From an uncultured Clostridia bacterium (GTDB lineage: Bacteria > Bacillota > Clostridia > Christensenellales > Borkfalkiaceae), in assembly GCA_944330115.1 (NCBI GenBank), contig CALVIN010000001.1, forward strand, positions 1 to 64,000: 64,000 nucleotides of DNA. Reading direction: 5' to 3'. A model generated the notes under the pieces. It did not search any database. It worked only from the letters and a program-made list of their open reading frames with translations, and had not been told where the DNA came from. This document shows positions 1 to 64,000 of this stretch, piece by piece; the first letter of the stretch is position 1; each line of letters opens with the position of its first letter. Position numbers and translations under genes: made by a program.

Positions 1-43
1 GCTGTAGTTAATAAACTGTATAATTGAATAGACATAGTAGAAT

Positions 44-75
44 GATGTTGAATTTTTGCCGAAAAATTCAACATC
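44..75. repeat. Perfect 14-bp hairpin
   Basis: GATGTTGAATTTTT and its exact complement are separated by a 4-nt loop. Just downstream, GTTGAAC or its complement recurs at about 92, 102, 122, 133 and 149. No reading frame is convincing in 1-256. The function is unknown; the hairpin could be a terminator or protein-binding site of a gene beyond the window edge. Confidence 0.5.
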
Positions 76-181
76 GGTAAAAAAATCGGACGTTGAACTC
101 AGTTCAACATTGGTAATGAATGTTGAACTAATGTTGAACTGAGAGCCCGTTCAACCCTATGGTTGAGAAATTTAACAAGAA

Positions 182-214
182 AAGTGGTTTTGGAAAATTT
201 CCAAAACCACTTTA
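182..214 (-). terminator. Terminator of the GGGtGRT operon
   Basis: A near-perfect inverted repeat (AAAGTGGTTTTGGAAA and its complement, 1-nt centre) lies just 3' of the minus-strand gene ending at 257. T-rich sequence on both sides makes it look bidirectional. Confidence 0.75.
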
Positions 215-256
215 TTTTGTTATTTAATTGAGTTAAAACACAATATCTTGTGTGTC

Positions 257-1258
257 TTACTTGCTCATGCCTTCCTGAACGGCAACTGCAACGGCAACGG
301 TAGCGCCGACCATAGGGTTGTTGCCCATGCCGATGAGGCCCATCATTTCAACGTGCGCGGGAACGGAGGAGGAACCTGCGAACTGCGCGTCGGAGTGCAT
401 TCTGCCCATCGTATCGGTCATGCCGTAGCTTGCGGGGCCTGCAGCCATGTTGTCGGGGTGCAGCGTTCTGCCCGTGCCGCCGCCCGATGCAACCGAGAAG
501 TACTTTCTGCCGTTCTCGTTGCACCACTTCTTGTAGGTGCCTGCAACGGGATGCTGGAAGCGGGTGGGGTTGGTGGAGTTGCCGGTGATGGAAACGGATA
601 CGTTCTCAAGCTGCATTATCGCAACGCCTTCGGGAACGGAGTCTGCGCCGTAGCACTTTACCTTTGCGCGGCTGCCCTCGGAGAAGGCCACCGTATCGGT
701 AACTTTAACGGTCTCGGTGTAGGGATCGAACTGCGTGCGCACATAGGTGAAGCCGTTTATGCGCGAAATTATATAAGCTGCGTCCTTGCCCAGGCCGTTG
801 AGTATAACGCGGAGGGGCTTTACGCGCACCTTGTTCGCGTTTTCGGCGATCTTTATGGCGCCTTCGGCTGCCGCGAAAGATTCGTGTCCTGCAAGGAAGC
901 AGAAGCAATCGGTATCTTCGTGCAGGAGCATTGCGCCGAGGTTGCCGTGGCCGAGGCCGACCTTTCTGTTCTCTGCAACAGAGCCGGGGATGCAGAAGCT
1001 CTGAAGGCCTACGCCTATTGCGGCGGCTGCGTCAACGGCCTTGGTGCAGCCCTTCTTTATGGCGATGGCCGCGCCTACGGTGTATGCCCAAACGGCGTTG
1101 TCGAAGCATATGGGCTGGGTACCGCGGACTATCTTTTCGCAGTCAACGCCCTTCGAAAGGCAGATATCCCTGCATTCCTCGATGCTGTTTATGCCGTATT
1201 CTTTAAGCACGGAGAGAATTTTGTCGACTCTCCTCTCATATCCTTCAAAAAGTGCCAT
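257..1258 (-). CDS. GGGtGRT protein
   Basis: 333 residues. The family is named for its GGGTGRT motif, present here at residues 259-265. It is a conserved protein of anaerobic gut bacteria whose biochemical role is, to my knowledge, not established. Nearly the whole protein looks like one globular soluble unit with no signal peptide, ending in a Gly/Ala/Val-rich stretch. It is the second gene of a two-gene operon, starting 2 nt after the stop of the NifU-like gene, so the two are probably translationally coupled. The constant pairing with an Fe-S scaffold-type protein suggests a redox or cluster-related role (inference). The long open frame on the opposite strand is a shadow caused by codon bias. 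Confidence 0.93.
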   Translation of the reverse strand: MALFEGYERRVDKILSVLKEYGINSIEECRDICLSKGVDCEKIVRGTQPICFDNAVWAYTVGAAIAIKKGCTKAVDAAAAIGVGLQSFCIPGSVAENRKVGLGHGNLGAMLLHEDTDCFCFLAGHESFAAAEGAIKIAENANKVRVKPLRVILNGLGKDAAYIISRINGFTYVRTQFDPYTETVKVTDTVAFSEGSRAKVKCYGADSVPEGVAIMQLENVSVSITGNSTNPTRFQHPVAGTYKKWCNENGRKYFSVASGGGTGRTLHPDNMAAGPASYGMTDTMGRMHSDAQFAGSSSVPAHVEMMGLIGMGNNPMVGATVAVAVAVQEGMSK

Positions 1259-1260
1259 AA

Positions 1261-1986
1261 TTAGTCAACCTCCTTGTCCGTTCTGGGGTCGATATGCTTT
1301 ACGGCGCCCTGTTCCTTGGTGTATCTGCCGTAAGTGCCTATTGATTTCTCATACGCCTCGTTGGGGGTAAGGCCCTTCTTTATAAAGTCGGTCATCTTGC
1401 CGAGCGAAACGAACTTATAGCCGCAAACTTCGTTGTTCTTATCGAGCGCTATCGAAAGCACGTAGCCCTCTGCCATCTCAAGGTATCTGACGCCCTTGAG
1501 CTTGGTGCCGTACATGGTGCCCACCTGAGATCTGAGGCCCTTGCCCAGGTCCTCAAGGCCCGCGCCTATAACGAGGCCGTCGTCGGAGAAGGCAGACTGC
1601 GTCCTGCCGTAAACTATCTGCAGGAACAATTCGCGCATGGCGGTGTTTATCGCGTCGCAAACGAGGTCGGTGTTCAGCGCTTCAAGTATGGTCTTGCCGG
1701 GAAGTATTTCTGCGGCCATGGCGGCGGAATGGGTCATGCCTGAGCAGCCGATGGTTTCAACGAGCGCCTCCTGAATAACGCCGTCTTTAACGTTGAGCGT
1801 AAGTTTGCAGGCGCCCTGCTGGGGAGCGCACCAGCCCACGCCGTGGGTAAGACCTTTGATATCCTTGATTTCCTTTGCCTGGATCCACTGCCCTTCTTCG
1901 GGAATGGGGGCGGGGCCGTGTTCGAATCTGCCCGAAACGCCCTTGGCAACACAAATCATATTTTCAACGTCTTTTGAATATTGCAT
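1261..1986 (-). CDS. NifU/IscU-like Fe-S scaffold-type protein
   Basis: 241 residues. The first half resembles the NifU/IscU scaffold fold, with candidate ligand cysteines at residues 53, 60 and 81. The family is annotated as iron-sulfur cluster assembly scaffold and is longer than plain IscU/SufU; the C-terminal ~100 residues are of unknown fold. It is the first gene of the operon with the GGGtGRT gene. A GGAGG-type ribosome site lies about 8 nt upstream of the ATG, and a consensus promoter lies at 2063-2091. No cysteine desulfurase gene is nearby, so this is probably not the general Suf/Isc system but a dedicated partner of the GGGtGRT protein (inference). Confidence 0.88.
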   Translation of the reverse strand: MQYSKDVENMICVAKGVSGRFEHGPAPIPEEGQWIQAKEIKDIKGLTHGVGWCAPQQGACKLTLNVKDGVIQEALVETIGCSGMTHSAAMAAEILPGKTILEALNTDLVCDAINTAMRELFLQIVYGRTQSAFSDDGLVIGAGLEDLGKGLRSQVGTMYGTKLKGVRYLEMAEGYVLSIALDKNNEVCGYKFVSLGKMTDFIKKGLTPNEAYEKSIGTYGRYTKEQGAVKHIDPRTDKEVD

Positions 1987-2062
1987 TTTGTGTTCCTCCG
2001 TTTAAAAATTCGCCGCGGCGCCAAAACCTTACGAAATTTCCGCCGCTTGTTTTCCGTAAGCG

Positions 2063-2091
2063 ATTATACCACAAAAAAACGCGATAATCAA
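2063..2091 (-). promoter_or_regulatory. Sigma-A-type promoter for the NifU-like operon
   Basis: On the minus strand TTGATT (2091-2086) and TATAAT (2068-2063) are separated by 17 nt, about 75 nt upstream of the NifU-like start codon. Confidence 0.75.
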
Positions 2092-2142
2092 TATTTTAAG
2101 AGCGATAAAATGTGCACATTGTGTAAAAAATTTTTAAAAAGT

Positions 2143-2177
2143 GCGGTGCGCGCCTTTAGTTTACAGGCGCGCACCGC
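2143..2177 (-). terminator. Terminator of the PstS-like operon
   Basis: A strong GC-rich hairpin (GCGGTGCGCGCCT paired with its complement, 9-nt loop) is followed on the minus strand by ACTTTTTAAAAATTTTTT. It lies just 3' of the gene ending at 2196. Confidence 0.85.
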
Positions 2178-2195
2178 TCAGCATGTTTTTTTAAT

Positions 2196-3392
2196 TTAAT
2201 TAATTGACGCATAGCCCGTCTGCTCTATAAGGTACTGCCCCTGCGGGGAGAGTATCCAGTCTATAAATTCTGCGATCACGCCCTCGGGCTCGCCGTTCGT
2301 CACGGCGTAGACCTCCGCGATAAACGGGTAGTCGCCGCTTCGTATATTTTCGTCGGTGGGCGCATATCCGTCTATGGAGAGCAGTTTTGTGTCCTGGTTG
2401 GGGTACATGGTCTGCGCAAAGTAGCGATAGGAATACCCAATCGCGGGCTGCACGCCGTCGTGCCATACCGAAACCTGCTGCATAAGGCTGTTGCTGCCGT
2501 CTATAGCCCAGTCGGGCAGCGGCTGCGGCGCGAGCACGGGTAAGTCCTTCATTACTATGTTGTTCAGCCCCGCCTCGCTGCCCGAAACTTCAGGGCGGCG
2601 GAAGGCTATTATCTGCCCGCCTTCCTCCCAGCCGAGCGTGCGCCACATGGCCGTCTTGCCCGTGTATATGTTGTATATCTGCTGTGTGGTCAGGTTTTCT
2701 ATCGGGTTGCTTGCGCCCACTATGAACACAAACGCCTCCTTTGCAATTGGCGTCAAAACGAGCTCCACGCCCGCTTCTTCTGCCGCCGCGCGCTGGCTTG
2801 CCGAGGGCGCAGCGCAGAACACTATGTCGGCCTCGCCCGAGATTATGTCCTCATACGCAACTTTCGTGTTGTTGCAGCGCACCGCGTCGGGAGAATAGTC
2901 GCTCTCCTCATACACGGCCTGCGCAAACGCCGCATACACGGGGTACAGTGCGATCGCCCCGTCAAGCACGGGCAGGTCGCCCTCTAAATGCAGGGTGGCT
3001 TCCTCGTTCAGGCTCGCCGCCAGCGTGCCCTCCTTAAAGGGTTCGTACACGCTTATGTCGGGGCTGTCGCCCTCTGTGCTGTAACCGTAGTTTATCCACC
3101 AGTTGCCGCGCAGGGCGTTGGGGTATAATATGGCTGTCAGCGCAACAAACACGGCTAAAACTATGGCAAAAGGCGCGCTCTTTTTGCCGTGTTTCATCCA
3201 TATCAGTATCGTGCACCCGCCCGCAAACAGCAGTGCGAAGGCTATGGGCAGCGCGCCGATAACGTTGTCTACCTGCGACCATTGCGTAAAATAGTCAAAT
3301 TCGTTCAAAACTACGGCGGCAACGGCAAACGCCGCCACGGTGCCCGCAATGCGCGCGCATAATATAAGGGCATGCTTCAATTTAACGCTCAT
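2196..3392 (-). CDS. Membrane-anchored PstS-like substrate-binding protein
   Basis: 398 residues. Residues 1 to about 95 contain three hydrophobic segments (around 8-30, 43-65 and 70-90) in place of a cleavable signal. From about residue 125 the protein matches periplasmic phosphate-binding-type (PBP-like) domains: the LDGAIALYPVYAAF stretch fits the ligand loop of PstS proteins. No permease or ATPase gene (pstC, pstA, pstB) is next to it, so it may act as a surface sensor or anchored binding protein rather than part of a transporter (inference). It is the last gene of an operon with two membrane-protein paralogues, and the upstream gene stops 9 nt before its ATG. Ligand identity is not determinable from the sequence. 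Confidence 0.82.
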   Translation of the reverse strand: MSVKLKHALILCARIAGTVAAFAVAAVVLNEFDYFTQWSQVDNVIGALPIAFALLFAGGCTILIWMKHGKKSAPFAIVLAVFVALTAILYPNALRGNWWINYGYSTEGDSPDISVYEPFKEGTLAASLNEEATLHLEGDLPVLDGAIALYPVYAAFAQAVYEESDYSPDAVRCNNTKVAYEDIISGEADIVFCAAPSASQRAAAEEAGVELVLTPIAKEAFVFIVGASNPIENLTTQQIYNIYTGKTAMWRTLGWEEGGQIIAFRRPEVSGSEAGLNNIVMKDLPVLAPQPLPDWAIDGSNSLMQQVSVWHDGVQPAIGYSYRYFAQTMYPNQDTKLLSIDGYAPTDENIRSGDYPFIAEVYAVTNGEPEGVIAEFIDWILSPQGQYLIEQTGYASIN

Positions 3393-3401
3393 CTCTGCAC
3401 C

Positions 3402-3986
3402 TCACATCAGCGTGATTACTATCACGTCAAGGCTGAACAGAAGTATGACTATCGCCACGGCAAGCGGTGGGATAATTATATCGATTATCGCCGTAACAAA
3501 TCCGCCCGCGCTGCAGTTCTTTCTGCCCTGCGCCAGCGTGGCGATGCCTGCAGTGATGCCGAATACCGGGCATGCGACGGCTGCGAGCACCATTATCAGG
3601 CCGAACATCTGCATTGCGGGGAGCAACAGCGACGCTCCGCCCAGCAGAGCGAGCGGCACGCATATAGCCTCGGCAATGATGCCCCAGTATGGCAAAAAGC
3701 TGTATTTCGGGTGGCGTTTCACGTATTTATCGCGCGCTATGACTATTGCCAGCGTTATCACGGGTATTGCCAACAATACCGTAAGGACCAAAGTGAACGG
3801 ATCGCGCAAAATCAGGGTCACCAGCCCGAAAAATGCGACCAGCGCCCCGCACACTATCAGCGCAACAGTTTTGCCGCCAAGTTTGCGTTTTGTTTTTTGT
3901 GGCGCCTGCTCCGCGCCTGCGGGCTTTTCGTCAATGCTGTGCTCTTCGGGCGGAGCTTCCGCCCTCTCGTCCATGTCGTTTTTCAT
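3402..3986 (-). CDS. Membrane protein, tandem paralogue B
   Basis: 194 residues. The N-terminal ~45 residues are polar, with EEAPPEEH and KPAGAEQ-type low complexity. Four or five hydrophobic segments follow. The C-terminal half is closely similar to the protein at 4071-4703: both share FLPYWGIIAEA, CPVFG, CS.GGFVTAIIDI and PPLAV in the same order. No catalytic motif is visible, and I do not recognise a named family; it resembles small membrane proteins of unknown function found beside PstS-like proteins. Its ATG overlaps the TGA of a 26-codon remnant frame (ATGA overlap), so translation may be coupled to that frame. Confidence 0.75.
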   Translation of the reverse strand: MKNDMDERAEAPPEEHSIDEKPAGAEQAPQKTKRKLGGKTVALIVCGALVAFFGLVTLILRDPFTLVLTVLLAIPVITLAIVIARDKYVKRHPKYSFLPYWGIIAEAICVPLALLGGASLLLPAMQMFGLIMVLAAVACPVFGITAGIATLAQGRKNCSAGGFVTAIIDIIIPPLAVAIVILLFSLDVIVITLM

Positions 3987-4063
3987 AGTTTTGCCCCCTT
4001 TTTTATTTTAAATCTGCGATTATGTATTATAATTACAAGTAAGCGCTTCAATTTAACGCTCAT
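3983..4063 (-). pseudogene. 26-codon remnant of a PstS-like gene start
   Basis: The first 19 nt after its ATG are identical to the start of the PstS-like gene at 3392 (both encode MSVKLK); the sequence then diverges and stops at a TGA that overlaps the ATG of paralogue B. It sits directly after paralogue A, just as the real PstS-like start sits after paralogue B. It is therefore the scar of a tandem duplication that copied the membrane gene plus the first bases of its downstream neighbour. It could still act as a translated leader for paralogue B. Confidence 0.75.
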
Positions 4064-4070
4064 ATCCGCC

Positions 4071-4703
4071 TCACATAAACGTGATGACTATCACACCCTG
4101 GCTGATCAGCAGGATAGGTATTATCACGGCAAGAGGAGGGAGAGCTATGTCGATTATCGCCGTAACAAATCCGCCCGTGCTGCATTCCTTCCTTTTTTGA
4201 GTAATAGCGACGATTCCTGCCACCATTCCGAATACAGGGCAGAAAAATGCAACCAATAATATAAAAAAGCCCAATGATGTTGTCAGATAGGAAGTTTCGA
4301 TGCTAAGCAGAGCCAGCGGAACGCACGCTGCCTCGGCAATGATGCCCCAGTAGGGCAAAAAGCTGCGCAGATGCAGGCGTTTTTTCATTTTTTCGCGCGC
4401 AATTATAAACAGCAGGATAATTGCCGGCACAAGAAGTATCAGCGCAAGCATGAGCGTGTCTGTGCTTCTTGTAAATATGGTGGTAATACATAAAACTGCG
4501 GCGAGCGCCAGGCTGCCCGCGCCCCACAAGGGCCCGCTGCGCACGGCGGCGCCGCCGATAATCAGCGCCAGGCCGAATATGCAAATCAGCGCGGCCCATA
4601 TTGCCTTTGCCTTGGTGTTGCGCCTTTTTTCGCTTTGTTCCATGTCGTTTTGCGGCTTGCTGCCGCGTTCGCCGTATGCGCCGCTCTTGTCGTATTCATC
4701 CAT
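4071..4703 (-). CDS. Membrane protein, tandem paralogue A
   Basis: 210 residues and first gene of the operon. It has a polar N-terminus (about 30 residues), two hydrophobic segments around 35-75, another around 80-105, then the conserved C-terminal half shared with the 194-residue neighbour (FLPYWGIIAEA, CPVFG, GGFVTAIIDI). Function is unknown. It has an AAGGAGG ribosome site 8 nt upstream and a consensus promoter at 4736-4764. The paralogues differ mostly in their N-terminal halves, so they may assemble as a hetero-oligomer or serve related but distinct partners (inference). Confidence 0.78.
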   Translation of the reverse strand: MDEYDKSGAYGERGSKPQNDMEQSEKRRNTKAKAIWAALICIFGLALIIGGAAVRSGPLWGAGSLALAAVLCITTIFTRSTDTLMLALILLVPAIILLFIIAREKMKKRLHLRSFLPYWGIIAEAACVPLALLSIETSYLTTSLGFFILLVAFFCPVFGMVAGIVAITQKRKECSTGGFVTAIIDIALPPLAVIIPILLISQGVIVITFM

Positions 4704-4735
4704 AAGGGCCTCCTTCTTGCGTCATTTTTTATTAT

Positions 4736-4764
4736 ATTATAAACCATGCCTGCCTTAAAATCAA
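4736..4764 (-). promoter_or_regulatory. Promoter of the membrane-protein/PstS-like operon
   Basis: On the minus strand TTGATT (4764-4759) and TATAAT (4741-4736) are separated by 17 nt, about 33 nt upstream of the first gene's ATG. Confidence 0.75.
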
Positions 4765-4908
4765 TATCAAGGTTGTTGCAAAGTGCGTACACGCGTGTTA
4801 CATTGTGTTTTTTTGCCCTATTGCCGCGTTTTATTTGCCGTGCGGGCGCATATTGTTACATAGTCGCAATATTCTGCAAAATTTTCGCATACCGCCCAAA
4901 ACTTTGTG

Positions 4909-4936
4909 TTTACATATCGCAGAAATGTATTATAAT
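4909..4936 (+). promoter_or_regulatory. Promoter of mcsA-mcsB
   Basis: TTTACA and TATAAT are separated by 16 nt. A second TATAAT lies at 4947-4952. No GGTCAAA-type CtsR operator is visible around it. Confidence 0.6.
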
Positions 4937-5017
4937 TATATTGTATTATAATGCCGTCGGCATATAATAAATTCTGCGGCAAAATACAAAAGTGCAAAGG
5001 GAGGTATATCGCAGGCC

Positions 5018-5506
5018 ATGCTCTGTCAGCGCTGTAAAAAAAATCAGGCTACCGTAAACCACGTCGAAGAGATAAACGGCAAAAAGATAGGCTATAATCT
5101 CTGCCGCGCGTGCTACACAGAGCTGTTCGGCTCGATAAATTCGGCGGCCGGCAACGATATGCTCTCCGGCCTCATTGCTCAGCCCGCAAGGCGGCGCATG
5201 AGCAACTGCCCGGTGTGCGGAATGGCATATTCCGATTTCGAGCGCACGGGGCTTCTGGGCTGCGCTACCTGCTACGACGTGTTCAAAGAGGAGCTCATGC
5301 CGTATATCGAGCGCATCCAGGGCAAAGTGGTGCACGTAGGCAAAGTGGGACAGGACGCCCGCGAGCAGGACCTTACGCGCAAACTTTCCCGCCTGCAGGA
5401 GGAGCTCGAGCTCGCCGTGCGCGAGCGGCGCTATCCAGATGCCGAGCGCATAAATTTAAAGATATCAGAGGTGAGAAAACTCATGTCTGACGGGGAGGGG
5501 AAATGA
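5018..5506 (+). CDS. mcsA: McsA, activator of protein-arginine kinase
   Basis: 162 residues. Four CxxC pairs bind metal: Cys3/6, 29/32, 64/67 and 82/85. A UVR-type coiled segment follows at about 117-155. In Firmicutes McsA activates McsB, which phosphorylates arginine on damaged proteins so that ClpC-ClpP degrades them. A GGGAGG ribosome site precedes the ATG, and the gene overlaps mcsB by 4 nt (ATGA). Normally ctsR is the first gene of this operon; here the upstream neighbour is a divergent, unrelated operon, so ctsR is absent from this locus. Confidence 0.95.
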   Translation: MLCQRCKKNQATVNHVEEINGKKIGYNLCRACYTELFGSINSAAGNDMLSGLIAQPARRRMSNCPVCGMAYSDFERTGLLGCATCYDVFKEELMPYIERIQGKVVHVGKVGQDAREQDLTRKLSRLQEELELAVRERRYPDAERINLKISEVRKLMSDGEGK

Positions 5507-6531
5507 GCATAGCAAACGACGGCACCATAATCTCCACGCGCATACGCCTTGCCAGAAATTTGGAGGGCTATCCCTTTCCATCGCATTTAAAGGACGAAAA
5601 ACAGGCAAAGGAGATAATAAGGCTGGTTTCCTCCGGCCTCAACCGTCTCGACGACTTCGTCTTGTACTATATGGACGCCATCTCCGACGACAAGGCCAAC
5701 TTTTTAAAGGAAAATCACCTCATAAGTCCCGCCCTTCTCGAGCGCAGGCGCTACAGCGCCGCCCTCATAAACGGCGATCAGAGCATATCGGTGATGATAA
5801 ACGAGGAGGACCACCTGCGCGAACAGTGCATAGTAAAGGGCCTCAGGCTCGCCGGTGCATACAGGCAGCTCTCCGAGATAGACAGCAAAATAGGCCGCTC
5901 AATTAAGTTTGCCTACGATGAACAGCTCGGCTATCTCACCGCCTGTCCCACAAACCTGGGCACGGGGCTGCGCGCCTCGGTAATGCTCTTTCTTCCCGCG
6001 GTAACAATAAACGGCAAACTGCGCGAGGTGGTGTGCTCGATCATAGTAAACCACGGCCACACCGTGCGCGGAGTGTACGGCGAGGGCAGCGAGGCCGAGG
6101 GCTATACCTATCAGATAAGCAACGAGGTAACTTTGGGGCACTCTGAGGAGGAGATAATCTCTCAGGTAGACGCCACCGCCCGCAAAATACGCGCGATAGA
6201 ACTCGCCGAGCGCGAAAGGCTCAAAAACGGGCCCTCCCGCCTTGCTGTAAAGGATAAGTGCATGCGCGCATACGGCATAATAACAAACTGCGTGGTGCTC
6301 TCCTCGGGCGAGCTCGCCTCGCTCGCGGCCGACGTAAAGCTGGGCGCCTGCCTGGGCTATATCCCCATTGCCAACGTCAGCGCCATCGACGACCTCGTCA
6401 TGAGCATGCAGCCATATAACCTGAACAGCGCCGCCGGGCGCGAGCTTTCGCCCGATGAGCGCGACGTATACCGCGCCAAACACGTATCAGACTATATAAC
6501 GCGCCTCGTTGCGCAGGGTGCGCGGAGATAA
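5503..6531 (+). CDS. mcsB: McsB, protein-arginine kinase
   Basis: 342 residues, a typical length. It is a phosphagen-kinase-fold enzyme that transfers phosphate from ATP to arginine side chains of misfolded proteins. Visible family signatures include STRIRLARN near the N-terminus and the long segment around residues 165-215 with VVNHGHTVRGVYGEGSEA, which includes conserved phosphagen-kinase active-site positions. It overlaps mcsA by 4 nt, which suggests tight coupling of kinase and activator. The clpC gene follows after 327 nt of AT-rich sequence, so clpC may be transcribed separately as well. Confidence 0.95.
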   Translation: MSIANDGTIISTRIRLARNLEGYPFPSHLKDEKQAKEIIRLVSSGLNRLDDFVLYYMDAISDDKANFLKENHLISPALLERRRYSAALINGDQSISVMINEEDHLREQCIVKGLRLAGAYRQLSEIDSKIGRSIKFAYDEQLGYLTACPTNLGTGLRASVMLFLPAVTINGKLREVVCSIIVNHGHTVRGVYGEGSEAEGYTYQISNEVTLGHSEEEIISQVDATARKIRAIELAERERLKNGPSRLAVKDKCMRAYGIITNCVVLSSGELASLAADVKLGACLGYIPIANVSAIDDLVMSMQPYNLNSAAGRELSPDERDVYRAKHVSDYITRLVAQGARR

Positions 6532-6858
6532 GGCGCGGCATGCGCAAAAAATGCCGTTGAAAATATTTTTTGCAAATAAAATAAATTATTTTTATTTATC
6601 GGCATGCGTCTTGCAAATCCGGCGTCTGTTTAAAAGGGCGGCACATATGCCGCATGCAACGCGCTTTTGCAAGCGTAAAAACACAAAAAAATTAAAATAA
6701 AAATCAAAAATAAATTTAAAAATATAAAATATTTTATTTATTCCTGATTTTTTATATGGATCCGGGTTTAAATAAAAGGAAAAAGCTGTGTGCGCGGCTT
6801 GCCGTGCATATTTATTGAAGGCTCCGCATTTTTGCGGGGAGCAAAGGAGGAAAACAGA
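6532..6858. other. AT-rich gap between mcsB and clpC
   Basis: 327 nt. The first part has moderate GC and no clear hairpin; 6690-6780 is very AT-rich (poly-A/T, TATAAAATATT) and could hold the clpC promoter, but I see no unambiguous -35/-10 pair and no CtsR or CIRCE box. An AAAGGAGG ribosome site at 6843-6850 sets the clpC start. Confidence 0.5.
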
Positions 6859-9378
6859 ATGGAAGACTACGGCAAATTCACCTCTAATCTTCTTGAAGTG
6901 ATCGATAAGGCTCAGAGCGCCGCGGCGCTGTACGGCAGCAGCTATATCGGCAGCGAGCACATAGTGTTCGCCATGCTCAACACGCCCGAATGTACGGCAT
7001 GCAAGGTCATGAATATGTTTGGCGTGCAGGAGCCTGCCTACCGCGCATACTTCGCTCAGTCTATCGACCGCGACTCAAATATAAAGGGCTTCACGCCCAG
7101 AACGAAGCACATGCTCATCCAGGCTGTGGAAATAGCAGTGCGCGTGGGCGGCGATGACGCACTCGCGGGCACCGAGCATATGCTGTATGCCGTGATGAGC
7201 GAGCCCAACTGCCTCGCCATGGCAATATTCAAGGCGCTCGGCATAAACATAAGCCGTCTTGCGGCCAAGCTCGAAGTCGTCCTTCAGGACGGCCTCTCCG
7301 AGGATGAGCCGTCAAACGACGGCATGGGTTCGTTCACCGCCTTCTTCAGAGTGGTAAACAACGGCGAAAAGCCCCGTCAGGCGCAGCGTCCCGCCAACAA
7401 GAGCGAATCTCTCGGCGAGATCGAAAAGTACGGCACCAACCTCACGCAGAAGGCGCGCGAGGGCAAGATCGACCCCGTGATAGGCAGAAAGAAGGAGATC
7501 GACAAGATAATTCAGGTACTCTCGCGCCGCACAAAAAACAACCCCGTGCTCATAGGCGAGCCGGGCGTCGGTAAGTCGGCGGTGGTAGAGGGGCTGGCGC
7601 AGGCAATAGTTAATAACCAGGTGCCCGACCTTCTCAAAAACAAGATAGTGTTCTCACTCGACCTTGCAAGCATGGTAGCGGGCTCCAAGTACCGCGGCGA
7701 CTTCGAAGAGAGGCTCAAAAACGCCATAAACGAAATCAAGGCCAGCGGCAACATAATTCTGTTCATAGATGAAATTCACCAGCTCGTGGGCGCGGGCTCC
7801 ACAAGCGACGGCAATATGGACGCCGCAAATATATTAAAGCCCATGCTCGCCCGCGGCGAATTGCAGACGATAGGCGCCACCACGCTCGAGGAGTACCGCA
7901 AGTATATCGAAAAGGACGCCGCTCTCGAGCGCCGCTTCACCCCCGTTCAGGTGGATGAGCCCTCGGTCGAGGACACCATAGAGATACTGCGCGGCCTGCG
8001 CGACAAGTACGAGGCGCACCACAAGGTGGTAATAACCGACGAGGCTATAATCGCCGCCGCAACGCTTTCCGACAGGTATATAACCGACAGGTACCTCCCC
8101 GATAAGGCGATCGACCTCATCGACGAGGCTGCCTCCCGCGCAAGGCTGAACAGCTACAATACCCCCGCCGCCGTAAAGGAGCTCGAAGATAAGTTAAAGA
8201 GGCTCTCGCAGGAGAAGCAGAAGGCCGCCAAGGACGAAAATTACGGCCTGGCGCAAAAGCTGCTCGAGGAGATGAACGGCGTTCAGCAGGAGATAGCGGC
8301 CGCCAAAAAGGACTGGAAGGGCGGCTCCAATACCAATGCCGCCAGCATCGGCTCCGATGAGATCGCCCAGATAGTCAGCGGCTGGACGGGCGTTCCCGTA
8401 ACCAAACTCACCGAGGCCGAGAGCGAAAAACTGTTGCATCTCGAAGAGAATCTTCACAAGCGCATAATCGGCCAGGATGAGGCCGTGTCTGCCGTGGCGC
8501 GTGCCATTCGCCGCGCAAGGGCGGGGCTCAACGAGCCCAATAAACCCATCGGCTCCTTCATATTCGTCGGCCCCACGGGCGTGGGCAAGACCGACCTTGC
8601 CAAGGCGCTCGCCGAGTGCATGTTCGGCGACGAAAAGCTGATGGTAAGGCTGGATATGTCGGAGTTCATGGAAAAGCATACGGTATCCAAGCTCATCGGC
8701 GCGCCTCCGGGATATGTAGGGTACGACGATAACAACGGCGGCCAGCTCACCGAAAAGATAAGGCGCAAGCCCTACAGCGTGGTGCTCTTCGACGAGATCG
8801 AAAAGGCCCACCCCGACGTGTTCAACATTCTCTTGCAGATACTCGACGACGGCAGGCTTACCGACAGTAAGGGCAGGGTGATAAACTTCAAGAACACCAT
8901 AATCATCATGACGTCCAACGTCGGCGCCGGCCAGATAAAAAAGATGTCTAACTTCGGCTTCCGCACCGAGGACGACGACGGCTACGTCGACATGCGCGAA
9001 AACATCATGGACGCCCTGCGCGAACAGTTCAAGCCCGAGTTTTTGAACAGGCTCGACGACATAATAATCTTCCGCAAGCTCACCCGCGAAGAGCAGGGCA
9101 AGATATGCGAAAAGATAATCGAGGGCCTCTCCGAAAAGCTCAAGGTGAAGAATATCACTCTCAATATCACGCGTGCCGCCATGGATAAGCTGCTTGAAGA
9201 GGGCTACAGCGAGGAGTACGGCGCAAGGCCGATGAAGAGGGTGGTGCAAAAGCGCATAGAGGACAGACTGTCCGACGAGATCCTCTCCGGCCACGTCCGC
9301 CCCGGCGAGCTCGTCACCGTCGATTCGGACGGCGAGGGCGGCTTTGCCTTCAAGGCCGAAAAGCGGGCGGTAGACTGA
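6859..9378 (+). CDS. clpC: ClpC, AAA+ unfoldase
   Basis: 839 residues. Domain order: Clp-N repeat domain (about 1-150), first AAA+ module with Walker [10 protein letters not shown] near residue 233, coiled M-domain (about 430-490), second AAA+ module with GPTGVGKTD near residue 572, and the Clp C-terminal domain. It unfolds substrates, including those marked by McsB arginine phosphorylation, for ClpP. The ATG at 6859 is chosen because AAAGGAGG ends 8 nt upstream and MEDYGKFT matches family N-termini; longer frames upstream start with poor codons. It ends near a strong terminator at 9529. ClpP is not in this window. Confidence 0.96.
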
Positions 9379-9528
9379 GCGTATTTGCATAATGTATGAC
9401 CTTGAACGGCCGGCAAACCCCGTTCGTTGGCGCATATGTGCGGCCCGATTCAAATTACAGCGCCGCATATCCACCGCGCGCCGGGCAAAAATTTACAATA
9501 TAAAACGCGGCATAAAAGCCGTTATTCC

Positions 9529-9560
9529 GGGCGCGGGCACTTTGTAAGTGCCCGCGCCCC
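9529..9560 (+). terminator. Terminator after clpC
   Basis: A 14-bp perfect stem (GGGCGCGGGCACTT with its complement, TGT loop) is followed by CTTTTG. The remaining 9379-9708 gap shows no gene. Confidence 0.85.
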
Positions 9561-9708
9561 TTTTGCCGCTTTTTTTACCTTTTTATATCAACAATTTTTA
9601 TGTGTTGCCGTAATTTTTTGCCGCACGCACGGGCAAACGGCGTTTACAATTCCGTCCTTTCGTGCTAAAATGAACATATAAATACTTATCACGTATGAAG
9701 AAGAGAAT

Positions 9709-10629
9709 ATGAGTTTTCACAATTTGTTTTTTAAGGGGATAGATTTTTGCTACGAAGGGCGCCAGAACAGGCGGCGGTGCACAAAATTTACGGGCGTGCA
9801 GTTCAGCGTGATATCGGATATAGTGTACGATAGTTCCGCTCCCTCGGTCTGCCGCCTCGATATCTGCAAACTGAGAGGAGCGGAGGGGCTGCCCGTAATA
9901 TTTTACCTGCACGGCGGCGGCTTCGAGGCGGGCGATAAGCACCACCGCCGCGCGCTCGCGCGCTGGTTTGCTACCTTGGGCTATGCCGTGGTAAACGTAA
10001 ACTACGGCCTCGCGCCCGGGTGCAGGTTCCCCGCGCAGCACCGTCAGATAGCCTCCGCGCTCTGCTGGCTGCATCAAAACGCCGCAAACTACGGGCTCGA
10101 TATCTCGCGCATCGTCGTCGCGGGCGACAGCGCGGGCGCCTACTATGCCTCATTCCTCGCCTGCCTTGCGGCGCAGCCTGAGCTCTGCCAAAAACTCGGT
10201 GTGCGCGCACCCGTAAAGTTCGGCGCGGCACTCTTGAATTGCGGCGTGTACGATATGCACCTCTTGGCCACGCAAAAGATGCTCTTCAACCTCGGCAAAT
10301 ATGTGTTTTGCGATACTACGGGCGCCTCGCCCGCGGGGATTGCAAAATATGAGTGGAGGGAGCTGTGCGATATCCCTTCGCTCGTCACGCCCGATTTCCC
10401 GCCCTGCATGGTGATATATTCCTGCAAGGATATCCTCTGCAAAAATCAGCACACAAAGCTTTTGCCCGCGCTGCGCGCAAACGGCGTCCCCTTCCGCGAA
10501 TTTTCTTCGGTAAAACTGCGCGATAATCACTGTTTTTCGCTCATGTGGATGGGCAGGGCGGCAAAACTCGCAAACGCGGCCATCGCCGATTTTTTAACTA
10601 AATTCAAAAACGGCGAACAGCCCGTGTGA
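9709..10629 (+). CDS. Alpha/beta-hydrolase esterase of the HSL type
   Basis: 306 residues. The oxyanion-hole motif YLHGGGFEAG lies near residues 66-75. The nucleophile motif GDSAG places the catalytic serine at residue 141, and LRDNHCF near the C-terminus supplies the probable histidine. This pattern fits the hormone-sensitive-lipase/Aes branch of carboxylesterases acting on acetylated or short-chain esters. No signal peptide is present, so it is probably cytosolic. The N-terminal ~25 residues are basic and unusual. It stands alone between the clpC terminator and a palindrome at 10686. The natural substrate is unknown. Confidence 0.88.
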   Translation: MSFHNLFFKGIDFCYEGRQNRRRCTKFTGVQFSVISDIVYDSSAPSVCRLDICKLRGAEGLPVIFYLHGGGFEAGDKHHRRALARWFATLGYAVVNVNYGLAPGCRFPAQHRQIASALCWLHQNAANYGLDISRIVVAGDSAGAYYASFLACLAAQPELCQKLGVRAPVKFGAALLNCGVYDMHLLATQKMLFNLGKYVFCDTTGASPAGIAKYEWRELCDIPSLVTPDFPPCMVIYSCKDILCKNQHTKLLPALRANGVPFREFSSVKLRDNHCFSLMWMGRAAKLANAAIADFLTKFKNGEQPV

Positions 10630-10685
10630 TGTAACCGGGCGGCCATCGTAATTCGTCTTGTAAATAATTGCATCTTGCGCAATAT

Positions 10686-10717
10686 GGCGGGGCGGGCAAA
10701 ATTTTGCCCGCCCCGCC
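10686..10717 (+). terminator. Perfect GC-rich palindrome after the esterase
   Basis: GGCGGGGCGGGCAAAA and its exact complement form a 32-nt palindrome, followed by GCATATATATTTT. It is probably the esterase terminator. Confidence 0.65.
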
Positions 10718-10749
10718 GCATATATATTTTGCCTTTTCAGGGCGGCATA

Positions 10750-10807
10750 TCTGCCCGTTTTTAAGCGTAAAAGGCCGCCTCTGCCCGCTTTTAGGCACAA
10801 AACCGCC
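10750..10807. repeat. Two imperfect ~29-bp tandem repeats
   Basis: Two adjacent units begin TCTGCCCG, continue with a T-run and end in CCGCC (10750-10779 and 10780-10807). No gene is present. Confidence 0.5.
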
Positions 10808-10882
10808 GTTGTGCCGCGCGGCGGCCATACCACAATATGTTGTGGTTGTTAAAAATTTACAAAACAAAATACGGAAAAACCC

Positions 10883-10912
10883 TTGACATTTGGCCAATAC
10901 TGTTGTTATAAT
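10883..10912 (+). promoter_or_regulatory. Strong promoter of the pfl locus
   Basis: TTGACA and TATAAT are separated by 18 nt. Transcription would start about 10-15 nt before the riboswitch at 10930. Confidence 0.85.
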
Positions 10913-10929
10913 CTTATCGTAAGTTAAAG

Positions 10930-11012
10930 CTCTGCCGTAACTGACGAATTTGCGGAAAAAACCGCAGGGGAACGGCGGGGCGTAAGGTTTTATGTCGTTC
11001 GTCTGGGCAGTT
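10930..11012 (+). ncRNA. ZMP/ZTP (pfl) riboswitch
   Basis: The leader matches the pfl motif, the ZTP/ZMP aptamer: GCCGTAACTGACGAA, a GC hairpin (TGCGG/CCGCA), GGGGAACGGC, and the hallmark GTCGTTCGTCTGGGCAG. Pairings that can be seen are P1 GCCG (10934-10937) with CGGC (10973-10976), P2 at 10951-10966, and the pseudoknot GACGAA (10943-10948) with TTCGTC (10998-11003). CTGCC at the 5' edge can also pair with GGCAG. The aptamer senses ZTP/ZMP, which builds up when 10-formyl-THF is short. A terminator follows at 11021. The gene behind it, pflA, is a classical target: Pfl makes formate, the source of formyl-THF. Confidence 0.92.
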
Positions 11013-11020
11013 GGCATACC

Positions 11021-11056
11021 GCGGTTTTTGCGCGGCATGGCAAACCGCCTTTTTTT
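11021..11056 (+). terminator. Riboswitch expression platform
   Basis: GCGGTTT..GC pairs with GCAAACCGC around an 8-nt loop, and CTTTTTTT follows. The terminator lies 9 nt after the aptamer and 68 nt before pflA. It fits transcriptional attenuation that ZTP/ZMP binding relieves. Confidence 0.8.
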
Positions 11057-11124
11057 GACCTGTTTTAAGGCGGGCGGCATTTGCTTTGCAACGGCATACG
11101 GTTGAACGTAAGGTCTATGTTTCT

Positions 11125-11853
11125 ATGGTGGGTAGGATACATTCGTTTGAAAGTTTCGGCACGGTCGACGGCCCGGGCATAAGGTTCGTGATATTCATGC
11201 AGGGCTGTCCGCTCCGCTGCAAATACTGCCACAATCCCGACAGCTGGGTGTTTTCGGGCGGCACGGAGTACGAGCCGCAGGCCGTCGCGCAGAACGCCCT
11301 GCGCTACAAGCGCTATTGGCGGGGCGGGGGCGGCGTCACCGTCTCCGGCGGCGAGCCCCTGATGCAGATCGACTTCGTTATCGAACTCTTCAAAATTTTA
11401 AAGGAGGAGGGCGTGCACACCGCGGTCGATACCTCGGGCATCACGTTCGAGCCGAAAAGCGAGGAAAGCTTAAATAAGCATACCGAACTTTTAAAGTATG
11501 CCGATCTCTTTTTGCTCGACATCAAGCATATAGATGCGCAGATGTGCAAGTCGCTCACGGGTGCAGATAATAAAAACGAGCTGGCGTTTGCAAAATTCCT
11601 CTCTGAAAACGGCAAGGATATATGGATACGCCACGTGCTCGTCCCCGGCATCACCGACGACGACGGCTATTTAAAGCGCACGCGCGAGTTTATCGATACC
11701 TTAAAAACGGTGAAGCGCGTGGAGGTGCTGCCCTACCACACCATGGGCGAGGTAAAGTATAAAAACCTCGGCATAAACTATCCCCTCGCAGGCGTAAAAC
11801 CGCCCGAAAAGGAGCGCGTTCAAAACGCCAAAAACATACTCGGCGCCATATGA
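11125..11853 (+). CDS. pflA: Pyruvate formate-lyase activating enzyme
   Basis: 242 residues from the ATG at 11125. It is a radical-SAM enzyme that uses a [4Fe-4S] cluster and SAM to make the glycyl radical on Pfl. The CxxxCxxC cluster motif is Cys28/32/35, preceded by the family motif GTVDGPGIRF; GGEPL is further on. An in-frame TTG at 11086 gives a longer form, but the family N-terminus (MVGRIHSFESFG) and an AAGGT ribosome site favour 11125. It is controlled by the riboswitch directly upstream. Its target glycine lies in a separate protein (79 residues, 14636-14875) rather than at the C-terminus of the large subunit. Confidence 0.95.
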   Translation: MVGRIHSFESFGTVDGPGIRFVIFMQGCPLRCKYCHNPDSWVFSGGTEYEPQAVAQNALRYKRYWRGGGGVTVSGGEPLMQIDFVIELFKILKEEGVHTAVDTSGITFEPKSEESLNKHTELLKYADLFLLDIKHIDAQMCKSLTGADNKNELAFAKFLSENGKDIWIRHVLVPGITDDDGYLKRTREFIDTLKTVKRVEVLPYHTMGEVKYKNLGINYPLAGVKPPEKERVQNAKNILGAI

Positions 11854-11944
11854 TATCACAGTATGATGTTTGCGGCTAAAATCAAATTGCCCCGCAATAT
11901 GGCGCAAATACCGTTCATTTATAGGGCATAAAAACTTTTGTATC

Positions 11945-12247
11945 ATGGAAGAAAAAGATATTTTAAACGGCATATGTCTTGTGGAGATAGGCGGAGAGTC
12001 GTGCGCGGGCTGCCACGCGCTCATGCCCGAAGCCCGCGAGGCCGCCAAAAAGGCAGATATACCCTTTTATTACTTTGATGCGGCTGAGGCTGCCGCTTTA
12101 ATCGAAAGGTGGCAGGTGCAAACGGTGCCCTCGCTGTATCTTACCGACTGCGGCGTGCCCTTTGCAAGCTGCCGCGGCTATCAACCTCAGGAAATACTCG
12201 GATATTGGATAGAATACAAAATACAGGAGCATAAAAATGGCAAGTGA
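11945..12247 (+). CDS. Small thioredoxin-like protein
   Basis: 100 residues. A CAGC redox motif is at Cys20/Cys23, and the thioredoxin cis-proline signature TVPSLYL is near residue 62. The length matches a minimal thioredoxin fold, though the usual WCGPC is absent. Its 3' end overlaps the pflB start by 11 nt, so it is translationally coupled to pflB and sits between activase and enzyme. This position is unusual and hints at a role in protecting or reducing Pfl or its activase (inference). The ATG at 11945 has no clear ribosome site; an upstream in-frame start at 11870 would add 25 residues with no family similarity. Confidence 0.8.
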
Positions 12248-14282
12248 TAAGTTTGAAAACCGCCCCGAATGGGAGGGCTTCGTCCCCGGCAAATGGTGCG
12301 ACGACGAGGTGAACGTGCGCGACTTCATTCAGCGCAACTACACTCCCTACGAGGGCGACGACAGCTTCCTTGAGCCGGCCACGGAGGCCACCAAAAAGCT
12401 GTGGGACGATATCCTCGAACTCTCTAAAAAGGAGCGCGAGGCGGGCGGCGTGTTGAATGCCGATACCTCCATAGTTTCCACGCTCACCTCTCACGGCGCG
12501 GGCTATATCGATAAGGACCTCGAAAAGATAGTCGGCCTGCAGACCGACGAGCCCTTCAAGCGCTCTCTGCAGCCCTTCGGCGGCATAAAGATGGCAGAGC
12601 AGGCGCTAAATATGTATGGCTATGAAATAGATCCAAAGGTAAAGGAGATATTCACCAAATACCGCAAGACGCACAACGACGGCGTGTATGACGTATACAC
12701 CCCCGAAATGCGCCTCGCCCGCCGCGCACACATACTCACCGGCCTGCCCGATACCTACGGCCGCGGCAGGATAGTGGGCGACTACCGCCGCGTGGCTCTC
12801 TACGGCACCGACTACCTCGTCGCCTGCAAGGAGCGCGATAAGCTCAACATGAACGGCGATATGACGCCCGACAAGGTGCGCGACAGGGAGGAGCTCTCCG
12901 AGCAGATAAAGGCGCTCAAAAACCTCGCCAAGATGGCGGCAATGTACGGCAAGGATATCACACGCCCCGCCGCCAATGCGGAGGAGGCCGTGCAGTGGCT
13001 GTATTTCGGCTACCTCGGCGCGGTAAAGGAGCAGAACGGCGCCGCCATGTCGATAGGCCGCAACTCCACCTTCCTCGATATCTATATCGAGCGCGACTTA
13101 AAGCGCGGCACTCTCACCGAGCTCGAGGCGCAGGAGATAATCGACCAGTTCATAATGAAGCTGCGCATAGTAAAGTTCATGCGCATAAAGGAATATAACG
13201 AGCTGTTCTCGGGCGATCCCACGTGGGTCACCGAATCTATCGGCGGCATGGGGGTGGACGGCAGAACGCTCGTCACCAAAAACTCCTTCCGCGTGCTGCA
13301 CACGCTCGAAAATTTAGGCCCCGCGCCCGAACCCAACCTCACCGTGCTGTGGTCAACGCGCCTGCCCTCAAACTTTAAAAAGTACTGCGCAAAGGTCTCG
13401 ATAGATACTTCGGCAATTCAGTACGAGAGCGACGACCTCATGCGCCCCGAAATGGGCGACGACTATTGCATAGCCTGCTGCGTAAGCTGCATGCGTGTCG
13501 GCAAGGATATGCAGTTCTTCGGCGCGCGCGCCAACCTTGCAAAGTGCCTGCTCTACGCCCTCAACGGCGGCGCTGACGAGCTTTTAAAGGATAAGGCCAC
13601 CGGCAAGCCACTGCAGGTATCCCCCAGGTTCATGCCCGTGCTCGGTGACGACGCCCTCGACTTCGACGACGTAATGGCAAAGCTCGAGCAGATGATGGAC
13701 TGGCTGGCGGGGCTGTATGTAAACACGCTCAACGTCATCCACTACATGCACGATAAATACTGCTACGAGGCGCTTGAAATGGCGCTGCACGATACCGAAG
13801 TGAGAAGGTTCTTCGCCACGGGCGTCGCAGGCCTCTCGTGCGCGGCCGATTCGCTCTCCGCAATAAAGTATGCAAAGGTATATCCCATCCGCAACGAGTT
13901 CGGCATCATAACCGACTTCAAGATAGAGGGCGACTACCCCAAGTACGGCAACAACGACGACCGCGTCGATCAGCTCGCCGTATGGCTGGTAAAGACCTTT
14001 ATGACCAAGATAAAGAGTCACACTACCTACCGCGGCAGCGTTCCCACGATGAGCGTTTTAACGATAACGTCAAACGTGGTATACGGCAAAAATACGGGCA
14101 ACACGCCCGACGGCCGCAGGGCGGGCCAGCCCCTCGCGCCCGGCGCAAACCCCATGCACGGCCGCGATAAAAACGGCGCCCTCGCCTCGCTCGAATCGGT
14201 GGCAAAGCTGCCCTACGAATACTCGCGCGACGGCATATCAAACACCTTCTCGGTGACGCCCGCATCTCTCGGCAAAAACTGA
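12237..14282 (+). CDS. pflB: Pyruvate formate-lyase core, lacking the radical domain
   Basis: 681 residues. It converts pyruvate and CoA to acetyl-CoA and formate. The catalytic cysteine pair is Cys414-Cys415 in IACCVSCM, followed by [13 protein letters not shown]. Intact PflB proteins are about 740-760 residues and end with a glycyl-radical domain; this frame stops after [13 protein letters not shown], exactly at the linker before that domain. The missing part is a separate frame at 14636-14875. The stop lies at the edge of a 42-bp repeat (14282-14323), and a structured repeat fills the gap. An AGGAG ribosome site is present, and the gene overlaps the thioredoxin-like gene by 11 nt. The core is otherwise well conserved, so a two-subunit enzyme is more likely than a dead gene. 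Confidence 0.93.
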
Positions 14283-14323
14283 ATTGCCCCGCACATATCC
14301 CGCAACCATTGCGGTTTTGCGCA
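14282..14323. repeat. 42-bp direct repeat, copy a
   Basis: It begins AATTGCCCCGCACATAT and ends GCGGTTTTGCGCA. It matches 14997-15038 at all but about 4 positions. Together the copies bracket the separate glycyl-radical gene. A shorter relative starts near 11882. Confidence 0.85.
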
Positions 14324-14330
14324 GCGCCGC

Positions 14331-14390
14331 CCTCTCGTCTCCCCTGAATGGGAGGTGGCACGGCAATGCCGTGACAGAAGGGTTAAAGCT
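14331..14390. repeat. GC-rich paired-hairpin repeat
   Basis: CTCTCGTCTCCCCTGAATGG is followed by the hairpin GTGGCACGGCAATGCCGTGAC and then AGAAGGGTTAAAGCTC. It is a member of the dispersed family described in the findings. Confidence 0.7.
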
Positions 14391-14420
14391 CTACCGCAAA
14401 AAATTTGCGAAATTAAAAAT

Positions 14421-14602
14421 AAATAACGTCGCAAGGCGGGTTTCCCGCCGCCGCAGGCCACTATTTGCTGCGGTCAGCAGGCTCACTTGAGGTGAATTCG
14501 CGCGACTATACGCTTCGTGGGCCCTTAAAAGTCGCGCGAAGAGGAACTTAGTTCCTCAAACTCACGAAAAATGCCGTGCGCGGCCGCACGGGATTTTTGT
14601 GA
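14421..14602 (+). repeat. Structured ~180-bp element, copy 1
   Basis: Full copy of a dispersed element. It contains GGCGGG/CCCGCC (H1), GAATT plus the stem TTCGCGCGACT/AGTCGCGCGAA with conserved TATA and GGGCCCTTAA in the loop (H3, 14494-14544), GAGGAAC/GTTCCTC (H4), and the terminal hairpin opening TCACGAAAAATGCCGTGCG and closing in GTGA (H5). It ends 33 nt before the ATG of the glycyl-radical subunit and fills the split in pflB. Other copies are at 46283-46460 and 48678-48857. Confidence 0.85.
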
Positions 14603-14635
14603 ATAAAATTAAAACTTATAAAAGGAGTATATATC

Positions 14636-14875
14636 ATGGAAAAGTCCGACAGAGTAGATAACCTTGTAAATATGATCGACGCATATGTAGAGGACGGCGG
14701 CCACCACCTCAACGTAAACGTGTTCAACCGCGAAACGCTCCTCGATGCGCAGGCTCACCCCGAAAAGTACCCCCAGCTCACGGTAAGGGTATCGGGCTAT
14801 GCCGTCAACTTCAACAAGCTCACCAAGGAGCAGCAGGACGACGTCATCTCCAGGACCATACACGAGTCCCTCTGA
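14636..14875 (+). CDS. Separate glycyl-radical domain of pyruvate formate-lyase
   Basis: 79 residues. It carries the C-terminal signature of Pfl: [13 protein letters not shown], then [19 protein letters not shown], with the radical glycine at residue 54. It aligns to the last ~80 residues of complete PflB, beginning just after the linker where the 681-residue core stops. It has its own AAAAGGAG site 8 nt before the ATG, so it is a designed-looking separate gene. The closest known precedent is YfiD/GrcA of E. coli, a spare glycyl-radical domain that rescues cleaved Pfl; GrcA is longer (about 127 residues) and accompanies an intact Pfl, unlike here. PflA would need to act on this subunit bound to the core. 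Confidence 0.93.
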
Positions 14876-14945
14876 CAAATTAAGTTAAAAACTTAAAATT
14901 TCATGCATTTTTAAATCGAGTTATCGGCATAAAAATGCAAAATAT

Positions 14946-14986
14946 GCGCCGAGCGCCCATAGCCAAAAGCTGCGGGCGCCCGGCGC
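14946..14986 (+). terminator. Hairpin after the glycyl-radical gene
   Basis: GCGCCG.GCGCCC pairs with GGGCGC.CGGCGC around a 15-nt loop, and TTAAAAATC follows. It lies between convergent genes. Confidence 0.65.
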
Positions 14987-14996
14987 TTAAAAATCA

Positions 14997-15038
14997 AATT
15001 GCCCCGCACATATGCCGCAACTATCGCGGTTTTGTGCA
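14997..15038. repeat. 42-bp direct repeat, copy b
   Basis: Second copy of the AATTGCCCCGCACATAT repeat, just 3' of the glycyl-radical gene and overlapping the terminator region of the convergent ferritin-like gene. Confidence 0.85.
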
Positions 15039-15044
15039 CCGATT

Positions 15045-16388
15045 TTATTCCCTTTTCACGCGTGCAACGTTTACATTGTCGTGCTGCCTGTCGCGCAGGC
15101 TCTTCACGGGGTGCTCCTCGTCCTGATAGCGGTAGTCCTTGCCGAACGTCTTTATGGCCTTTTCAATCACCAGGTGCGAGGGCGTCTTTGCCCCGTCCGC
15201 TAAAAATTTCTCCTGGAAGGTGAAGTAGCGGAAGTCGTCGGGCAGCCGCTTCAGCTCGGAATATCCCTCGCCGTTCATCGTAAGCGTTATCGTCTCCTTG
15301 AGCACCTTCCGTATATATTCCTTATTCGAGCCGAGTTTAAGTAGCTGCGGAAATTCCCCGCAATTTTTTGCGTGAATATGCTTTCGTTCGCGCATATCCC
15401 CGCCCGAATTGCCCTCGGCGCCCGCACTTTCTCCCGCACCTGCGCCCGCGCCGGCGCCGCCTATCACCTCTTCATACGACTTGTGCTCATACTTTTTAAG
15501 CATCTCCGCCGCCGTTTTCAGGTGCGAAACTTCCATTTTAAAGTGCTCCAGCCATATGCGTTTTATATTCTCGTCGCTCTCGTCCTCATACATAGAGTAA
15601 TACAGCCAGCACTCGGTGTATTCATGCATCACCCACATCTCCAGCCAGGTGGCGTTGGGGTCTTTAAGGCTCTCATACTGCGTCACGTGCGCCTCTTCGA
15701 TCATGGCTATCTCGGCATACAGCCTGCGCCCCAAGTCGTTTTTATACCACTGCGCAATGTTCATGTAATAGTTCATCGTCTGCTGTTCGGCGGCGGTGAT
15801 GGTGTTCACCACCAGCTTGCTGTAAAGGTCTGCCGTCCTGCAATTTATGTGCGGCTTCACCTCGTCGGCGGGGTAGCGGTGTTCGGCGATAGTCGGCCGC
15901 CCGGGCATAATTTCGGTAAATTTCCCCACCAGCGCGTCGGCGTCGACCCCCTTGTCCATCTTCAAAAGGTTGGCAAAGCGGTACAGGTGGTCAAAGTCCT
16001 CCAAAAGCGCAAAATTGAGCGCCTTGATATTGTTTTCGTCCTTCTCGTGCCGCGCGAGCGCGGCGGTAAGGTCTATCGCAAGCTGCTCATATCCCACGGT
16101 AGTCTCCAAAATGCTCTCGTTTATGGGCTTAAGGCAGCTTATGCGCTTCTGCTGCTGTTGCTCCTGCCTGCGCACCACGGCGAGCGCCTGCTTTATCTCG
16201 GGCACGTCGCAGTGCCGCGCGAATTGGTGCATGAACCATGCCGATTCAAACTCGGTGCCGTTCATAAGTATCACGCGCGTCTTCGTGTAAGGCGAGGTAT
16301 GCTCCTTGTTATAGCTCTTCGGGTACATTTTTTTCAGCGGTAAAAAGTTGTTGTCGAGCGATCTGCATCTTTCGGTAAAAGGGTTCAT
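15045..16388 (-). CDS. Ferritin-like (diiron-type) protein of unknown function
   Basis: 447 residues from the ATG at 16388, chosen because GGAGG lies 9 nt upstream. Long helices carry acidic/His pairs typical of ferritin-like diiron proteins: ALLEDFDHLYRFA, IAMIEEAHVTQYESL, MHEYTECWLYYSMYEDE and WLEHFKMEVSHLKTA. These could supply Glu/His ligands for two irons. A Gly-Ala-rich linker (near residues 315-335) separates this from a C-terminal ~110-residue part with no recognisable domain. No signal peptide is present. It sits tail-to-tail with the split Pfl locus; oxygen or peroxide handling next to an oxygen-sensitive radical enzyme would make sense, but that is inference. I do not recognise a named family. 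Confidence 0.65.
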   Translation of the reverse strand: MNPFTERCRSLDNNFLPLKKMYPKSYNKEHTSPYTKTRVILMNGTEFESAWFMHQFARHCDVPEIKQALAVVRRQEQQQQKRISCLKPINESILETTVGYEQLAIDLTAALARHEKDENNIKALNFALLEDFDHLYRFANLLKMDKGVDADALVGKFTEIMPGRPTIAEHRYPADEVKPHINCRTADLYSKLVVNTITAAEQQTMNYYMNIAQWYKNDLGRRLYAEIAMIEEAHVTQYESLKDPNATWLEMWVMHEYTECWLYYSMYEDESDENIKRIWLEHFKMEVSHLKTAAEMLKKYEHKSYEEVIGGAGAGAGAGESAGAEGNSGGDMRERKHIHAKNCGEFPQLLKLGSNKEYIRKVLKETITLTMNGEGYSELKRLPDDFRYFTFQEKFLADGAKTPSHLVIEKAIKTFGKDYRYQDEEHPVKSLRDRQHDNVNVARVKRE

Positions 16389-16522
16389 AAAAAAATTCCT
16401 CCGCAAGAGTAATTGCCCACCGCGGCTCTTTTTAATCAATTTTTGCATTTTTTATTGAGAGCGAAGCCCGCGGCGGGTGCGCATTTGCGCCCCCGCCGCG
16501 GGCTTCATATACCGACACATAT

Positions 16523-16700
16523 GCCTCCCCTTCGAGGCACCCACCAAATATACCTCCCCTTCGAGCGGGAGGTGCCCCTGCCGCACCGTAGTGCGGCAGG
16601 GGCGGAGGGGTTTCACCTGCAAATAAACAGCGGCGGTACTACACCGCACGCCGCGCGAGACGGTGTCACGCAGAGCGTGCCGGAAGGGTTAACGCTCCGC
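16523..16700. repeat. GC-rich paired-hairpin repeat cluster
   Basis: CCTCCCCTTCGAGG occurs twice (from 16525 and 16553). It is followed by the hairpin CCCCTGCCGC/GCGGCAGGGG and GGAGGGGTTTC, then by CGGCGGTACTACACCG, which recurs near 58640, and by GGAAGGGTT. Confidence 0.7.
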
Positions 16701-16784
16701 CGCCAACAAAACCGTGCCGCAATCATATTGCAAATATATATTAGCAAAAAATTGCCTTAAATACCATATTTTGTATAGTTTTAT

Positions 16785-16813
16785 TTGACATTTGAGCGAG
16801 CGTATTATATACT
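16785..16813 (+). promoter_or_regulatory. Promoter of the merR-like gene
   Basis: TTGACA and TATACT are separated by 17 nt, about 100 nt before the ATG. Confidence 0.65.
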
Positions 16814-16911
16814 TTTCATACAACTGATTAAAGTTTATCTCAACTTCACAAGTTCAATATAACTTTAATATTCGGGATATATTTTCAAGGATATACAAGG
16901 AGATACAAATT

Positions 16912-17347
16912 ATGATTTATACTGTGGGTGAAGCCGCCGAAATGCTCGGCGTAGCGCCGTCGGCGCTCAGATATTACGATAAAGAGGGGCTGCTGCCCTT
17001 TGTGGAGCGCTCGAGCGGCGGAATGAGAATGTTTAAAGAGAGCGACATCGAGTGGCTCAAACTTATCGGCTGTTTAAAGGCGACCGGCATGCCGATAAAG
17101 GGCATAAAGCGGTTTATCGATTGCACCCTGCGCGGCGACGAGAGCATCGGCGAGCGGCTCGATATTAAACGAGCAGCGCAAAAACGTCGTAAAGCAGATC
17201 GAGGAGCTTGAGGAACATCTCGAGATGATCGATTACAAGGTATGGTACTACACAAAGGCGAAAGAGGCCGGCACCACGGCAGTTCTTGCCGGGCTGAGCG
17301 ATAGCGAAGTCCCCGAAAAATTCCTTAAATTCTGCAAAAAAAGCTGA
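16912..17347 (+). pseudogene. MerR-family regulator with frameshift
   Basis: The ATG has AAGGAG 9 nt upstream. The N-terminal MerR helix-turn-helix (TVGEAAEMLGVAPSALRYYD) is intact, and the frame runs to residue 85 (GERLDI). At about 17164-17168 the frame breaks: frame 1 continues only to 17211, while the family's C-terminal part (NEQRK, IEELEEHLEMIDYKVWYYTKA) continues in the +1 frame to TGA at 17345-17347. Either 2 nt are missing or 1 nt is extra. Read through, the protein would be about 144 residues, normal for the small-molecule-responsive MerR type. It could be a real pseudogene, programmed frameshifting or a sequence error. The stretch is flanked by dense repeats, which favours decay. 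Confidence 0.8.
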
Positions 17348-17390
17348 ATATCGCTCCTTCGCCGCCCCTGAATGGCAAAGCCCGACGCCC

Positions 17391-17455
17391 CTTGCCGTCC
17401 CTGTAGGGAAGGTGCCCCTGCCGCACCACGGCGCGGCAGGGGCGGAAGGGTTTTT
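17391..17455. repeat. GC-rich paired-hairpin repeat
   Basis: CTTGCCGTCCCTGTAGGGAA is followed by the hairpin CCCCTGCCGC/GCGGCAGGGG and GGAAGGG. It is identical over about 63 nt to 17810-17872. Confidence 0.8.
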
Positions 17456-17731
17456 TGCACCATAACCAACGGCGGGGGAGGAACGCCGCGCCATTCTCAC
17501 AAAAATTTTTTGTTTGCCGTTTAAAATGAAGTTTATATTAAATATGACTTCACAAAGCTGTGTTCAATCACGGCTGTGATCGGGCGCAAAAGCGGAAAGC
17601 GTAAGGCGGCAAATGTGTGGTCAGATGTGCATATTTAGCATTATACCGCATATTATATACGCGTCACATACGCGCGTGCACCCGTGCAATGCGCGCGCAC
17701 GCGCGCACAATAATAACATAATATAAGTTTC

Positions 17732-17873
17732 ACCTCCCCTTCGAGGCGAAGCGCTTTCCCTGCAAATAAACAGCGGTGGAGGGGTTTCACTCGCTGCTCA
17801 ATGTTACTCTTGCCGTCCCTGTAGGGAAGGTGCCCCTGCCGCACCACGGCGCGGCAGGGGCGGAAGGGTTTTC
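17732..17873. repeat. GC-rich paired-hairpin repeats, two adjacent
   Basis: A first unit (CCTCCCCTTCGAGG ... GGAGGGGTTTC, 17732-17789) is followed by a second, identical to the unit at 17391, at 17810-17872. The stretch between merR and the lipoprotein gene holds no convincing protein-coding gene apart from the short leader frame at 18280. Confidence 0.8.
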
Positions 17874-17920
17874 ATAAGTAATTATATATCGGATAAGGAG
17901 GGCGCGCGGTGCCTGATATC

Positions 17921-17989
17921 TCTCTCGTCTCCCCTCAAAGGGGAGATGCCGCAGTTGCGCCGTGGCGCAACTGCGGCAGAAGGGTTAAA
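17921..17989. repeat. GC-rich paired-hairpin repeat
   Basis: CTCTCGTCTCCCC is followed by the hairpin CCGCAGTTGCGCC/GGCGCAACTGCGG and AGAAGGGTTAAA. Confidence 0.75.
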
Positions 17990-18112
17990 TTGCACGTAGC
18001 GCTCCCTCAAAATTCCGCCCGATAACGCGGCCTCGCCCGCGCAAAAAACTTGCAAACCATCTTTTTTTGTGAGCACTCGGTGAAAATGAAACAATAAATT
18101 TTATTAAAACAG

Positions 18113-18141
18113 TTGACAAGCCCCACTAAATGATATAAAAT
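18113..18141 (+). promoter_or_regulatory. Promoter of the Cys-rich lipoprotein
   Basis: TTGACA and TAAAAT are separated by 17 nt. The leader that follows is about 300 nt long. Confidence 0.75.
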
Positions 18142-18279
18142 GATTAGCGACAAGGAAAATTTAGGGATATGTTTTGCCATTTTATAATAAATGCCGCAAA
18201 GCGTAAGCGCCTTAAAAGCTTTCCTTGGCGCGAAAGCGTAACAAATCTTGCGGGGAGGTATTGTAAAGGAGAATTATAA

Positions 18280-18348
18280 TTGAGTTATTTCGGATCCTTT
18301 GCAGGGTCCACCACGGGTGCGATATTTCGTGCCCGCGCAGGCATTTAA
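18280..18348 (+). CDS. Possible 22-residue leader peptide
   Basis: A TTG start has AAAGGAG 8-9 nt upstream, the best ribosome site in the leader, and the frame reads SYFGSFAGSTTGAIFRARAG before TAA. It ends 100 nt before the lipoprotein ATG. A frame after it (CHTVLGSTGPVAVIKFR) looks like a degraded relative but has no start. It may be a regulatory leader or a chance frame; there is no family match I recognise. Confidence 0.35.
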   Translation: MSYFGSFAGSTTGAIFRARAGI

Positions 18349-18448
18349 AAAAATGTCTGCCACACCGTCCTCGGCTCAACCGGCCCCGTGGCGGTCATCA
18401 AATTCAGGTTAAAATTTTTTAAAAAATAAAGGAGATTTAAAGACTAAG

Positions 18449-21400
18449 ATGTTACAGAAAACAAAGTCAATGCTTATTAAGCTGCTTATGTTGCTGTGCG
18501 TCGTATGCTGCGCTGTAGCTCTTGCTTTCGGCCTTGCTGGTTGCTCCGGCAGGACTGTTGAGAGCATGAAGATAGTAGACGGTGAACTCATCGTTTATTA
18601 TTCCGATGGCACCGAAGAAAACCTCGGCGCCGTTGGCGGCAGCACCGAAACTACCGTATCGATCGTTGGCTTCGATGTCAGCGACGATGGTAGCACCATC
18701 ACCGTTACTTACAGCGACGGCAAGACGGAAACCTTCCCTCTTGGCGATGGTGAAGATGACACGTGCGAGCACGCAAACATGGAGTATGCTGTTCTTTCTC
18801 ATGTTGCTAACTGGACCTGCGATATGGGCGGCAAAGTACTCGGCGTATGCGAAGACTGCGGCTATGCAGAGATCATAGACGTAGCACCCGGTGCTCACCT
18901 CTATGAGTCCACCGTTGTTCCTCCTACCTGCATGAGCGAGGGCTACACCGTTGATACTTGCGTATACTGCGGCCAGGAGAGCGGCGTTAAGACCGACATC
19001 ACCCCTGCAACCGGCGAGCATCACTATGCTGAAGAGGGCTTCCAGGTAGCTGATAAGGATAGCACCATCTGCCAGGGCGGCTGGACCGTATATCCTTGCG
19101 AATATGGCTGCGGCTTCGTTCGCTTCGAAGAGCTTGCTCCTCAGGGCCACGACGTTGACAAGATCACTCTGGAACAGAAACCTACCGAGGAGAAAGATGG
19201 TCGTGCAACTGCATTCTGCAACCGTTGCGGCACTCCGCTCGACGTTAAGCTTCCTATGCTTACCCAGGAAAACCTTTCCAAGTATACATACGAAATAACC
19301 GAAGATGAAGTAAACTGCTCCGCAGATATGAATGCTCACTTCACTTATGTTGACAAAGAGACCGGCCTTACCGTTGAATTCGACGGCATCCTTCCCGGCG
19401 GCCAGCATAAGCTCAACGGCGAAGCGATCGATACCACCAAGGTTCTTTCTTACAGCGGTCCCGATTCCCTTCCCGAGGGCATGGAGATCGCCGGTAACAG
19501 CAACGGCGTTGTAAACTGCACCACCGAAGGCGTGTATGCGGTATTCACCTGCGACGACTGCGGCAGGATAATCGTTGTCAATGTTCGCGTTGACCACACC
19601 AAGCCCGCAAATGCAGAAGTTGTTACCGTTACCGATTCTAATCCTTCTGATTCTCAGGCTGCAGCTGCTCTGGAAGCAAACCGCAACAATGTTTACACCT
19701 ATGCAGCAGCTTGCGGCACGAAGGAAGCTGGTGAAGAAGGCGCACATACCGGCTACGAAGTTTACTACTGCTCCGTTTGCCGTCAGGTTGTAACCGTAAC
19801 TCTTCCCGTTCCCGCGCACACCTGGACCTATGAGGCAAAGGAAGGCACCGAGGGCAACGAGAAAGTTCTCAATGTTACTCAGACCTGCTCCATTTGCGGC
19901 GAAATCAAATACACTACTCTTAAAGACTACACCGTAACCAGGGTTGAAGCTACCTGCCAGGAAGAAGGTTCTGTAACCTACACCGGCACCGTTGACGGCA
20001 AGACCGTTACCATAGTTGAACCCATAACCGAAACCTTCCACGTTCATGCAACCTATGGTCCCATGGATGACAGCAAGGTTTGGAGCGTAGTTGACTATCC
20101 CGAGATCGAGATCTCCGGTAACTCCGTTCCCAACAGCTGCAAAGATGGCGATGTTCAGGGCGTATTCTACTGCACCGAGTGCGACCAGCCCATCGTTCTT
20201 CAGATGGCTTATCCTCACACCGAGCCCGTTGGCACGGATGGTAAGGTAGTTGAAGTAGAAAAAGATTCTATTGCGGATGCAAAGACTGCAGCTGCAGAAG
20301 ATAAGACCAAGGTTTATGTTGTTGACGCTACCTGCGATACCGACGGCGCAAGAATTTACTACTGCACCGTTTGCGGCGAACTTCAGGAAGAAACCATCAA
20401 GGCTACCGGCCATAATTGGAAGGCAACCCTTACTCAGGATCCTACTGATAAAACTTGGGACTACGTTGTTAAGTGCGAAAAGTGCGATACTGTAAGTGCT
20501 GACTCCGTATATAACATTCCTGAAGATCAGGTAGAGGTTATCGGCACCACCGTTTCCAGCTGCGAAGAGCCCGCAACTACCACCTATCGCTATACCCCTG
20601 AAAAGGGCGATCCTATAACCGTTGTCGTTGAAGGCGAAAAGGCTATGCATACCCTTAACGGCCAGCTGATCGATGACAACCCCGCAATCTTCTATGATCC
20701 TGCCGAGTACGAAGGCATCACTCCTTCCGGCAACTTCCCTCTTACTTGCGATACCCCGGGCGGCAAGGGCGTGTTCTACTGCGATGTTTGCGGCCTTCCC
20801 ATCGTTGTAAGCATCAGGGATGCACATACTGCACCTGCTACCGTTGCTACTGAATTCCCCGATGGTGTTAGCCTTACTTGGGATAATGTATGCGCAAGTG
20901 ACGCTATAGAAGCTGTATTCGCGGGCGACACTACCGGCCTTAGCCAGAGCGTATACTACAGCGAAGCTGCTACCTGCACCGAGGGCGGTAGGTATCTCTA
21001 TCACTGCTCCGTATGCAACCAGTGGATCTGCGGCAGCACCAAGGCTACCGGTCATGATTACAGCTATCAGGGTTACACTTGGGACGAGGCTAGCCTTACC
21101 TTCACCCTTACCTTCAGCTGCACCAACACCGGCTGCACCGCAACGGCTACCCAGATAAAGCTTACTCCTTTCAAGCAGGACGGCAACGTTCTCACTCTTG
21201 ATAAGGCTTACACCCTTGTATCCTTCACCGAGCCTACTCACAACACCTATGGTAACTTCACCGTTAAGTACACCGTAAAGGCTGCTAACTTCAGCAATAA
21301 TGAAGTTGCTACTAACTTCTCGCTTGAAGTAACTCTCAGCGGCGGCCTTTCCCGCAAGACTGTTGGTGAAACCGGTTATCATTGGCACATCGTAGTACCT

Positions 21401-21709
21401 ACCGATCCCGTAACCCCCGTTGATCCCGACGAACCTTTCGATTGGAATGCGGTCAACAACCCCGAGGGCAACTACTACTGGTTCGTAGATACTACCGATC
21501 CTAAGACCGAAGTTGTAACTCGCACCTACTATGTAGCTGTTGAGTGCAAAGACTGCGGCGAGATCTATGTTCTCGAAGTTAAGGAAGTAAAGGGTGACGA
21601 AATCCCCGAAAGCGATCTTCCTTGCTATGCATGGGCTGTTGCAGCCGACAATGCAGCTGCAGAAGAAACTCCTTCCGAGGAAGCTCCTGCAACCGAAGAA
21701 GCTGCATAA
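18449..21709 (+). CDS. Large Cys-rich repeat lipoprotein
   Basis: 1086 residues. The signal has a lipobox LAGC with the lipidated Cys at residue 32, so the protein is exported and membrane-anchored. The body carries many CxxC pairs (CEDCG, CVYCG, CSVCR, CSICG, CTECD, CTVCG, CEKCD, CDVCG, CSVCN, CKDCG) preceded by short segments such as TCTEGG and ATGH, a style seen in clostridial surface proteins with zinc-ribbon-like repeats. Three larger repeats of about 200 residues centre near residues 363, 571 and 772, each with VF.C..C..PIVV then YYC.VC. The tail is Glu/Ala/Pro-rich. Codon use differs from neighbours (many GTT, CTT, CCT), which suggests very high expression or transfer. Function is unknown: surface layer, metal binding or adhesion are possible. 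Confidence 0.85.
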   Translation: MLQKTKSMLIKLLMLLCVVCCAVALAFGLAGCSGRTVESMKIVDGELIVYYSDGTEENLGAVGGSTETTVSIVGFDVSDDGSTITVTYSDGKTETFPLGDGEDDTCEHANMEYAVLSHVANWTCDMGGKVLGVCEDCGYAEIIDVAPGAHLYESTVVPPTCMSEGYTVDTCVYCGQESGVKTDITPATGEHHYAEEGFQVADKDSTICQGGWTVYPCEYGCGFVRFEELAPQGHDVDKITLEQKPTEEKDGRATAFCNRCGTPLDVKLPMLTQENLSKYTYEITEDEVNCSADMNAHFTYVDKETGLTVEFDGILPGGQHKLNGEAIDTTKVLSYSGPDSLPEGMEIAGNSNGVVNCTTEGVYAVFTCDDCGRIIVVNVRVDHTKPANAEVVTVTDSNPSDSQAAAALEANRNNVYTYAAACGTKEAGEEGAHTGYEVYYCSVCRQVVTVTLPVPAHTWTYEAKEGTEGNEKVLNVTQTCSICGEIKYTTLKDYTVTRVEATCQEEGSVTYTGTVDGKTVTIVEPITETFHVHATYGPMDDSKVWSVVDYPEIEISGNSVPNSCKDGDVQGVFYCTECDQPIVLQMAYPHTEPVGTDGKVVEVEKDSIADAKTAAAEDKTKVYVVDATCDTDGARIYYCTVCGELQEETIKATGHNWKATLTQDPTDKTWDYVVKCEKCDTVSADSVYNIPEDQVEVIGTTVSSCEEPATTTYRYTPEKGDPITVVVEGEKAMHTLNGQLIDDNPAIFYDPAEYEGITPSGNFPLTCDTPGGKGVFYCDVCGLPIVVSIRDAHTAPATVATEFPDGVSLTWDNVCASDAIEAVFAGDTTGLSQSVYYSEAATCTEGGRYLYHCSVCNQWICGSTKATGHDYSYQGYTWDEASLTFTLTFSCTNTGCTATATQIKLTPFKQDGNVLTLDKAYTLVSFTEPTHNTYGNFTVKYTVKAANFSNNEVATNFSLEVTLSGGLSRKTVGETGYHWHIVVPTDPVTPVDPDEPFDWNAVNNPEGNYYWFVDTTDPKTEVVTRTYYVAVECKDCGEIYVLEVKEVKGDEIPESDLPCYAWAVAADNAAAEETPSEEAPATEEAA

Positions 21710-21773
21710 GTTACAGCAAAGCCAAGGTTTTTTAAATCAACCTATTGCTCTTTCTATCCTCCCCATTCAGGCG

Positions 21774-21852
21774 GACTTAAAATTCACCTGATCAGAGCTG
21801 AACTTAAAATTCATTCTCTCTGAGTTGAACTGCAAATTCACTCTCTCGGAGG
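21774..21852. repeat. Three ~26-bp tandem repeats
   Basis: Three units (from 21774, 21800 and 21827) share GAACTTAAAATTCA-like cores followed by CTCTCTGAG. They lie just after the lipoprotein gene. The next 170 nt hold a weak hairpin (21877-21915, GCACGCCGC/GCGGTGC) that may end lipoprotein transcription. Confidence 0.6.
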
Positions 21853-22087
21853 GGAGGGTAGTAAAGGGTTTCTAAAAAAATCGCACGCCGCACTTCGCGG
21901 TGCGGTTTGCAAAAAAATAATGTTCCACCTGCGGGCGCCATAATCCTTACAATGAACTCCCCGGTGTCCCGCAGGCTGGCAACATTTTAACTTGCCCACA
22001 TACTATATAACTCACTTTATATTTTTTTCCAACGCAAGGGGCGTGGCGGCAAATATTGCATTTGCCGCCACGCTTCTTTTTATGCCA

Positions 22088-22228
22088 TTACCTCCCACAA
22101 AAGCAGTCCCACCCACCCGCCCATATATACTTCCCCTTTGAGTGAAGCCCCCAACAATACCTCCCCTTCGAGGGGAGCACCCCCAACTATACCTCCCCTT
22201 TGAGGGGAGGGTAGGGAGGGGTTCCACA
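22088..22228. repeat. GC-rich paired-hairpin repeat cluster
   Basis: Three CCTCCCCTT(C/T)GAGGGGAG-type units are spaced about 35-40 nt apart, ending GGGAGGGGTTCC. The wider gap 21710-22335 holds no gene. Confidence 0.75.
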
Positions 22229-22335
22229 TACTAAACTAAATGCGGCGTAACTACTTTACAAAAAATTTAATTTATTTTGTTCGCTACTTGTAGCCCATAA
22301 ATTTTTATTGTATAATAATTATAGTGGAGGATGAA

Positions 22336-22698
22336 ATGGGCATTAAATATACCGGCGATTACAAAAAATTTGCAAGAGAGCTGCGTAAAAAGATGACTAA
22401 AGAGGAATTTAAGCTGTGGTATAATTTTTTACGCGAATATCCAATTAAATTCTATCGGCAGAGAGTAATCAGTGGATATATAGTAGATTTTTATTGTGCC
22501 AAACTTAAACTTGCAATCGAAATTGATGGTTCGCAGCACTGTGAAGATGAGCACGAGGCAAGCGATAAAATGCGCGACGATCGATTAAAAGCTGTCGGCA
22601 TAACGGTTGTGCGAATTCAAAATACGCAGATAAATCAAAATTTTAGTGGAGTTTGTGAATATTTACAGCTTGTATTTGACAATCTTGAAAAACAATAG
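22336..22698 (+). CDS. DUF559 nuclease-like protein
   Basis: 120 residues. The DUF559 fold is a restriction-endonuclease-like (PD-D/ExK) domain related to Vsr mismatch endonucleases. Visible family signatures are LRKKMTKEEFKLWY, FYRQRVISGYIVDFYC, IEIDGSQHCEDE and VVRIQN; the D/E residues in VDFYC and EIDG are the likely metal ligands. GGAGG lies 5 nt before the ATG at 22336. No methylase or partner gene is adjacent, so the role (repair, defence or orphan) is open. The DNA is more AT-rich than its neighbours and the gene is bracketed by repeats, which fits a recent arrival. Confidence 0.88.
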   Translation: MGIKYTGDYKKFARELRKKMTKEEFKLWYNFLREYPIKFYRQRVISGYIVDFYCAKLKLAIEIDGSQHCEDEHEASDKMRDDRLKAVGITVVRIQNTQINQNFSGVCEYLQLVFDNLEKQ

Positions 22699-22725
22699 AT
22701 TTTGCTTATGAAACCCCACCTTTAA

Positions 22726-22805
22726 TTCCTCCCCTCAAAGGGGAGGTATATATGGCACCCACCCACCCGCCCGTATATGCGCCCTTGGCGCGGATAGTGG
22801 TGGAG
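22726..22805. repeat. GC-rich paired-hairpin repeat
   Basis: CCTCCCCTCAAAGGGGAGG is followed by ACCCACCCACCCGCCC and GTGGTGGAGG. Confidence 0.65.
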
Positions 22806-22852
22806 GCACTTCAAAATTACTTCAAATAAAAAATTAAGCTGCCAAATATGGC

Positions 22853-22881
22853 TTGACTTTGCCGCTCAGTTTTATTATAAT
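22853..22881 (+). promoter_or_regulatory. Promoter of tRNA-Leu
   Basis: TTGACT and TATAAT are separated by 17 nt, 80 nt before the tRNA. Confidence 0.8.
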
Positions 22882-22923
22882 AGATGTTGCTTATGCGTAA
22901 TAAGCAATGCATATATTAAATAT

Positions 22924-22948
22924 GCGGATATGGTGCGGGCAGACGCGC
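22924..22948 (+). repeat. Partial copy of the tRNA-Leu 5' end
   Basis: GCGGATATGG..GGCAGACGCGC repeats the first ~28 nt of the tRNA gene with a few nt missing. It lies within the precursor, 38 nt upstream of the real 5' end. Confidence 0.7.
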
Positions 22949-22961
22949 TATATAATTTAAT

Positions 22962-23044
22962 GCGGATATGGCGGAATTGGCAGACGCGCAGGTTTCAGGT
23001 TCCTGTGGGCGACCGTGCAGGTTCAACTCCTGTTATCCGCACCA
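22962..23044 (+). tRNA. tRNA-Leu(CAG)
   Basis: 83 nt with encoded CCA. The acceptor stem is GCGGATA/TATCCGC, the D-arm GGCGGAATTGGCAGACGCGC, and the anticodon loop TTCAGGT reads CAG. A variable arm with a GGGCGACC core identifies a class II leucine tRNA, and the T-arm is CAGGTTCAACTCCTG. The 3' end and the following terminator are duplicated at 23231-23323. Confidence 0.93.
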
Positions 23045-23116
23045 AAATAGAGGAGGTGAGTTTTTCTCACCGCCTCTATTTTGGTAATCGACAAATAACA
23101 TAACAGGAGTTGAGGG
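23024..23116. repeat. 93-bp repeat, copy 1 (tRNA-Leu 3' end plus terminator)
   Basis: It starts inside the tRNA T-arm (CAACTCCTGTTAT), contains the terminator hairpin 23044-23082 (AATAGAGG.GGTGAG with its partner), and ends with ATAACAGGAGTTG, the inverse complement of its own start. It is identical to 23231-23323 at about 91 of 93 positions. Confidence 0.9.
23044..23082 (+). terminator. Terminator of tRNA-Leu
   Basis: A stem of about 16 bp has a TTTTT loop and ends in TATTTTGG. The same hairpin is repeated at about 23251-23289. Confidence 0.8.
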
Positions 23117-23230
23117 TGGAGGCGTGAGCGAGAGCGAACGGTTTGCGTGCGGGCAATATCAATAGCGAAGCACATAACGCAAACTGAAAGGCAGACACCT
23201 GCCTTTCACCGGGGCGCGCCGCCAAAGGCG

Positions 23231-23323
23231 CAACTCCTGTTATCCGCACCAAAATAAAGGCGGTGAGTTTTTCTCACCGCCTCTATTTTGGTAATCGACA
23301 AATAACATAACAGGAGTTGAGGG
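23231..23323. repeat. 93-bp repeat, copy 2 (orphan tRNA-Leu 3' end)
   Basis: Second copy of the tRNA-Leu 3' end and terminator without a tRNA body. The 114 nt between the copies hold hairpins (GAAAGGCAG/CTGCCTTTC) and no gene. The layout is like an attachment-site duplication, but no integrase is nearby. Confidence 0.85.
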
Positions 23324-23433
23324 GAGGCAAGCAAGCTCTGCTTGCGCAGGTCGGCGGGCGTGCTGTTCGATTTTAACTGTTTTTTTTACTATATAACAAA
23401 TATAACCCATTTTAAATTTGCACGTTCATGCGC

Positions 23434-23462
23434 TTGCCCTATATGCTTTTTTTTGATAAAAT
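23434..23462 (+). promoter_or_regulatory. Promoter of adhE
   Basis: TTGCCC and TAAAAT are separated by 17 nt, about 70 nt before the ATG. No clear Rex operator is visible. Confidence 0.55.
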
Positions 23463-23530
23463 CTAATCGATAAAAAAATTACGATATATTTTATCTTCAA
23501 TCGTACAAAACTATTTTCAGGAGAAATATA

Positions 23531-26140
23531 ATGGAGTTTAAGTTCACTTACGACGTCTGCGACAGCGTTGAAAAGCTCGAAGAGCGCATCAAACAGGTCA
23601 GGGCTGCGCAGAAGGTATTTGCAACCTACACGCAGGAACAGGTAGACAAAATCTTCCTCGCTTGCGCAATCGCCGCCAACAAGGCGCGTATCCCGCTTGC
23701 AAAGCTCGCCGTCGAAGAGACCGGCATGGGCGTTGTGGAGGATAAGGTCATCAAAAACAACTACGCCGCCGAATACATCTACAACAAGTACAAGTTCACC
23801 AAAACTTGCGGCGTGATAGAGGAGGACAAGGCATACGGCTTCAAGAAGATAGCCGAGCCCATCGGCCTCATCTCTGCGGTTATTCCCACCACCAACCCCA
23901 CGTCTACCGCAATATTCAAAACGCTCATCTGCTTAAAGACGCGCAACGGCGTTATAATCAGCCCGCACCCCCGCGCAAAGAAGAGCACCATCGCGGCTGC
24001 GAAGGTAGTTTATGAAGCAGCGGTGGAGGCAGGCGCGCCCGAGGGCATAATCAGCTGGATCGACAGCCCCTCCCTCGAGATGACCAACCTGCTCATGACC
24101 GAGTCCGACACCATCCTTGCAACGGGCGGCCCCGGCATGGTAAAGGCTGCATACTCCTCCGGCAAGCCCGCGCTCGGCGTAGGCGCCGGCAATACGCCCG
24201 CAATAATCGACGACAGCGCCGACATATTGCTCGCCGTAAGCTCGATAATCCACTCCAAGACCTTCGATAACGGCATGATATGCGCCTCCGAGCAGTCCGT
24301 CATCGTGCTCGACAGCATATATGACAAGGTTAAAAAGGAATTCGCCTACCGCGGCTGCTACTTCCTCAACCCTGAAGAGACCGAAAAGGTGCGCAAGACG
24401 ATAATAATAAACGGCGCGCTCAACGCAAAGATCGTTGGCCAGAAGGCGCACACGATAGCCGCGCTCGCCGGCGTGGAAGTGCCCGAAAGCACCAAAGTCC
24501 TAATCGGCGAAGTGGAGTCGGTGGATATCTCCGAGGAGTTCGCTCACGAAAAGCTCTCGCCCGTGCTTGCAATGTACAGGGCAAAGGACTTCGACGACGC
24601 CCTCAACAAGGTCGAAAAACTCATCGCCGACGGCGGCTTCGGCCACACCTCCTCGATATACCTCAACGAAAACGTTGCAAAAGACAAGTTCGACAAGTTC
24701 TGCGAGCGCATGAAGACCTGCCGCATACTGCTCAACACCCCCTCGTCGCACGGCGGCATAGGCGACCTGTATAACTTCAAGCTTGCGCCTTCCTTAACGC
24801 TCGGCTGCGGCTCGTGGGGCGGCAACTCTGTTTCCGAAAACGTCGGCGTAAAGCACCTTTTAAATATAAAATCAGTCGCCGAGAGGAGGGAAAACATGCT
24901 TTGGTTCAGAGCGCCTCAGAAGGTTTATATAAAGAAGGGCTGCCTGCCCGTCGCCCTCGACGAATTAAAGACGGTAATGGGCAAAAAGAAGGCGTTTATC
25001 GTAACCGACAGCTTCCTCTACAAGAGCGGCTTCACCAAGTGCATAACCGATAAGCTCGACGAAATGGGCATCGCGCACGACACGTTCTTCAACGTAGCGC
25101 CCGATCCCACGCTCGCATGCGCTCTCGAGGGCGTTGCCCAGATGCGCAACTTCGAGCCCGACACCATAATCGCCCTCGGCGGCGGCTCGGCAATGGACGC
25201 CGGCAAGATAATGTGGGTACTTTACGAGCATCCCGAAGCCGACTTCCTCGACATGGCAATGCGCTTCATCGATATAAGGAAGAGGGTATACACCTTCCCC
25301 AAGATGGGCGAAAAGGCATACTTCATCGCCATTCCCACCTCGGCGGGCACCGGCTCGGAGGTAACTCCCTTCGCCGTCATTACCGACGAAAAGACGGGCG
25401 TAAAGTATCCCCTTGCCGACTACGAGCTCATGCCCAACATGGCAATAGTTGATACCGACCTGCACATGTCGGCTCCCAAGGGCCTCACGGCTGCCTCGGG
25501 TATCGACGCAGTCACCCACGCGCTCGAGGCCTATGCCTCGGTAATGGCCACCGACTACACCGACGGCCTCGCCATTCAGGCGCTCAAAGTAATATTCAAG
25601 TATCTTCCCCGCGCCTACGAAAACGGCCAGACCGACGTGGAGGCGAGGGAGAAGATGGCCAACGCCGCAACTATGGCAGGTATGGCGTTCGCAAACGCCT
25701 TCCTCGGCGTGTGCCACTCCATGGCTCATAAGCTCGGCGCATTCCATCACCTGCCTCACGGCATAGCAAACGCGCTCATGATCGACGAAGTTCTCCGTTT
25801 CAACGCGGCAGAAGCTCCCGCAAAGATGGGCACGTTCAGCCAGTACGATCATCCCAAGACGCTCCGCCGCTATGCGGAGGTTGCCGAAGCCCTCGGCCTC
25901 GGCGGCAAGACGGATGAAGATAAGCTCAACAACCTCATCAAGGCCATCGACGAGCTCAAGGCGAAGATAGGCATCAAGAAGACGATAAAGGACTACGGCA
26001 TCGACGAGGCCGACTTCCTTGCCCGCCTCGACGCGATGGTAGAGCAGGCGTTCGACGACCAGTGCACGGGCGCTAACCCCCGCTATCCTTTGATGAGCGA
26101 GATCAAGCAGATGTATCTCAACGCATACTACGGCAAATAA
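23531..26140 (+). CDS. adhE: Bifunctional acetaldehyde/alcohol dehydrogenase AdhE
   Basis: 869 residues, the usual fused length. The N-terminal aldehyde-dehydrogenase half (about 1-440) reduces acetyl-CoA to acetaldehyde; its catalytic cysteine is Cys251 in GMICASEQS. The C-terminal iron-dependent alcohol dehydrogenase half (about 455-869) makes ethanol; [10 protein letters not shown] binds NAD and [17 protein letters not shown] carries iron ligands. AdhE forms filaments (spirosomes) in other bacteria. AGGAG lies 7 nt before the ATG. It shares an operon with the kinase-like gene 11 nt downstream. With the Pfl locus it makes formate plus ethanol from pyruvate. Confidence 0.97.
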
Positions 26141-26151
26141 GGAGGAAAAAA

Positions 26152-26901
26152 ATGAGCAACGATAAAATAGTGGCCGAAAGGCCGGGAAAAAAGATATACA
26201 GAGAGGGCGACAAGCTTATAAAGACCTTCGACAAGGGCTATTCCAAGGCAGACATCCTCAACGAGGCGCTCAACCAGGCGCGCGTGGAGGAGACCGACCT
26301 CAACATACCCAAGATCCAGGCAGTATCGGTAGTTGACGGCTGCTGGTCGATAACCATGGACTACATCGAGGGCCCCACCCTCGAGCAGCTCATGGAGGAA
26401 AATCCCGATAAGCTCAGCGACTATCTCGAGCTCTTCGTGAACATCCAGCGCGACATACACTCCAAGCGCGTACCCCTTCTGAACATGCTCATCGAAAAGA
26501 TGAACAGAAAGATAAGCGCCGCCGACCTCGACGCGACCACCCGCTACGAACTGCACACCAGGCTCTCCGGCATGAAGAGGCACACCAAGCTCTGCCACGG
26601 CGACTTCAACCCCAGCAACGTGATAATGGCAAAAGACGGAACGCCCTACATAATCGACTGGGCGCACGCCACTCAGGGCAACGCCGCCGCAGACGTGGCG
26701 CGCACCTACCTGCTGTTCTATCTGAACGGCAAAGAGGCCATGGCCGAAAGGTATTTAAAGCTCTTCTGCAAGAAGTCCGATACGGCCATCCAGTACGTTC
26801 AGAAGTGGATACCCATCGTTGCGGCGTCCCGCCTCGTGAAGGCTCCCGAAGAGGAAAAGGCCTTCCTCATGCGCTGGATCGACGTAGTGGAATACGAATG
26901 A
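26152..26901 (+). CDS. APH/choline-kinase-like phosphotransferase
   Basis: 249 residues. The family's catalytic loop HGDFNPSNV lies near residue 146 and the metal-binding IDWAHA near 166, as in aminoglycoside phosphotransferase/choline kinase-type enzymes. The N-lobe is short. It follows adhE by 11 nt with a GGAGG site, so the genes are co-transcribed. Nothing in the context indicates an antibiotic-resistance role; a small-metabolite or protein kinase function is as likely (inference). The substrate is unknown. Confidence 0.85.
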   Translation: MSNDKIVAERPGKKIYREGDKLIKTFDKGYSKADILNEALNQARVEETDLNIPKIQAVSVVDGCWSITMDYIEGPTLEQLMEENPDKLSDYLELFVNIQRDIHSKRVPLLNMLIEKMNRKISAADLDATTRYELHTRLSGMKRHTKLCHGDFNPSNVIMAKDGTPYIIDWAHATQGNAAADVARTYLLFYLNGKEAMAERYLKLFCKKSDTAIQYVQKWIPIVAASRLVKAPEEEKAFLMRWIDVVEYE

Positions 26902-26983
26902 TATCCGCCGCTATCCGCGCAGGCAAATGTATATCATGTATAAAAAGCGGCCTGTAAAATTATAAAACATGCCATAATATTTT

Positions 26984-27013
26984 ATAAGGCTTGCCCTAAA
27001 AAGCAAGCCTTAT
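26984..27013 (+). terminator. Terminator of the adhE operon
   Basis: ATAAGGCTTGC and its complement flank an 8-nt loop, followed by TTTGTTGTTTT. Confidence 0.85.
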
Positions 27014-27017
27014 TTTG

Positions 27018-27047
27018 TTGTTTTGCGCGCGTTTATTGTGCTATAAT
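27018..27047 (+). promoter_or_regulatory. Promoter giving a near-leaderless transcript
   Basis: TTGTTT and TATAAT are separated by 18 nt. The TATAAT ends only 8 nt before the ATG at 27056, so the transcript would start at or within a few nt of the start codon. Confidence 0.6.
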
Positions 27048-27055
27048 ACAGGTGT

Positions 27056-27307
27056 ATGAGCCGGTTGATTTGTTTTACGGCAATAGAATTTGCCGAAGAT
27101 CCTAACGTCGCGGGCAACAAATATTGGTATGCCTGCCCGTTTGAAGATATAAAAGAGGGTGCCGAGGTAATGGCTCCTCTGGGCAGGCACAACCGCCTGC
27201 AAAAGGGCGTCGTGCGCGAAGTGCGGTTTGAAGAGGCTCATAACGCGCCCTATCCCATATACCTCATAAAATACGTAAAAGAGGTCGTAAAGACCAAGGA
27301 GTTGTGA
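27056..27307 (+). CDS. Small PriA-N-terminal-like protein
   Basis: 83 residues. Residues 24-60 (YACPFEDIKEGAEVMAPLGR, then KGVVREV) resemble the N-terminal 3'-DNA-binding domain of primosomal protein PriA; the rest of PriA is absent, so this is a stand-alone module. The stop is 1 nt before the nfnA start, giving an operon with nfnAB. There is no separate ribosome site, and the promoter lies 8 nt upstream, which suggests a leaderless start. A DNA-related role is only a guess from similarity. Confidence 0.7.
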   Translation: MSRLICFTAIEFAEDPNVAGNKYWYACPFEDIKEGAEVMAPLGRHNRLQKGVVREVRFEEAHNAPYPIYLIKYVKEVVKTKEL

Positions 27308-27308
27308 T

Positions 27309-28151
27309 ATGTACGAAATTAAAACAAAGCGCGTACTCAATCCCACAGTCACCATGATGGATATATACGCGCCGCTCGTTGCAAAAAAGGCTGAGCCCGG
27401 GCAGTTCGTCATACTGCGCGTTGATGAAGATGGCGAGAGGATCCCCCTCACCGTCGCCGGGTACGATAGAGAGGCCGGCACCGTTAAAATAATCTTCCAG
27501 ATAGTGGGCGCCACCACCATGAAGCTCAACCAAAAGGAGGCGGGCGAGTGCCTCGCCGATTTCTGCGGCCCTCTCGGCAGGGCAACGGAGACCGACGGCC
27601 TCAAAAAGGTGTGCATAGTGGGCGGCGGCGTGGGCTGCGCCATAGCCCTCCCCGTAGCGCAGAAGCTCCATTCGCTCGGCTGCGAGGTGCACTCGGTGAT
27701 AGGTTTCAGAAACAAAGATCTTCTCATTCTCGAGGACGAGTTTGCCGCCTGCTCGGATAAGCTCACCGTTATGACCGATGACGGCAGCTACGGCCGCAAG
27801 GGCGTAGTCACCGAGCCCTTGAAGGAGGCGCTCGAGGCAGGCGAAAAGTACGACATGGTGATAGCCATCGGCCCCATCGTAATGATGAAGTTCGTGGTGG
27901 CCACGGCAAAGCCCTTCGGCGTGCCCGTCACCGTATCGATGAACCCCATAATGATAGACGGCACGGGCATGTGCGGCGGCTGCCGCCTCACCGTCGGCGG
28001 AAAGACAAAGTTCGCCTGCGTCGACGGGCCCGACTTCGACGGCTACGAAGTTGACTTCGACGAGGCTATGGAGCGCTCGAGAATGTATTGCGATTTCGAA
28101 GCGCACGCAAGGGAAGAGGCGTGCAACCTCTTCAAAAAGGAGGTGCAGTAA
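27309..28151 (+). CDS. NfnA-type FAD/NAD-binding subunit
   Basis: 280 residues. It belongs to the dihydroorotate-dehydrogenase-electron-transfer/ferredoxin-NADP reductase-like family. It has an FAD-binding barrel at about 1-95, an NAD-binding domain from about 100 (VGGGVGCAIALPVA), and a [2Fe-2S] site with Cys residues in GMCGGCRLT and KFACVDGP. Together with the next gene it matches NfnAB/sulfide dehydrogenase (SudBA), which couples NADH and NADPH with ferredoxin by electron bifurcation. It overlaps no gene but is packed 1 nt from both neighbours, an operon layout. Bifurcation, rather than plain NADPH oxidoreductase activity, is inferred from the anaerobic context. Confidence 0.9.
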   Translation: MYEIKTKRVLNPTVTMMDIYAPLVAKKAEPGQFVILRVDEDGERIPLTVAGYDREAGTVKIIFQIVGATTMKLNQKEAGECLADFCGPLGRATETDGLKKVCIVGGGVGCAIALPVAQKLHSLGCEVHSVIGFRNKDLLILEDEFAACSDKLTVMTDDGSYGRKGVVTEPLKEALEAGEKYDMVIAIGPIVMMKFVVATAKPFGVPVTVSMNPIMIDGTGMCGGCRLTVGGKTKFACVDGPDFDGYEVDFDEAMERSRMYCDFEAHAREEACNLFKKEVQ

Positions 28152-28152
28152 T

Positions 28153-29565
28153 ATGGCTATCGATCCCAAAAAGCACGCAATGCCCGTTCAGGACGCAAAG
28201 GTGCGCGCGCATAACTTCAACGAGGTAGCCTTGGGCTACGACGAAAAGACGGCCGTCGCCGAGGCGCAGAGGTGCTTAAACTGCAAAAACAGGCCCTGCG
28301 TTTCGGGCTGCCCCGTAAATATATCCATACCCGAATTTATCTCAAAGGTAAAGACGGGCGAGTTTGAAGAGGCATACAAGATAATCTCCGCCAGCTCTTC
28401 GCTGCCCGCCGTATGCGGCAGGGTATGCCCCCAGGAGACGCAGTGCGAGAGTAAGTGCACCCTCGGCATCAAGTTCGAGCCCGTCGGCATAGGCAGGCTT
28501 GAGCGCTTCGTTGCCGACTATCACAACAAAAATTTCAAGGGCATAACTTCCGTGCCCGTATCCAACGGCCACAAAGTCGCCGTAATAGGTTCCGGCCCCT
28601 CAGGCCTCACCTGCGCGGGCGACCTTGCAAAGAAGGGCTATAAGGTGAGCGTGTTCGAGGCGCTGCACACCGCGGGCGGCGTGCTCGTGTACGGCATACC
28701 CGAGTTCAGGCTCCCCAAGGCCATAGTAAAGGAGGAGGTCGACGCCTTAAAGCAGTACGGCGTAGAGGTAGATACCAACGTCGTAATAGGCAAAACGCTC
28801 ACCGTCGACGAGCTGTTCGAAATGGGCTACGAGGCGGTGTTCATCGGCTCGGGCGCGGGCCTTCCCCGCTTCATGGGCATCCCCGGCGAGAGCTTGAAGG
28901 GCGTGTATTCGGCAAACGAATTCTTAACGCGCAGCAACCTCATGAAGGCCTATAAAGAGGGCTCTGATACGCCCATAATGCACGCAAAGCATGTGGCTGT
29001 AGTGGGCGGCGGCAACGTCGCCATGGACGCGGCGCGCACGGCTCTAAGGTTGGGCGCAGAGAGCGTACATATAATCTACCGCCGCTCCATGGAGGAGATC
29101 CCCGCCCGCCGCGAGGAGGTTGAGCACGCAGAGGAGGAGGGCATCGTGTTCGATATCCTCCGCAACCCCGTCGAGATACTCGGCTACCACAACCCCGACG
29201 ACAGGCGCGACCCCAAAAACGGCTTCGTTACGGGCGTAAAGGTGATAAAGTGCGAGCTCGGCGAGCCCGACGAGCAGGGCAGGCGCCGCCCCGTCGAGAT
29301 TCCCGGCAGCGAGTACGTGATAGACGTCGACTGCGTGATAATGGCGATAGGCACCAGCCCCAACCCGCTCATCAAAAACACCACGGCCGGACTCGAAGTA
29401 AACCGCCGCGGCGGCATAATAGTTGAAGAGGCCACCGGCAAGACGAGCAAAGAGGGCGTATATGCGGGCGGCGACGCCGTAACGGGCGCGGCCACCGTAA
29501 TACTCGCCATGGGCGCGGGCAAAACGGCGGCAAAGGCCATAGATGAATATATTCAGTCCAAGTAA
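28153..29565 (+). CDS. NfnB-type / glutamate-synthase-like oxidoreductase
   Basis: 470 residues from the ATG at 28153, preceded by AAGGAGGT. The N-terminal ferredoxin-like part has two cysteine clusters (CLNCKNRPCVSGC near 38-50; CGRVCPQETQCESKC near 88-103) for [4Fe-4S] centres. Next come an FAD site (GSGPSGLTCAG), an NADPH site (VVGGGNVAMDAAR), and a final FAD motif (YAGGDAVTGAATV). It fits the large Nfn subunit; the same fold is the small subunit of glutamate synthase, but the adjacent nfnA-like gene makes Nfn the better call. A GC hairpin at 29596 ends the operon. Confidence 0.92.
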   Translation: MAIDPKKHAMPVQDAKVRAHNFNEVALGYDEKTAVAEAQRCLNCKNRPCVSGCPVNISIPEFISKVKTGEFEEAYKIISASSSLPAVCGRVCPQETQCESKCTLGIKFEPVGIGRLERFVADYHNKNFKGITSVPVSNGHKVAVIGSGPSGLTCAGDLAKKGYKVSVFEALHTAGGVLVYGIPEFRLPKAIVKEEVDALKQYGVEVDTNVVIGKTLTVDELFEMGYEAVFIGSGAGLPRFMGIPGESLKGVYSANEFLTRSNLMKAYKEGSDTPIMHAKHVAVVGGGNVAMDAARTALRLGAESVHIIYRRSMEEIPARREEVEHAEEEGIVFDILRNPVEILGYHNPDDRRDPKNGFVTGVKVIKCELGEPDEQGRRRPVEIPGSEYVIDVDCVIMAIGTSPNPLIKNTTAGLEVNRRGGIIVEEATGKTSKEGVYAGGDAVTGAATVILAMGAGKTAAKAIDEYIQSK

Positions 29566-29595
29566 GGCATAATAATTCAAGGGCAATAAATAAAA

Positions 29596-29620
29596 GCGCC
29601 CGCCGTGCAACGGCGGGCGC
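29596..29620 (+). terminator. Terminator after nfnB
   Basis: GCGCCCGCCGT and its complement flank a GCA loop. No long T-run follows, so termination may be partial. Confidence 0.65.
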
Positions 29621-29645
29621 AAATCATATATATGTGAGGTGTAAG

Positions 29646-30050
29646 ATGCAGCTGCAACAGGTATTTTCGCAGGCGGAGCAAATAATTATAAGCAATGAAG
29701 GGGAGAGGGAGGTCTACCCCGCGGGCAGCGCGCCCTTCAAAGATATTTGCGCCCGCTGGAGCGCCATGCTTTCAAATTCCATAGTCATGCCCGCATACGG
29801 CGTCAGCCTCGATAATATCACGCGCGAGGCGGTAAAGAAGGGAGTGTGGGCGGAGTTTGTATTTTTTAAACAGCTCAAAATAAACGAGCTGCCCTTCGAG
29901 CGGCTGCTCGTGGAAGTAAAGCCCGGCTATATGGGCTTCAACGTCATCCGCTATAATAGCGATGGCGGCTACGCCGGCAGGTGCTTCTATATCGACCTCG
30001 GCGGCACAGATATGGCGGATATGTATGAATATCTCAAATCATTAAAATAA
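29646..30050 (+). CDS. Conserved protein of unknown function
   Basis: 134 residues from the ATG at 29646 (GAGGTG just upstream). It is a soluble alpha/beta protein with no signal or membrane segment. Notable segments are MPAYGVSLDN, GVWAEFVFFKQ and VEVKPGYMGFNVIRYN. I do not recognise the family. It lies 80 nt after nfnB, past a hairpin, and may be co-expressed at a lower level. Confidence 0.7.
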   Translation: MQLQQVFSQAEQIIISNEGEREVYPAGSAPFKDICARWSAMLSNSIVMPAYGVSLDNITREAVKKGVWAEFVFFKQLKINELPFERLLVEVKPGYMGFNVIRYNSDGGYAGRCFYIDLGGTDMADMYEYLKSLK

Positions 30051-30065
30051 AAAGTAAAAACGGCA

Positions 30066-30099
30066 ATAAAAAGCTCCGCATATTGCAGCGGAGTTTTTT
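30066..30099. terminator. Bidirectional terminator
   Basis: AAAAAGCTCCGC and GCGGAGTTTTTT flank an 8-nt loop between two convergent genes. Confidence 0.85.
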
Positions 30100-30177
30100 C
30101 ATTTTCAATTATTTCCCTCGGTGGCGATGGCGCAAACAGCCCGCTGCCGCGGCATACCGCCTTTGCTCGGTACTATG

Positions 30178-30435
30178 TCAGGCATTTTTTACCGAATTTT
30201 TGTATTCCTCTATGGCATGCGCAAGCTGGTCGGGGCAGGAGGTGCCGTTGCGGCAGAGCACGCCCTTCAAAAGGCTCTCCACCTCGTCGATATCCCTTCC
30301 CTCGCACAGTTTGGCCACTCCCTGGGTATTTCCGGTGCAGCCGCCTGCAAATTTAACGTTGTGAATTTTGTTGTCTGCGTCTACGTCAAAGGTTATCTTG
30401 CGGGAACACGTCCCCTTTGTAATGTAAGAAAACAT
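30178..30435 (-). CDS. TSCPD domain protein
   Basis: 85 residues. It contains the TSCPD domain, here as GTSCPDQLAHAI near residue 65, and an earlier CTGNTQGVAK stretch. The stand-alone family (TIGR03905-like) is common in Firmicutes; TSCPD also occurs at the C-terminus of some ribonucleotide reductases. The precise function of the stand-alone form is unknown. It starts 3 nt after the stop of the DUF4364 gene, forming a two-gene operon. Confidence 0.9.
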   Translation of the reverse strand: MFSYITKGTCSRKITFDVDADNKIHNVKFAGGCTGNTQGVAKLCEGRDIDEVESLLKGVLCRNGTSCPDQLAHAIEEYKNSVKNA

Positions 30436-30438
30436 AAG

Positions 30439-30963
30439 TCAGTCTGAAAGGTTTTCGTATATAACAGCGTATAGATCGGAAGCCTTTTCCTCCCATTTTT
30501 TATATATTTTATTGGCCGTCTTTCTGTCGGGCACAACAAATTTCAGTTCCAGAATGGGCTGCACGGGTGCGAGTATCTTCAAATACACGGTGTACGTTCC
30601 GTCCTTGTTCTGGTAGTAGTCCGAGCGGCACTCCTGCTTGTTGCGGTAGCGCGAGCTGTTCTTTTTAACAAACTGCGATATCTCCTCGCGCACGCTCTTG
30701 GGTATCTTTATATAAAAGTTTGCCAGCGTCTCCCGTCCGTCGGGTGTGATGGTATATAGCGTGTCCTCGTCCTCGTTGACTATGCAGATAAAGTTGTCGT
30801 CCAAAAGTTTGTGGATGACGTTCACGCAGTCCATATACCCCATCCAGTCGTTGGAGGAGGAGCACATGTCCACTATCGTCCTCTCCGAAATGGCGCTCTC
30901 CATCTTATCGAACACAAAGAGTATTATTAACTTGTTTATAGAAGTTTCCCCGGTGTTCAACAT
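30439..30963 (-). CDS. DUF4364 protein
   Basis: 174 residues. It matches the DUF4364 family of Firmicutes. The N-terminal ~75 residues (INKLIILFVFDKM, then TIVDMC and YTITPDGRETL) look like a winged-helix DNA-binding domain, so a transcriptional regulator is likely but unproven. The C-terminal half is beta-rich. First gene of a pair with the TSCPD gene. Confidence 0.88.
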   Translation of the reverse strand: MLNTGETSINKLIILFVFDKMESAISERTIVDMCSSSNDWMGYMDCVNVIHKLLDDNFICIVNEDEDTLYTITPDGRETLANFYIKIPKSVREEISQFVKKNSSRYRNKQECRSDYYQNKDGTYTVYLKILAPVQPILELKFVVPDRKTANKIYKKWEEKASDLYAVIYENLSD

Positions 30964-31189
30964 AGCTTAAAGATCTCTGCCTCAGTATAAAAAAGTGATA
31001 TTATTATACATAATTTATAAATTAAAAGCAACTAAATACTCAAAATTTATTTGATTTTGCAAAATATATGGTATACTATTCATATAGGGCGAATTGCGCA
31101 CATAAAAGTCGGCGCATTTTGCGTATTGCATGGCCGTACAGCGCAGCTTATGGCGCGCGGCGGGCATAAAATTTTTTTCGGGGCGGATA

Positions 31190-32176
31190 ATGAAGAGCGT
31201 AAAAGAGCAAGTATCTGAATTTTTAAAAAAGTGCGAGCAGCTTCGGGGCAGCAAGTTCATAATGGCCACCACAAGGGTGAAGGACCTTTTAAAGTGCATA
31301 GTAAACAGCCCCGTGCTTTATCAGCTGTTCCAGGAGGCGACTTCCCGCTTCGACTACATCTCTGCCAAGCGCAGGTGCTTTGTCACCACGCACGAGGGCT
31401 TCTATAACCGCGGCAGGCTGGTTTTGCCCGAAAATGCCGGCGAGAGGCTTTCGTTCATATTCTGCCTGCTCGTCGAGTTCGACCACGACACTATAAACTT
31501 CAACGAGTTTTTGCTCAGATTCTATCCCGAAGACGGCGGCTACTACGCAAGTTTCCGCACCTTCTGCAACGAGGTGATAGTAAGTTTAGAAAATATCGTG
31601 CGCGAACTCTTCCGCGATAAACTGCAGCTTCCCGGGCAGGCGCGGGCTGCCGCGCAGGCGGGCGCGGCGCAGGCCAACAAGGGGCGCCCTAAATACGATC
31701 CCCGCCACGGCCCCGGCCGCATGTACGAGCCTCACGGCCGCCCCGCGGTAAATTCCTACGGGCCCGCAAGCTTCGGCGCGCCGCAGATGCCTACATACTC
31801 GGTGTCGTCCTTCGGTATAGCCATGCCATCAAAGGACGCGCAAAACGCGCAGGGCCTTCAATCGTCGCCCGTGCAGTCTGCGGGCGTGCAGACCGAATTG
31901 CCTCCCCGCCCCGTACCCGGCACCGACGTCGGCGAAAAGCTTTCGGCAGTCTCCATGCTCATAGCCTACGAACGCGACGTCATCGGCCGCTCGCTCATGC
32001 CGGAGGGTGAAAAGCAGAACGGCCTTGCCATTTTGGACGAGCTCGAGGCCGCCGTGCGCGAGAGCAGGCCGCGCACCGTATACGCCCTCTTGAGGGGGTA
32101 TGAATATTACTCCGCCTGCCACAACAACTTTTCGCAGCTCTCCATAATGCTGCGCTCAACTCTCGGGGGTAAATGA
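31190..32176 (+). CDS. Hypothetical protein with Pro/Gly/Gln-rich middle
   Basis: 328 residues from the ATG at 31190 (GGGGCGG upstream, moderate). The N-terminal ~150 residues are a helical soluble domain (KEQVSEFLKKCEQLRGSK, FNEFLLRFYPEDGGYYASF). Residues about 150-255 are low complexity (Ala/Gln/Pro/Gly, with RPKYDPRHGPGRMYEPHGR). A helical C-terminal domain of about 75 residues follows. I do not recognise a family. It is translationally close to the Nudix gene (1 nt gap). Bipartite domains joined by a flexible linker suggest a scaffold or adaptor role, which is inference. Confidence 0.65.
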   Translation: MKSVKEQVSEFLKKCEQLRGSKFIMATTRVKDLLKCIVNSPVLYQLFQEATSRFDYISAKRRCFVTTHEGFYNRGRLVLPENAGERLSFIFCLLVEFDHDTINFNEFLLRFYPEDGGYYASFRTFCNEVIVSLENIVRELFRDKLQLPGQARAAAQAGAAQANKGRPKYDPRHGPGRMYEPHGRPAVNSYGPASFGAPQMPTYSVSSFGIAMPSKDAQNAQGLQSSPVQSAGVQTELPPRPVPGTDVGEKLSAVSMLIAYERDVIGRSLMPEGEKQNGLAILDELEAAVRESRPRTVYALLRGYEYYSACHNNFSQLSIMLRSTLGGK

Positions 32177-32177
32177 T

Positions 32178-32714
32178 ATGAAGTTAGAAGAGCAAAAACT
32201 TTCGCAAAAAACGCTGTACGAAGGCAAGGTGATAACCGTCTGGCTGTGCGACGCAAAGCTGCCCAACGGGCACGTCTCCTTAAGGGAGGTGGTGCACCAC
32301 TCTGGCGGCGCGGCCGTACTCTTAGTGAACGGCAGCAAGGTGCTGTTAGAGCGGCAGTTCCGCTTTCCCTACAACAAGACGATATGGGAGATCCCCGCGG
32401 GCAAGCTCAACAAGGGCGAGGACCCCAAGGACGCCGCCGTGCGCGAGCTGGAGGAGGAGACGGGCTACCGCGCCGAAAAGCTCGAGCACCTAATCGATAT
32501 ATACCCCTCGCCCGGCTACACAGATGAGATAATCTACATATACCTCGCCGACTGTGCAAACATGGTCGGCCGCCACCTCGACGAGGACGAGTTCATAAAC
32601 GCTCAGTTTGTGGAGCTCGGCGAGGTCGAGCGCATGATAGAGTGCGGCGAAATAAACGACGCCAAAACCGTAGCCGCCGTCTATAAATATCTCCGCCGTA
32701 TATCAAAAAATTAA
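32178..32714 (+). CDS. Nudix hydrolase, ADP-ribose pyrophosphatase type
   Basis: 178 residues. The Nudix box is complete: GKLNKGEDPKDAAVRELEEE followed by TGY, giving the GX5EX7REUXEEXGU pattern near residues 76-98. Length and flanking motifs (HHSGGAAVLLV, YPSPGYTDEIIYIYLA) match ADP-ribose pyrophosphatases, which cut ADP-ribose to AMP and ribose-5-phosphate. It starts 1 nt after the upstream gene, so the two are coupled. After it come only repeats until the serpin gene. Confidence 0.92.
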   Translation: MKLEEQKLSQKTLYEGKVITVWLCDAKLPNGHVSLREVVHHSGGAAVLLVNGSKVLLERQFRFPYNKTIWEIPAGKLNKGEDPKDAAVRELEEETGYRAEKLEHLIDIYPSPGYTDEIIYIYLADCANMVGRHLDEDEFINAQFVELGEVERMIECGEINDAKTVAAVYKYLRRISKN

Positions 32715-32734
32715 AGCAGTATAGCTTGTGTTTT

Positions 32735-33075
32735 AACCCCTCCGAGGCTCACTTGGCGTTTGCCTCACCTCCCCTCAAAGGGGAGGCGCGTAAGGTACCC
32801 GCCCACCCGGTTTTACATCTCCTTCGGGGGAGAAGCTATACCGCAAAAATCACCTCCCCTTCGAGGGAATATCCCCTAATTCACCTCCCCTTCGAGGGGA
32901 GGTGGCGCGCGAAGTATAACGGAGCGAGACGGAGGGGTTTCATTGCGACTATAATACAATGCTCGCACAATGAGACGGGCAGGGAAGGGTTTCACGCGGC
33001 GCAGCCGCTCTCCCGTCTCCCCTGAAGGGGAGATGTCATAGTTGCGCCATACCGCAACTATGACAGAAGGGTTAA
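32735..33075. repeat. GC-rich paired-hairpin repeat cluster
   Basis: Several CTCCCC-type units occur: CCTCCCCTCAAAGGGGAGG (32767), two CACCTCCCCTTCGAGGG units (from 32850 and 32880), and CGTCTCCCCTGAAGGGGAGA (33014) with the hairpin CATAGTTGCG/CGCAACTATG. The units end in GGAGGGGTTTC or AGAAGGGTTAAA. No gene lies in 32715-33189. Confidence 0.8.
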
Positions 33076-33110
33076 AAACACACACTTAAATAACTACAAT
33101 AAAAAAATAT

Positions 33111-33143
33111 GGCCGCGGCGCGCAAATTTTGCGCGCCGCGGCC
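33111..33143 (-). terminator. Terminator of the serpin gene
   Basis: GGCCGCGGCGCGCAAA and its complement form a near-perfect palindrome; on the minus strand ATATTTTTTTATT follows. Confidence 0.85.
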
Positions 33144-33189
33144 CTCTATATTCACCAATTTTCTCCTGTATACGCAATTTAAAGTGTGT

Positions 33190-34485
33190 TTATACGGCGT
33201 TCACCGCGCCGGCAAACAGCGTGGTGCCGTAACTGTTCAAAAGGACGAACCCGAACGCCCTGTCGGCTACAAAGTCGATATCAACTTCGGTATATTCCTC
33301 GGGATCGGCCGAGGTCGCGCCCACGTCTATCACGGTCACGGCCGCGCCCTCTATGCCCCGCCTTGTCACTTCAAGTTTGGCTATGTGCTTTGCCGAGCGG
33401 CAGCAGGCGCTCTCATCGCCGCCGAGTATGTTCGAAAGGTTTGCGCCGTTCACGCTGTCAAACAGCTCAACGATGCCCATATTCTTTAAAATATCCTTTG
33501 CCTCGATGTTGCCCTCAGCGTCAAATGCGGGGAATATGCAGCGCGTGTTATAGCGTATCATGTTCTCCTCGTCTATGCCGTAATAGTCGGCGCTCTTGGC
33601 GGCGGCAATGTTTTCCGCCGTCATCACCTCGCTCACCGAATACCCCTCGTTTGGCAGTATAAACATTATTTCAAAGCCCGCGTTTGTCCTAGTGTAGCAG
33701 GAGGTGAAGTTCTCACCATCATAGGGGCGCACGGCAATGTATTTGCCCTTCATCAGCTGCATATCAGTCACGCTGCCGTCGCCGTTTTCAAAGGCGTAGC
33801 TCTCTTCCGTGAGCGCCAGCTCATCGCCGTACATGTTCCATATGTCCTTTATATACAGCGCGTTGATAAGCGCAAAATAGGTGTCTTCGTCCAGCTTGAA
33901 GTCATTGTCTATCAGCCCGTTGGTGTGTTCCTTAACGAAGTGCCGCACGGCAAGGTTGGCCTGCTCGTTGTCGCCGGCAAAGTCGGCGGAGTAGGAGTAC
34001 GCCCCGTAACTTTGCGCAAGGCTGTTCACGCCTTCCTGCAATATGGGCGCGCCCTCGGCAAGCCATACCGAGTTGCTCAAAGTGGCCGTGCTGTGCTTTC
34101 CGTCGAGCAGCACCGAGCGGTACAAATTCAAAAATTCCGAACTGAGCAGCTCGTAGTCGGCGCTGAGCGCGCCAAGCAGCTCCTCGCGCGTGCTGCCTGC
34201 GGCACATTCCGCCGCCATGGCGAGCGCCGAATACATCGATATGGGCGACACAACAAAGTTATCCGCCCCGTCGTCGGCGGCTATCGCGCGGGCGGTAAAG
34301 CCGTCTGCAAAGCTCTCTGCGGCCTCTTTAAGCGCCACAAAGCCGTCGCTCGTGCTCTCGGTATATTTGAACGCCGCGGGCTGTTCGGGCGCGCCCAAAA
34401 GCGTACTCCTGCCCGTCGCGCAGCCTGCCGCAAATGTAATCGCGGCGGCGCCGGCTATCGCCAGCGCGCATACTAATTTTTTCAT
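33190..34485 (-). CDS. Lipoprotein serpin (serine-protease inhibitor)
   Basis: 431 residues from the ATG at 34485 (GAGGAGG upstream). The lipobox FAAGC puts the lipidated cysteine at residue 22. The serpin fold follows: NFVVSPISMYSALAMAAECA, LSNSVWLAEG, DNDFKL-type segments, MLIPNEGYSV-like FILPNEGYSV, and the C-terminal RAFGFVLLNSYGTTLFAG. The reactive-centre hinge reads EGAAVTVIDVGATSA, a small-residue hinge that fits an inhibitory serpin. Gut-bacterial serpins inhibit host or microbial proteases such as neutrophil elastase. Surface anchoring suggests defence against external proteases. It stands alone, with a terminator downstream. Confidence 0.93.
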   Translation of the reverse strand: MKKLVCALAIAGAAAITFAAGCATGRSTLLGAPEQPAAFKYTESTSDGFVALKEAAESFADGFTARAIAADDGADNFVVSPISMYSALAMAAECAAGSTREELLGALSADYELLSSEFLNLYRSVLLDGKHSTATLSNSVWLAEGAPILQEGVNSLAQSYGAYSYSADFAGDNEQANLAVRHFVKEHTNGLIDNDFKLDEDTYFALINALYIKDIWNMYGDELALTEESYAFENGDGSVTDMQLMKGKYIAVRPYDGENFTSCYTRTNAGFEIMFILPNEGYSVSEVMTAENIAAAKSADYYGIDEENMIRYNTRCIFPAFDAEGNIEAKDILKNMGIVELFDSVNGANLSNILGGDESACCRSAKHIAKLEVTRRGIEGAAVTVIDVGATSADPEEYTEVDIDFVADRAFGFVLLNSYGTTLFAGAVNAV

Positions 34486-34620
34486 AAATTTCCTCCTCAT
34501 CGCGGGCGCGGCATATATTGCGTCCATACGGGCGCGCTTTTCGCCCCTTCACTTATAAAACAATCTGACGATGGTATTTGTCCACGCTTTTCTAAAAATG
34601 TTTAAAATTTACATAAAAAT

Positions 34621-35640
34621 TTATCGTTTGTCCCTGCAATCGTTGCGGAACACCTCGTGCGTGCACGATGAATATAGCAACCTTTCGCCGCAATATAGCG
34701 CCAGATCCTGCAATTTTTCAAGGTCGTAGTCGCTCTGATATTGTTTCAGCCACTTCTTTGTGTCGTCGTTCAGCTTAAAGCGGTGCACCTTTGCAAGCGG
34801 TCCGCGCGTGCAGTGCCAGCCGAACGTCATGCGCGAGGAGATGAGGTGGGGGAGCAGGGGAGCATACTTTTTATCTTCAAAAATCTTGTCCTCGCCCGCG
34901 GCCTCCTTAAACGATTCGGCCTGCTCGCACTGCCGCTCGGCCTGCTCGTAAGATTGGTAGGCGTTCCAGAACAGCACCAGCGGCTCGCTGTATTTGGTAT
35001 CCTCGCCCACGTGGTCGCAAATAAAGGGGCTTGCGCCCTTCTTCAAGCGGCGGTATTTCACCTTTTTAAGGTGCGCCTTGACCTCCTCGCCTATCTCCTG
35101 CCAAAGCTGTTCAAACGGCGGAAGGGCCGCGCGCTTTTTGGCGGAGAGCGCCTCGTATGCCCGCCGCGTTTCGCGCTCGGCAATGGCGCGGCACTCGTTC
35201 TGCAAATTTTCCACCTGCTCGTCGCTCATCTTTTCGGGCACGGGGTCGGTATCCACAAGCTCAAATTCGTCCGCCTCGGGGTAAAAGTCCAGCACGCCCG
35301 CCATATCGAGAGTGTCAAACGCGCCCTTGGCCTCAAATTGCGCCACGCTGTTATAGTCGCCGCATTTTGTAATAAAAATATGCTTGCCGTCGGCGGCGCC
35401 CAGCTGTTCAAGGCGGGCGCACAGCTTATCGAAGTTTGCAAACTGCTCGGTCTCGCCGTCGCAGGTTATTGTGTAGCCCTCCACGGTGATAGAGCTGAAG
35501 GTGGTGTCGCTCTTGCCCTTGCCGAAGTTCATTATAAGTTTGGCGTCCAGCTCCGCGGTCTGCCCGTCTTTGCACTTTGCCGCAAGGCTGACCATTCCGT
35601 CGAGCAGCTCCTTAACCTTTTTATATTCAACTTTCTCCAT
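34621..35640 (-). CDS. Hypothetical protein, charged
   Basis: 339 residues, rich in Lys/Glu, no signal peptide or membrane segment. The N-terminal ~110 residues look beta-rich (FSSITVEGYTITCDGETEQF), the middle is a long helical region (VENLQNECRAIAERETRRAY; KAHLKKVKYRRLKKG), and the C-terminus contains TFGWHCTRGPLAKVHRFKLN. Six or more cysteines are scattered without CxxC pairs. I do not recognise it. It has AAGGAGG just upstream and its own promoter at 35670-35698; it is divergent from the asparaginase gene. Confidence 0.65.
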   Translation of the reverse strand: MEKVEYKKVKELLDGMVSLAAKCKDGQTAELDAKLIMNFGKGKSDTTFSSITVEGYTITCDGETEQFANFDKLCARLEQLGAADGKHIFITKCGDYNSVAQFEAKGAFDTLDMAGVLDFYPEADEFELVDTDPVPEKMSDEQVENLQNECRAIAERETRRAYEALSAKKRAALPPFEQLWQEIGEEVKAHLKKVKYRRLKKGASPFICDHVGEDTKYSEPLVLFWNAYQSYEQAERQCEQAESFKEAAGEDKIFEDKKYAPLLPHLISSRMTFGWHCTRGPLAKVHRFKLNDDTKKWLKQYQSDYDLEKLQDLALYCGERLLYSSCTHEVFRNDCRDKR

Positions 35641-35669
35641 GCCGCCCTCCTTATCATATGTTTTTCTGT

Positions 35670-35698
35670 ATTATAACACGGCTTTACGCATTTGGCAA
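35670..35698 (-). promoter_or_regulatory. Promoter of the charged hypothetical gene
   Basis: On the minus strand TTGCCA (35698-35693) and TATAAT (35675-35670) are separated by 17 nt. Confidence 0.75.
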
Positions 35699-35727
35699 GG
35701 GGTCCGCCCAAATGTCGCCCCGCCGCT

Positions 35728-35845
35728 CTCCTATCTCCCCTTTGAGGGAGCAGCGCCCCACATTTTACCTCCCCTTTGAGCGGGAGCCGCGCCCCACATT
35801 TTACCTCCCCTTCGAGGGGAGGAATTAAAGGAGGGGTTTCATTGC
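35728..35845. repeat. GC-rich paired-hairpin repeat cluster
   Basis: Three units occur: CTCCCCTTTGAGGGAG, CCTCCCCTTTGAGCGGGAG and CCTCCCCTTCGAGGGGAGG, the last ending GGAGGGGTTTC. Confidence 0.75.
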
Positions 35846-35892
35846 GGCGCCGCCGCTCTCTCGTTAAAACAATATCGCCATACGGCATAAGT

Positions 35893-35922
35893 TTGACAGG
35901 CGGCGGCAAAAGATATTATAAT
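35893..35922 (+). promoter_or_regulatory. Promoter of asparaginase, near-leaderless
   Basis: TTGACA and TATAAT are separated by 18 nt. TATAAT ends 7 nt before the ATG at 35930, leaving no room for a ribosome site. Confidence 0.75.
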
Positions 35923-35929
35923 ATGAAAC

Positions 35930-36919
35930 ATGAAGAACATACTTATGATAGCAACGGGCGGCACGATAGCCTCCAAAGAGACGAGCGGCGGCCTTGCGCC
36001 CGCAATCTCGTCGGATGAGCTGCTCGCCTGCGTGCCCGAGGTGGCAAAGGCGTGCAACGTGCGCGCCGTTCAGCCCTTCAATCTCGACAGTACCAACGTC
36101 TATGCCCCGCATTGGCTTAAAATAGCGCGCATAATCGAGGAAAATTACGCCGATTACGACGGCTTCGTCGTAACGCACGGCACCGACACGATGGCATACA
36201 CCGCGGCGGCCCTCTCATACCTCGTGCAAAACATTGCAAAGCCGGTAGTGCTCACGGGCTCGCAAAAGTCGGTCTACTCGCGCGATACCGATGCGCGCAA
36301 AAACCTTTCGGACGCCTTTTTGTTCTGCGCCGACGGCAACGCCCACGGCGTGCGCATAGTGTTCGACGGCAGCGTAATTTTGGGTACCCGCGCCAAAAAG
36401 ACGCGCACCCGCTCGTTCAACGCCTTTTCCAGCATAGATTTTCCCGCCATAGCCGTCATGCGCGACGGCAAGCCCTTCTATTATATCGAGGACGCCAAGC
36501 CCGTCGGCGGGCCGCGCTTCTATCATGCCTTAAACGAGCGCGTATTTGTGTTGAAGATGATACCCGGGCTAAATGCCGATATCTTCGACTATCTCGACAG
36601 CCGCTGCGACGGCCTTGTGATAGAGTCGTTCGGGGCGGGCGGCCTGCCCAACTATCAGAACGACGCCTTCTTCACCCGTCTTGCAAAGTTCGTAGGCGCG
36701 GGCAAAACGGCGGTGCTTTCCACCCAGGCCGAGCACGAGGGCAGTTCGCTCGATAAATACGCCGTCGGCCGCAGGCTGCGCGCGTGCGGCAACGTGCTCG
36801 AGGCGCGCTGCATGACGCTCGAGGCGGCCGTCACAAAATTGATGTGGATACTTTCGTTTGCAGAGGGGGAGGAGGCCGGAAAGATCTTCAATACCCCCAT
36901 CGAGCGCGACATCTTTTGA
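35930..36919 (+). CDS. L-asparaginase
   Basis: 329 residues. It hydrolyses asparagine to aspartate and ammonia. Both active-site signatures are present: ATGGTIAS with the nucleophilic Thr near residue 11, and VVTHGTDTMAYTA near residues 82-94 with the second Thr/Asp. The short cytosolic type I form is indicated, with no signal peptide. The ATG is only 7 nt past the -10 box, so the mRNA is probably leaderless. Convergent to pnuC, with terminators at 36934 and 36983. Confidence 0.95.
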   Translation: MKNILMIATGGTIASKETSGGLAPAISSDELLACVPEVAKACNVRAVQPFNLDSTNVYAPHWLKIARIIEENYADYDGFVVTHGTDTMAYTAAALSYLVQNIAKPVVLTGSQKSVYSRDTDARKNLSDAFLFCADGNAHGVRIVFDGSVILGTRAKKTRTRSFNAFSSIDFPAIAVMRDGKPFYYIEDAKPVGGPRFYHALNERVFVLKMIPGLNADIFDYLDSRCDGLVIESFGAGGLPNYQNDAFFTRLAKFVGAGKTAVLSTQAEHEGSSLDKYAVGRRLRACGNVLEARCMTLEAAVTKLMWILSFAEGEEAGKIFNTPIERDIF

Positions 36920-36933
36920 ACATACATAAAAAT

Positions 36934-36960
36934 GCGGACCGTTTCAATGCGGCCCGCTTT
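36934..36960 (+). terminator. Terminator of asparaginase
   Basis: GCGGACCG pairs with CGGCCCGC (one mismatch), followed by TTTACAATTTTG. Confidence 0.7.
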
Positions 36961-36982
36961 ACAATTTTGTTTAATAAAAAAT

Positions 36983-37023
36983 ATACGGCTTGCGCGCCCC
37001 GTTTCGGGGCGCGCAAGCCGTAT
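36983..37023. terminator. Perfect 18-bp hairpin between convergent genes
   Basis: ATACGGCTTGCGCGCCCC and its exact complement flank a 5-nt loop. A/T-rich sequence on both sides makes it bidirectional. Confidence 0.8.
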
Positions 37024-37047
37024 TCATATATTTTAATTTTGTGTATT

Positions 37048-37791
37048 TTATTTGTCGGCCTGCGCCTCGCTCTCCTTGCGCAGCCGCTCCTTCTCGTCCG
37101 ATTCGCGCATAAGTTTTTGCAGCCGCTGCATCTTGCGCCAGTTTATAAAGCTGTAGCAGTCGTTCACCAAAAACATGGCAAAGCACACTATCACCGAAAG
37201 GTACGAAATATCTTCCAGCGTCGCCAGCACCCACAGTACTATCAGCACAACGTCGTTGGCGGCATACGCAAGCGAAAACCACGGCGTGCGGCGGAATGTG
37301 AGGTAGGCAGCGGCAAAGCTCGTCGCCACCGATATGGTGCTCGGTATAAGGTTTGCCGTGTTCAGCGCCCGCAAAATAAAGTAAAATGCCACCGTCACGG
37401 CGGCCGTCAGCGCGGCCATAAACGCCCATTCTTTGCCCTTGATGCTGTTTATCGTCACCTGACTGCGCTTGCCCTTAAAGGGGTTTTTAAGCCAGGTTAC
37501 AAGCGAAACTACCGCCATAGGCAGGGTCATGCCCAGGTAGGTTATCATCTCGCCGTAATAGGCGCATGTGTATGAGATTATGCCGTACAGCACGCCGAAC
37601 ACAATCATCAGCGCCTGCCCCACAGGATTCCCCTTTGCGTTGAATATCAGCGACGCCGCGCCGATGAGCGAGGCTATCAGCGTTAAATAGTTGCTCCTGT
37701 CGAATATGGCGAACGAGAGCACTATCAACACTACTGACGATATAAACAGCGCCCACTCGCCCTTTGTAAAGTAGTTTAAAATTTTTTTCAT
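37048..37791 (-). CDS. pnuC: PnuC-family nicotinamide riboside transporter
   Basis: 247 residues with about seven hydrophobic segments, ending in a charged cytosolic tail (RESDEKERLRKESEAQADK). PnuC proteins let vitamin B3 precursors, mainly nicotinamide riboside, diffuse across the membrane, with intracellular phosphorylation trapping them. Family signatures seen are FGVLYGIISYTCAYYGEM and the final WRKMQR. AAGGAGG precedes the ATG. The 5' leader (37792-38040) is long and contains paired segments, but I cannot match it to a known NAD or TPP riboswitch. No NadR kinase gene is nearby. Confidence 0.9.
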   Translation of the reverse strand: MKKILNYFTKGEWALFISSVVLIVLSFAIFDRSNYLTLIASLIGAASLIFNAKGNPVGQALMIVFGVLYGIISYTCAYYGEMITYLGMTLPMAVVSLVTWLKNPFKGKRSQVTINSIKGKEWAFMAALTAAVTVAFYFILRALNTANLIPSTISVATSFAAAYLTFRRTPWFSLAYAANDVVLIVLWVLATLEDISYLSVIVCFAMFLVNDCYSFINWRKMQRLQKLMRESDEKERLRKESEAQADK

Positions 37792-38040
37792 GATACCTCC
37801 TTGAGGAGAGTGTGGGGTCTGTTTTTGCCTTTTTGCCGGCGACTGCCGCTTGCCAGAACCTTATGCGGGGCTTGCAATCGTGCCAATATTGCGGCCGCTT
37901 GCGCCGCAAAAAAGCAAAAAAAATGTACCCTCTCTTTCATCTTCAAAGACCTAACGACAAAAGAACGGATACTCTCCAATCTACCCGGTGGCAGAAAAAA
38001 TATTTTATTAGCTTGTCATATTCTATCACAACTCCGCCCG
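37792..38040 (-). other. Long pnuC leader, unassigned
   Basis: About 230 nt from a possible minus-strand promoter (TTGTGA-18-TAAAAT near 38000-38030) to the pnuC start. It includes GCAAGCGGCAGTCGCCGGC-type pairing and T-runs that could form attenuators. No known riboswitch consensus is recognised. Confidence 0.35.
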
Positions 38041-38215
38041 CCGCGCAAGCGTTTTAATGGAGGTATTTGCCGCGCATTAAAAATTTGCCCGCAAAACGGC
38101 GATATCTGCACTTTTGCAAAGTACTATGTCACACATAAACGACAATTTTTTGCGTTTTCAGCCGCCTTTTACCGCCGCCACACAGCGGGAGTCCGAACCG
38201 TCGTTCGTGCGCGGC

Positions 38216-38484
38216 ACCCTCCTCCCGCCACATACAAAACAGAGGTACCCGAAATGGAGGGGTGGATACTGCCATACCCCGTAAACGGGGCCCCTGTCAG
38301 GGCTCCGCCTTGCGGCGGAAGCCCGAACTGTAGGTTCGGTGAAACACCTCCTCCCGCCACATACAGAAAAGGCACTGACGGAGGGGGTGGATACTGCCGT
38401 TTCCCTTGCGGGAGCCTCGGCAGGGCTCCGCCTTGCGGCGGAAGCCCGAACTGTGGTTCGGTGAAACACCCCCTCACGCCACAT
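38216..38484. repeat. Two ~125-bp direct repeats beside tRNA-Tyr
   Basis: Two units (38216-38341 and 38342-38466) share CCGCCACATACA, GGAGGGG(G)TGGATACTGCC, GGGCTCCGCCTTGCGGCGGA and CCGAACTGT.GGTTCGGTG. A third CGCCACATACAAAACAGAGG leads into the hairpin at 38485 and the tRNA. GGAGGGGGTGGAT in each unit copies the 3' end of tRNA-Tyr. Confidence 0.75.
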
Positions 38485-38522
38485 ACAAAACAGAGGTACC
38501 CATTTCGGGTACCTCTGTTTTG
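38485..38522 (-). terminator. Terminator of the tRNA array
   Basis: ACAAAACAGAGGTACCC and its exact complement flank a 5-nt loop, immediately 3' of tRNA-Tyr. On the minus strand the stem ends TGTTTTGT. Confidence 0.7.
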
Positions 38523-38607
38523 TGGTGGGAGGGGGTGGATTCGAACCACCGAAGTCGGAGACGTCAGATTTACAGTCTGATGCATTTGGCCACTCTGCAA
38601 CCCGCCC
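38523..38607 (-). tRNA. tRNA-Tyr(GTA)
   Basis: 85 nt including encoded CCA. The anticodon loop is in CAGACTGTAAATCTG, and a long variable arm fits a class II tyrosine tRNA. The acceptor GGGCGGG/CCCTCCC has one mismatch. It is the last gene of a five-tRNA array. Confidence 0.92.
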
Positions 38608-38648
38608 GTATTAAATTTTTACCCCGCCCACATCGGTGGACGGGAATT

Positions 38649-38724
38649 TGGAGCTGGCGATTGGAATCGAACCCACAACCTGCTGATTACAAATCAGCTG
38701 CTCTGCCAGTTGAGCTACGCCAGC
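38649..38724 (-). tRNA. tRNA-Thr(TGT)
   Basis: 76 nt with CCA. Acceptor GCTGGCG/CGCCAGC; anticodon in CTGATTTGTAATCAG. Confidence 0.95.
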
Positions 38725-38742
38725 ATGCGTAGCAAAAAATAA

Positions 38743-38819
38743 TGGTGCCTTGGGGTGGAATCGAACCGCCGACATACGGATTTTCAGTCCGGCGCTCTAC
38801 CAACTGAGCTACCAAGGCA
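38743..38819 (-). tRNA. tRNA-Phe(GAA)
   Basis: 77 nt with CCA. Acceptor TGCCTTG/CAAGGCA; anticodon in CGGACTGAAAATCCG. Confidence 0.95.
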
Positions 38820-38849
38820 TAGGCCGCATGTCTAGCGGCGATAAAAATT

Positions 38850-38926
38850 TGGCGACCCGAAACGGGCTCGAACCGTCGACCTCCAGCGTGACAGGCTGGC
38901 GCTCTAACCAACTGAGCTATCGGGCC
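38850..38926 (-). tRNA. tRNA-Asp(GTC)
   Basis: 77 nt with CCA. Acceptor GGCCCGA/TCGGGTC; anticodon in CAGCCTGTCACGCTG. Confidence 0.95.
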
Positions 38927-38934
38927 AAATAGGG

Positions 38935-39011
38935 TGGTGGGCCTTCACGGACTCGAACCGCGGACCAACCGGTTATGAGCCGGTAGCTCTAACCAACTGA
39001 GCTAAAGGCCC
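38935..39011 (-). tRNA. tRNA with CAT anticodon (Met or Ile2)
   Basis: 77 nt with CCA. Acceptor GGGCCTT/AAGGCCC; anticodon in CCGGCTCATAACCGG. The body resembles both elongator tRNA-Met and the lysidine-modified tRNA-Ile2, so the identity is left open. It is not initiator-like: the first acceptor pair G-C is intact. First gene of the array. Confidence 0.88.
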
Positions 39012-39049
39012 CCATCGGCGCAATGGGCTTTACCCGAACGCGCTTGTAT

Positions 39050-39078
39050 ATAATAATATAATCGCTACCTTTTGTCAA
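39050..39078 (-). promoter_or_regulatory. Promoter of the tRNA array
   Basis: On the minus strand TTGACA (39078-39073) and TATTAT (39055-39050) are separated by 17 nt, 39 nt before the first tRNA. Confidence 0.85.
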
Positions 39079-39380
39079 GTGTTTTTTTGCAATTTTTTGC
39101 GGCAATATTTAATTTTTTTGTAACGGCCAAAAACGCGGGGCGATCTGCCGCCGCCCGTACGCCGCCCGCGTGCGCCCGTTAAACCGTTAACAAACTTGCG
39201 GCATTCATCCGCACCGCCTTTTATGCGTGTAAGGCTGTTAAGCGCCGCCGCCCGGCCGCGCCAAAAAGTTTTGGTCAAAGTTCGGCAAAGTTTGCCATAG
39301 TCCCCAAAAATACACAGCCGCTCATATTGTATTATTCATATAAAAGCGGAGCGCAGAGATGTTGTGCGCATCCGTTTTTC

Positions 39381-39420
39381 GGCGCAGTGGCTGTATCTGC
39401 CCGCGCGGGCACTCTGCGCC
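39381..39420 (+). promoter_or_regulatory. Leader hairpin of the spoIIA operon
   Basis: GGCGCAG and CTGCGCC (39381-39420) enclose the palindrome TGCCCGCGCGGGCA, 32 nt before the spoIIAA ATG. The rest of 39079-39380 shows no gene; I could not identify a convincing sigma-H promoter or Spo0A box. Confidence 0.5.
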
Positions 39421-39452
39421 ACAATACAAAGACAAAGACGGGAGCTAAATAA

Positions 39453-39764
39453 ATGACAGTGCAAGGATCGCTCAGCGGGAATACTCTCTATCTGTATTTG
39501 AGCGGCGAGATCGACAGCTGCGGCGCAGACAAGGTGCGCAAGGCCTGCGACAAGCTGATAGAGGCGAACATTCAGGCGTCGCGCATAGTATTCAACATGG
39601 AAAAGGTCAGCTTTGTCGACTCGGCGGTGATAGGCTTTTTGATGGGGCGGTATAAAAAGGCCATGTCGTTCAACATACCTGTATATATCCAGAACCCGCC
39701 GTTCGGCGCCGACAAGCTGCTGTCGCTCAGCGGCATCTACTCCATCATACCCAAAACGAGATAA
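39453..39764 (+). CDS. spoIIAA: SpoIIAA, anti-anti-sigma factor
   Basis: 103 residues, a STAS domain. The phosphorylatable serine is in SFVDSAVIGF near residue 54, matching Ser58 of B. subtilis SpoIIAA. When unphosphorylated it binds SpoIIAB and frees sigma-F in the forespore. GGGAG precedes the ATG, and spoIIAB follows after 9 nt. Strong context: three-gene spoIIA operon in the canonical order. Confidence 0.93.
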   Translation: MTVQGSLSGNTLYLYLSGEIDSCGADKVRKACDKLIEANIQASRIVFNMEKVSFVDSAVIGFLMGRYKKAMSFNIPVYIQNPPFGADKLLSLSGIYSIIPKTR

Positions 39765-39773
39765 GGAAGTAAT

Positions 39774-40211
39774 ATGAAAGACAACTACCTCAAACTTGAA
39801 TTTTTATCTCTGCCCGAAAATCAGGCGTTTGCGCGCGACGCGGTGGCGGCCTTCTGCCTGCCGCTCAACCCCACGCTCTCGCAGCTCTCCGACGTAAAGA
39901 CCGCCGTATCCGAGGCGGTGACCAACTGCACGGTGCACGCATACCGCGGCACGAGCGGCATTATAACGGTTGAGTGCCGCACCGAGGGCGGGCAGCTACA
40001 TATTAAGATCGGCGACAAGGGCGCGGGCATTGCCGACGTAAACGCCGCCATCCAGCCCTTTTTCACCACCATGCCCTCCGACGAACGCTCGGGCATGGGA
40101 TTTACCATAATGCAGACTTTCATGGACGAATTTTCCGTGCAGTCGAAGGTGGGGGAGGGGACGCTGGTCTGTATGTCAAAACGCTTTGAACCGGAAGTCG
40201 AGAATGCTTGA
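39774..40211 (+). CDS. spoIIAB: SpoIIAB, anti-sigma-F factor and kinase
   Basis: 145 residues, a GHKL-fold ATPase. The N box EAVTNCTVHAY, G1 box DKGAGI and G2 box RSGMGFTIM are all present. It holds sigma-F inactive and phosphorylates SpoIIAA. AAGGAAG lies 6 nt before the ATG. Its stop overlaps the sigF start by 8 nt. Confidence 0.95.
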   Translation: MKDNYLKLEFLSLPENQAFARDAVAAFCLPLNPTLSQLSDVKTAVSEAVTNCTVHAYRGTSGIITVECRTEGGQLHIKIGDKGAGIADVNAAIQPFFTTMPSDERSGMGFTIMQTFMDEFSVQSKVGEGTLVCMSKRFEPEVENA

Positions 40212-40929
40212 TGTAAGTGCCACCAACCAACTCATACGCGCCGCCAAGTCGGGCGACAACGCCGCCAAGGAGAGGCTGCTCACCGAAAACGCAAACTTAA
40301 TAAAATCTATCGTGCGCCGCTACCTCAACAAGGGTGTGGAGTACGATGATCTGTACCAGCTCGCCGGGCTCGGATTGCTTAAAGCCATAAACGGCTTCGA
40401 CGAGAGCTTCGGCGTGCGATTTTCCACTTATGCCGTGCCCATGATAGCTGGCGAGATAAAGCGCTTCATGCGCGACGACGGCAGCATAAAGGTCTCGCGC
40501 GCGATAAAGGCCGATGCAAAGGCGATAAACGGCTTTGTGGACGAGTACTCGGCCGCCCACGGCCGCCAGCCTACAATAAAGCAGATTGCCGAGCGCTTTG
40601 CCATGCCCGAGAGCCAGGTAGTGTTCACCATGGGCTCGCAGCACATGCCCGTCTCGCTCTCCAGCCAGGGCGAGTACAAGGACGAGGCCACGGGCGAGCT
40701 CATCGACCGCCTCCCCTCCGAGGACAGGCAGGACGACATGATAGACTGCATCCAGCTGAAGTCGGCGATAGAGGAGCTCGACGAGCGCGACAAAAAGGTG
40801 ATAATGCTGCGCTACTTCCGCGACATGACGCAGAGCGAGGTAGCGGCCTACCTCGGCGTGTCGCAGGTGCAGGTCTCGCGCATAGAGAGCAGGATACTCG
40901 GCCGCTTCAAAAAGCAGCTCGCAAACTGA
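40204..40929 (+). CDS. sigF: RNA polymerase sigma-F factor
   Basis: 241 residues from the ATG at 40204, which overlaps spoIIAB by 8 nt. Region 2 (NANLIKSIVRRYLNKGVEYD, GFDESFGVRFSTYAVPMIAG) and the region 4 helix-turn-helix (MTQSEVAAYLGVSQVQVSRI) are clear; length and operon fit sigma-F rather than sigma-B or -G. It directs forespore transcription in endospore formers. The window alone does not prove the organism sporulates. A terminator follows at 41064. Confidence 0.94.
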   Translation: MLDVSATNQLIRAAKSGDNAAKERLLTENANLIKSIVRRYLNKGVEYDDLYQLAGLGLLKAINGFDESFGVRFSTYAVPMIAGEIKRFMRDDGSIKVSRAIKADAKAINGFVDEYSAAHGRQPTIKQIAERFAMPESQVVFTMGSQHMPVSLSSQGEYKDEATGELIDRLPSEDRQDDMIDCIQLKSAIEELDERDKKVIMLRYFRDMTQSEVAAYLGVSQVQVSRIESRILGRFKKQLAN

Positions 40930-41011
40930 TTTTCGCTCGCAATTTTGGTATTGACGGAGTTTGCATGGTACTATGCGTGGCATAAATGCGGCAGTTTGCG
41001 GCGCGCGGGGC

Positions 41012-41057
41012 GCGGTATAATATATATAATATAGGCGGTATAATATATATAATATAG
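41012..41057. repeat. Perfect 23-bp tandem duplication
   Basis: GCGGTATAATATATATAATA plus TAG occurs twice with no gap (41012-41034 and 41035-41057). Each unit contains -10-like TATAAT boxes. Confidence 0.9.
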
Positions 41058-41063
41058 TAAGTA

Positions 41064-41089
41064 AAGCGGCGCAATGCCGCTTGTTTTTT
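41064..41089 (+). terminator. Terminator of the spoIIA operon
   Basis: AAGCGGC, GCAAT loop, GCCGCTT, then GTTTTTT. Confidence 0.85.
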
Positions 41090-41093
41090 GTTG

Positions 41094-41122
41094 TTGCAAT
41101 ATTGCAAAAGAAGTGATACAAT
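41094..41122 (+). promoter_or_regulatory. Promoter of the aminotransferase
   Basis: TTGCAA and TACAAT are separated by 17 nt, 40 nt before the ATG. Confidence 0.7.
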
Positions 41123-41161
41123 ATAACTTATAAATACATACCCGAGAAGAGGTAAATTGAG

Positions 41162-42355
41162 ATGTTGAATGAAAGGTGTGTAAAACTCGGCAAAGTGCGC
41201 TCGGTGATACGCGAGCTGTTCGAGTACGGCAACGCGCGCAAGGCGCAGATAGGGGAGGACAAGGTGTTCGATTTCTCCCTCGGTAACCCCAGCGTTCCCC
41301 CTCCCGCGCAGTTTGACGAGGTGCTTTCAGACCTCATAAAAAATTCCGACCCAGTGTCGCTTCACGGCTACACGTCCGCACCCGGCGCCCCCGACGTGCG
41401 CGCCGCCGTGGCAAACTATATAAATAATACCTTCGGCGATCATGTGGAGCTGTGCGACATATACATGACGTGCGGCGCGGCCGCTGCCATAACCATAACG
41501 CTGTGCGCGCTGTGCAACCCGGGCGACGAGGTGCTCACCTTCGTGCCCTACTTCCCCGAATACGAGGTATTCGCAGGCCAGGCGGGCGCAAAGCTGGTGC
41601 CCGTAAAAACGGAGGAGGGCACCTTCGATATTGATATAGGCGCATTCAGGCGCGCTCTCTCCCCCGCAACAAAGGCGGTTATAATAAACTCGCCAAACAA
41701 CCCCAGCGGCGTGGTGTATTCAAAGGAGAGCATACGTCAGCTATGCGCCGCCTTGGAGGAGCACTCAAGGGCGCTCGGCTCGCCCGTATATCTGATCTCC
41801 GACGAGCCCTACCGCGAGCTCGTGTACGGCGGCGAGGAGGTGCCCTATGTAATGGACTACTACAAAAACAGCGTAGTGTGCTATTCCTTTTCAAAGAGCC
41901 TCTCTGTCCCCGGCGAGCGCATAGGCTACATCGCCGTAAACAAGGAGGCGGAGGAGCGGGAGGACGTATTCGCCGCCGTTTGCGGCGCGGGCAGGTCGCT
42001 CGGCTATGTGTGCGCGCCCTCCCTTCTGCAGCGCGTATGCGCAAGGCTCCTCGGCAAAACTTCGGATATTTCGGTATACGAACGCAACCGCGACCGTCTC
42101 TGTGCGGCGCTGGAGGAGTACGGCTATAAGGTAGTCCGTCCGCAGGGCGCATTCTATCTGTTCGTTCAATCGCTTGAACGGGACGCCGAGGCCTTCTCAC
42201 AGCGTGCAAAGCTGTTTGAGCTTCTGCTCGTTCCGGGCGACGGATTCGGCTGCGAGGGTTACGTGCGCATCTCCTACTGCGTTTCGCCCGACATGATAGA
42301 GCGCTCCCTCCCCGCGTTCAGGGCGCTTGCCGAAAGCTACGGGATAATAAAATAA
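41162..42355 (+). CDS. Class I/II PLP-dependent aminotransferase
   Basis: 397 residues. It resembles aspartate aminotransferase-type fold-I enzymes. Signatures seen: FSLGNPSVPPP near the N-terminus, INSPNNPSGVVYS, ISDEPYRELVY (Asp/Tyr contacting PLP), and the PLP-lysine in YSFSKSLSVPGERIGYI near residue 246. The N-terminal ~35 residues (RSVIRELFEYGNARKAQIG) are typical of a clostridial subgroup annotated as pyridoxal phosphate-dependent aminotransferase. AGAGG precedes the ATG. The amino-acid substrate cannot be read from the sequence. Confidence 0.92.
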   Translation: MLNERCVKLGKVRSVIRELFEYGNARKAQIGEDKVFDFSLGNPSVPPPAQFDEVLSDLIKNSDPVSLHGYTSAPGAPDVRAAVANYINNTFGDHVELCDIYMTCGAAAAITITLCALCNPGDEVLTFVPYFPEYEVFAGQAGAKLVPVKTEEGTFDIDIGAFRRALSPATKAVIINSPNNPSGVVYSKESIRQLCAALEEHSRALGSPVYLISDEPYRELVYGGEEVPYVMDYYKNSVVCYSFSKSLSVPGERIGYIAVNKEAEEREDVFAAVCGAGRSLGYVCAPSLLQRVCARLLGKTSDISVYERNRDRLCAALEEYGYKVVRPQGAFYLFVQSLERDAEAFSQRAKLFELLLVPGDGFGCEGYVRISYCVSPDMIERSLPAFRALAESYGIIK

Positions 42356-42486
42356 AAGCTGCGCGGGCCGGGTATGCCTGCCGCGGGTGCCGCGTGGTTA
42401 TGCCATGGCCCGCCGTTATACCGCTATTTTGCCGCGGCGGGAAGCGGCGGAATATGATATTGTATATAGTAACACAAGCACTCAAC

Positions 42487-42505
42487 TTGCATGCTTTTTG
42501 CATGC
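42487..42505. promoter_or_regulatory. Possible operator: TTGCATGC direct repeat
   Basis: TTGCATGC occurs twice with 11-bp spacing, about one helical turn. Each unit holds the palindrome GCATGC. It lies 120 nt before the small HTH gene. Confidence 0.4.
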
Positions 42506-42626
42506 GGACCGCCGCATTTTGCGGCAATGCGCGTTTTCGCCCCAAAAATGTTGAAAAAATGGAATTTTTTATAAGTTTCATAATTTTTTCAAGAATTTTT
42601 CGCGGTAATGTGCTACCCTCTACATA

Positions 42627-42830
42627 ATGATTATTGCACAACGGATACGAGAACTCAGAGCGGAAAATCACCTGACGCAAGCTCAGCTCGCAAAGATGGT
42701 GGGATGCAGCCAGCCGATGATAGTTCTTTGGGAAAAGGAGGTATGCGAACCAACGGCTTCCGCCATCGTGCGGCTTGCCGAAGCCCTCGGCTGCTCATGC
42801 AACTACCTGCTCGGATATGACGGCTATTGA
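42627..42830 (+). CDS. Small HTH (Cro/C1-type) regulator
   Basis: 67 residues, essentially just an XRE-family helix-turn-helix: IAQRIRELRAENHLTQAQLA, then MVGCSQPMIVLWEKE and PTASAIVRLAEALGCS. It lacks a sensor domain, so it may work with another protein or as a simple dimeric repressor. No good ribosome site precedes the ATG. A repeated TTGCATGC lies upstream and could be its own operator. The next 280 nt hold no gene. Confidence 0.88.
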   Translation: MIIAQRIRELRAENHLTQAQLAKMVGCSQPMIVLWEKEVCEPTASAIVRLAEALGCSCNYLLGYDGY

Positions 42831-43030
42831 TGTCGCATTCGGGTACTTTTGCTGAAGTGATCAGGTTGCGCAGGCCGTATTTTTGCGGCCGACGTTTTTT
42901 TCGACTGTTTTTTCGCAAAGGAAAAACTTGTACTGCGCCTTAAAGCGTGCTTCATTTGAGCCGCCGGCGCGATGACGCGTGCGCCAAAATTTTGTGCGCC
43001 GCAGTAAAATTGCATTACTTATGCTAAAAA

Positions 43031-43068
43031 AATGCGCCCGCCGCGGCTTTTGCCGCGGCGGGCGCATT
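43031..43068 (-). terminator. Terminator of argH
   Basis: AATGCGCCCGCCGCGGC and its exact complement flank a TTTT loop; on the minus strand TTTTTAGC follows. Between it and argH lie AT-rich TTTAA repeats. Confidence 0.85.
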
Positions 43069-43111
43069 CCCTTTTTTTAATTTAATTTAATTTTTTTTAA
43101 TTTAATTTAAT

Positions 43112-44494
43112 TTAATTGGTATCGTACTTTTGCAGCCTCTTTTTTATCGAGCGTATGTTCTCCTTCACGCACCTCGGCGAGGCCCCGCCGTATGAGGTGC
43201 GCGCGTCGGCGCAGTTCTTTGCAAGCACCGTTTCGCATATGTCCACGTCAAAGTGCTTGTCGAAGCTCTGATACTCTTCTATCGTCATGTTCTGCAGCGT
43301 CCTGCCCTCGGCTATGCACCAGCGCACTATCCTGCCGGTCACCGAGTGCGCCGTGCGGAAAGGCACGCCCTTCTTTGCAAGGTAGTCGGCAACGTCGGTC
43401 GCGCAGGCAAATTCGGCCTCGGCGGCCTTTTTCATTCTGTTCCCTTTCAGCGATATGTTGTCGATGAGCTCGGCCATTATATTCAGGCAGGAGGTGAGCT
43501 GCTTTTCTGCGTCGAAGAAGCCCTCTTTGTCCTCCTGCAGGTCCTTGTTATAGGCAAGCGGTATGCCCTTTAAGGTGGTGAGTATGGCCATAAGGTGGCC
43601 GTATATCCTGCCCGTCTTGCCGCGCATAAGCTCTGGAATGTCGGGGTTTTTCTTCTGGGGCATTATCGAAGAGCCGGTGGAGTAGGCGTCGGGTATCTCA
43701 ATAAAGCCGAATTCCTCGGTGGAGTACAGTATAAGGTCCTCGCACAGCCTCGAAAGATGGCTCATCGTCATAGAGGCGTCGAACAGGTATTCGGCCACAA
43801 AGTCGCGGTCGGATACGCCGTCGAGCGAGTTTTCGCACGGCCTGTCAAAGTCTAAAAGCGCCGCCGTCATGTTTCTGTCGATGGGGTAGGAGGTGCCCGC
43901 CAGCGCGCCGCTGCCCAGCGGCATCACGTTCATGCGCTTGCGCGAGGCAAAAAATCTGTCGATGTCGCGCATGAACATCTCTGCATATGCGTTAAAAAAG
44001 TGCCCCGCGCATATGGGCTGCGCCTTCCTCAAATGGGTGTAGCCGGGCATTACGTATTTAAGGCCCGATTCCGCCCTGTCTGTAAGGCTCTCCACAAGCC
44101 CTTTTAGCGAGCGTATGGCCCTGTCGGTCGAGTTGCGCACATACAGCCTGAAGTCGGTCGCCACCTGGTCGTTGCGCGAGCGTGCGGTGTGCAGCTTTTT
44201 GCCGCTTTCGCCTATCCTTGCCACCAGCTCGTTCTCCACAAAGGAGTGTATGTCCTCGGCGTCCTTTATCTCTATGGCGCCCGCCTCAATGTCGGCGTAT
44301 ATGGCCTCCAGCCCGCCGCATATCTCGTCGCACTCCGCCTCTGATATTATGCCGCACTTGCCAAGCATTCTGGCATGCGCAACGGAGGCGGTGATGTCTT
44401 CCCTCCACAATTTTTTGTCGAAGGGGAGCGAGTCGTTAAAGTCGTCGGCGTCCTTTGCGGTGGGCGCGTCAAATCTTCCTTGCCACAGTTTCAT
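43112..44494 (-). CDS. argH: Argininosuccinate lyase
   Basis: 460 residues, normal length. It cleaves argininosuccinate to arginine and fumarate in the last step of arginine synthesis. Fumarase/aspartase superfamily motifs are clear: TARSRNDQVATDFRLY, GYTHLRKAQPI, and the signature GSSIMPQKKNPDIPE near residues 280-294. argG is not adjacent, so arginine genes are dispersed. The upstream region is shared with ruvC (divergent). Confidence 0.97.
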   Translation of the reverse strand: MKLWQGRFDAPTAKDADDFNDSLPFDKKLWREDITASVAHARMLGKCGIISEAECDEICGGLEAIYADIEAGAIEIKDAEDIHSFVENELVARIGESGKKLHTARSRNDQVATDFRLYVRNSTDRAIRSLKGLVESLTDRAESGLKYVMPGYTHLRKAQPICAGHFFNAYAEMFMRDIDRFFASRKRMNVMPLGSGALAGTSYPIDRNMTAALLDFDRPCENSLDGVSDRDFVAEYLFDASMTMSHLSRLCEDLILYSTEEFGFIEIPDAYSTGSSIMPQKKNPDIPELMRGKTGRIYGHLMAILTTLKGIPLAYNKDLQEDKEGFFDAEKQLTSCLNIMAELIDNISLKGNRMKKAAEAEFACATDVADYLAKKGVPFRTAHSVTGRIVRWCIAEGRTLQNMTIEEYQSFDKHFDVDICETVLAKNCADARTSYGGASPRCVKENIRSIKKRLQKYDTN

Positions 44495-44516
44495 AACAAA
44501 TCATCCTCTAATTAAA

Positions 44517-44545
44517 TTGACTTATTTGCCGTTTTAAACTAAAAT
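44517..44545 (+). promoter_or_regulatory. Promoter toward ruvC
   Basis: TTGACT and TAAAAT are separated by 17 nt, about 100 nt before the ruvC ATG. Confidence 0.65.
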
Positions 44546-44644
44546 ATAATGTAAGGCGAACTCTCGCCTCTATATACCTTTCAATAATTATAACTTAAAA
44601 ATCGCAATTAAGCAAGCGTATTTTTTTTGCACGGTGTTCATTTT

Positions 44645-45142
44645 ATGATAATTTTGGGTATCGATCCCGGCCTCGCTACCATGGGCTACGGCGTTATAGA
44701 AAAAAAGCCCAACGGCGACGCCGTCGCGGTAGACTACGGCGTTGTGCTCACTCCAAAGGACGAGTCGCTTCCCGTCCGCCTCGCCATGCTCGAAGAGGGG
44801 CTCAATAAGGTGCTTAATAAGTTCAAGCCCGCCGAAATAGCGGTGGAGGAGCTGTTCTTTTCAAAAAACATAACCACAGGCATACCCGTCGCCCACGCGC
44901 GCGGCGTTATACTGCTCACCGCCATAAAGTTCTGCGGCAGGCTGTATGAATACACGCCCATGCAGATAAAGCAGGCGCTCACCGGCTACGGCAGGGCCGA
45001 CAAGGTGCAGATGATGCACGTCGTCACAGCTCTCTTGCACTTTTCAAAGATACCCCGCCCCGACGACGCCGCCGACGCCCTCGCCGTCGCGCTCTGCCAC
45101 GCGCATACCTCGCGCTTCGGCAAACTGTTCGGCATAGGTTAA
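44645..45142 (+). CDS. ruvC: RuvC, Holliday-junction resolvase
   Basis: 165 residues from the ATG at 44645; MIILGIDPGLATMGYG is the conserved start, so the longer upstream frame is not used. Acidic metal ligands are Asp7, the Glu pair in AVEELFF near residue 66, and the Asp residues in RPDDAADALAVAL near 139. It cuts four-way junctions in recombination repair. ruvA follows, but 338 nt of hairpin repeats intervene, an unusual break in the ruvCAB operon. Confidence 0.95.
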   Translation: MIILGIDPGLATMGYGVIEKKPNGDAVAVDYGVVLTPKDESLPVRLAMLEEGLNKVLNKFKPAEIAVEELFFSKNITTGIPVAHARGVILLTAIKFCGRLYEYTPMQIKQALTGYGRADKVQMMHVVTALLHFSKIPRPDDAADALAVALCHAHTSRFGKLFGIG

Positions 45143-45164
45143 ATAACTTAAAGCAGCCGCCATT

Positions 45165-45445
45165 GTTTCCCCTCAAAAGGGGTGAATGAAGTAATACCTT
45201 CTCTAAAAGGGCAATACAATATTATTTATCTCCCCTTTGAGTGATATGTAAAAATAATGTACCTCCCCTTCGAAGGGCGATACAAAAAATAATTCACCTC
45301 CCCTCGAAGGGGAGGTGTCACGAAGTGACGGAGGGGTTTCACTTGCTCGTCTTTGCAGCGGGCGGCGAAACAGCGGCTACGTCTTGCCGTCCCTGAATGG
45401 AAGGTGGTTTTGCCGCCGCTGCGGCAAAACCGGAAGGGTTTATAT
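45165..45445. repeat. GC-rich paired-hairpin repeat cluster
   Basis: Several CCTCCCC-type units occur, then CTTGCCGTCCCTGAATGGAA, the hairpin TTTTGCCGC/GCGGCAAAA and CCGGAAGGGTTTAT just before ruvA. The last unit translates in the ruvA frame as GGFAAAAAKPEGF, which is coincidental. No gene is in this gap. Confidence 0.8.
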
Positions 45446-45480
45446 GTGTGGCGCAAAGCGGCGCCGATGGAATTAGTTTT

Positions 45481-46071
45481 ATGATTGGATATTTAAAGGG
45501 TAAAATTTTATCGCTCTCCGAAGATACCGCGCTCATCGAAACGGGCGGGGTGGGCTATGAAGTGCTGTGCTCCGCCTCGGCGCTCGCCTCTCTCTCGGGC
45601 AAGAGCGAGGGGGAGGTATACACCTATCTTCAGGTGCGCGACGACGGCATAAGCCTGTTCGGCTTCTCCTCTCCCGCAGAAAAGAATATGTTTTTAAAGC
45701 TCGTGTCGGTCTCGGGCGTGGGGCCCAAGATGGGCATAGCCGTGCTCTCTGGCATGGATATAAATTCGCTCGCCGTGGCGATAGCCTCGTCAGACGTTAA
45801 AAAGCTCAGCACGGTAAAGGGGCTCGGCAAAAAGACGGCCGAGCGCATAATACTCGAACTGCGCGAAAAGGTGCAGGCTACTGAGGTGCCCGCGTCAAAG
45901 GGCGGCGCGCCCGCAATTCCCGCGGCAAGCGAAGGCGACGAGGACGCGGTAGTGGCCTTGATGTCGCTCGGCTTCACCCGTGCCGAAAGTACCCGCGCCA
46001 TAGACCGCGCCCACGCTGAGGGCGCCGCTACATTAGAGGACGTCATCCGCGCCGCATTAAAGAGCATGTAA
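45481..46071 (+). CDS. ruvA: RuvA, Holliday-junction branch-migration subunit
   Basis: 196 residues from the ATG at 45481 (MIGYLKGKILS). It has an N-terminal OB fold (1-62), two helix-hairpin-helix motifs (VSGVGPKMGIAVL; VKGLGKKTAERIILEL) and a C-terminal UBA-like domain (VVALMSLGFTRAESTRAI) after a short Pro/Ala linker. It binds four-way junctions and loads RuvB. A longer in-frame start at 45397 lies in repeat sequence and is rejected. Confidence 0.95.
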   Translation: MIGYLKGKILSLSEDTALIETGGVGYEVLCSASALASLSGKSEGEVYTYLQVRDDGISLFGFSSPAEKNMFLKLVSVSGVGPKMGIAVLSGMDINSLAVAIASSDVKKLSTVKGLGKKTAERIILELREKVQATEVPASKGGAPAIPAASEGDEDAVVALMSLGFTRAESTRAIDRAHAEGAATLEDVIRAALKSM

Positions 46072-46080
46072 ACGCAGCCC

Positions 46081-46142
46081 ATCTTGCCGTCCCTATAGGG
46101 AAGGTGATTTTGCCGCTGCTGCGGCAAAACCGGAAGGGTTTA
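46081..46142. repeat. GC-rich paired-hairpin repeat
   Basis: CTTGCCGTCCCTATAGGGAA, the hairpin TTTTGCCGC/GCGGCAAAA, then CCGGAAGGGTTTAT. It is nearly identical to the unit before ruvA. Confidence 0.8.
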
Positions 46143-46282
46143 TTTCCAAACAAATAATGGCGTAGGCTGAATTTATTTCAGCCGTTAAGCGCAACCGCAT
46201 TTGCATTGCTTTTTAGGTGGCAGGCAAATTTAGCGGATAAGCGCGAGCAGGGGAACCCCGCGGAAGCGCAATTTTCCAAAAC

Positions 46283-46460
46283 AAATAATGTCGCAAGGCG
46301 GGTTCCCCGCCGCCGCAGGACTCAATTTGCGCATACCTGCGCCTCAGCAGGGTGAATTTGCGCAATTATATAATTCGAGGGCGCTTAAGATTGCGCAAAG
46401 AGGGGCTGGCCCCTCAAGTCACGGAAATTATCGCTCTCGGCCAGAGCGATAATTTCGTGA
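46283..46460 (+). repeat. Structured ~180-bp element, copy 2
   Basis: Full copy ending 12 nt before the ruvB ATG. H1 is GGCGGG/CCCGCC. H3 (46354-46403) has GAATT, the stem TTGCGCAAT/ATTGCGCAA and the loop TATA..GAGGGCGCTTAA. H4 is GAGGGG/CCCCTC. H5 (46421-46460) opens TCACGGAAATTATCGCTCT and closes in CGTGA. H3 differs from copies 1 and 3 on both sides of the stem yet pairs. The closing GTGAGG can serve as the ruvB ribosome site. A 20-nt repeat (CCAAA..CAAATAATG) occurs at 46145 and 46275. Confidence 0.85.
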
Positions 46461-46472
46461 GGTATTTTTTTT

Positions 46473-47543
46473 ATGTTTTTCGACGATGAAGAATACGGCG
46501 GAGAGGACGACAGGCTGGTAAAGAGTACCAAGGGCGAATACGACGTTGAAGAAAACGTCCTGCGCCCCAAGAGCCTTTCGGACTACGTCGGCCAGGTAAA
46601 GGTCAAAGAAAATTTAAACGTATACATGGCTGCTGCCAAAAAGAGGGGGGAGGCGCTCGAACACGTCCTCCTTTACGGCGCGCCCGGCCTCGGCAAAACC
46701 ACGCTCGCCCACATCATCGCCAACGAGATGGGCGGTCAGTTAAAACTCACATCCGCCCCCGCGATAGAGCGCAGCGGCGACCTTGCCGCCATACTTACCA
46801 ACCTCAACGACGGCGACGTGCTCTTTATCGACGAGATACACCGTCTCAACCACAGCGTGGAGGAGATACTCTACTCCGCCATGGAGGACTACGCGCTCGA
46901 CATAATAGTTGGCAAGGGCCCCAGCGCGCGCAACATACGCTTTTCGTTAAAAAAGTTTACTTTGATCGGCGCCACCACAAAGGCGGGCATGATAGCAACT
47001 CCCTTGCGAAACCGCTTCGGCATAATCTGCCGTCTTGAGATGTATACCCCCGCCGAGCTCAAGGAGATAGTTTTAAAGAGCGCGGCAAAACTCGGCATAG
47101 AGATAGACGACTCCGCCGCGGCCGAAATTTCCAAGCGTTCGCGCGGCACGCCCCGAATTGCCAACAGGCTGTTAAAGCGCGTGCGCGACTTCTCTCAGAT
47201 ACGCGGCGAGGGCAGCGTCACAATTGAGGACGCCCGCTACGCCCTCGGCAGAATGGAGATAGACGACCTCGGCCTCGACGAGACCGACCGCGCCATTCTT
47301 CGCGCCATGATAGAAAAGTTCGACGGCAAGCCCGTGGGGCTTGAGACGCTCGCCGCCACGGTAAACGAGGACGCAAACACCATAGAGGACGTGTACGAGC
47401 CCTACCTTCTGCAGATGGGCTTCATAGCGCGCACCCCGCGCGGCAGGGTGATACTGCGCGGCGGATACGAACACCTGGGATATAAAATCACCGAGCGGCA
47501 GGCCTCGCAGCTCTCGGTATTCGACAAGGACGACAATGACTGA
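46473..47543 (+). CDS. ruvB: RuvB, Holliday-junction branch-migration motor
   Basis: 356 residues. It is an AAA+ ATPase with Walker [12 protein letters not shown] (near residue 70), Walker [11 protein letters not shown], the sensor stretch [18 protein letters not shown], and a C-terminal winged helix ([20 protein letters not shown]). It drives branch migration with RuvA. Its only ribosome site candidate, GTGAGG, is part of the preceding repeat's last hairpin. It overlaps queA by 8 nt. Confidence 0.97.
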
Positions 47544-48672
47544 AAATAACGCAACCGAAAATTCCGCCCGCGAGGGCGAAGATACCGCGGCCGAAGCTTC
47601 AGACCGCGGCGAAAAGATACTCAACGTAGAGGCGCACGGCGCGCCCACGACGCTCAAAAAGAGCGACTTTTATTACGACCTCCCCGAGGAGCTCATCGCG
47701 CAGACCCCCGCCGAGCCGCGCGATTCCTCCCGCCTCTTGGTATATGACAGGGCGACCGACAGGGTGGAGCACCGCATCTTCCGCGACATAAAGGAGTACC
47801 TCCGCCCGGGCGACGTGCTCGTGGTAAACAACACCAAGGTGCTGCCCGCGCGCATATTCGCGCACACCGAACACGGCGGCAGGGTAGAGGTGCTGCTGTT
47901 AAAGCGCATATCCGCCTTAAAGTGGGAGGTGCTCGTAAAGCCGGGCAAAAAGTGCAGGCCGGGCACTCATCTTACAGTGGACGATAAGCTCTCGCTCACG
48001 GTGGAATCGGTCACCGAAAGCGGCGAAAGGATAGTGAACTTCACCTGCGACGGCGTGTTCGAAGAGGCGCTCGCGCGCGTAGGTTCCATGCCCCTGCCGC
48101 CCTACATTCACGAAAAGTTAAAGGATAAAAACCGCTATCAGACGGTGTACGCCAAAACCGACGGCTCCGCGGCCGCACCCACGGCGGGACTGCATTTCAC
48201 GCCCGCCCTGTTGGATGAGATACGCGCCATGGGCGTGGAGATAGCCGAAGTGCTTCTCCATGTAGGCCTGGGCACCTTCCGCCCCGTAAAGGAGGACGCC
48301 ATCACCGACCACAAGATGCACAGCGAGTATTACGAGGTCGACGGGCGCGCGGCCGAAATAATAAGCCGCGCCAAGCGCGAGGGCAGGCGCGTGATAGCCG
48401 TGGGCACAACTTCGGTGCGCACGTTAGAGAGCGCCGCCGCCCCCGACGGCACGATAGAGCACTGCCGCGGCAACACCTCGATATTCATCTACCCGCCCTA
48501 TAAGTTCAAGTGCGTCGACGCGCTCATAACCAACTTCCACCTGCCCGAAAGCACCCTCATAATGCTCGTAGCCGCCATGGTCGGCAGGGAGAAGATACTT
48601 CAGCTGTATAAGACGGCGGTGGGGGAGAGGTATCGGTTCTTTTCCTTCGGCGACGCTATGATGATAGTGTAA
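47536..48672 (+). CDS. queA: QueA, tRNA epoxyqueuosine-forming enzyme
   Basis: 378 residues. S-adenosylmethionine:tRNA ribosyltransferase-isomerase moves the ribosyl group of SAM to preQ1 in tRNA, making epoxyqueuosine. Family motifs: [44 protein letters not shown], and [14 protein letters not shown]. It carries an unusual N-terminal extension of ~40 acidic residues ([20 protein letters not shown]) before SDFYY with no internal start, so the extension is probably real. It overlaps ruvB by 8 nt; tgt is the next gene. Other queuosine genes are not in the window. Confidence 0.96.
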
Positions 48673-48677
48673 AGGGC

Positions 48678-48857
48678 TCACGAAAATCTCGCGCAGGCCG
48701 TGCGCGATATTTTCCGTGAATTTGAGGGGCGCTGCCCCTCTTCGCGCGACCTTAAGGGCCCACGGAGCGTATAGTCGCGCGAATTCACCCTGCTCAGGCG
48801 CAGGTATGCGCAAATTGGGGCCTGCTGCGGCGGGAAACCCGCCTTGCGACATTATTT
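48678..48857 (-). repeat. Structured ~180-bp element, copy 3 (antisense)
   Basis: Full copy on the minus strand, beginning 6 nt after the queA stop. Read on the minus strand it has GGCGGG/CCCGCC, H3 (48737-48785) with GAATT, stem TTCGCGCGAC/GTCGCGCGAA and loop TATA..GGGCCCTTAA, H4 GAGGGGC/GCCCCTC, and H5 TCACGGAAAATATCGCGC...CGTGA. It is closest to copy 1. Its inverted orientation argues for mobility and against a simple mRNA leader at every site. Confidence 0.85.
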
Positions 48858-48879
48858 CTTTTAGAAATATTCACCTTAT

Positions 48880-49030
48880 TAGGTACCTCCCCTTCGAGGG
48901 GAGGTGGCATATACGAACATCGCGAGTATATGACGGTGGGGTTTCATAAGCGGCGTAGCCGCTCCCTCGTCTCCCCCTGAAGGGGAGGTGGGGTTGCCGC
49001 CGTGCAACAAGGCAAGCACGGAAGGGTTAA
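48880..49030. repeat. GC-rich paired-hairpin repeats
   Basis: CCTCCCCTTCGAGGGGAGG with hairpin CATATAC/GTATATG and GGTGGGGTTTC, then CTCGTCTCCCCCTGAAGGGG with a Gly-rich hairpin and GGAAGGGTTAAA. No gene lies in 48858-49081. Confidence 0.75.
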
Positions 49031-49066
49031 AAAAACGCAGTTTTCATATTATAATAATCAGGATAA

Positions 49067-50200
<1,134 letters not shown>

Positions 50201-50271
50201 CGGTTATCGTCGGAAAATTCTGAAAACCGAGTGAAAGTTTGCCTGCCCGCGCATTTTTTCGGGCAAATCGC

Positions 50272-50300
50272 TTGCAAAAAGCGCGCAAAAACTGTATAGT
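50272..50300 (+). promoter_or_regulatory. Promoter of yajC
   Basis: TTGCAA and TATAGT are separated by 17 nt, 39 nt before the ATG. Confidence 0.6.
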
Positions 50301-50339
50301 TATGGTAATCAACAAATTAAGGAGTTTAAAACAAGTATA

Positions 50340-50825
50340 ATGTTAGGCGCATTATTGTCAACTACCGAAACGACTAACGCTAACAGCTGGATAACCTGGG
50401 TGATATTCGCGGTATTCATCGTTATCGTCGTTGTATTCTTCGTATTCTCCTCCCGCAGGAACAAGAAAAAGCAGCAGGAGGCCGAGGACCTCATGAACGC
50501 CGTAAAGCCCGGCAACAAGGTAAAAACTATCGGCGGCGTGTGCGGAATAGTGGTGGAAGTCGATCCCGAAGAAAACACCTTCGTGCTCGAAACGGGCTCC
50601 GAGGCGAGCGGCAAGTGCTACCTTAAGTTCGATAAGCAGGCCATCTACCAGACCGACGCGGTCGTTGAAAAGAAGGACGACAAAAAGGACGAAAAGGGCG
50701 ATAAGGACGAAAAGGCAGAGGAACCCTTCGAAGAGGCTCCCGCCGAGGAGGCAAAAGCTCCCGCAGAGGAAGTCAAGGCTCCCGAAGAGAAGCCCGAAGA
50801 GCCCGAAAAGGCAGATAAAGAGTAA
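50340..50825 (+). CDS. yajC: YajC, Sec translocase accessory subunit
   Basis: 161 residues. One transmembrane helix (about 15-40) precedes the YajC domain (RNKKKQQEAEDLMNAVKPGN, KVKTIGGVCGIVVEV). The final ~55 residues are an unusual charged Lys/Glu/Ala/Pro tail (KKDDKKDEKGDKDEKAEEP and similar). YajC is a partner of SecDF; secDF lies 2.3 kb downstream in the same direction. AAGGAG is 15 nt from the ATG, a long spacing. Confidence 0.93.
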   Translation: MLGALLSTTETTNANSWITWVIFAVFIVIVVVFFVFSSRRNKKKQQEAEDLMNAVKPGNKVKTIGGVCGIVVEVDPEENTFVLETGSEASGKCYLKFDKQAIYQTDAVVEKKDDKKDEKGDKDEKAEEPFEEAPAEEAKAPAEEVKAPEEKPEEPEKADKE

Positions 50826-50879
50826 AATTATCATAAAAAGGCTTGCCTCCGCATAGTGTAACTGTGCGGAGGTTATTTT

Positions 50880-51248
50880 ATGCGCGAAAACATATTTCAG
50901 ATCTTAAAGGCAACGCTCGCCGCGGCGATAGTCTCGCTGCTGTGCGCGCTCATATTCTCCTTTATAATAGGCATATTCTCGCTGCCCGCCGATATAATAA
51001 AGCCCGTCAACCAGGTGTTCAAAATACTTGCCATAGCGCTCGGCGGCGTGCTGTTCATACGCGGCGGCAGGGGGCTTTTCAAGGGCGCGATATACGGCGT
51101 GTGCGCGGTGCTCGTCACCTACCTCGTCTTTGCAATCATCTCCTCGTCGTTTGCCGTGAGCTGGCTGTTCGTGCTCGAAATAGCGCTCGGCGCCGTCGCG
51201 GGAGGCATAAGCGGCGTCATCGGCGTAAATTTAAAGGGCAGGCGGTAA
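50880..51248 (+). CDS. TIGR04086-type membrane protein
   Basis: 122 residues with four hydrophobic helices. It resembles the TIGR04086 family of Firmicutes, typically found between yajC and the SCIFF genes as here; function unknown. GGAGG precedes the ATG by 4-6 nt. Confidence 0.85.
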   Translation: MRENIFQILKATLAAAIVSLLCALIFSFIIGIFSLPADIIKPVNQVFKILAIALGGVLFIRGGRGLFKGAIYGVCAVLVTYLVFAIISSSFAVSWLFVLEIALGAVAGGISGVIGVNLKGRR

Positions 51249-51288
51249 AGTATATGCGTCCGCCCTGCCGAAAATCCTGCAAAATCGC

Positions 51289-51317
51289 TTGATTTTTCAT
51301 GCGCATTACCTTATAAT
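51289..51317 (+). promoter_or_regulatory. Promoter of the SCIFF peptide
   Basis: TTGATT and TATAAT are separated by 17 nt, 34 nt before the ATG. Confidence 0.75.
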
Positions 51318-51351
51318 ATAAAAAAATGACTTGCAAAGGAGAGTACGCGTT

Positions 51352-51510
51352 ATGATCAAAACTATAGCAAAACCTTCCGAAAGAAAGTTCAGCGGCTGCG
51401 GCGAATGCAGGAGCACCTGCCAGTCGGCTTGCAAAACGAGCTGCACGGTCGGCAACCAGAGCTGCGAGAGGATAACAAGAGAAGAAAGACCCGATAAAGA
51501 AACTAAGTAA
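51352..51510 (+). CDS. scfA: SCIFF ribosomal peptide precursor
   Basis: 52 residues. It matches SCIFF (six cysteines in forty-five residues): Cys16, 19, 23, 27, 31 and 38, with the stretch CRSTCQSACKTSC and a conserved N-terminal MIKTIAKPSE. The maturase downstream makes a Cys-to-Thr thioether bridge in this peptide in studied clostridia. It is nearly universal in Clostridia, but its role is still unclear. AAAGGAG lies 10 nt before the ATG. The gene is short and easily missed. Confidence 0.95.
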   Translation: MIKTIAKPSERKFSGCGECRSTCQSACKTSCTVGNQSCERITREERPDKETK

Positions 51511-51527
51511 ATTTTCATACCGGAAAT

Positions 51528-51562
51528 TTTTAAGGAGCAGAAAGTTTCTCTGCTCCTTAAAA
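51528..51562 (+). terminator. Hairpin between SCIFF and its maturase
   Basis: TTTTAAGGAGCAGA and its exact complement flank a 7-nt loop. There is no T-run after it, so it may attenuate transcription or stabilise the short peptide mRNA, lowering maturase relative to peptide. Confidence 0.65.
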
Positions 51563-51684
51563 TATGCCGTCCTTAAATTAGCGCCGGTCGCGGCGCTAAA
51601 TTTTTCGTGTAAAAAACTTGCCGCGCGGCAATGTGCGGCGGGCGGCGTATGCCGGCTATACACTATTTATTATAATACGGTAAC

Positions 51685-53013
51685 ATGATCCACGTCTTTT
51701 CATATAAAAATTACAACTACATATACGATACGGGCAGCGCCAGCCTGCACGAGTGCGACGACAAGACTGCCGCCTACTTAAAGGCAGCCGAGCTCGGCCA
51801 AAAGCCCGCCCTCTCAAAGGAGGACATAGCGGCGGTATCCGCAGATATTCAAACGCTCAAGGGGGAGGGGCTGCTGTACGCCCCCGAACCCGCGGCCTAC
51901 CCTGTAAAGTCAAACGAGGTAAAGGCGCTGTGCATACATATCTGCCACGACTGCAACCTGCGCTGCCGCTATTGCTTCGCCGATGAGGGTGCCTACCACT
52001 CGAACCGCGAGTTCATGAGCGAGCAGACGGCAAAAAAGGCCATCGACTTCCTAATCGAAAACAGCGGCAACCGCAAGGTGCTCGAGGCCGACTTCTTCGG
52101 CGGCGAGCCGCTCATGTGCCTCAACACCATAAAAAACGTGGTGGCGTACGCGCGCGAGCAGGGCGATAAATACGGCAAAAAGTTTTTGTTCACCACCACG
52201 ACCAACGGCGTGCTGTTGAACGACGACGCGGCCGACTTCTTCAACCGCGAAATGGAGAACGTAGTTCTCTCGCTCGACGGAAGAAAGGAGGTGCACGACG
52301 CCATACGAAAGACGGTAAACGGCAAGGGCAGCTTCGATATCTGCTTCAAGAACATCAAAAAGTTCGTTGAGTCGCGCGGGGACAAGAACTATTACGTCCG
52401 CGGCACCTTCACGGCAAAAAACCTCGACTTTTCAAACGACGTAATGTTCCTCGCCGAAAGCGGCTTCGACTCCATCTCCATGGAGCCCGTCGTGACCGAC
52501 ATCCCCGACCTTCAGATAAGGGAGGAGCACCTGCCCAAAATTTGCGATGAGTATGAAGCGCTGTGCGAAAAGTACCTCGACGCCTACAAAAACGGCAGAG
52601 GCTTCAACTTCTTCCACTTCAACATCGATTTAGAGGGCGGCCCCTGCCTTTCCAAGCGCGTTTCGGCGTGCGGCGCCGGCAACGAATACTTTTCGGTAGT
52701 GCCCAACGGCGACATATATCCCTGCCACCAGTTTGCCGGCAACAGCAAATTTTATATGGGCAACGTGTACGAGGGCAAGCTCGACCCCGCAATACGCGGC
52801 CAATTCGCCTCGTCCTGCCTGTTTACCCGCAAGCAGTGCGACGGCTGCTTTGCCAAGTTCATATGCAGCGGCGGCTGCAGCGCCAACAACTACAATTTCT
52901 GCGGCGACATAGAGCAGCCCTATAAAATAACGTGCGTCATGATGAAAAAGCGCATAGAGTGCGCCATGCACATCCTCGCCGAAAAAAAGCGCCTCGCCGC
53001 GGCAAAGCGGTAA
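51685..53013 (+). CDS. scfB: SCIFF maturase, radical-SAM/SPASM
   Basis: 442 residues. Radical SAM motif CxxxCxxC at Cys90, Cys94 and Cys97 (CNLRCRYCFADEG); the C-terminal SPASM region binds auxiliary [4Fe-4S] clusters through CSGGCSANNYNFCGD and CHQFAGNS. It installs a thioether crosslink in SCIFF. The N-terminal ~75 residues form a peptide-binding RRE-like domain (inference from family). Next to SCIFF in the standard order. Confidence 0.95.
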   Translation: MIHVFSYKNYNYIYDTGSASLHECDDKTAAYLKAAELGQKPALSKEDIAAVSADIQTLKGEGLLYAPEPAAYPVKSNEVKALCIHICHDCNLRCRYCFADEGAYHSNREFMSEQTAKKAIDFLIENSGNRKVLEADFFGGEPLMCLNTIKNVVAYAREQGDKYGKKFLFTTTTNGVLLNDDAADFFNREMENVVLSLDGRKEVHDAIRKTVNGKGSFDICFKNIKKFVESRGDKNYYVRGTFTAKNLDFSNDVMFLAESGFDSISMEPVVTDIPDLQIREEHLPKICDEYEALCEKYLDAYKNGRGFNFFHFNIDLEGGPCLSKRVSACGAGNEYFSVVPNGDIYPCHQFAGNSKFYMGNVYEGKLDPAIRGQFASSCLFTRKQCDGCFAKFICSGGCSANNYNFCGDIEQPYKITCVMMKKRIECAMHILAEKKRLAAAKR

Positions 53014-53078
53014 GCAACGGTTGCCGTGTGAAATTTTATAATTTCGCTTAAATTTTACCTTAATAAACGGGTAATTGA

Positions 53079-53107
53079 TTGACGGCGCGGGCAAAATCTA
53101 ATATAAT
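53079..53107 (+). promoter_or_regulatory. Promoter of secD-secF
   Basis: TTGACG and TATAAT are separated by 17 nt, about 73 nt before the secD ATG (53180 region). Confidence 0.7.
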
Positions 53108-53174
53108 ATAGAAGTTAATTTTCGTTTATTTATAAGCGGCGGCAAAACGCTGTGCCGCTTAAACGATAAGGAGA

Positions 53175-54734
53175 ATGCAGATGGGCAAGATAAAATCTGC
53201 CGTAATAACCGTCATAGTAGCGCTTGCGACGCTCGCCCTCTTTCTTTTCGGCGTAGTCTCCTGCGACCTTCCCGACGGCGTACACAGGTACAATTCCATA
53301 CTATCAAACATTCATCTCGGCAGCGAGCTCTCGGGCGACGCCTACACGACCCTTCTTCCCGAGGGCGTTATAACCGCCGAGGAATACGCTTTCACCGTAG
53401 CCGAGGAGAGCGATAAGGCCGACGAGTACAGAGATACTTACGTCGCCAGCGAAAGCGGCGCCTACTATGTAGAGCGCGACGTGCTCTCGTCCTACGGCAG
53501 CTCCGACGCGGCGGCATTCGCGGCCCTCGCCGAGGACGTGGCGGCCGATGCGGAGATACTCTCTTCAAGGTTTGCCACCAGAAACTATACTTCCTATGCC
53601 GTCAGCGTGGTCGACGGCTGCGCCATCCGCGTGGCAGTTCCCACCAACTTCACCTATGCGGCATACACGGGCAGCGACCTCTCGTCGGTATCCGCCGACA
53701 TAGCCACCGCAACCAGCGCCATAAGCTATCTCACGCTGGGCGGCGAGCTCACTTTAAGGAACACGACCCGCAGCATAGGCTGGACCGACAGCGTAACTTC
53801 CGCTCAGGCGGGCGACGAGCACGCCACCACGACGTATAACGTCATCGACGCAAGGTACGATATAACCGACATAATCTCCGGCATATCCTACTATTCGCTG
53901 GGCGGCTCCTATGCGGTAAAGGTCGACCTTACGTCAACGGGAGAGGACGAGATATCCCGCGCCACCGCGGCCATCGCCTCCTCCGACGACACATACATTC
54001 GCTTCTATGTGGGCGAGACCAGCGTCATCAACCTCACCTGTGAGAGCCAGATGACGGGCAGCTCCTTCTATATTCAGGTCAGCGACGAAGAGACGGCGCG
54101 CAACTATGCGTCTGTTCTCGGCTCCGTCGCTCAGGGCGACGCCCTCAACTGCGTATACAGCTACGACGAAGTCATCTACGGCACGTCCTCTTCGGGCATG
54201 AATGCCGCAATGTTCACGGCGATAGCCGCGCTCGTAATATTCGTTGCGCTCGCGGTATTTGCAATAGCGCGCTATAAAAAGCTCGGCCTCATGTTCGCGC
54301 TCATGGCGCTGCTCTTCTCGTCGGCGATGATAGCCGTCATCTATCTCGTGGGCGTAACGCTCACCATAGCCGGCGTGTTCACCGCGCTTCTCACCTTCGC
54401 GCTGTTCGCCGTATCCAACTTCTGGACGTATGAATCTGTCCGCAGCGAAACGTTGCTCGGCAAAACAATACAGGCCTCGGTAAAGCAGGGCTACAAAAAC
54501 CTGCTCTCCGCGCTGCTCGAAGTGCACATAGTCATTCTCGTTATATCGGTGATGCTCGCGCTCATCGGCGTCGGCGAAGTTGCCGCATGCGGCCTCATCC
54601 TTCTCATCGGAACTGTCGCTTCCTACGTGCTCTACTGGTTCTCAAGGTTCATGTGGTACGTAACGATGTCGCCCGCTCGCGATAAATACAAATTCTGCGG
54701 TTACAGCAGGGAGGCGATCGAAGACTATGAATAA
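53175..54734 (+). CDS. secD: SecD-type Sec export subunit
   Basis: 519 residues, in the first-gene position of secDF. An N-terminal transmembrane helix precedes a large extracytoplasmic part rich in Ala/Ser/Thr (about 35-335), followed by five helices in the last ~180 residues. The periplasmic domain is diverged from model SecD proteins and I do not see the usual SecD motifs clearly; assignment rests on the C-terminal topology and the adjacent secF. SecDF uses the proton or sodium gradient to pull secreted proteins out. The ATG at 53178-53180 (MQMGK) is preceded by AAGGAG. It overlaps secF by 8 nt. Confidence 0.82.
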   Translation: MQMGKIKSAVITVIVALATLALFLFGVVSCDLPDGVHRYNSILSNIHLGSELSGDAYTTLLPEGVITAEEYAFTVAEESDKADEYRDTYVASESGAYYVERDVLSSYGSSDAAAFAALAEDVAADAEILSSRFATRNYTSYAVSVVDGCAIRVAVPTNFTYAAYTGSDLSSVSADIATATSAISYLTLGGELTLRNTTRSIGWTDSVTSAQAGDEHATTTYNVIDARYDITDIISGISYYSLGGSYAVKVDLTSTGEDEISRATAAIASSDDTYIRFYVGETSVINLTCESQMTGSSFYIQVSDEETARNYASVLGSVAQGDALNCVYSYDEVIYGTSSSGMNAAMFTAIAALVIFVALAVFAIARYKKLGLMFALMALLFSSAMIAVIYLVGVTLTIAGVFTALLTFALFAVSNFWTYESVRSETLLGKTIQASVKQGYKNLLSALLEVHIVILVISVMLALIGVGEVAACGLILLIGTVASYVLYWFSRFMWYVTMSPARDKYKFCGYSREAIEDYE

Positions 54735-55725
54735 GCTCAATGTTTCCTCCAAAATGCATCTCTTTATCGCCATATCGGCAATACTCGTGGCTATCGGCCT
54801 TGCGGTCGGCCTCGTGTGCCAGTTCGTCGCCGGCGGCTTCTTCAACTCCGGCGCGGGCTATGCCTCCTATAAGGCGGTAATAGTCGACTATTCCATGCCC
54901 ACCACCGAGGACGAGGTGATGGAGATATGCGAGGGCGCGTTCAGCGCCAACGGCGTAGATTACTACAGCTTCCAGACCGCCGAAACTTCGGGCGGCAACG
55001 AGGTAGAGTTCAGGTTCACGACCTCTGCCGATACCGCCGCACTGAAGGCTGCGGCAGAGAGCATCAGCTCGGAGATAGGCATCGAAAGCGACCTTCTCGG
55101 CTATGCCAAATACTCCGAATACACCGGCGAGTTCGGCGGCACGACCGATATGATGTATGCGGGCATAGCGCTCGCCGCGGCGGTGGTGTTCCAGTTCATC
55201 TACTTTGCAATAAGATATAAGTTCACGATGGCGATAGCCGCCTTCGTGGCAGACCTTCACAATCTGCTCATATTCTATGCGCTGCTTGCCATAACGCGAG
55301 TGCAGGTATCCGTTTCGGTGGTTGCCCTCTCCGTGCTCGTCGTGCTCCTCACGATGATCTGCTGCGGCATACTCTTCGGCAAGATGCGCAAAAACTTCAG
55401 GCAGGACAGCTACAAGGCGATGTCCTCGTTCGAGCAGGTCGATGCAGCCTCTCGCGAGAGCCTCAAGCCCGTAACGCTCATAAACGTCGTTCTCGCCTCG
55501 GCGTTCGTGCTCGTGCTCATCTTCGGCCTGTTTGCAGGCGCCGGCATATACGGCCTGTTCATGCCCTGCGCATGCGGAGTAATGGCGGTGGCGGCTTGCC
55601 AGTACGGCACGCTGTTCTTCACGCCCTCTGTATATTCCCGCATGAAGCTGCGCGCCGATAAGCACGCGGCAAGCAAAGTGTCGAAGTACAGCGGCGCAAA
55701 AAAAGCGGCCAAGTCTGCCGAATAA
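54727..55725 (+). CDS. secF: SecF-type Sec export subunit
   Basis: 332 residues. One helix near 15-35, a small extracytoplasmic domain (50-135), then five C-terminal helices. SecF signature-like stretches: VVFQFIYFAIRYKFTMAIAAF and SVSVVALSVLVVLLTMICCG. The last ~20 residues are Lys/Ala/Ser-rich. It overlaps secD by 8 nt, so both are made together. A terminator follows at 55738. Confidence 0.88.
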   Translation: MNKLNVSSKMHLFIAISAILVAIGLAVGLVCQFVAGGFFNSGAGYASYKAVIVDYSMPTTEDEVMEICEGAFSANGVDYYSFQTAETSGGNEVEFRFTTSADTAALKAAAESISSEIGIESDLLGYAKYSEYTGEFGGTTDMMYAGIALAAAVVFQFIYFAIRYKFTMAIAAFVADLHNLLIFYALLAITRVQVSVSVVALSVLVVLLTMICCGILFGKMRKNFRQDSYKAMSSFEQVDAASRESLKPVTLINVVLASAFVLVLIFGLFAGAGIYGLFMPCACGVMAVAACQYGTLFFTPSVYSRMKLRADKHAASKVSKYSGAKKAAKSAE

Positions 55726-55737
55726 TCATAAAAAAGT

Positions 55738-55765
55738 AAGGCGAGGCTGCAACCTCGCCTTTTTT
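55738..55765 (+). terminator. Terminator of secDF
   Basis: AAGGCGAGG, 6-nt loop, CCTCGCCTT, then TTTT. Confidence 0.9.
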
Positions 55766-55838
55766 GCTTATTTTACCCCATTCCCGCCCGCCGCAAGGCG
55801 GCGCTGCACGGCGCAAGGCGGATATCAATACAGACGCA

Positions 55839-58154
55839 ATGAAGAGAATACTACCGGAATTTGAATTTTCCGAGCAGCAGCGGCGCGAAATTTCCGCCCT
55901 CGCCTCGGCATGCAATTTAACGTATACGTCCGCTTCCATACTCTACGGCAGGGGCGTAAACACGCCGGAAAAGGCGGAGGCGTTCATCCACCCCTCTAAA
56001 GCTCACTTTATAAACCCGCTCAAAATGCGGGGCATGAAGGAGGCGTGCGAGCTTATAAAGCGCGCCCGCGACGAGGAGTGGGACGTGCTCGTCTACGGCG
56101 ACTACGACGCCGACGGCGTGTGTGCGGCCACCATAATGGGCGGCGCCCTTGCCGACTTCGGCGTGAACGCGCGCGTGTTCGTGCCCGAGCGTAAAAACGG
56201 CTACGGCGTCACCGTTTCGGCCATAGACGAGATATTCGAGGACTTCTTCCCCGAACTTGTGATAACCGTCGACTGCGGCATCTCCAACGCCGAAGAGGTG
56301 GAGTATTTAAAGGAGAGCGGCTGCGAGGTGATAGTCACTGACCACCACGAGCTGCCCGAAAACATACCGGACTGCATCTGCATAAACCCCAAATTCAACG
56401 ACGGCTACCCGTACGATAACTTATGCGGCGCGGGCGTGGCATTCAAAGTGGCCTGCGCTTTAAACGGCAAGCCTGCGTATAAATATCTCGACTTCGCTGC
56501 GCTCGCCACCGTGGCAGACAGCGTTCCCCTCACGGGCGAAAACCGCGACATAGTGGCGGAGGGGCTTAAACTTATAAACAGCTCCCCGCGCAAGTGCTTT
56601 TCAAATTTCTTAAACAAATCGCAGGATGGGGCGGACGCGCACACGCTGGCGTTCACCATAGCCCCCAAAATAAATGCCGCGGGGCGCATGGGTCACGCCG
56701 CGGCTGCGTTGAAGTTATTTACCGAAACTGACGAAAAGGCGGTGTTCGACCTCTCGGCGCTGCTCACCTCCTACAACCAGGAGCGGCAGTTGAAGTGCGA
56801 CGAGCTCTACTCCCAGGCCAAGGCCAAGCTCGCGCTGCGCGGCGCCTACGGCAGGGTGATAATGCTGTGGGACGAAAGCTGGAACTCCGGCTTCGTCGGT
56901 ATAGTCGCCGCACGCCTCGCAGAGGAATACGGCAGGCCGGTAATACTCTTTGTAAACAACAACGGCACGCTCAAGGGCTCGGCCCGCAGCATAGAGGGCG
57001 TAAATATATTCGAGGCCTTAAAGGCCTGCTCTGAATTCATCTCCGAGTTCGGCGGCCACTCCCAGGCAGCGGGCGTAAACGTCACCGAAGAGAACTTTGC
57101 CCTGCTGGAGGGCGCGCTCAACGAGTATATGGAGCGCACCTACACGGCCGAGGACTTTATTCCCACCATATACGTCAGCGGCGAGCTCGAGGGTGAAAAC
57201 GTATCCCGCCTCGCGCACGAGCTCGAAATTTTCGAGCCCTACGGCGTGGGCAACAAGCGCCCGGTGTTTGCCGCAAGCGTGACAGATTGCCGCGTGCGCG
57301 CCTTAAAACCTCTTTCGCCCCACCTAACGTTCAAGTGCGGCGGGCTGGAGATGATGTTCTTCGGCGGCGCAAAATATGCCGAAATTTTAAAGTGCCCCGC
57401 CCCCAAAACGCTGATATTTGAATACAACATCTCGCGCTTCCGCGGCAGGGAGTATGTCCGCGGCTTCGTGCGCGACGTGATATACGATTCCCAAAGCGGC
57501 AACAGCGCTTCCGAATATATCTCGGCAAACGCCGTCCTCCGCGCCTCTCTCGACGAGGTCGACTGCACGCGCGTGTATAAGCGCAGCGCCGAAATAGACG
57601 GGATGATGGCGGAGGAGGACTGCGGCTACGGTACGCTGTACGTCGCCGAGGACTATTCCACGCTCGCCCGCTACAAAAATGCAGGCAGATATTTTGCCGA
57701 TATATTCAACCTCTCGTCAAAGAGCCTGTCAAATTCCGTGCTCGTCGCGCCCCGTCCCGACTGCGACTTTTCGGGTTACCGCCGCGTCGTATGGCTCGAC
57801 AGGCCGCTGAAAATAGTATTTCCCTCGCTTGCGGGCAAAGAGGTGGCGGTGTGCTCCGATATAAGCGGGCTTGCCCCGCTCCGCGCCATCGATACCTCGC
57901 GCACGCACATGTTAAAGATATTTTCATATATACTCTCAAGCGCGGGCACGCTCGAGGGGGCCAATGCCGAGGAGGTGGCGCTCTCCGCGCAGTCGCCCTA
58001 CACGGCCGCCGAGCTTGTATTTGCCTTAAAGGTATTTGAAGAGCTCGGGCTTATATCCTTTACCGAGGGCCGCGTCGTCGTGTACCGCGGCATAAAGACC
58101 GACCTTAAAAATTCGCCCCTCTACGTCTCGGTAACCGATGCCCTCGCCGATTAA
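55839..58154 (+). CDS. recJ: RecJ, single-strand DNA exonuclease
   Basis: 771 residues from the ATG at 55839. RecJ is a 5'-3' exonuclease on single-stranded DNA in recombination and repair. The DHH-family motifs are present: VYGDYDADGVC near residue 88 and VTDHHELPEN near residue 167. The DHHA1 domain follows with GFVGIVAARL and GGHSQAAGVN, then an OB-like domain (EFEPYGVGNKRPVF, LTFKCGG). The C-terminal ~200 residues are a clostridial extension of unknown role. No strong ribosome site is seen; upstream in-frame starts would add a basic repeat-derived segment and are not favoured. Confidence 0.93.
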   Translation: MKRILPEFEFSEQQRREISALASACNLTYTSASILYGRGVNTPEKAEAFIHPSKAHFINPLKMRGMKEACELIKRARDEEWDVLVYGDYDADGVCAATIMGGALADFGVNARVFVPERKNGYGVTVSAIDEIFEDFFPELVITVDCGISNAEEVEYLKESGCEVIVTDHHELPENIPDCICINPKFNDGYPYDNLCGAGVAFKVACALNGKPAYKYLDFAALATVADSVPLTGENRDIVAEGLKLINSSPRKCFSNFLNKSQDGADAHTLAFTIAPKINAAGRMGHAAAALKLFTETDEKAVFDLSALLTSYNQERQLKCDELYSQAKAKLALRGAYGRVIMLWDESWNSGFVGIVAARLAEEYGRPVILFVNNNGTLKGSARSIEGVNIFEALKACSEFISEFGGHSQAAGVNVTEENFALLEGALNEYMERTYTAEDFIPTIYVSGELEGENVSRLAHELEIFEPYGVGNKRPVFAASVTDCRVRALKPLSPHLTFKCGGLEMMFFGGAKYAEILKCPAPKTLIFEYNISRFRGREYVRGFVRDVIYDSQSGNSASEYISANAVLRASLDEVDCTRVYKRSAEIDGMMAEEDCGYGTLYVAEDYSTLARYKNAGRYFADIFNLSSKSLSNSVLVAPRPDCDFSGYRRVVWLDRPLKIVFPSLAGKEVAVCSDISGLAPLRAIDTSRTHMLKIFSYILSSAGTLEGANAEEVALSAQSPYTAAELVFALKVFEELGLISFTEGRVVVYRGIKTDLKNSPLYVSVTDALAD

Positions 58155-58239
58155 AAGGTTTATAAACTGCCTCAAGCGTTTAAAATAAGAGAGAAAGGCA
58201 AGCACCCCTTTCCGTTTTAAGGTAAGGTGAGTTTCTGAA

Positions 58240-58475
58240 AAATACCTCCCCTTTGAGGGGAGCTGTCCTCTCTATCTACCTCCCCTTCGAGGAGAGCTGT
58301 CCTCGCTATTTACCTCCCCTTCGAGGGGAGCGGTCCTCTCTATTTACCTCCTCTTCGAGGGGAGCGGTCCTCTCTATTTACCTCCCCTTCGAGGGGAGGG
58401 TAGGGTGGGGTTTCACTTGCCGTCCCTTAAGGGAAGGTGGTTTTGCCGCAGCTGCGGCAAAACCGGAAGGGTTTA
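58240..58475. repeat. GC-rich paired-hairpin repeat array
   Basis: Five CCTCCCCTTCGAGGGGAGC-type units repeat every ~37 nt (58245-58400) with TCCTCTCTATTTA spacers, then a unit with TTTTGCCGC/GCGGCAAAA and CCGGAAGGGTTTAT. Confidence 0.85.
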
Positions 58476-58492
58476 TTCTAAAACCAAAGGGG

Positions 58493-58724
58493 GAATTGCC
58501 CCGATTATATGATATTAGAGCCCCTATAAATCGGGGCAAGGGGGTCGAACAATGCACTTCTGCAAACAGCACACACGCGCTGTTTGCGCATTGTGAGATG
58601 AGCGAGGGCAAACGCAAGCCCGAGCGGTGACCGAGCGCGGCGGTACTATACCGCTCGCCGCGCGAGAAGGGCTCCCCAAAAATCACGGAAATTATTCGGC
58701 GGTACCAGCCGAAGAATTTCGTGA
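58493..58724 (+). repeat. Structured element, copy 4 (rearranged)
   Basis: H3 (58493-58543) is clear: GAATT, stem TTGCCCCGAT/ATCGGGGCAA and loop TATA..GAGCCCCTATAA. H4 is opened by ~130 nt holding two extra hairpins (58549-58594 with GCAAACAGC/GCTGTTTGC; CGCGGCG/CGCCGCG). H5 (58683-58724) opens TCACGGAAATTATTCGGC and closes in CGTGA, ending 18 nt before relA. The 5' part present in copies 1-3 is missing. Confidence 0.75.
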
Positions 58725-58742
58725 GTCAGCTATTTTTATTTT

Positions 58743-60878
58743 ATGAAAAGTGTATTAGACAAGATCTACGAAAACTATCCCGAACAAGAGCGGGATCTGC
58801 TCCTCTCGGCATACAAGTATGCCGAACAGATGCATGCCAATCAGAAGCGCGCTTCGGGCGAGCCCTACTTCACTCACCCGTGCGCCGTCGCAGAGATACT
58901 CATTGATTTAGGCCTCGACGCGCCCACAGTCGCCGCGGCCTTTCTGCATGACGTAATAGAGGACACGCCTGCCACCAAGGACGACATAGTAAACAACTTC
59001 GGCGAGGAGATATACACCCTCGTAGACGGCGTCACAAAGCTCGATAAGATCCACTATCAGACGCACGAAGAGGAGGATATCGAAAACTTCCGCAAGATAT
59101 TCGTCGCCATGGCAAACGACGTGCGCGTAATAATAATAAAACTTGCCGACAGATTGCACAACATGCGCTCGCTCAACTTCCTCTCCGACGAGCGCCAGCA
59201 GAGGATCGCCAAGGAAACGCTCGAAATTTACACCCCGCTCGCCGGCCGCCTCGGCATTTCGCAGATGAAGTGCGAGCTCGAGGACCTTTGCCTCAAATAT
59301 ATCGACCCCAAGGCGTATGAATACCTCGTCACCAACATCCACCAAAAGCTCGAAGAGCGCCGCTCGTTCATCGACGCCTGCGTAAAGGAGCTGGAGGAGA
59401 TACTCGAAGAGAGCGGAATAAAGGGAGAGGTGTTCGGCCGCCCCAAGCACTTCTATTCGATATATAAAAAGATGAAAAACACGGGCAAGACGCTCGATCA
59501 GATATACGACCTCTCGGCCGTGCGCGTGCTGGTGAACACCACCGAAGAGTGTTACGAAGTGCTCGGCAAGATCCACAAAAAGTGGAAGCCCGTCCCCGGC
59601 AGGATAAAAGACTACATCGCCATGCCCAAGCGCAACATGTATCAGTCGCTGCACACGACGGTAGTCACCGACTTCGGCAAGGTGTTCGAAATTCAGATAC
59701 GCACCTTCGAAATGCACCACATGGCCGAATACGGTATCGCGGCGCACTGGCGCTATAAAGAGCAGAAGGGCGGGGCAGATACCAACTTCGACCAGCGCCT
59801 CGCGTGGATACGCGACGTAATGGACTGGGAGGGCAGCACGGGCAGCGCCAAGGAGTTCGTCGAAAGTTTAAAGACCGACCTCTACACCAACGAACTGCTC
59901 GTATTCACCCCGCACGGCAAGGTAATTTCCCTGCCGCTCGAGGCTACGCCCATCGACTTCGCCTACGCCATCCACTCCGAGGTGGGTAACAAGTGCGTGG
60001 GCGCAAAGGTGAATTCCAAAATAGTTCCCCTAAATTCCACCCTGCACACGGGCGACGTGGTGGAGATACTCACATCCTCAAGCAGCAAGGGCCCCTCGTG
60101 GGACTGGCTAAAGTATGTAAAATCGGGCTCGGCGCGCGCAAAGATCCGCCAATTCTTCAAAAAGGAGATGAAGGAGGAGAACGCCCGCACAGGCAAGAAC
60201 ATGCTCGAGGCCGAGGCAAAGCGCAGGGGATATAACCTCGGCGACCTGCTCACAAACGACGCCTTCGAAAAACTTTCAAGCAAGCTGGTGTTCTCGTCGG
60301 TAGACGAGATGTACGCCTCCGTCGGCTACGGCGCCGTCAGCGTAAACCAGATAATATACAAGCTCATTGACTACTACAAAAAGGCCATACCCAAGGAGCC
60401 CGGCTCAACGCTCCCCGGAAAGAGCGGCAACGCCTCCGAATCGAGCGTCACCGTGCGCGGCATGGCGGGGCTTATGGTGCGCTTTGCGCGCTGCTGCAAC
60501 CCCGTCCCCGGCGACGACATAGTTGGCTTCGTCTCTCGCGGCAGGGGCGTTATTGTCCACCGCAAGGACTGCCCCAACTTAAAGGACTACGATCCCGACC
60601 GCATACAGCCCGCCCAGTGGACGGCCGATACAGGTTCGGAATTTATAGTGGGCATACGCATAGTCGCCGACGACCACGACGGCCTCGTCGCATTCGTCAC
60701 GTCGGAGATAGCCGCCATGCACCTCTCGCTCACGCAGATAGTGGGCAGGCTGGATAAGAGCAAGCAGGCGGTGGTGGATATAAACGTCCGCCTCAACAAG
60801 CGCTCCGATTTAGATCTTCTCATCAATCATTTAAAGCGTGACAAGCGCGTTATTGACGTATACCGCACCTCGGGCTGA
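58743..60878 (+). CDS. relA: RelA/SpoT-type (p)ppGpp synthetase/hydrolase
   Basis: 711 residues, full-length RSH. N-terminal HD hydrolase domain (THPCAVAEIL; AAFLHDVIED), synthetase domain (RIKDYIAMPKRNMYQSLHTT), TGS (VFTPHGKVISLPLEATPIDF), zinc-finger/helical region (ARCCNPVPGDDIVGFV) and C-terminal ACT domain. It makes and breaks the alarmone (p)ppGpp in the stringent response. The only ribosome-site candidate is GTGAG at the end of the upstream hairpin element. Confidence 0.97.
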   Translation: MKSVLDKIYENYPEQERDLLLSAYKYAEQMHANQKRASGEPYFTHPCAVAEILIDLGLDAPTVAAAFLHDVIEDTPATKDDIVNNFGEEIYTLVDGVTKLDKIHYQTHEEEDIENFRKIFVAMANDVRVIIIKLADRLHNMRSLNFLSDERQQRIAKETLEIYTPLAGRLGISQMKCELEDLCLKYIDPKAYEYLVTNIHQKLEERRSFIDACVKELEEILEESGIKGEVFGRPKHFYSIYKKMKNTGKTLDQIYDLSAVRVLVNTTEECYEVLGKIHKKWKPVPGRIKDYIAMPKRNMYQSLHTTVVTDFGKVFEIQIRTFEMHHMAEYGIAAHWRYKEQKGGADTNFDQRLAWIRDVMDWEGSTGSAKEFVESLKTDLYTNELLVFTPHGKVISLPLEATPIDFAYAIHSEVGNKCVGAKVNSKIVPLNSTLHTGDVVEILTSSSSKGPSWDWLKYVKSGSARAKIRQFFKKEMKEENARTGKNMLEAEAKRRGYNLGDLLTNDAFEKLSSKLVFSSVDEMYASVGYGAVSVNQIIYKLIDYYKKAIPKEPGSTLPGKSGNASESSVTVRGMAGLMVRFARCCNPVPGDDIVGFVSRGRGVIVHRKDCPNLKDYDPDRIQPAQWTADTGSEFIVGIRIVADDHDGLVAFVTSEIAAMHLSLTQIVGRLDKSKQAVVDINVRLNKRSDLDLLINHLKRDKRVIDVYRTSG

Positions 60879-61036
60879 TTTTGCCCTTCAAGCGGGCGGC
60901 GCGTCTGCGGTATGCCCGCCATTGCATAAAAATAATTCAGGCATAAAGGTTTTTAACTTGCCACGGCAAGCGAAAATATAAAATCACGGTGCAGACGCTC
61001 AAAAATATCACCGTCGGCACAGAGAGGAATAAAATC

Positions 61037-61639
61037 ATGAAAGTTTACAAGATCTATCCCACAGGATTTGCAGCCAACTCCTATATCGTCACCGCCGACG
61101 ACAAAACTGCGGCAGTCATCGACTGCGCCCAGGACCAGGTGTACGACAGGTGCCGCGAACTCGGCTTAAAGCCCGAGGGCGTGCTGCTCACCCACGGTCA
61201 CTTCGACCACATCGGCGGCTGCGCACGCTTCGCTTCCTACGGCATTCCCATCTATGCCACCGAGGAGGAGGCCGACAATATGTTCGGCGCCGACTATGCC
61301 GAGATGACCGATACCGTGATAAAGCGCTTCCCGCTCTATCTTCTCAGCGGCGGCCAGACGATAACCGTCGCCGGCATCGACTTCAAGGTGATATCCACGC
61401 CCGGCCATTCCGAGGGCAGCGTGTGCTACCTTGCCGAGGGCTGCCTCTTCTCGGGCGACACCCTCTTCCGTGAAAATGTGGGCAGGACCGACCTCCCCAC
61501 CGGCAGCTGGCGTCAGCTCTACAACAGCATCAAAAAGCTGTATGCCCTCCCCGGCGACTTCACGGTGTATTGCGGCCACGACGAAGACACCACCCTCAAC
61601 TACGAGCGTTTGTTCAACCCCTACGTGAAGGGCGACTGA
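61037..61639 (+). CDS. MBL-fold hydrolase (glyoxalase II-like)
   Basis: 200 residues from the ATG at 61037. The metallo-beta-lactamase signature is LLTHGHFDHIGG (HxHxDH), with further ligands in STPGHSEGSV and VYCGHDEDTT, typical of hydroxyacylglutathione hydrolase-like enzymes of Firmicutes. The usual glutathione partner is uncertain in Clostridia, so the substrate is unknown. GAGAGG precedes the ATG. It lies between relA and hemZ as in many clostridial genomes. Confidence 0.92.
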   Translation: MKVYKIYPTGFAANSYIVTADDKTAAVIDCAQDQVYDRCRELGLKPEGVLLTHGHFDHIGGCARFASYGIPIYATEEEADNMFGADYAEMTDTVIKRFPLYLLSGGQTITVAGIDFKVISTPGHSEGSVCYLAEGCLFSGDTLFRENVGRTDLPTGSWRQLYNSIKKLYALPGDFTVYCGHDEDTTLNYERLFNPYVKGD

Positions 61640-61700
61640 TAGCCGCCCCGCGCGGCCTGCGTGGCGCGTAAAGCGCGCAAGGGCGCATACATATATTTTT

Positions 61701-63074
61701 ATGCTCAATACAAACTGTCAGTTTTTAAGCGCAGACATAATGGACGTGCTGCGCCTTTTCGGCGCGGAAAACAGAGATTTCGTCCATACGTTTGCGCGCG
61801 AAGGTAAAAATTTTATAAACACGGTGGAGTGCGGCGGTGTGCGCCGCACTTTTGCCGATGAGTGGGACGCAATTGACGAGCTGGAGTTCAAACGCTATGC
61901 AAAGCGCTCGGCAAAGCTTGCCTTCTATCTGTATCTCTCCGATGAGAGCGGCGTCACCTTCCCGTGGGGCGCGCTCACGGGCATACGGCCCACCAAAATG
62001 GCGTATGCCGAACTTGCCGAGGGGCGTGACTTTGCTCCTCTCTTTAAAAAGCTGTGCGTGAGCGATGCCAATATAAATATCACCCGCCTCGTGCTCGCCG
62101 CGCAAAGAGATATTGTGAACAGCAACAGGGGCAGGGGAGAGGATATATTCATAAGCCTTCCGTTCTGCCCCACCAAGTGCGAATACTGCTCGTTCATAAC
62201 GGCGCCCTTCTGCGCCGTGGAGAGGTATATCGACGACTACATCGCCTGCCTCGAGGAGGAGATAGCCTCATTGCGCGGAATTGTTACCAAGATAAATTCG
62301 GTATACATAGGCGGCGGCACGCCCTTCTGCCTTTCCGAAGATCAGCTTTCGCGCGTGTATGCGGCAATATCCGCCCTCGGCATAGGCGGCGCCGAATACA
62401 CGGTGGAGGCGGGCAGGCCGGATACCTTCACCGAGGAAAAGCTGGCCGTCACCGCGGCGGCGGGCGTAAACCGCATCTGCGTAAACCCGCAGACCTTTTC
62501 CGATAGAACGCTCGCTCTCATCGGCCGCAGGCACACGTCCGCGCAGACTCTGCGCGCCTATGAAATGGCGGCAAAATACCCCTTCGATATAAATATCGAC
62601 CTAATCGCGGGGCTCACCGGCGAAAGCCTTGCCGACTTCGAACACTCGGTAAACACCGCCGTATCCCTTGCGCCCGCAAACATCACCGTGCACTCGCTCT
62701 GCTTAAAGTCGGGCTCGCGCTTAAAGGAGCACGTCGGCCGTCTGGAGGTGGAGGGTATAGACGGCATGCTCGCCTTCTCGCGGCAAAAGCTTTCGGAGGC
62801 GGGGTACGAGCCCTACTATCTCTACCGCCAGAAGTACCAGGCGGGCAACGGCGAAAATATCGGCTGGTGCAGGCCGGGCAAGCAGTGCGTATACAACATA
62901 GGCACCATGGAAGAGATAACTTCCAACATCGCCGTGGGCGCGGGCGCAATATCAAAGCGCGTGTTCGGCGGCGGTGCCCGCATAGAGCGCCTCGCCTCCC
63001 CCAAGGATATCCCCACATATTTAAATAAAGTCGGCGAAATAATAAAAAAGAGGGGCGAGCTCTTTTCGCTGTGA
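61701..63074 (+). CDS. hemZ: HemZ, radical-SAM coproporphyrinogen dehydrogenase-like
   Basis: 457 residues. An N-terminal ~130-residue domain specific to HemZ precedes the radical-SAM domain; the CxxxCxxC motif is Cys156/160/163 in CPTKCEYCSF. Also seen are YIGGGTPFCLS and HemW/HemN-type NIDLIAGLTGES. HemZ is annotated as oxygen-independent coproporphyrinogen III dehydrogenase, but in heme-poor Clostridia the true substrate may differ. No ribosome site is obvious at the ATG. Confidence 0.92.
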   Translation: MLNTNCQFLSADIMDVLRLFGAENRDFVHTFAREGKNFINTVECGGVRRTFADEWDAIDELEFKRYAKRSAKLAFYLYLSDESGVTFPWGALTGIRPTKMAYAELAEGRDFAPLFKKLCVSDANINITRLVLAAQRDIVNSNRGRGEDIFISLPFCPTKCEYCSFITAPFCAVERYIDDYIACLEEEIASLRGIVTKINSVYIGGGTPFCLSEDQLSRVYAAISALGIGGAEYTVEAGRPDTFTEEKLAVTAAAGVNRICVNPQTFSDRTLALIGRRHTSAQTLRAYEMAAKYPFDINIDLIAGLTGESLADFEHSVNTAVSLAPANITVHSLCLKSGSRLKEHVGRLEVEGIDGMLAFSRQKLSEAGYEPYYLYRQKYQAGNGENIGWCRPGKQCVYNIGTMEEITSNIAVGAGAISKRVFGGGARIERLASPKDIPTYLNKVGEIIKKRGELFSL

Positions 63075-63123
63075 TATTTTAAAGGCGGCGCATAAAATTA
63101 TGCCGCCATATGCGCTCAAACGC

Positions 63124-63152
63124 TTGCTATTTGGCGCAGTATATGCTAAAAT
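63124..63152 (+). promoter_or_regulatory. Promoter of rpsO
   Basis: TTGCTA and TAAAAT are separated by 17 nt, 87 nt before the ATG. Confidence 0.7.
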
Positions 63153-63238
63153 AATTTCGTTACGGGTACAACGCGGTACGAATACTCAACGGCCGTCTTT
63201 GTTCGCCGCATATCAGATTCCATAGGAGGATAAATTAA

Positions 63239-63493
63239 ATGGAAAAGCAGGAAATAATCGCAAAATTTGCAACCAAGGAAGGCGACACGGGTTCCCCCGA
63301 AGTTCAGATAGCCCTCCTCACCGAGAGGATCAACCACCTCAACGACCACCTCAAAGTTCACATTCACGATAATCACTCGCGCAGGGGCCTTCTCAAAATG
63401 GTAGGCCGTCGCCGCGGTCTTCTCGACTACCTCAAATCTAAGGATATCGAAAGATACCGCGCCGTTATTGCAGCATTGAACTTAAGGAAGTAA
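63239..63493 (+). CDS. rpsO: Ribosomal protein S15
   Basis: 84 residues, slightly shorter than the usual 88-89. It binds 16S rRNA helices early in 30S assembly. Family motifs: [20 protein letters not shown] and [23 protein letters not shown] lies 9 nt before the ATG. It precedes pnp in the conserved order, with a terminator between. Confidence 0.97.
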
Positions 63494-63504
63494 TTTCAAC
63501 GTAC

Positions 63505-63539
63505 AAAAAAGAGCGCTTGTTTTATGCCGCTCTTTTTTT
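63505..63539 (+). terminator. Terminator between rpsO and pnp
   Basis: AAAAAAGAGCG pairs with CGCTCTTTTTT, then TTC. It may be leaky or an RNase III site before pnp. Confidence 0.75.
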
Positions 63540-63610
63540 CATAAAAAAACAAAAAAATGTCTGCGGCGGCGGCGCCGCGGGCGCAAGAACAGACAAGGAG
63601 TAGTAATTTA

Positions 63611-64000
63611 ATGAAAGCGGAAAGCAAAAAATTCACAATGCAGGTGGGGGGCAGAGACGTCGTAATAGAGACGGGCAAGTATGCCGAACAGGCAAACGGC
63701 GCGTGCACTGTCCGCTGCGGCGACACTATGGTGTTGGTCACGGTGTGCATGTCTGAAACTCCCAGAGAGGGCATGGATTTCTTCCCCCTCCAGGTAGACT
63801 ACGAAGAAAAGATGTATTCCGTCGGCAAGATCCCCGGCGGCTTCAAAAAGCGTGAAGGCAGGGCGAGCGACAAGGCCATCTTAACAGCAAGGCTCATCGA
63901 CCGTCCCCTTCGTCCCCTCTTCCCCAAGGGGCTGTATAACGACGTAACCGTCGTAGCTCAGGCGCTCTCTGTAGAGCCCGACGTAGCTCCCGAACCCCTC
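63611..64000 (+). CDS. pnp: Polynucleotide phosphorylase, N-terminal part
   Basis: The first 130 codons only; the gene runs off the window end and has no stop here. [39 protein letters not shown] and [14 protein letters not shown] match the first RNase PH domain of PNPase, with [14 protein letters not shown] next. It degrades RNA phosphorolytically. Start ATG at 63611 after AAGGAG. Confidence 0.96.

Follow-up and report, generated by a model that had tools for sequence, protein, structure and literature searches.

The stretch of DNA analysed here, termed the window, comprises 64,000 nucleotides of a Candidatus Coproplasma genome and contains a repeated, strongly paired element, which raises the question of whether its hairpins are those of a structured RNA or act as DNA. 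The original prediction had described three full copies at 14421-14602 (+), 46283-46460 (+) and 48678-48857 (-) and a rearranged one at 58493-58724 (+). Direct reading of the sequence recovered all four, the last as a broken copy, along with the stems of the third hairpin (H3) and their exact partners. A search of the whole genome with a covariance model at E <= 0.01 yielded, within the window, solely the matches 14415-14604, 46277-46462, 48676-48863 and 58488-58539 with 58546-58726. Each full copy is terminated by GTGA (14599-14602, 46457-46460 and 48681-48678, respectively), and this end is located 12 bases from the start codon of ruvB in copy 2 and 5 bases from the stop codon of queA in copy 3, which is antisense to both queA and tgt. 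Copy 4 is devoid of the hairpins P1 and P2 and consists of the leader followed by P3 (58488-58539), a P4 hairpin whose loop is interrupted by a different repeat of roughly 130 bases, and P5, ending at 58724 (Table 1).

Table 1. Copies of the element and an associated repeat in the 64-kb window. Module limits were set by eye; bit scores refer to the covariance model.
Feature	Position	Strand	Score (bits)	Description
Copy 1	14415..14602	+	174.6	Full copy; pflB (12237-14282) on one side, split-off glycyl radical gene (start 14636) on the other
Copy 1, leader	14415-14427	+		
Copy 1, P1	about 14428-14457	+		
Copy 1, P2	14467-14478	+		
Copy 1, P3	14497-14540	+		
Copy 1, P4	14541-14557	+		
Copy 1, P5	14562-14602	+		
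Copy 2	46277..46460	+	197.5	Full copy; ruvA (ending at 46071) on the left, ruvB (starting at 46473) on the right
Copy 3	48678..48863	-	203.2	Full copy; queA (ending at 48672) on the left, tgt (starting at 49082) on the right
Copy 4	58488..58724	+	38.2 and 45.6	Broken; ahead of a relA/spoT-type gene (58743)
Second structured repeat	58544..58671 (limits approximate)	+		Within the loop of P4 in copy 4; unlike the element

The element comprises about 190 bases and is composed of an A/T-rich leader, five hairpins (P1 to P5) and the GTGA end. The conserved, TTTAAAATAATAAYG-like leader is an addition to the earlier description. The P1 stem reads GGCGGG/CCCGCC in the window copies, with a short outer stem that was read by eye and lies outside the model, P3 encloses a conserved loop of 23 bases, and P5 is mostly TCACG...CGTGA, with covarying variants such as TAACG...CGTTA elsewhere. 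The covariance model R2, with 189 positions and 42 pairs, was built from 42 copies. In a MAFFT alignment of 42 hand-chosen copies that was not fitted to the structure (A2), 95.3% of 1749 cells were paired and changes on both sides occurred in 40 of the 42 pairs; sliding the structure along the alignment reduced pairing to 41-47%, and none of 500 shuffles was as high as the real value. An alignment fitted to the structure (A4), comprising 126 matches from 100 of the 261 loci, gave 96.6% of 5040 cells paired and both-side changes in all 42 pairs, compared with 37-53% for slid structures. P3 was the cleanest hairpin, with 99.5% of its cells paired in A2. Moreover, 13 of the 14 invariant columns of A2 are located outside the modelled stems, and the conserved unpaired bases include ATTTG ahead of P2, CT after P2, A before P3 and GC in the P3 loop. 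The predicted combination of conserved loop bases and covarying stems was thus borne out, and the covariation is strong.

Parts of the element are lost and gained: P1 and P2 are absent from copy 4, and P3 and P4 from copies of a sister genus. In a subfamily represented by L021 (1502-1736), L024 and L027, P2 and P3 are separated by two extra hairpins of about 50 bases. The impression from blastn searches that single modules occur alone was rejected, and the modularity rests on fewer cases, because the covariance model showed most of these seemingly solitary modules to be parts of diverged full copies.

The expectation of further copies beyond the window was confirmed by covariance-model searches of the genome and the genus, so that the four copies are real but 'three copies and one variant' understates a family of many members. 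The genome of 1.77 Mb contains 91 matches at E <= 0.01 (best 9e-65), including 58 strong ones of at least 110 bits by hand count, and a blastn search with copy 3 found 50 places in it, several short ones being parts of diverged full copies. One contig of 265 kb carries 26 of the 58 strong copies, compared with 8.7 expected (p 6e-8). This contig, C3 of the window's genome (G000), represents 15% of the genome, and its base skew was too weak to place an origin or terminus.

Within the genus, the element was detected in 80 of 93 genomes at E <= 1e-4, with at most 28 candidates scored per genome and high counts therefore being lower bounds; the remaining 13 genomes gave no match at this threshold. 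Among 200 genomes of the order, 11 contained matches, all belonging to one family: six in the genus and five in a sister genus, the latter with divergent or shortened forms, the best of which consists of the leader, P1, P2 and P5 only. In this search, no match was obtained in one further genome of the sister genus or in a genome from a third genus of the same family. A 22-base core pattern occurred in at least 111 stretches of named genomes, and the matches listed all came from assemblies titled Clostridia, Clostridiales or Candidatus Coproplasma, with five species represented under the last name. At loci from four of these species, the flanks are 100% identical to those in genomes of the genus, which identifies it as Candidatus Coproplasma. 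Outside the family, blastn gave a match in G058 (E 2e-4). Viral contigs searched with one exact 22-base pattern, and phages and plasmids searched by distant blastn, gave no match.

For 48 of the 90 copies compared, the closest other copy belonged to the same genome, against a mean of 4.9 and a maximum of 15 with shuffled labels; this tally takes 26 of the 48 from the window's genome, leaves out 22 copies of unmapped loci and may include some species under two names. Head-to-tail pairs were present at L039, L052, L130, L178 and L182.

The position of the element relative to genes was deduced from 152 non-redundant full copies, selected from 178 full-length ones among 304 hits, with genes called as open frames of at least 130 codons, so that single cases may be wrong. 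In 91 of the 152 copies, no more than 30 bases separate the 3' end from a called coding sequence, and the same holds for the 5' end in 19 (p 3e-18). In 54 copies, a start codon follows at a median distance of 15 bases; in 71 copies, in which the element is antisense, a convergent stop codon is a median of 6 bases away. Distances were measured from the model end, which extends one or two bases beyond GTGA. Neither a start nor a convergent stop was found within 250 bases for 27 copies. The P5 end is thus usually placed against coding sequence. The tight 3' side would be explained by survival, if copies persist chiefly where they fit into the short space that separates a stop codon from the ribosome-binding site of the following gene, since empty ruvA-ruvB gaps often measure only 10-25 bases. 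Other repeats on the leader side would explain the loose 5' side: as later repeats accumulate there, the 3' end would stay by the gene and the 5' end would drift off. A true insertion preference for gene edges is also conceivable.

Proteins recurring next to the element (loci L001-L059) were also considered and rejected: the large clusters consist of open frames that overlap the element, and the other proteins common to at least three loci are encoded in the ruv region, representing one locus in several species. One related open-frame cluster covers 25 of the loci L001-L030, and the 12 frames shown overlap the element. The element could thus extend adjacent proteins by a tail or be wrongly annotated as a gene.

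Occupation of the same gene gap was compared between species for ruvA-ruvB, for which 41 genomes were searched and 30 gaps were read by eye. Four of the 30 hold a copy (three sense, one antisense) and one holds a seeming remnant. The window's genome and G029 carry different sense copies, G019 carries an antisense copy, and in G015 a sense copy interrupted between P1 and P2 is preceded by a P4-P5 remnant; in G063 (L073), a leader-and-P1 remnant was apparent by eye. No copy was visible by eye in the other gaps among the 30. Further gene gaps were empty in relatives or held a copy in the opposite orientation. The element is accordingly dispersed, amplified within lineages and gained or lost at the same gene gap between related species. 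The proposed inspection of insertion sites in relatives for target duplications revealed none that was consistent: no offset or length stood out in 143 copies, and comparisons of empty and filled sites gave no clean junction, because the compared species are too diverged.

Three sites are shared by two species each, with the element 97%, 98% and 98% identical, although these pairs are not a fair sample because they were found through their likeness. At the first site, the flanking 100-base windows are 55 to 97% identical; at the second, they reach 83 to 97%, and nearby non-coding bases are also highly similar; at the third, the outer windows are 73-88% and the left intergenic bases 98-100% identical. 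The identity of 97-98%, which exceeds that of most neighbouring windows, may reflect selection on those copies themselves. Other co-located pairs are unlike or opposite in orientation.

Covariation is usually read as strong evidence for functional RNA. If RNA folding is selected, G.U pairs should be tolerated and A.C pairs should not. The stems of A4 contain 48 G.T, 52 A.C and 121 other mismatches among 5040 cells, so that wobble and A.C are equally frequent (1.0% of cells each, p 0.76), whereas a small control of 21 distinct tRNAs from the window and the loci contains 27 G.T in 433 cells (6.2%) and no A.C (Fisher p 4e-12 for the difference in G.T). A hand count of the unfitted A2 gave about 20 G.U and 28 A.C. 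Fitting is an unlikely source of the missing wobble excess, because RNA models in general favour G.U over A.C. Additionally, Watson-Crick pairing was compared by orientation in the 104 of 152 copies that were matched to A4, and amounted to 96.5% in 29 sense copies (before a start codon), 96.2% in 39 antisense copies (past a stop codon) and 95.5% in 36 others. We conclude that complementarity is kept at the DNA level, either by selection on hairpins or by template switching within them.

Template switching during replication, in which one arm of a hairpin is rewritten from the other, would produce covariation automatically and without selection. The equality of G.T and A.C fits this explanation, as does the excess of paired over one-sided changes between copies, which amounted to 103585 versus 14084 below 80% identity, 793 versus 128 at 80-90% and 7 versus 4 at 90-94%, in comparisons that are not independent of one another. 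Hairpin selection and template switching are inseparable in these data, because only six pairs of copies lie on the side above 90% identity. However, the conserved loops and the spread of the element are left without explanation. Of the 11 differences in the three shared copies, nine are unpaired and two are one-sided inside stems (by eye), and arm correction is therefore incomplete. As the whole explanation, template switching is possible, but we would not expect it.

A structured RNA, either a small RNA or a leader or trailer transcribed with the neighbouring genes and kept by selection on RNA folding, is unlikely. It would account for the conserved unpaired bases, the strong covariation, the 54 copies directly before a start codon and the near identity of the three shared copies across species. 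The claim of a functional structured nucleic acid thus stands with respect to covariation and loops, but its reading as structured RNA does not: wobble pairs show no excess over A.C, unlike in tRNAs, the antisense copies, of which 71 adjoin a convergent stop codon, are as well paired as the sense copies, and the same gap can be empty, occupied or occupied in reverse in relatives, with many sites not common to species. The earlier statement that the element matches no RNA family also held, as no Rfam family scored over its gathering threshold on the element and permissive thresholds revealed nothing convincing. A mobile DNA element fits better than a fixed RNA gene, because both occupancy and orientation of the gaps vary among related species.

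The element, about 190 bases long and found only in the family of Candidatus Coproplasma, is therefore probably a non-autonomous mobile repeat whose hairpins are read as DNA. These hairpins would be recognised, together with the conserved loop bases, in a probably single-stranded or extruded form by a recombinase supplied in trans, and a recombinase step that needs strict Watson-Crick pairing may underlie the balance of G.T and A.C. A more far-reaching version of this mobile repeat, which we put forward with considerable doubt, would make it a new class of small mobile element: a folded single strand that is moved by a recombinase other than those of Y1, Y2, IS110 or reverse-transcriptase systems, with covarying hairpins and loops as its sole code and with insertion of the 3' hairpin at gene edges.

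Candidate movers were searched with profiles for Y1, Y2, reverse transcriptase, IS110 and TnpB (cut-off E 1e-3 in the window's own genome). The Y1 transposase (PF01797) was detected in 28 of 93 genomes of the genus, with none in the window's genome, and was unrelated to copy number by hand tally (10 of 27 genomes with at least 20 matches versus 18 of 66 others, p 0.46). The Y2 transposase (PF04986) of IS91/Helitron-like elements gave one weak match in 41 genomes and none in the window's genome, in a search that also gave none in 14 control genomes and thus lacked a positive control. The window's genome likewise yielded no TnpB zinc ribbon (PF07282; 4 of 93 genomes over the cut-off), no IS110 DEDD transposase (PF01548; 1 of 93) and no reverse transcriptase (PF00078) of the group II intron or retron type (15 of 41). 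Rfam includes HEARO, and no match to this type of RNA of the OMEGA systems (IscB/TnpB) was obtained on the element.

A repeat serving the host in chromosome architecture or transcription punctuation would suit the gene-edge placement and the clustering of 26 of the 58 strong copies on one 265-kb contig, but this is improbable in view of the 13 genus genomes without a match, the turnover at the compared sites and the lack of an obvious terminator U-run after the P5 stem (by eye). That the element is an ordinary MITE derived from a DDE-transposase insertion sequence is very improbable. Its small size, lack of coding sequence, dispersal and variable occupancy of sites would agree with this reading, but its leader TTTAAAATAAT... 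and 3' end ...GTGA(A/G) do not form terminal inverted repeats by eye, no consistent target duplication stood out in the copies compared, and the 126 matches are not A/T-rich (41-59% G+C; 40-59% across the matches listed). The identity to an IS200/IS605-type or MITE family that had been named as a refutation was not found.

Among known repeats, bcr1 of Bacillus is mobile and REP palindromes are linked to RAYT transposases. The comparison with such repeats was made at the level of description. The BOX element of Streptococcus pneumoniae is described as modular, intergenic, multi-copy and strongly folded; its transcripts extend operons at the 5' and 3' ends, it is regarded as a parasite that moves slowly at present, and it has tandem boxB units and terminal inverted repeats whose use by ISSpn2 has been proposed (PMC3049150). 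The element resembles BOX in being modular, intergenic, multi-copy and folded, but differs in its five distinct hairpins and in lacking inverted ends and a detected partner insertion sequence. The bcr1 repeat, of 167 bp (147 bp in earlier work; PMC2267715), is similar in size, repeated and foldable. REP palindromes are extragenic hairpins of 20-40 bp in many copies (PMC3733652), unlike the element with its roughly 190 bp, five hairpins and no Y1 transposase detected in the window's genome. Prokaryotic MITEs are small, non-coding and dispersed (PMC10969869), as is the element, which differs from them in its ends and base composition and in which no target duplication was detected. No description of the element was found in the literature searched, and the titles and abstract beginnings of the Coproplasma papers found there mention no repeats.

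The 126 aligned copies and the 93 searched genomes of one genus provide a large natural set in which near-perfect covariation occurs without wobble preference, and the count of G.T versus A.C represents a simple test that separates RNA folding from DNA hairpins. Since a single genome can have dozens of its gene gaps occupied by the element, operon spacing, gene annotation and the discovery of RNAs are all affected in this little-studied group of gut bacteria.

The second structured repeat, which interrupts P4 in copy 4, has 12 matches in the window and contig C3 (329 kb, the one in copy 4 included), five of them in or beside the element. A repeat of this type, of about 120-140 bases, also occupies the P4 loop of L213 (within 4631-4939), and an insert of similar size is located between P1 and P2 in L063; the second repeat may have a preference for hairpin loops. 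Another repeat, ACCTCCCCTCAAAGGGGAGGT, has 16 matches at 13 places in the window, some on both strands, with none expected by chance (17927, 22159, 22191, 22727, 32767, 32883, 35803, 45296, 48885, 58244, 58278, 58312 and 58380), and is frequently situated on the element's leader side. The pyruvate formate-lyase is split (window 12237-14872) into a body of 681 aa, corresponding to TIGR01255 positions 1-662, and a separate protein of 79 aa (best NCBIfam GrcA3), corresponding to positions 663-744, with copy 1 between both parts. A ZMP/ZTP riboswitch is located at 10927-11015 (+), directly ahead of the open frame at 11086.
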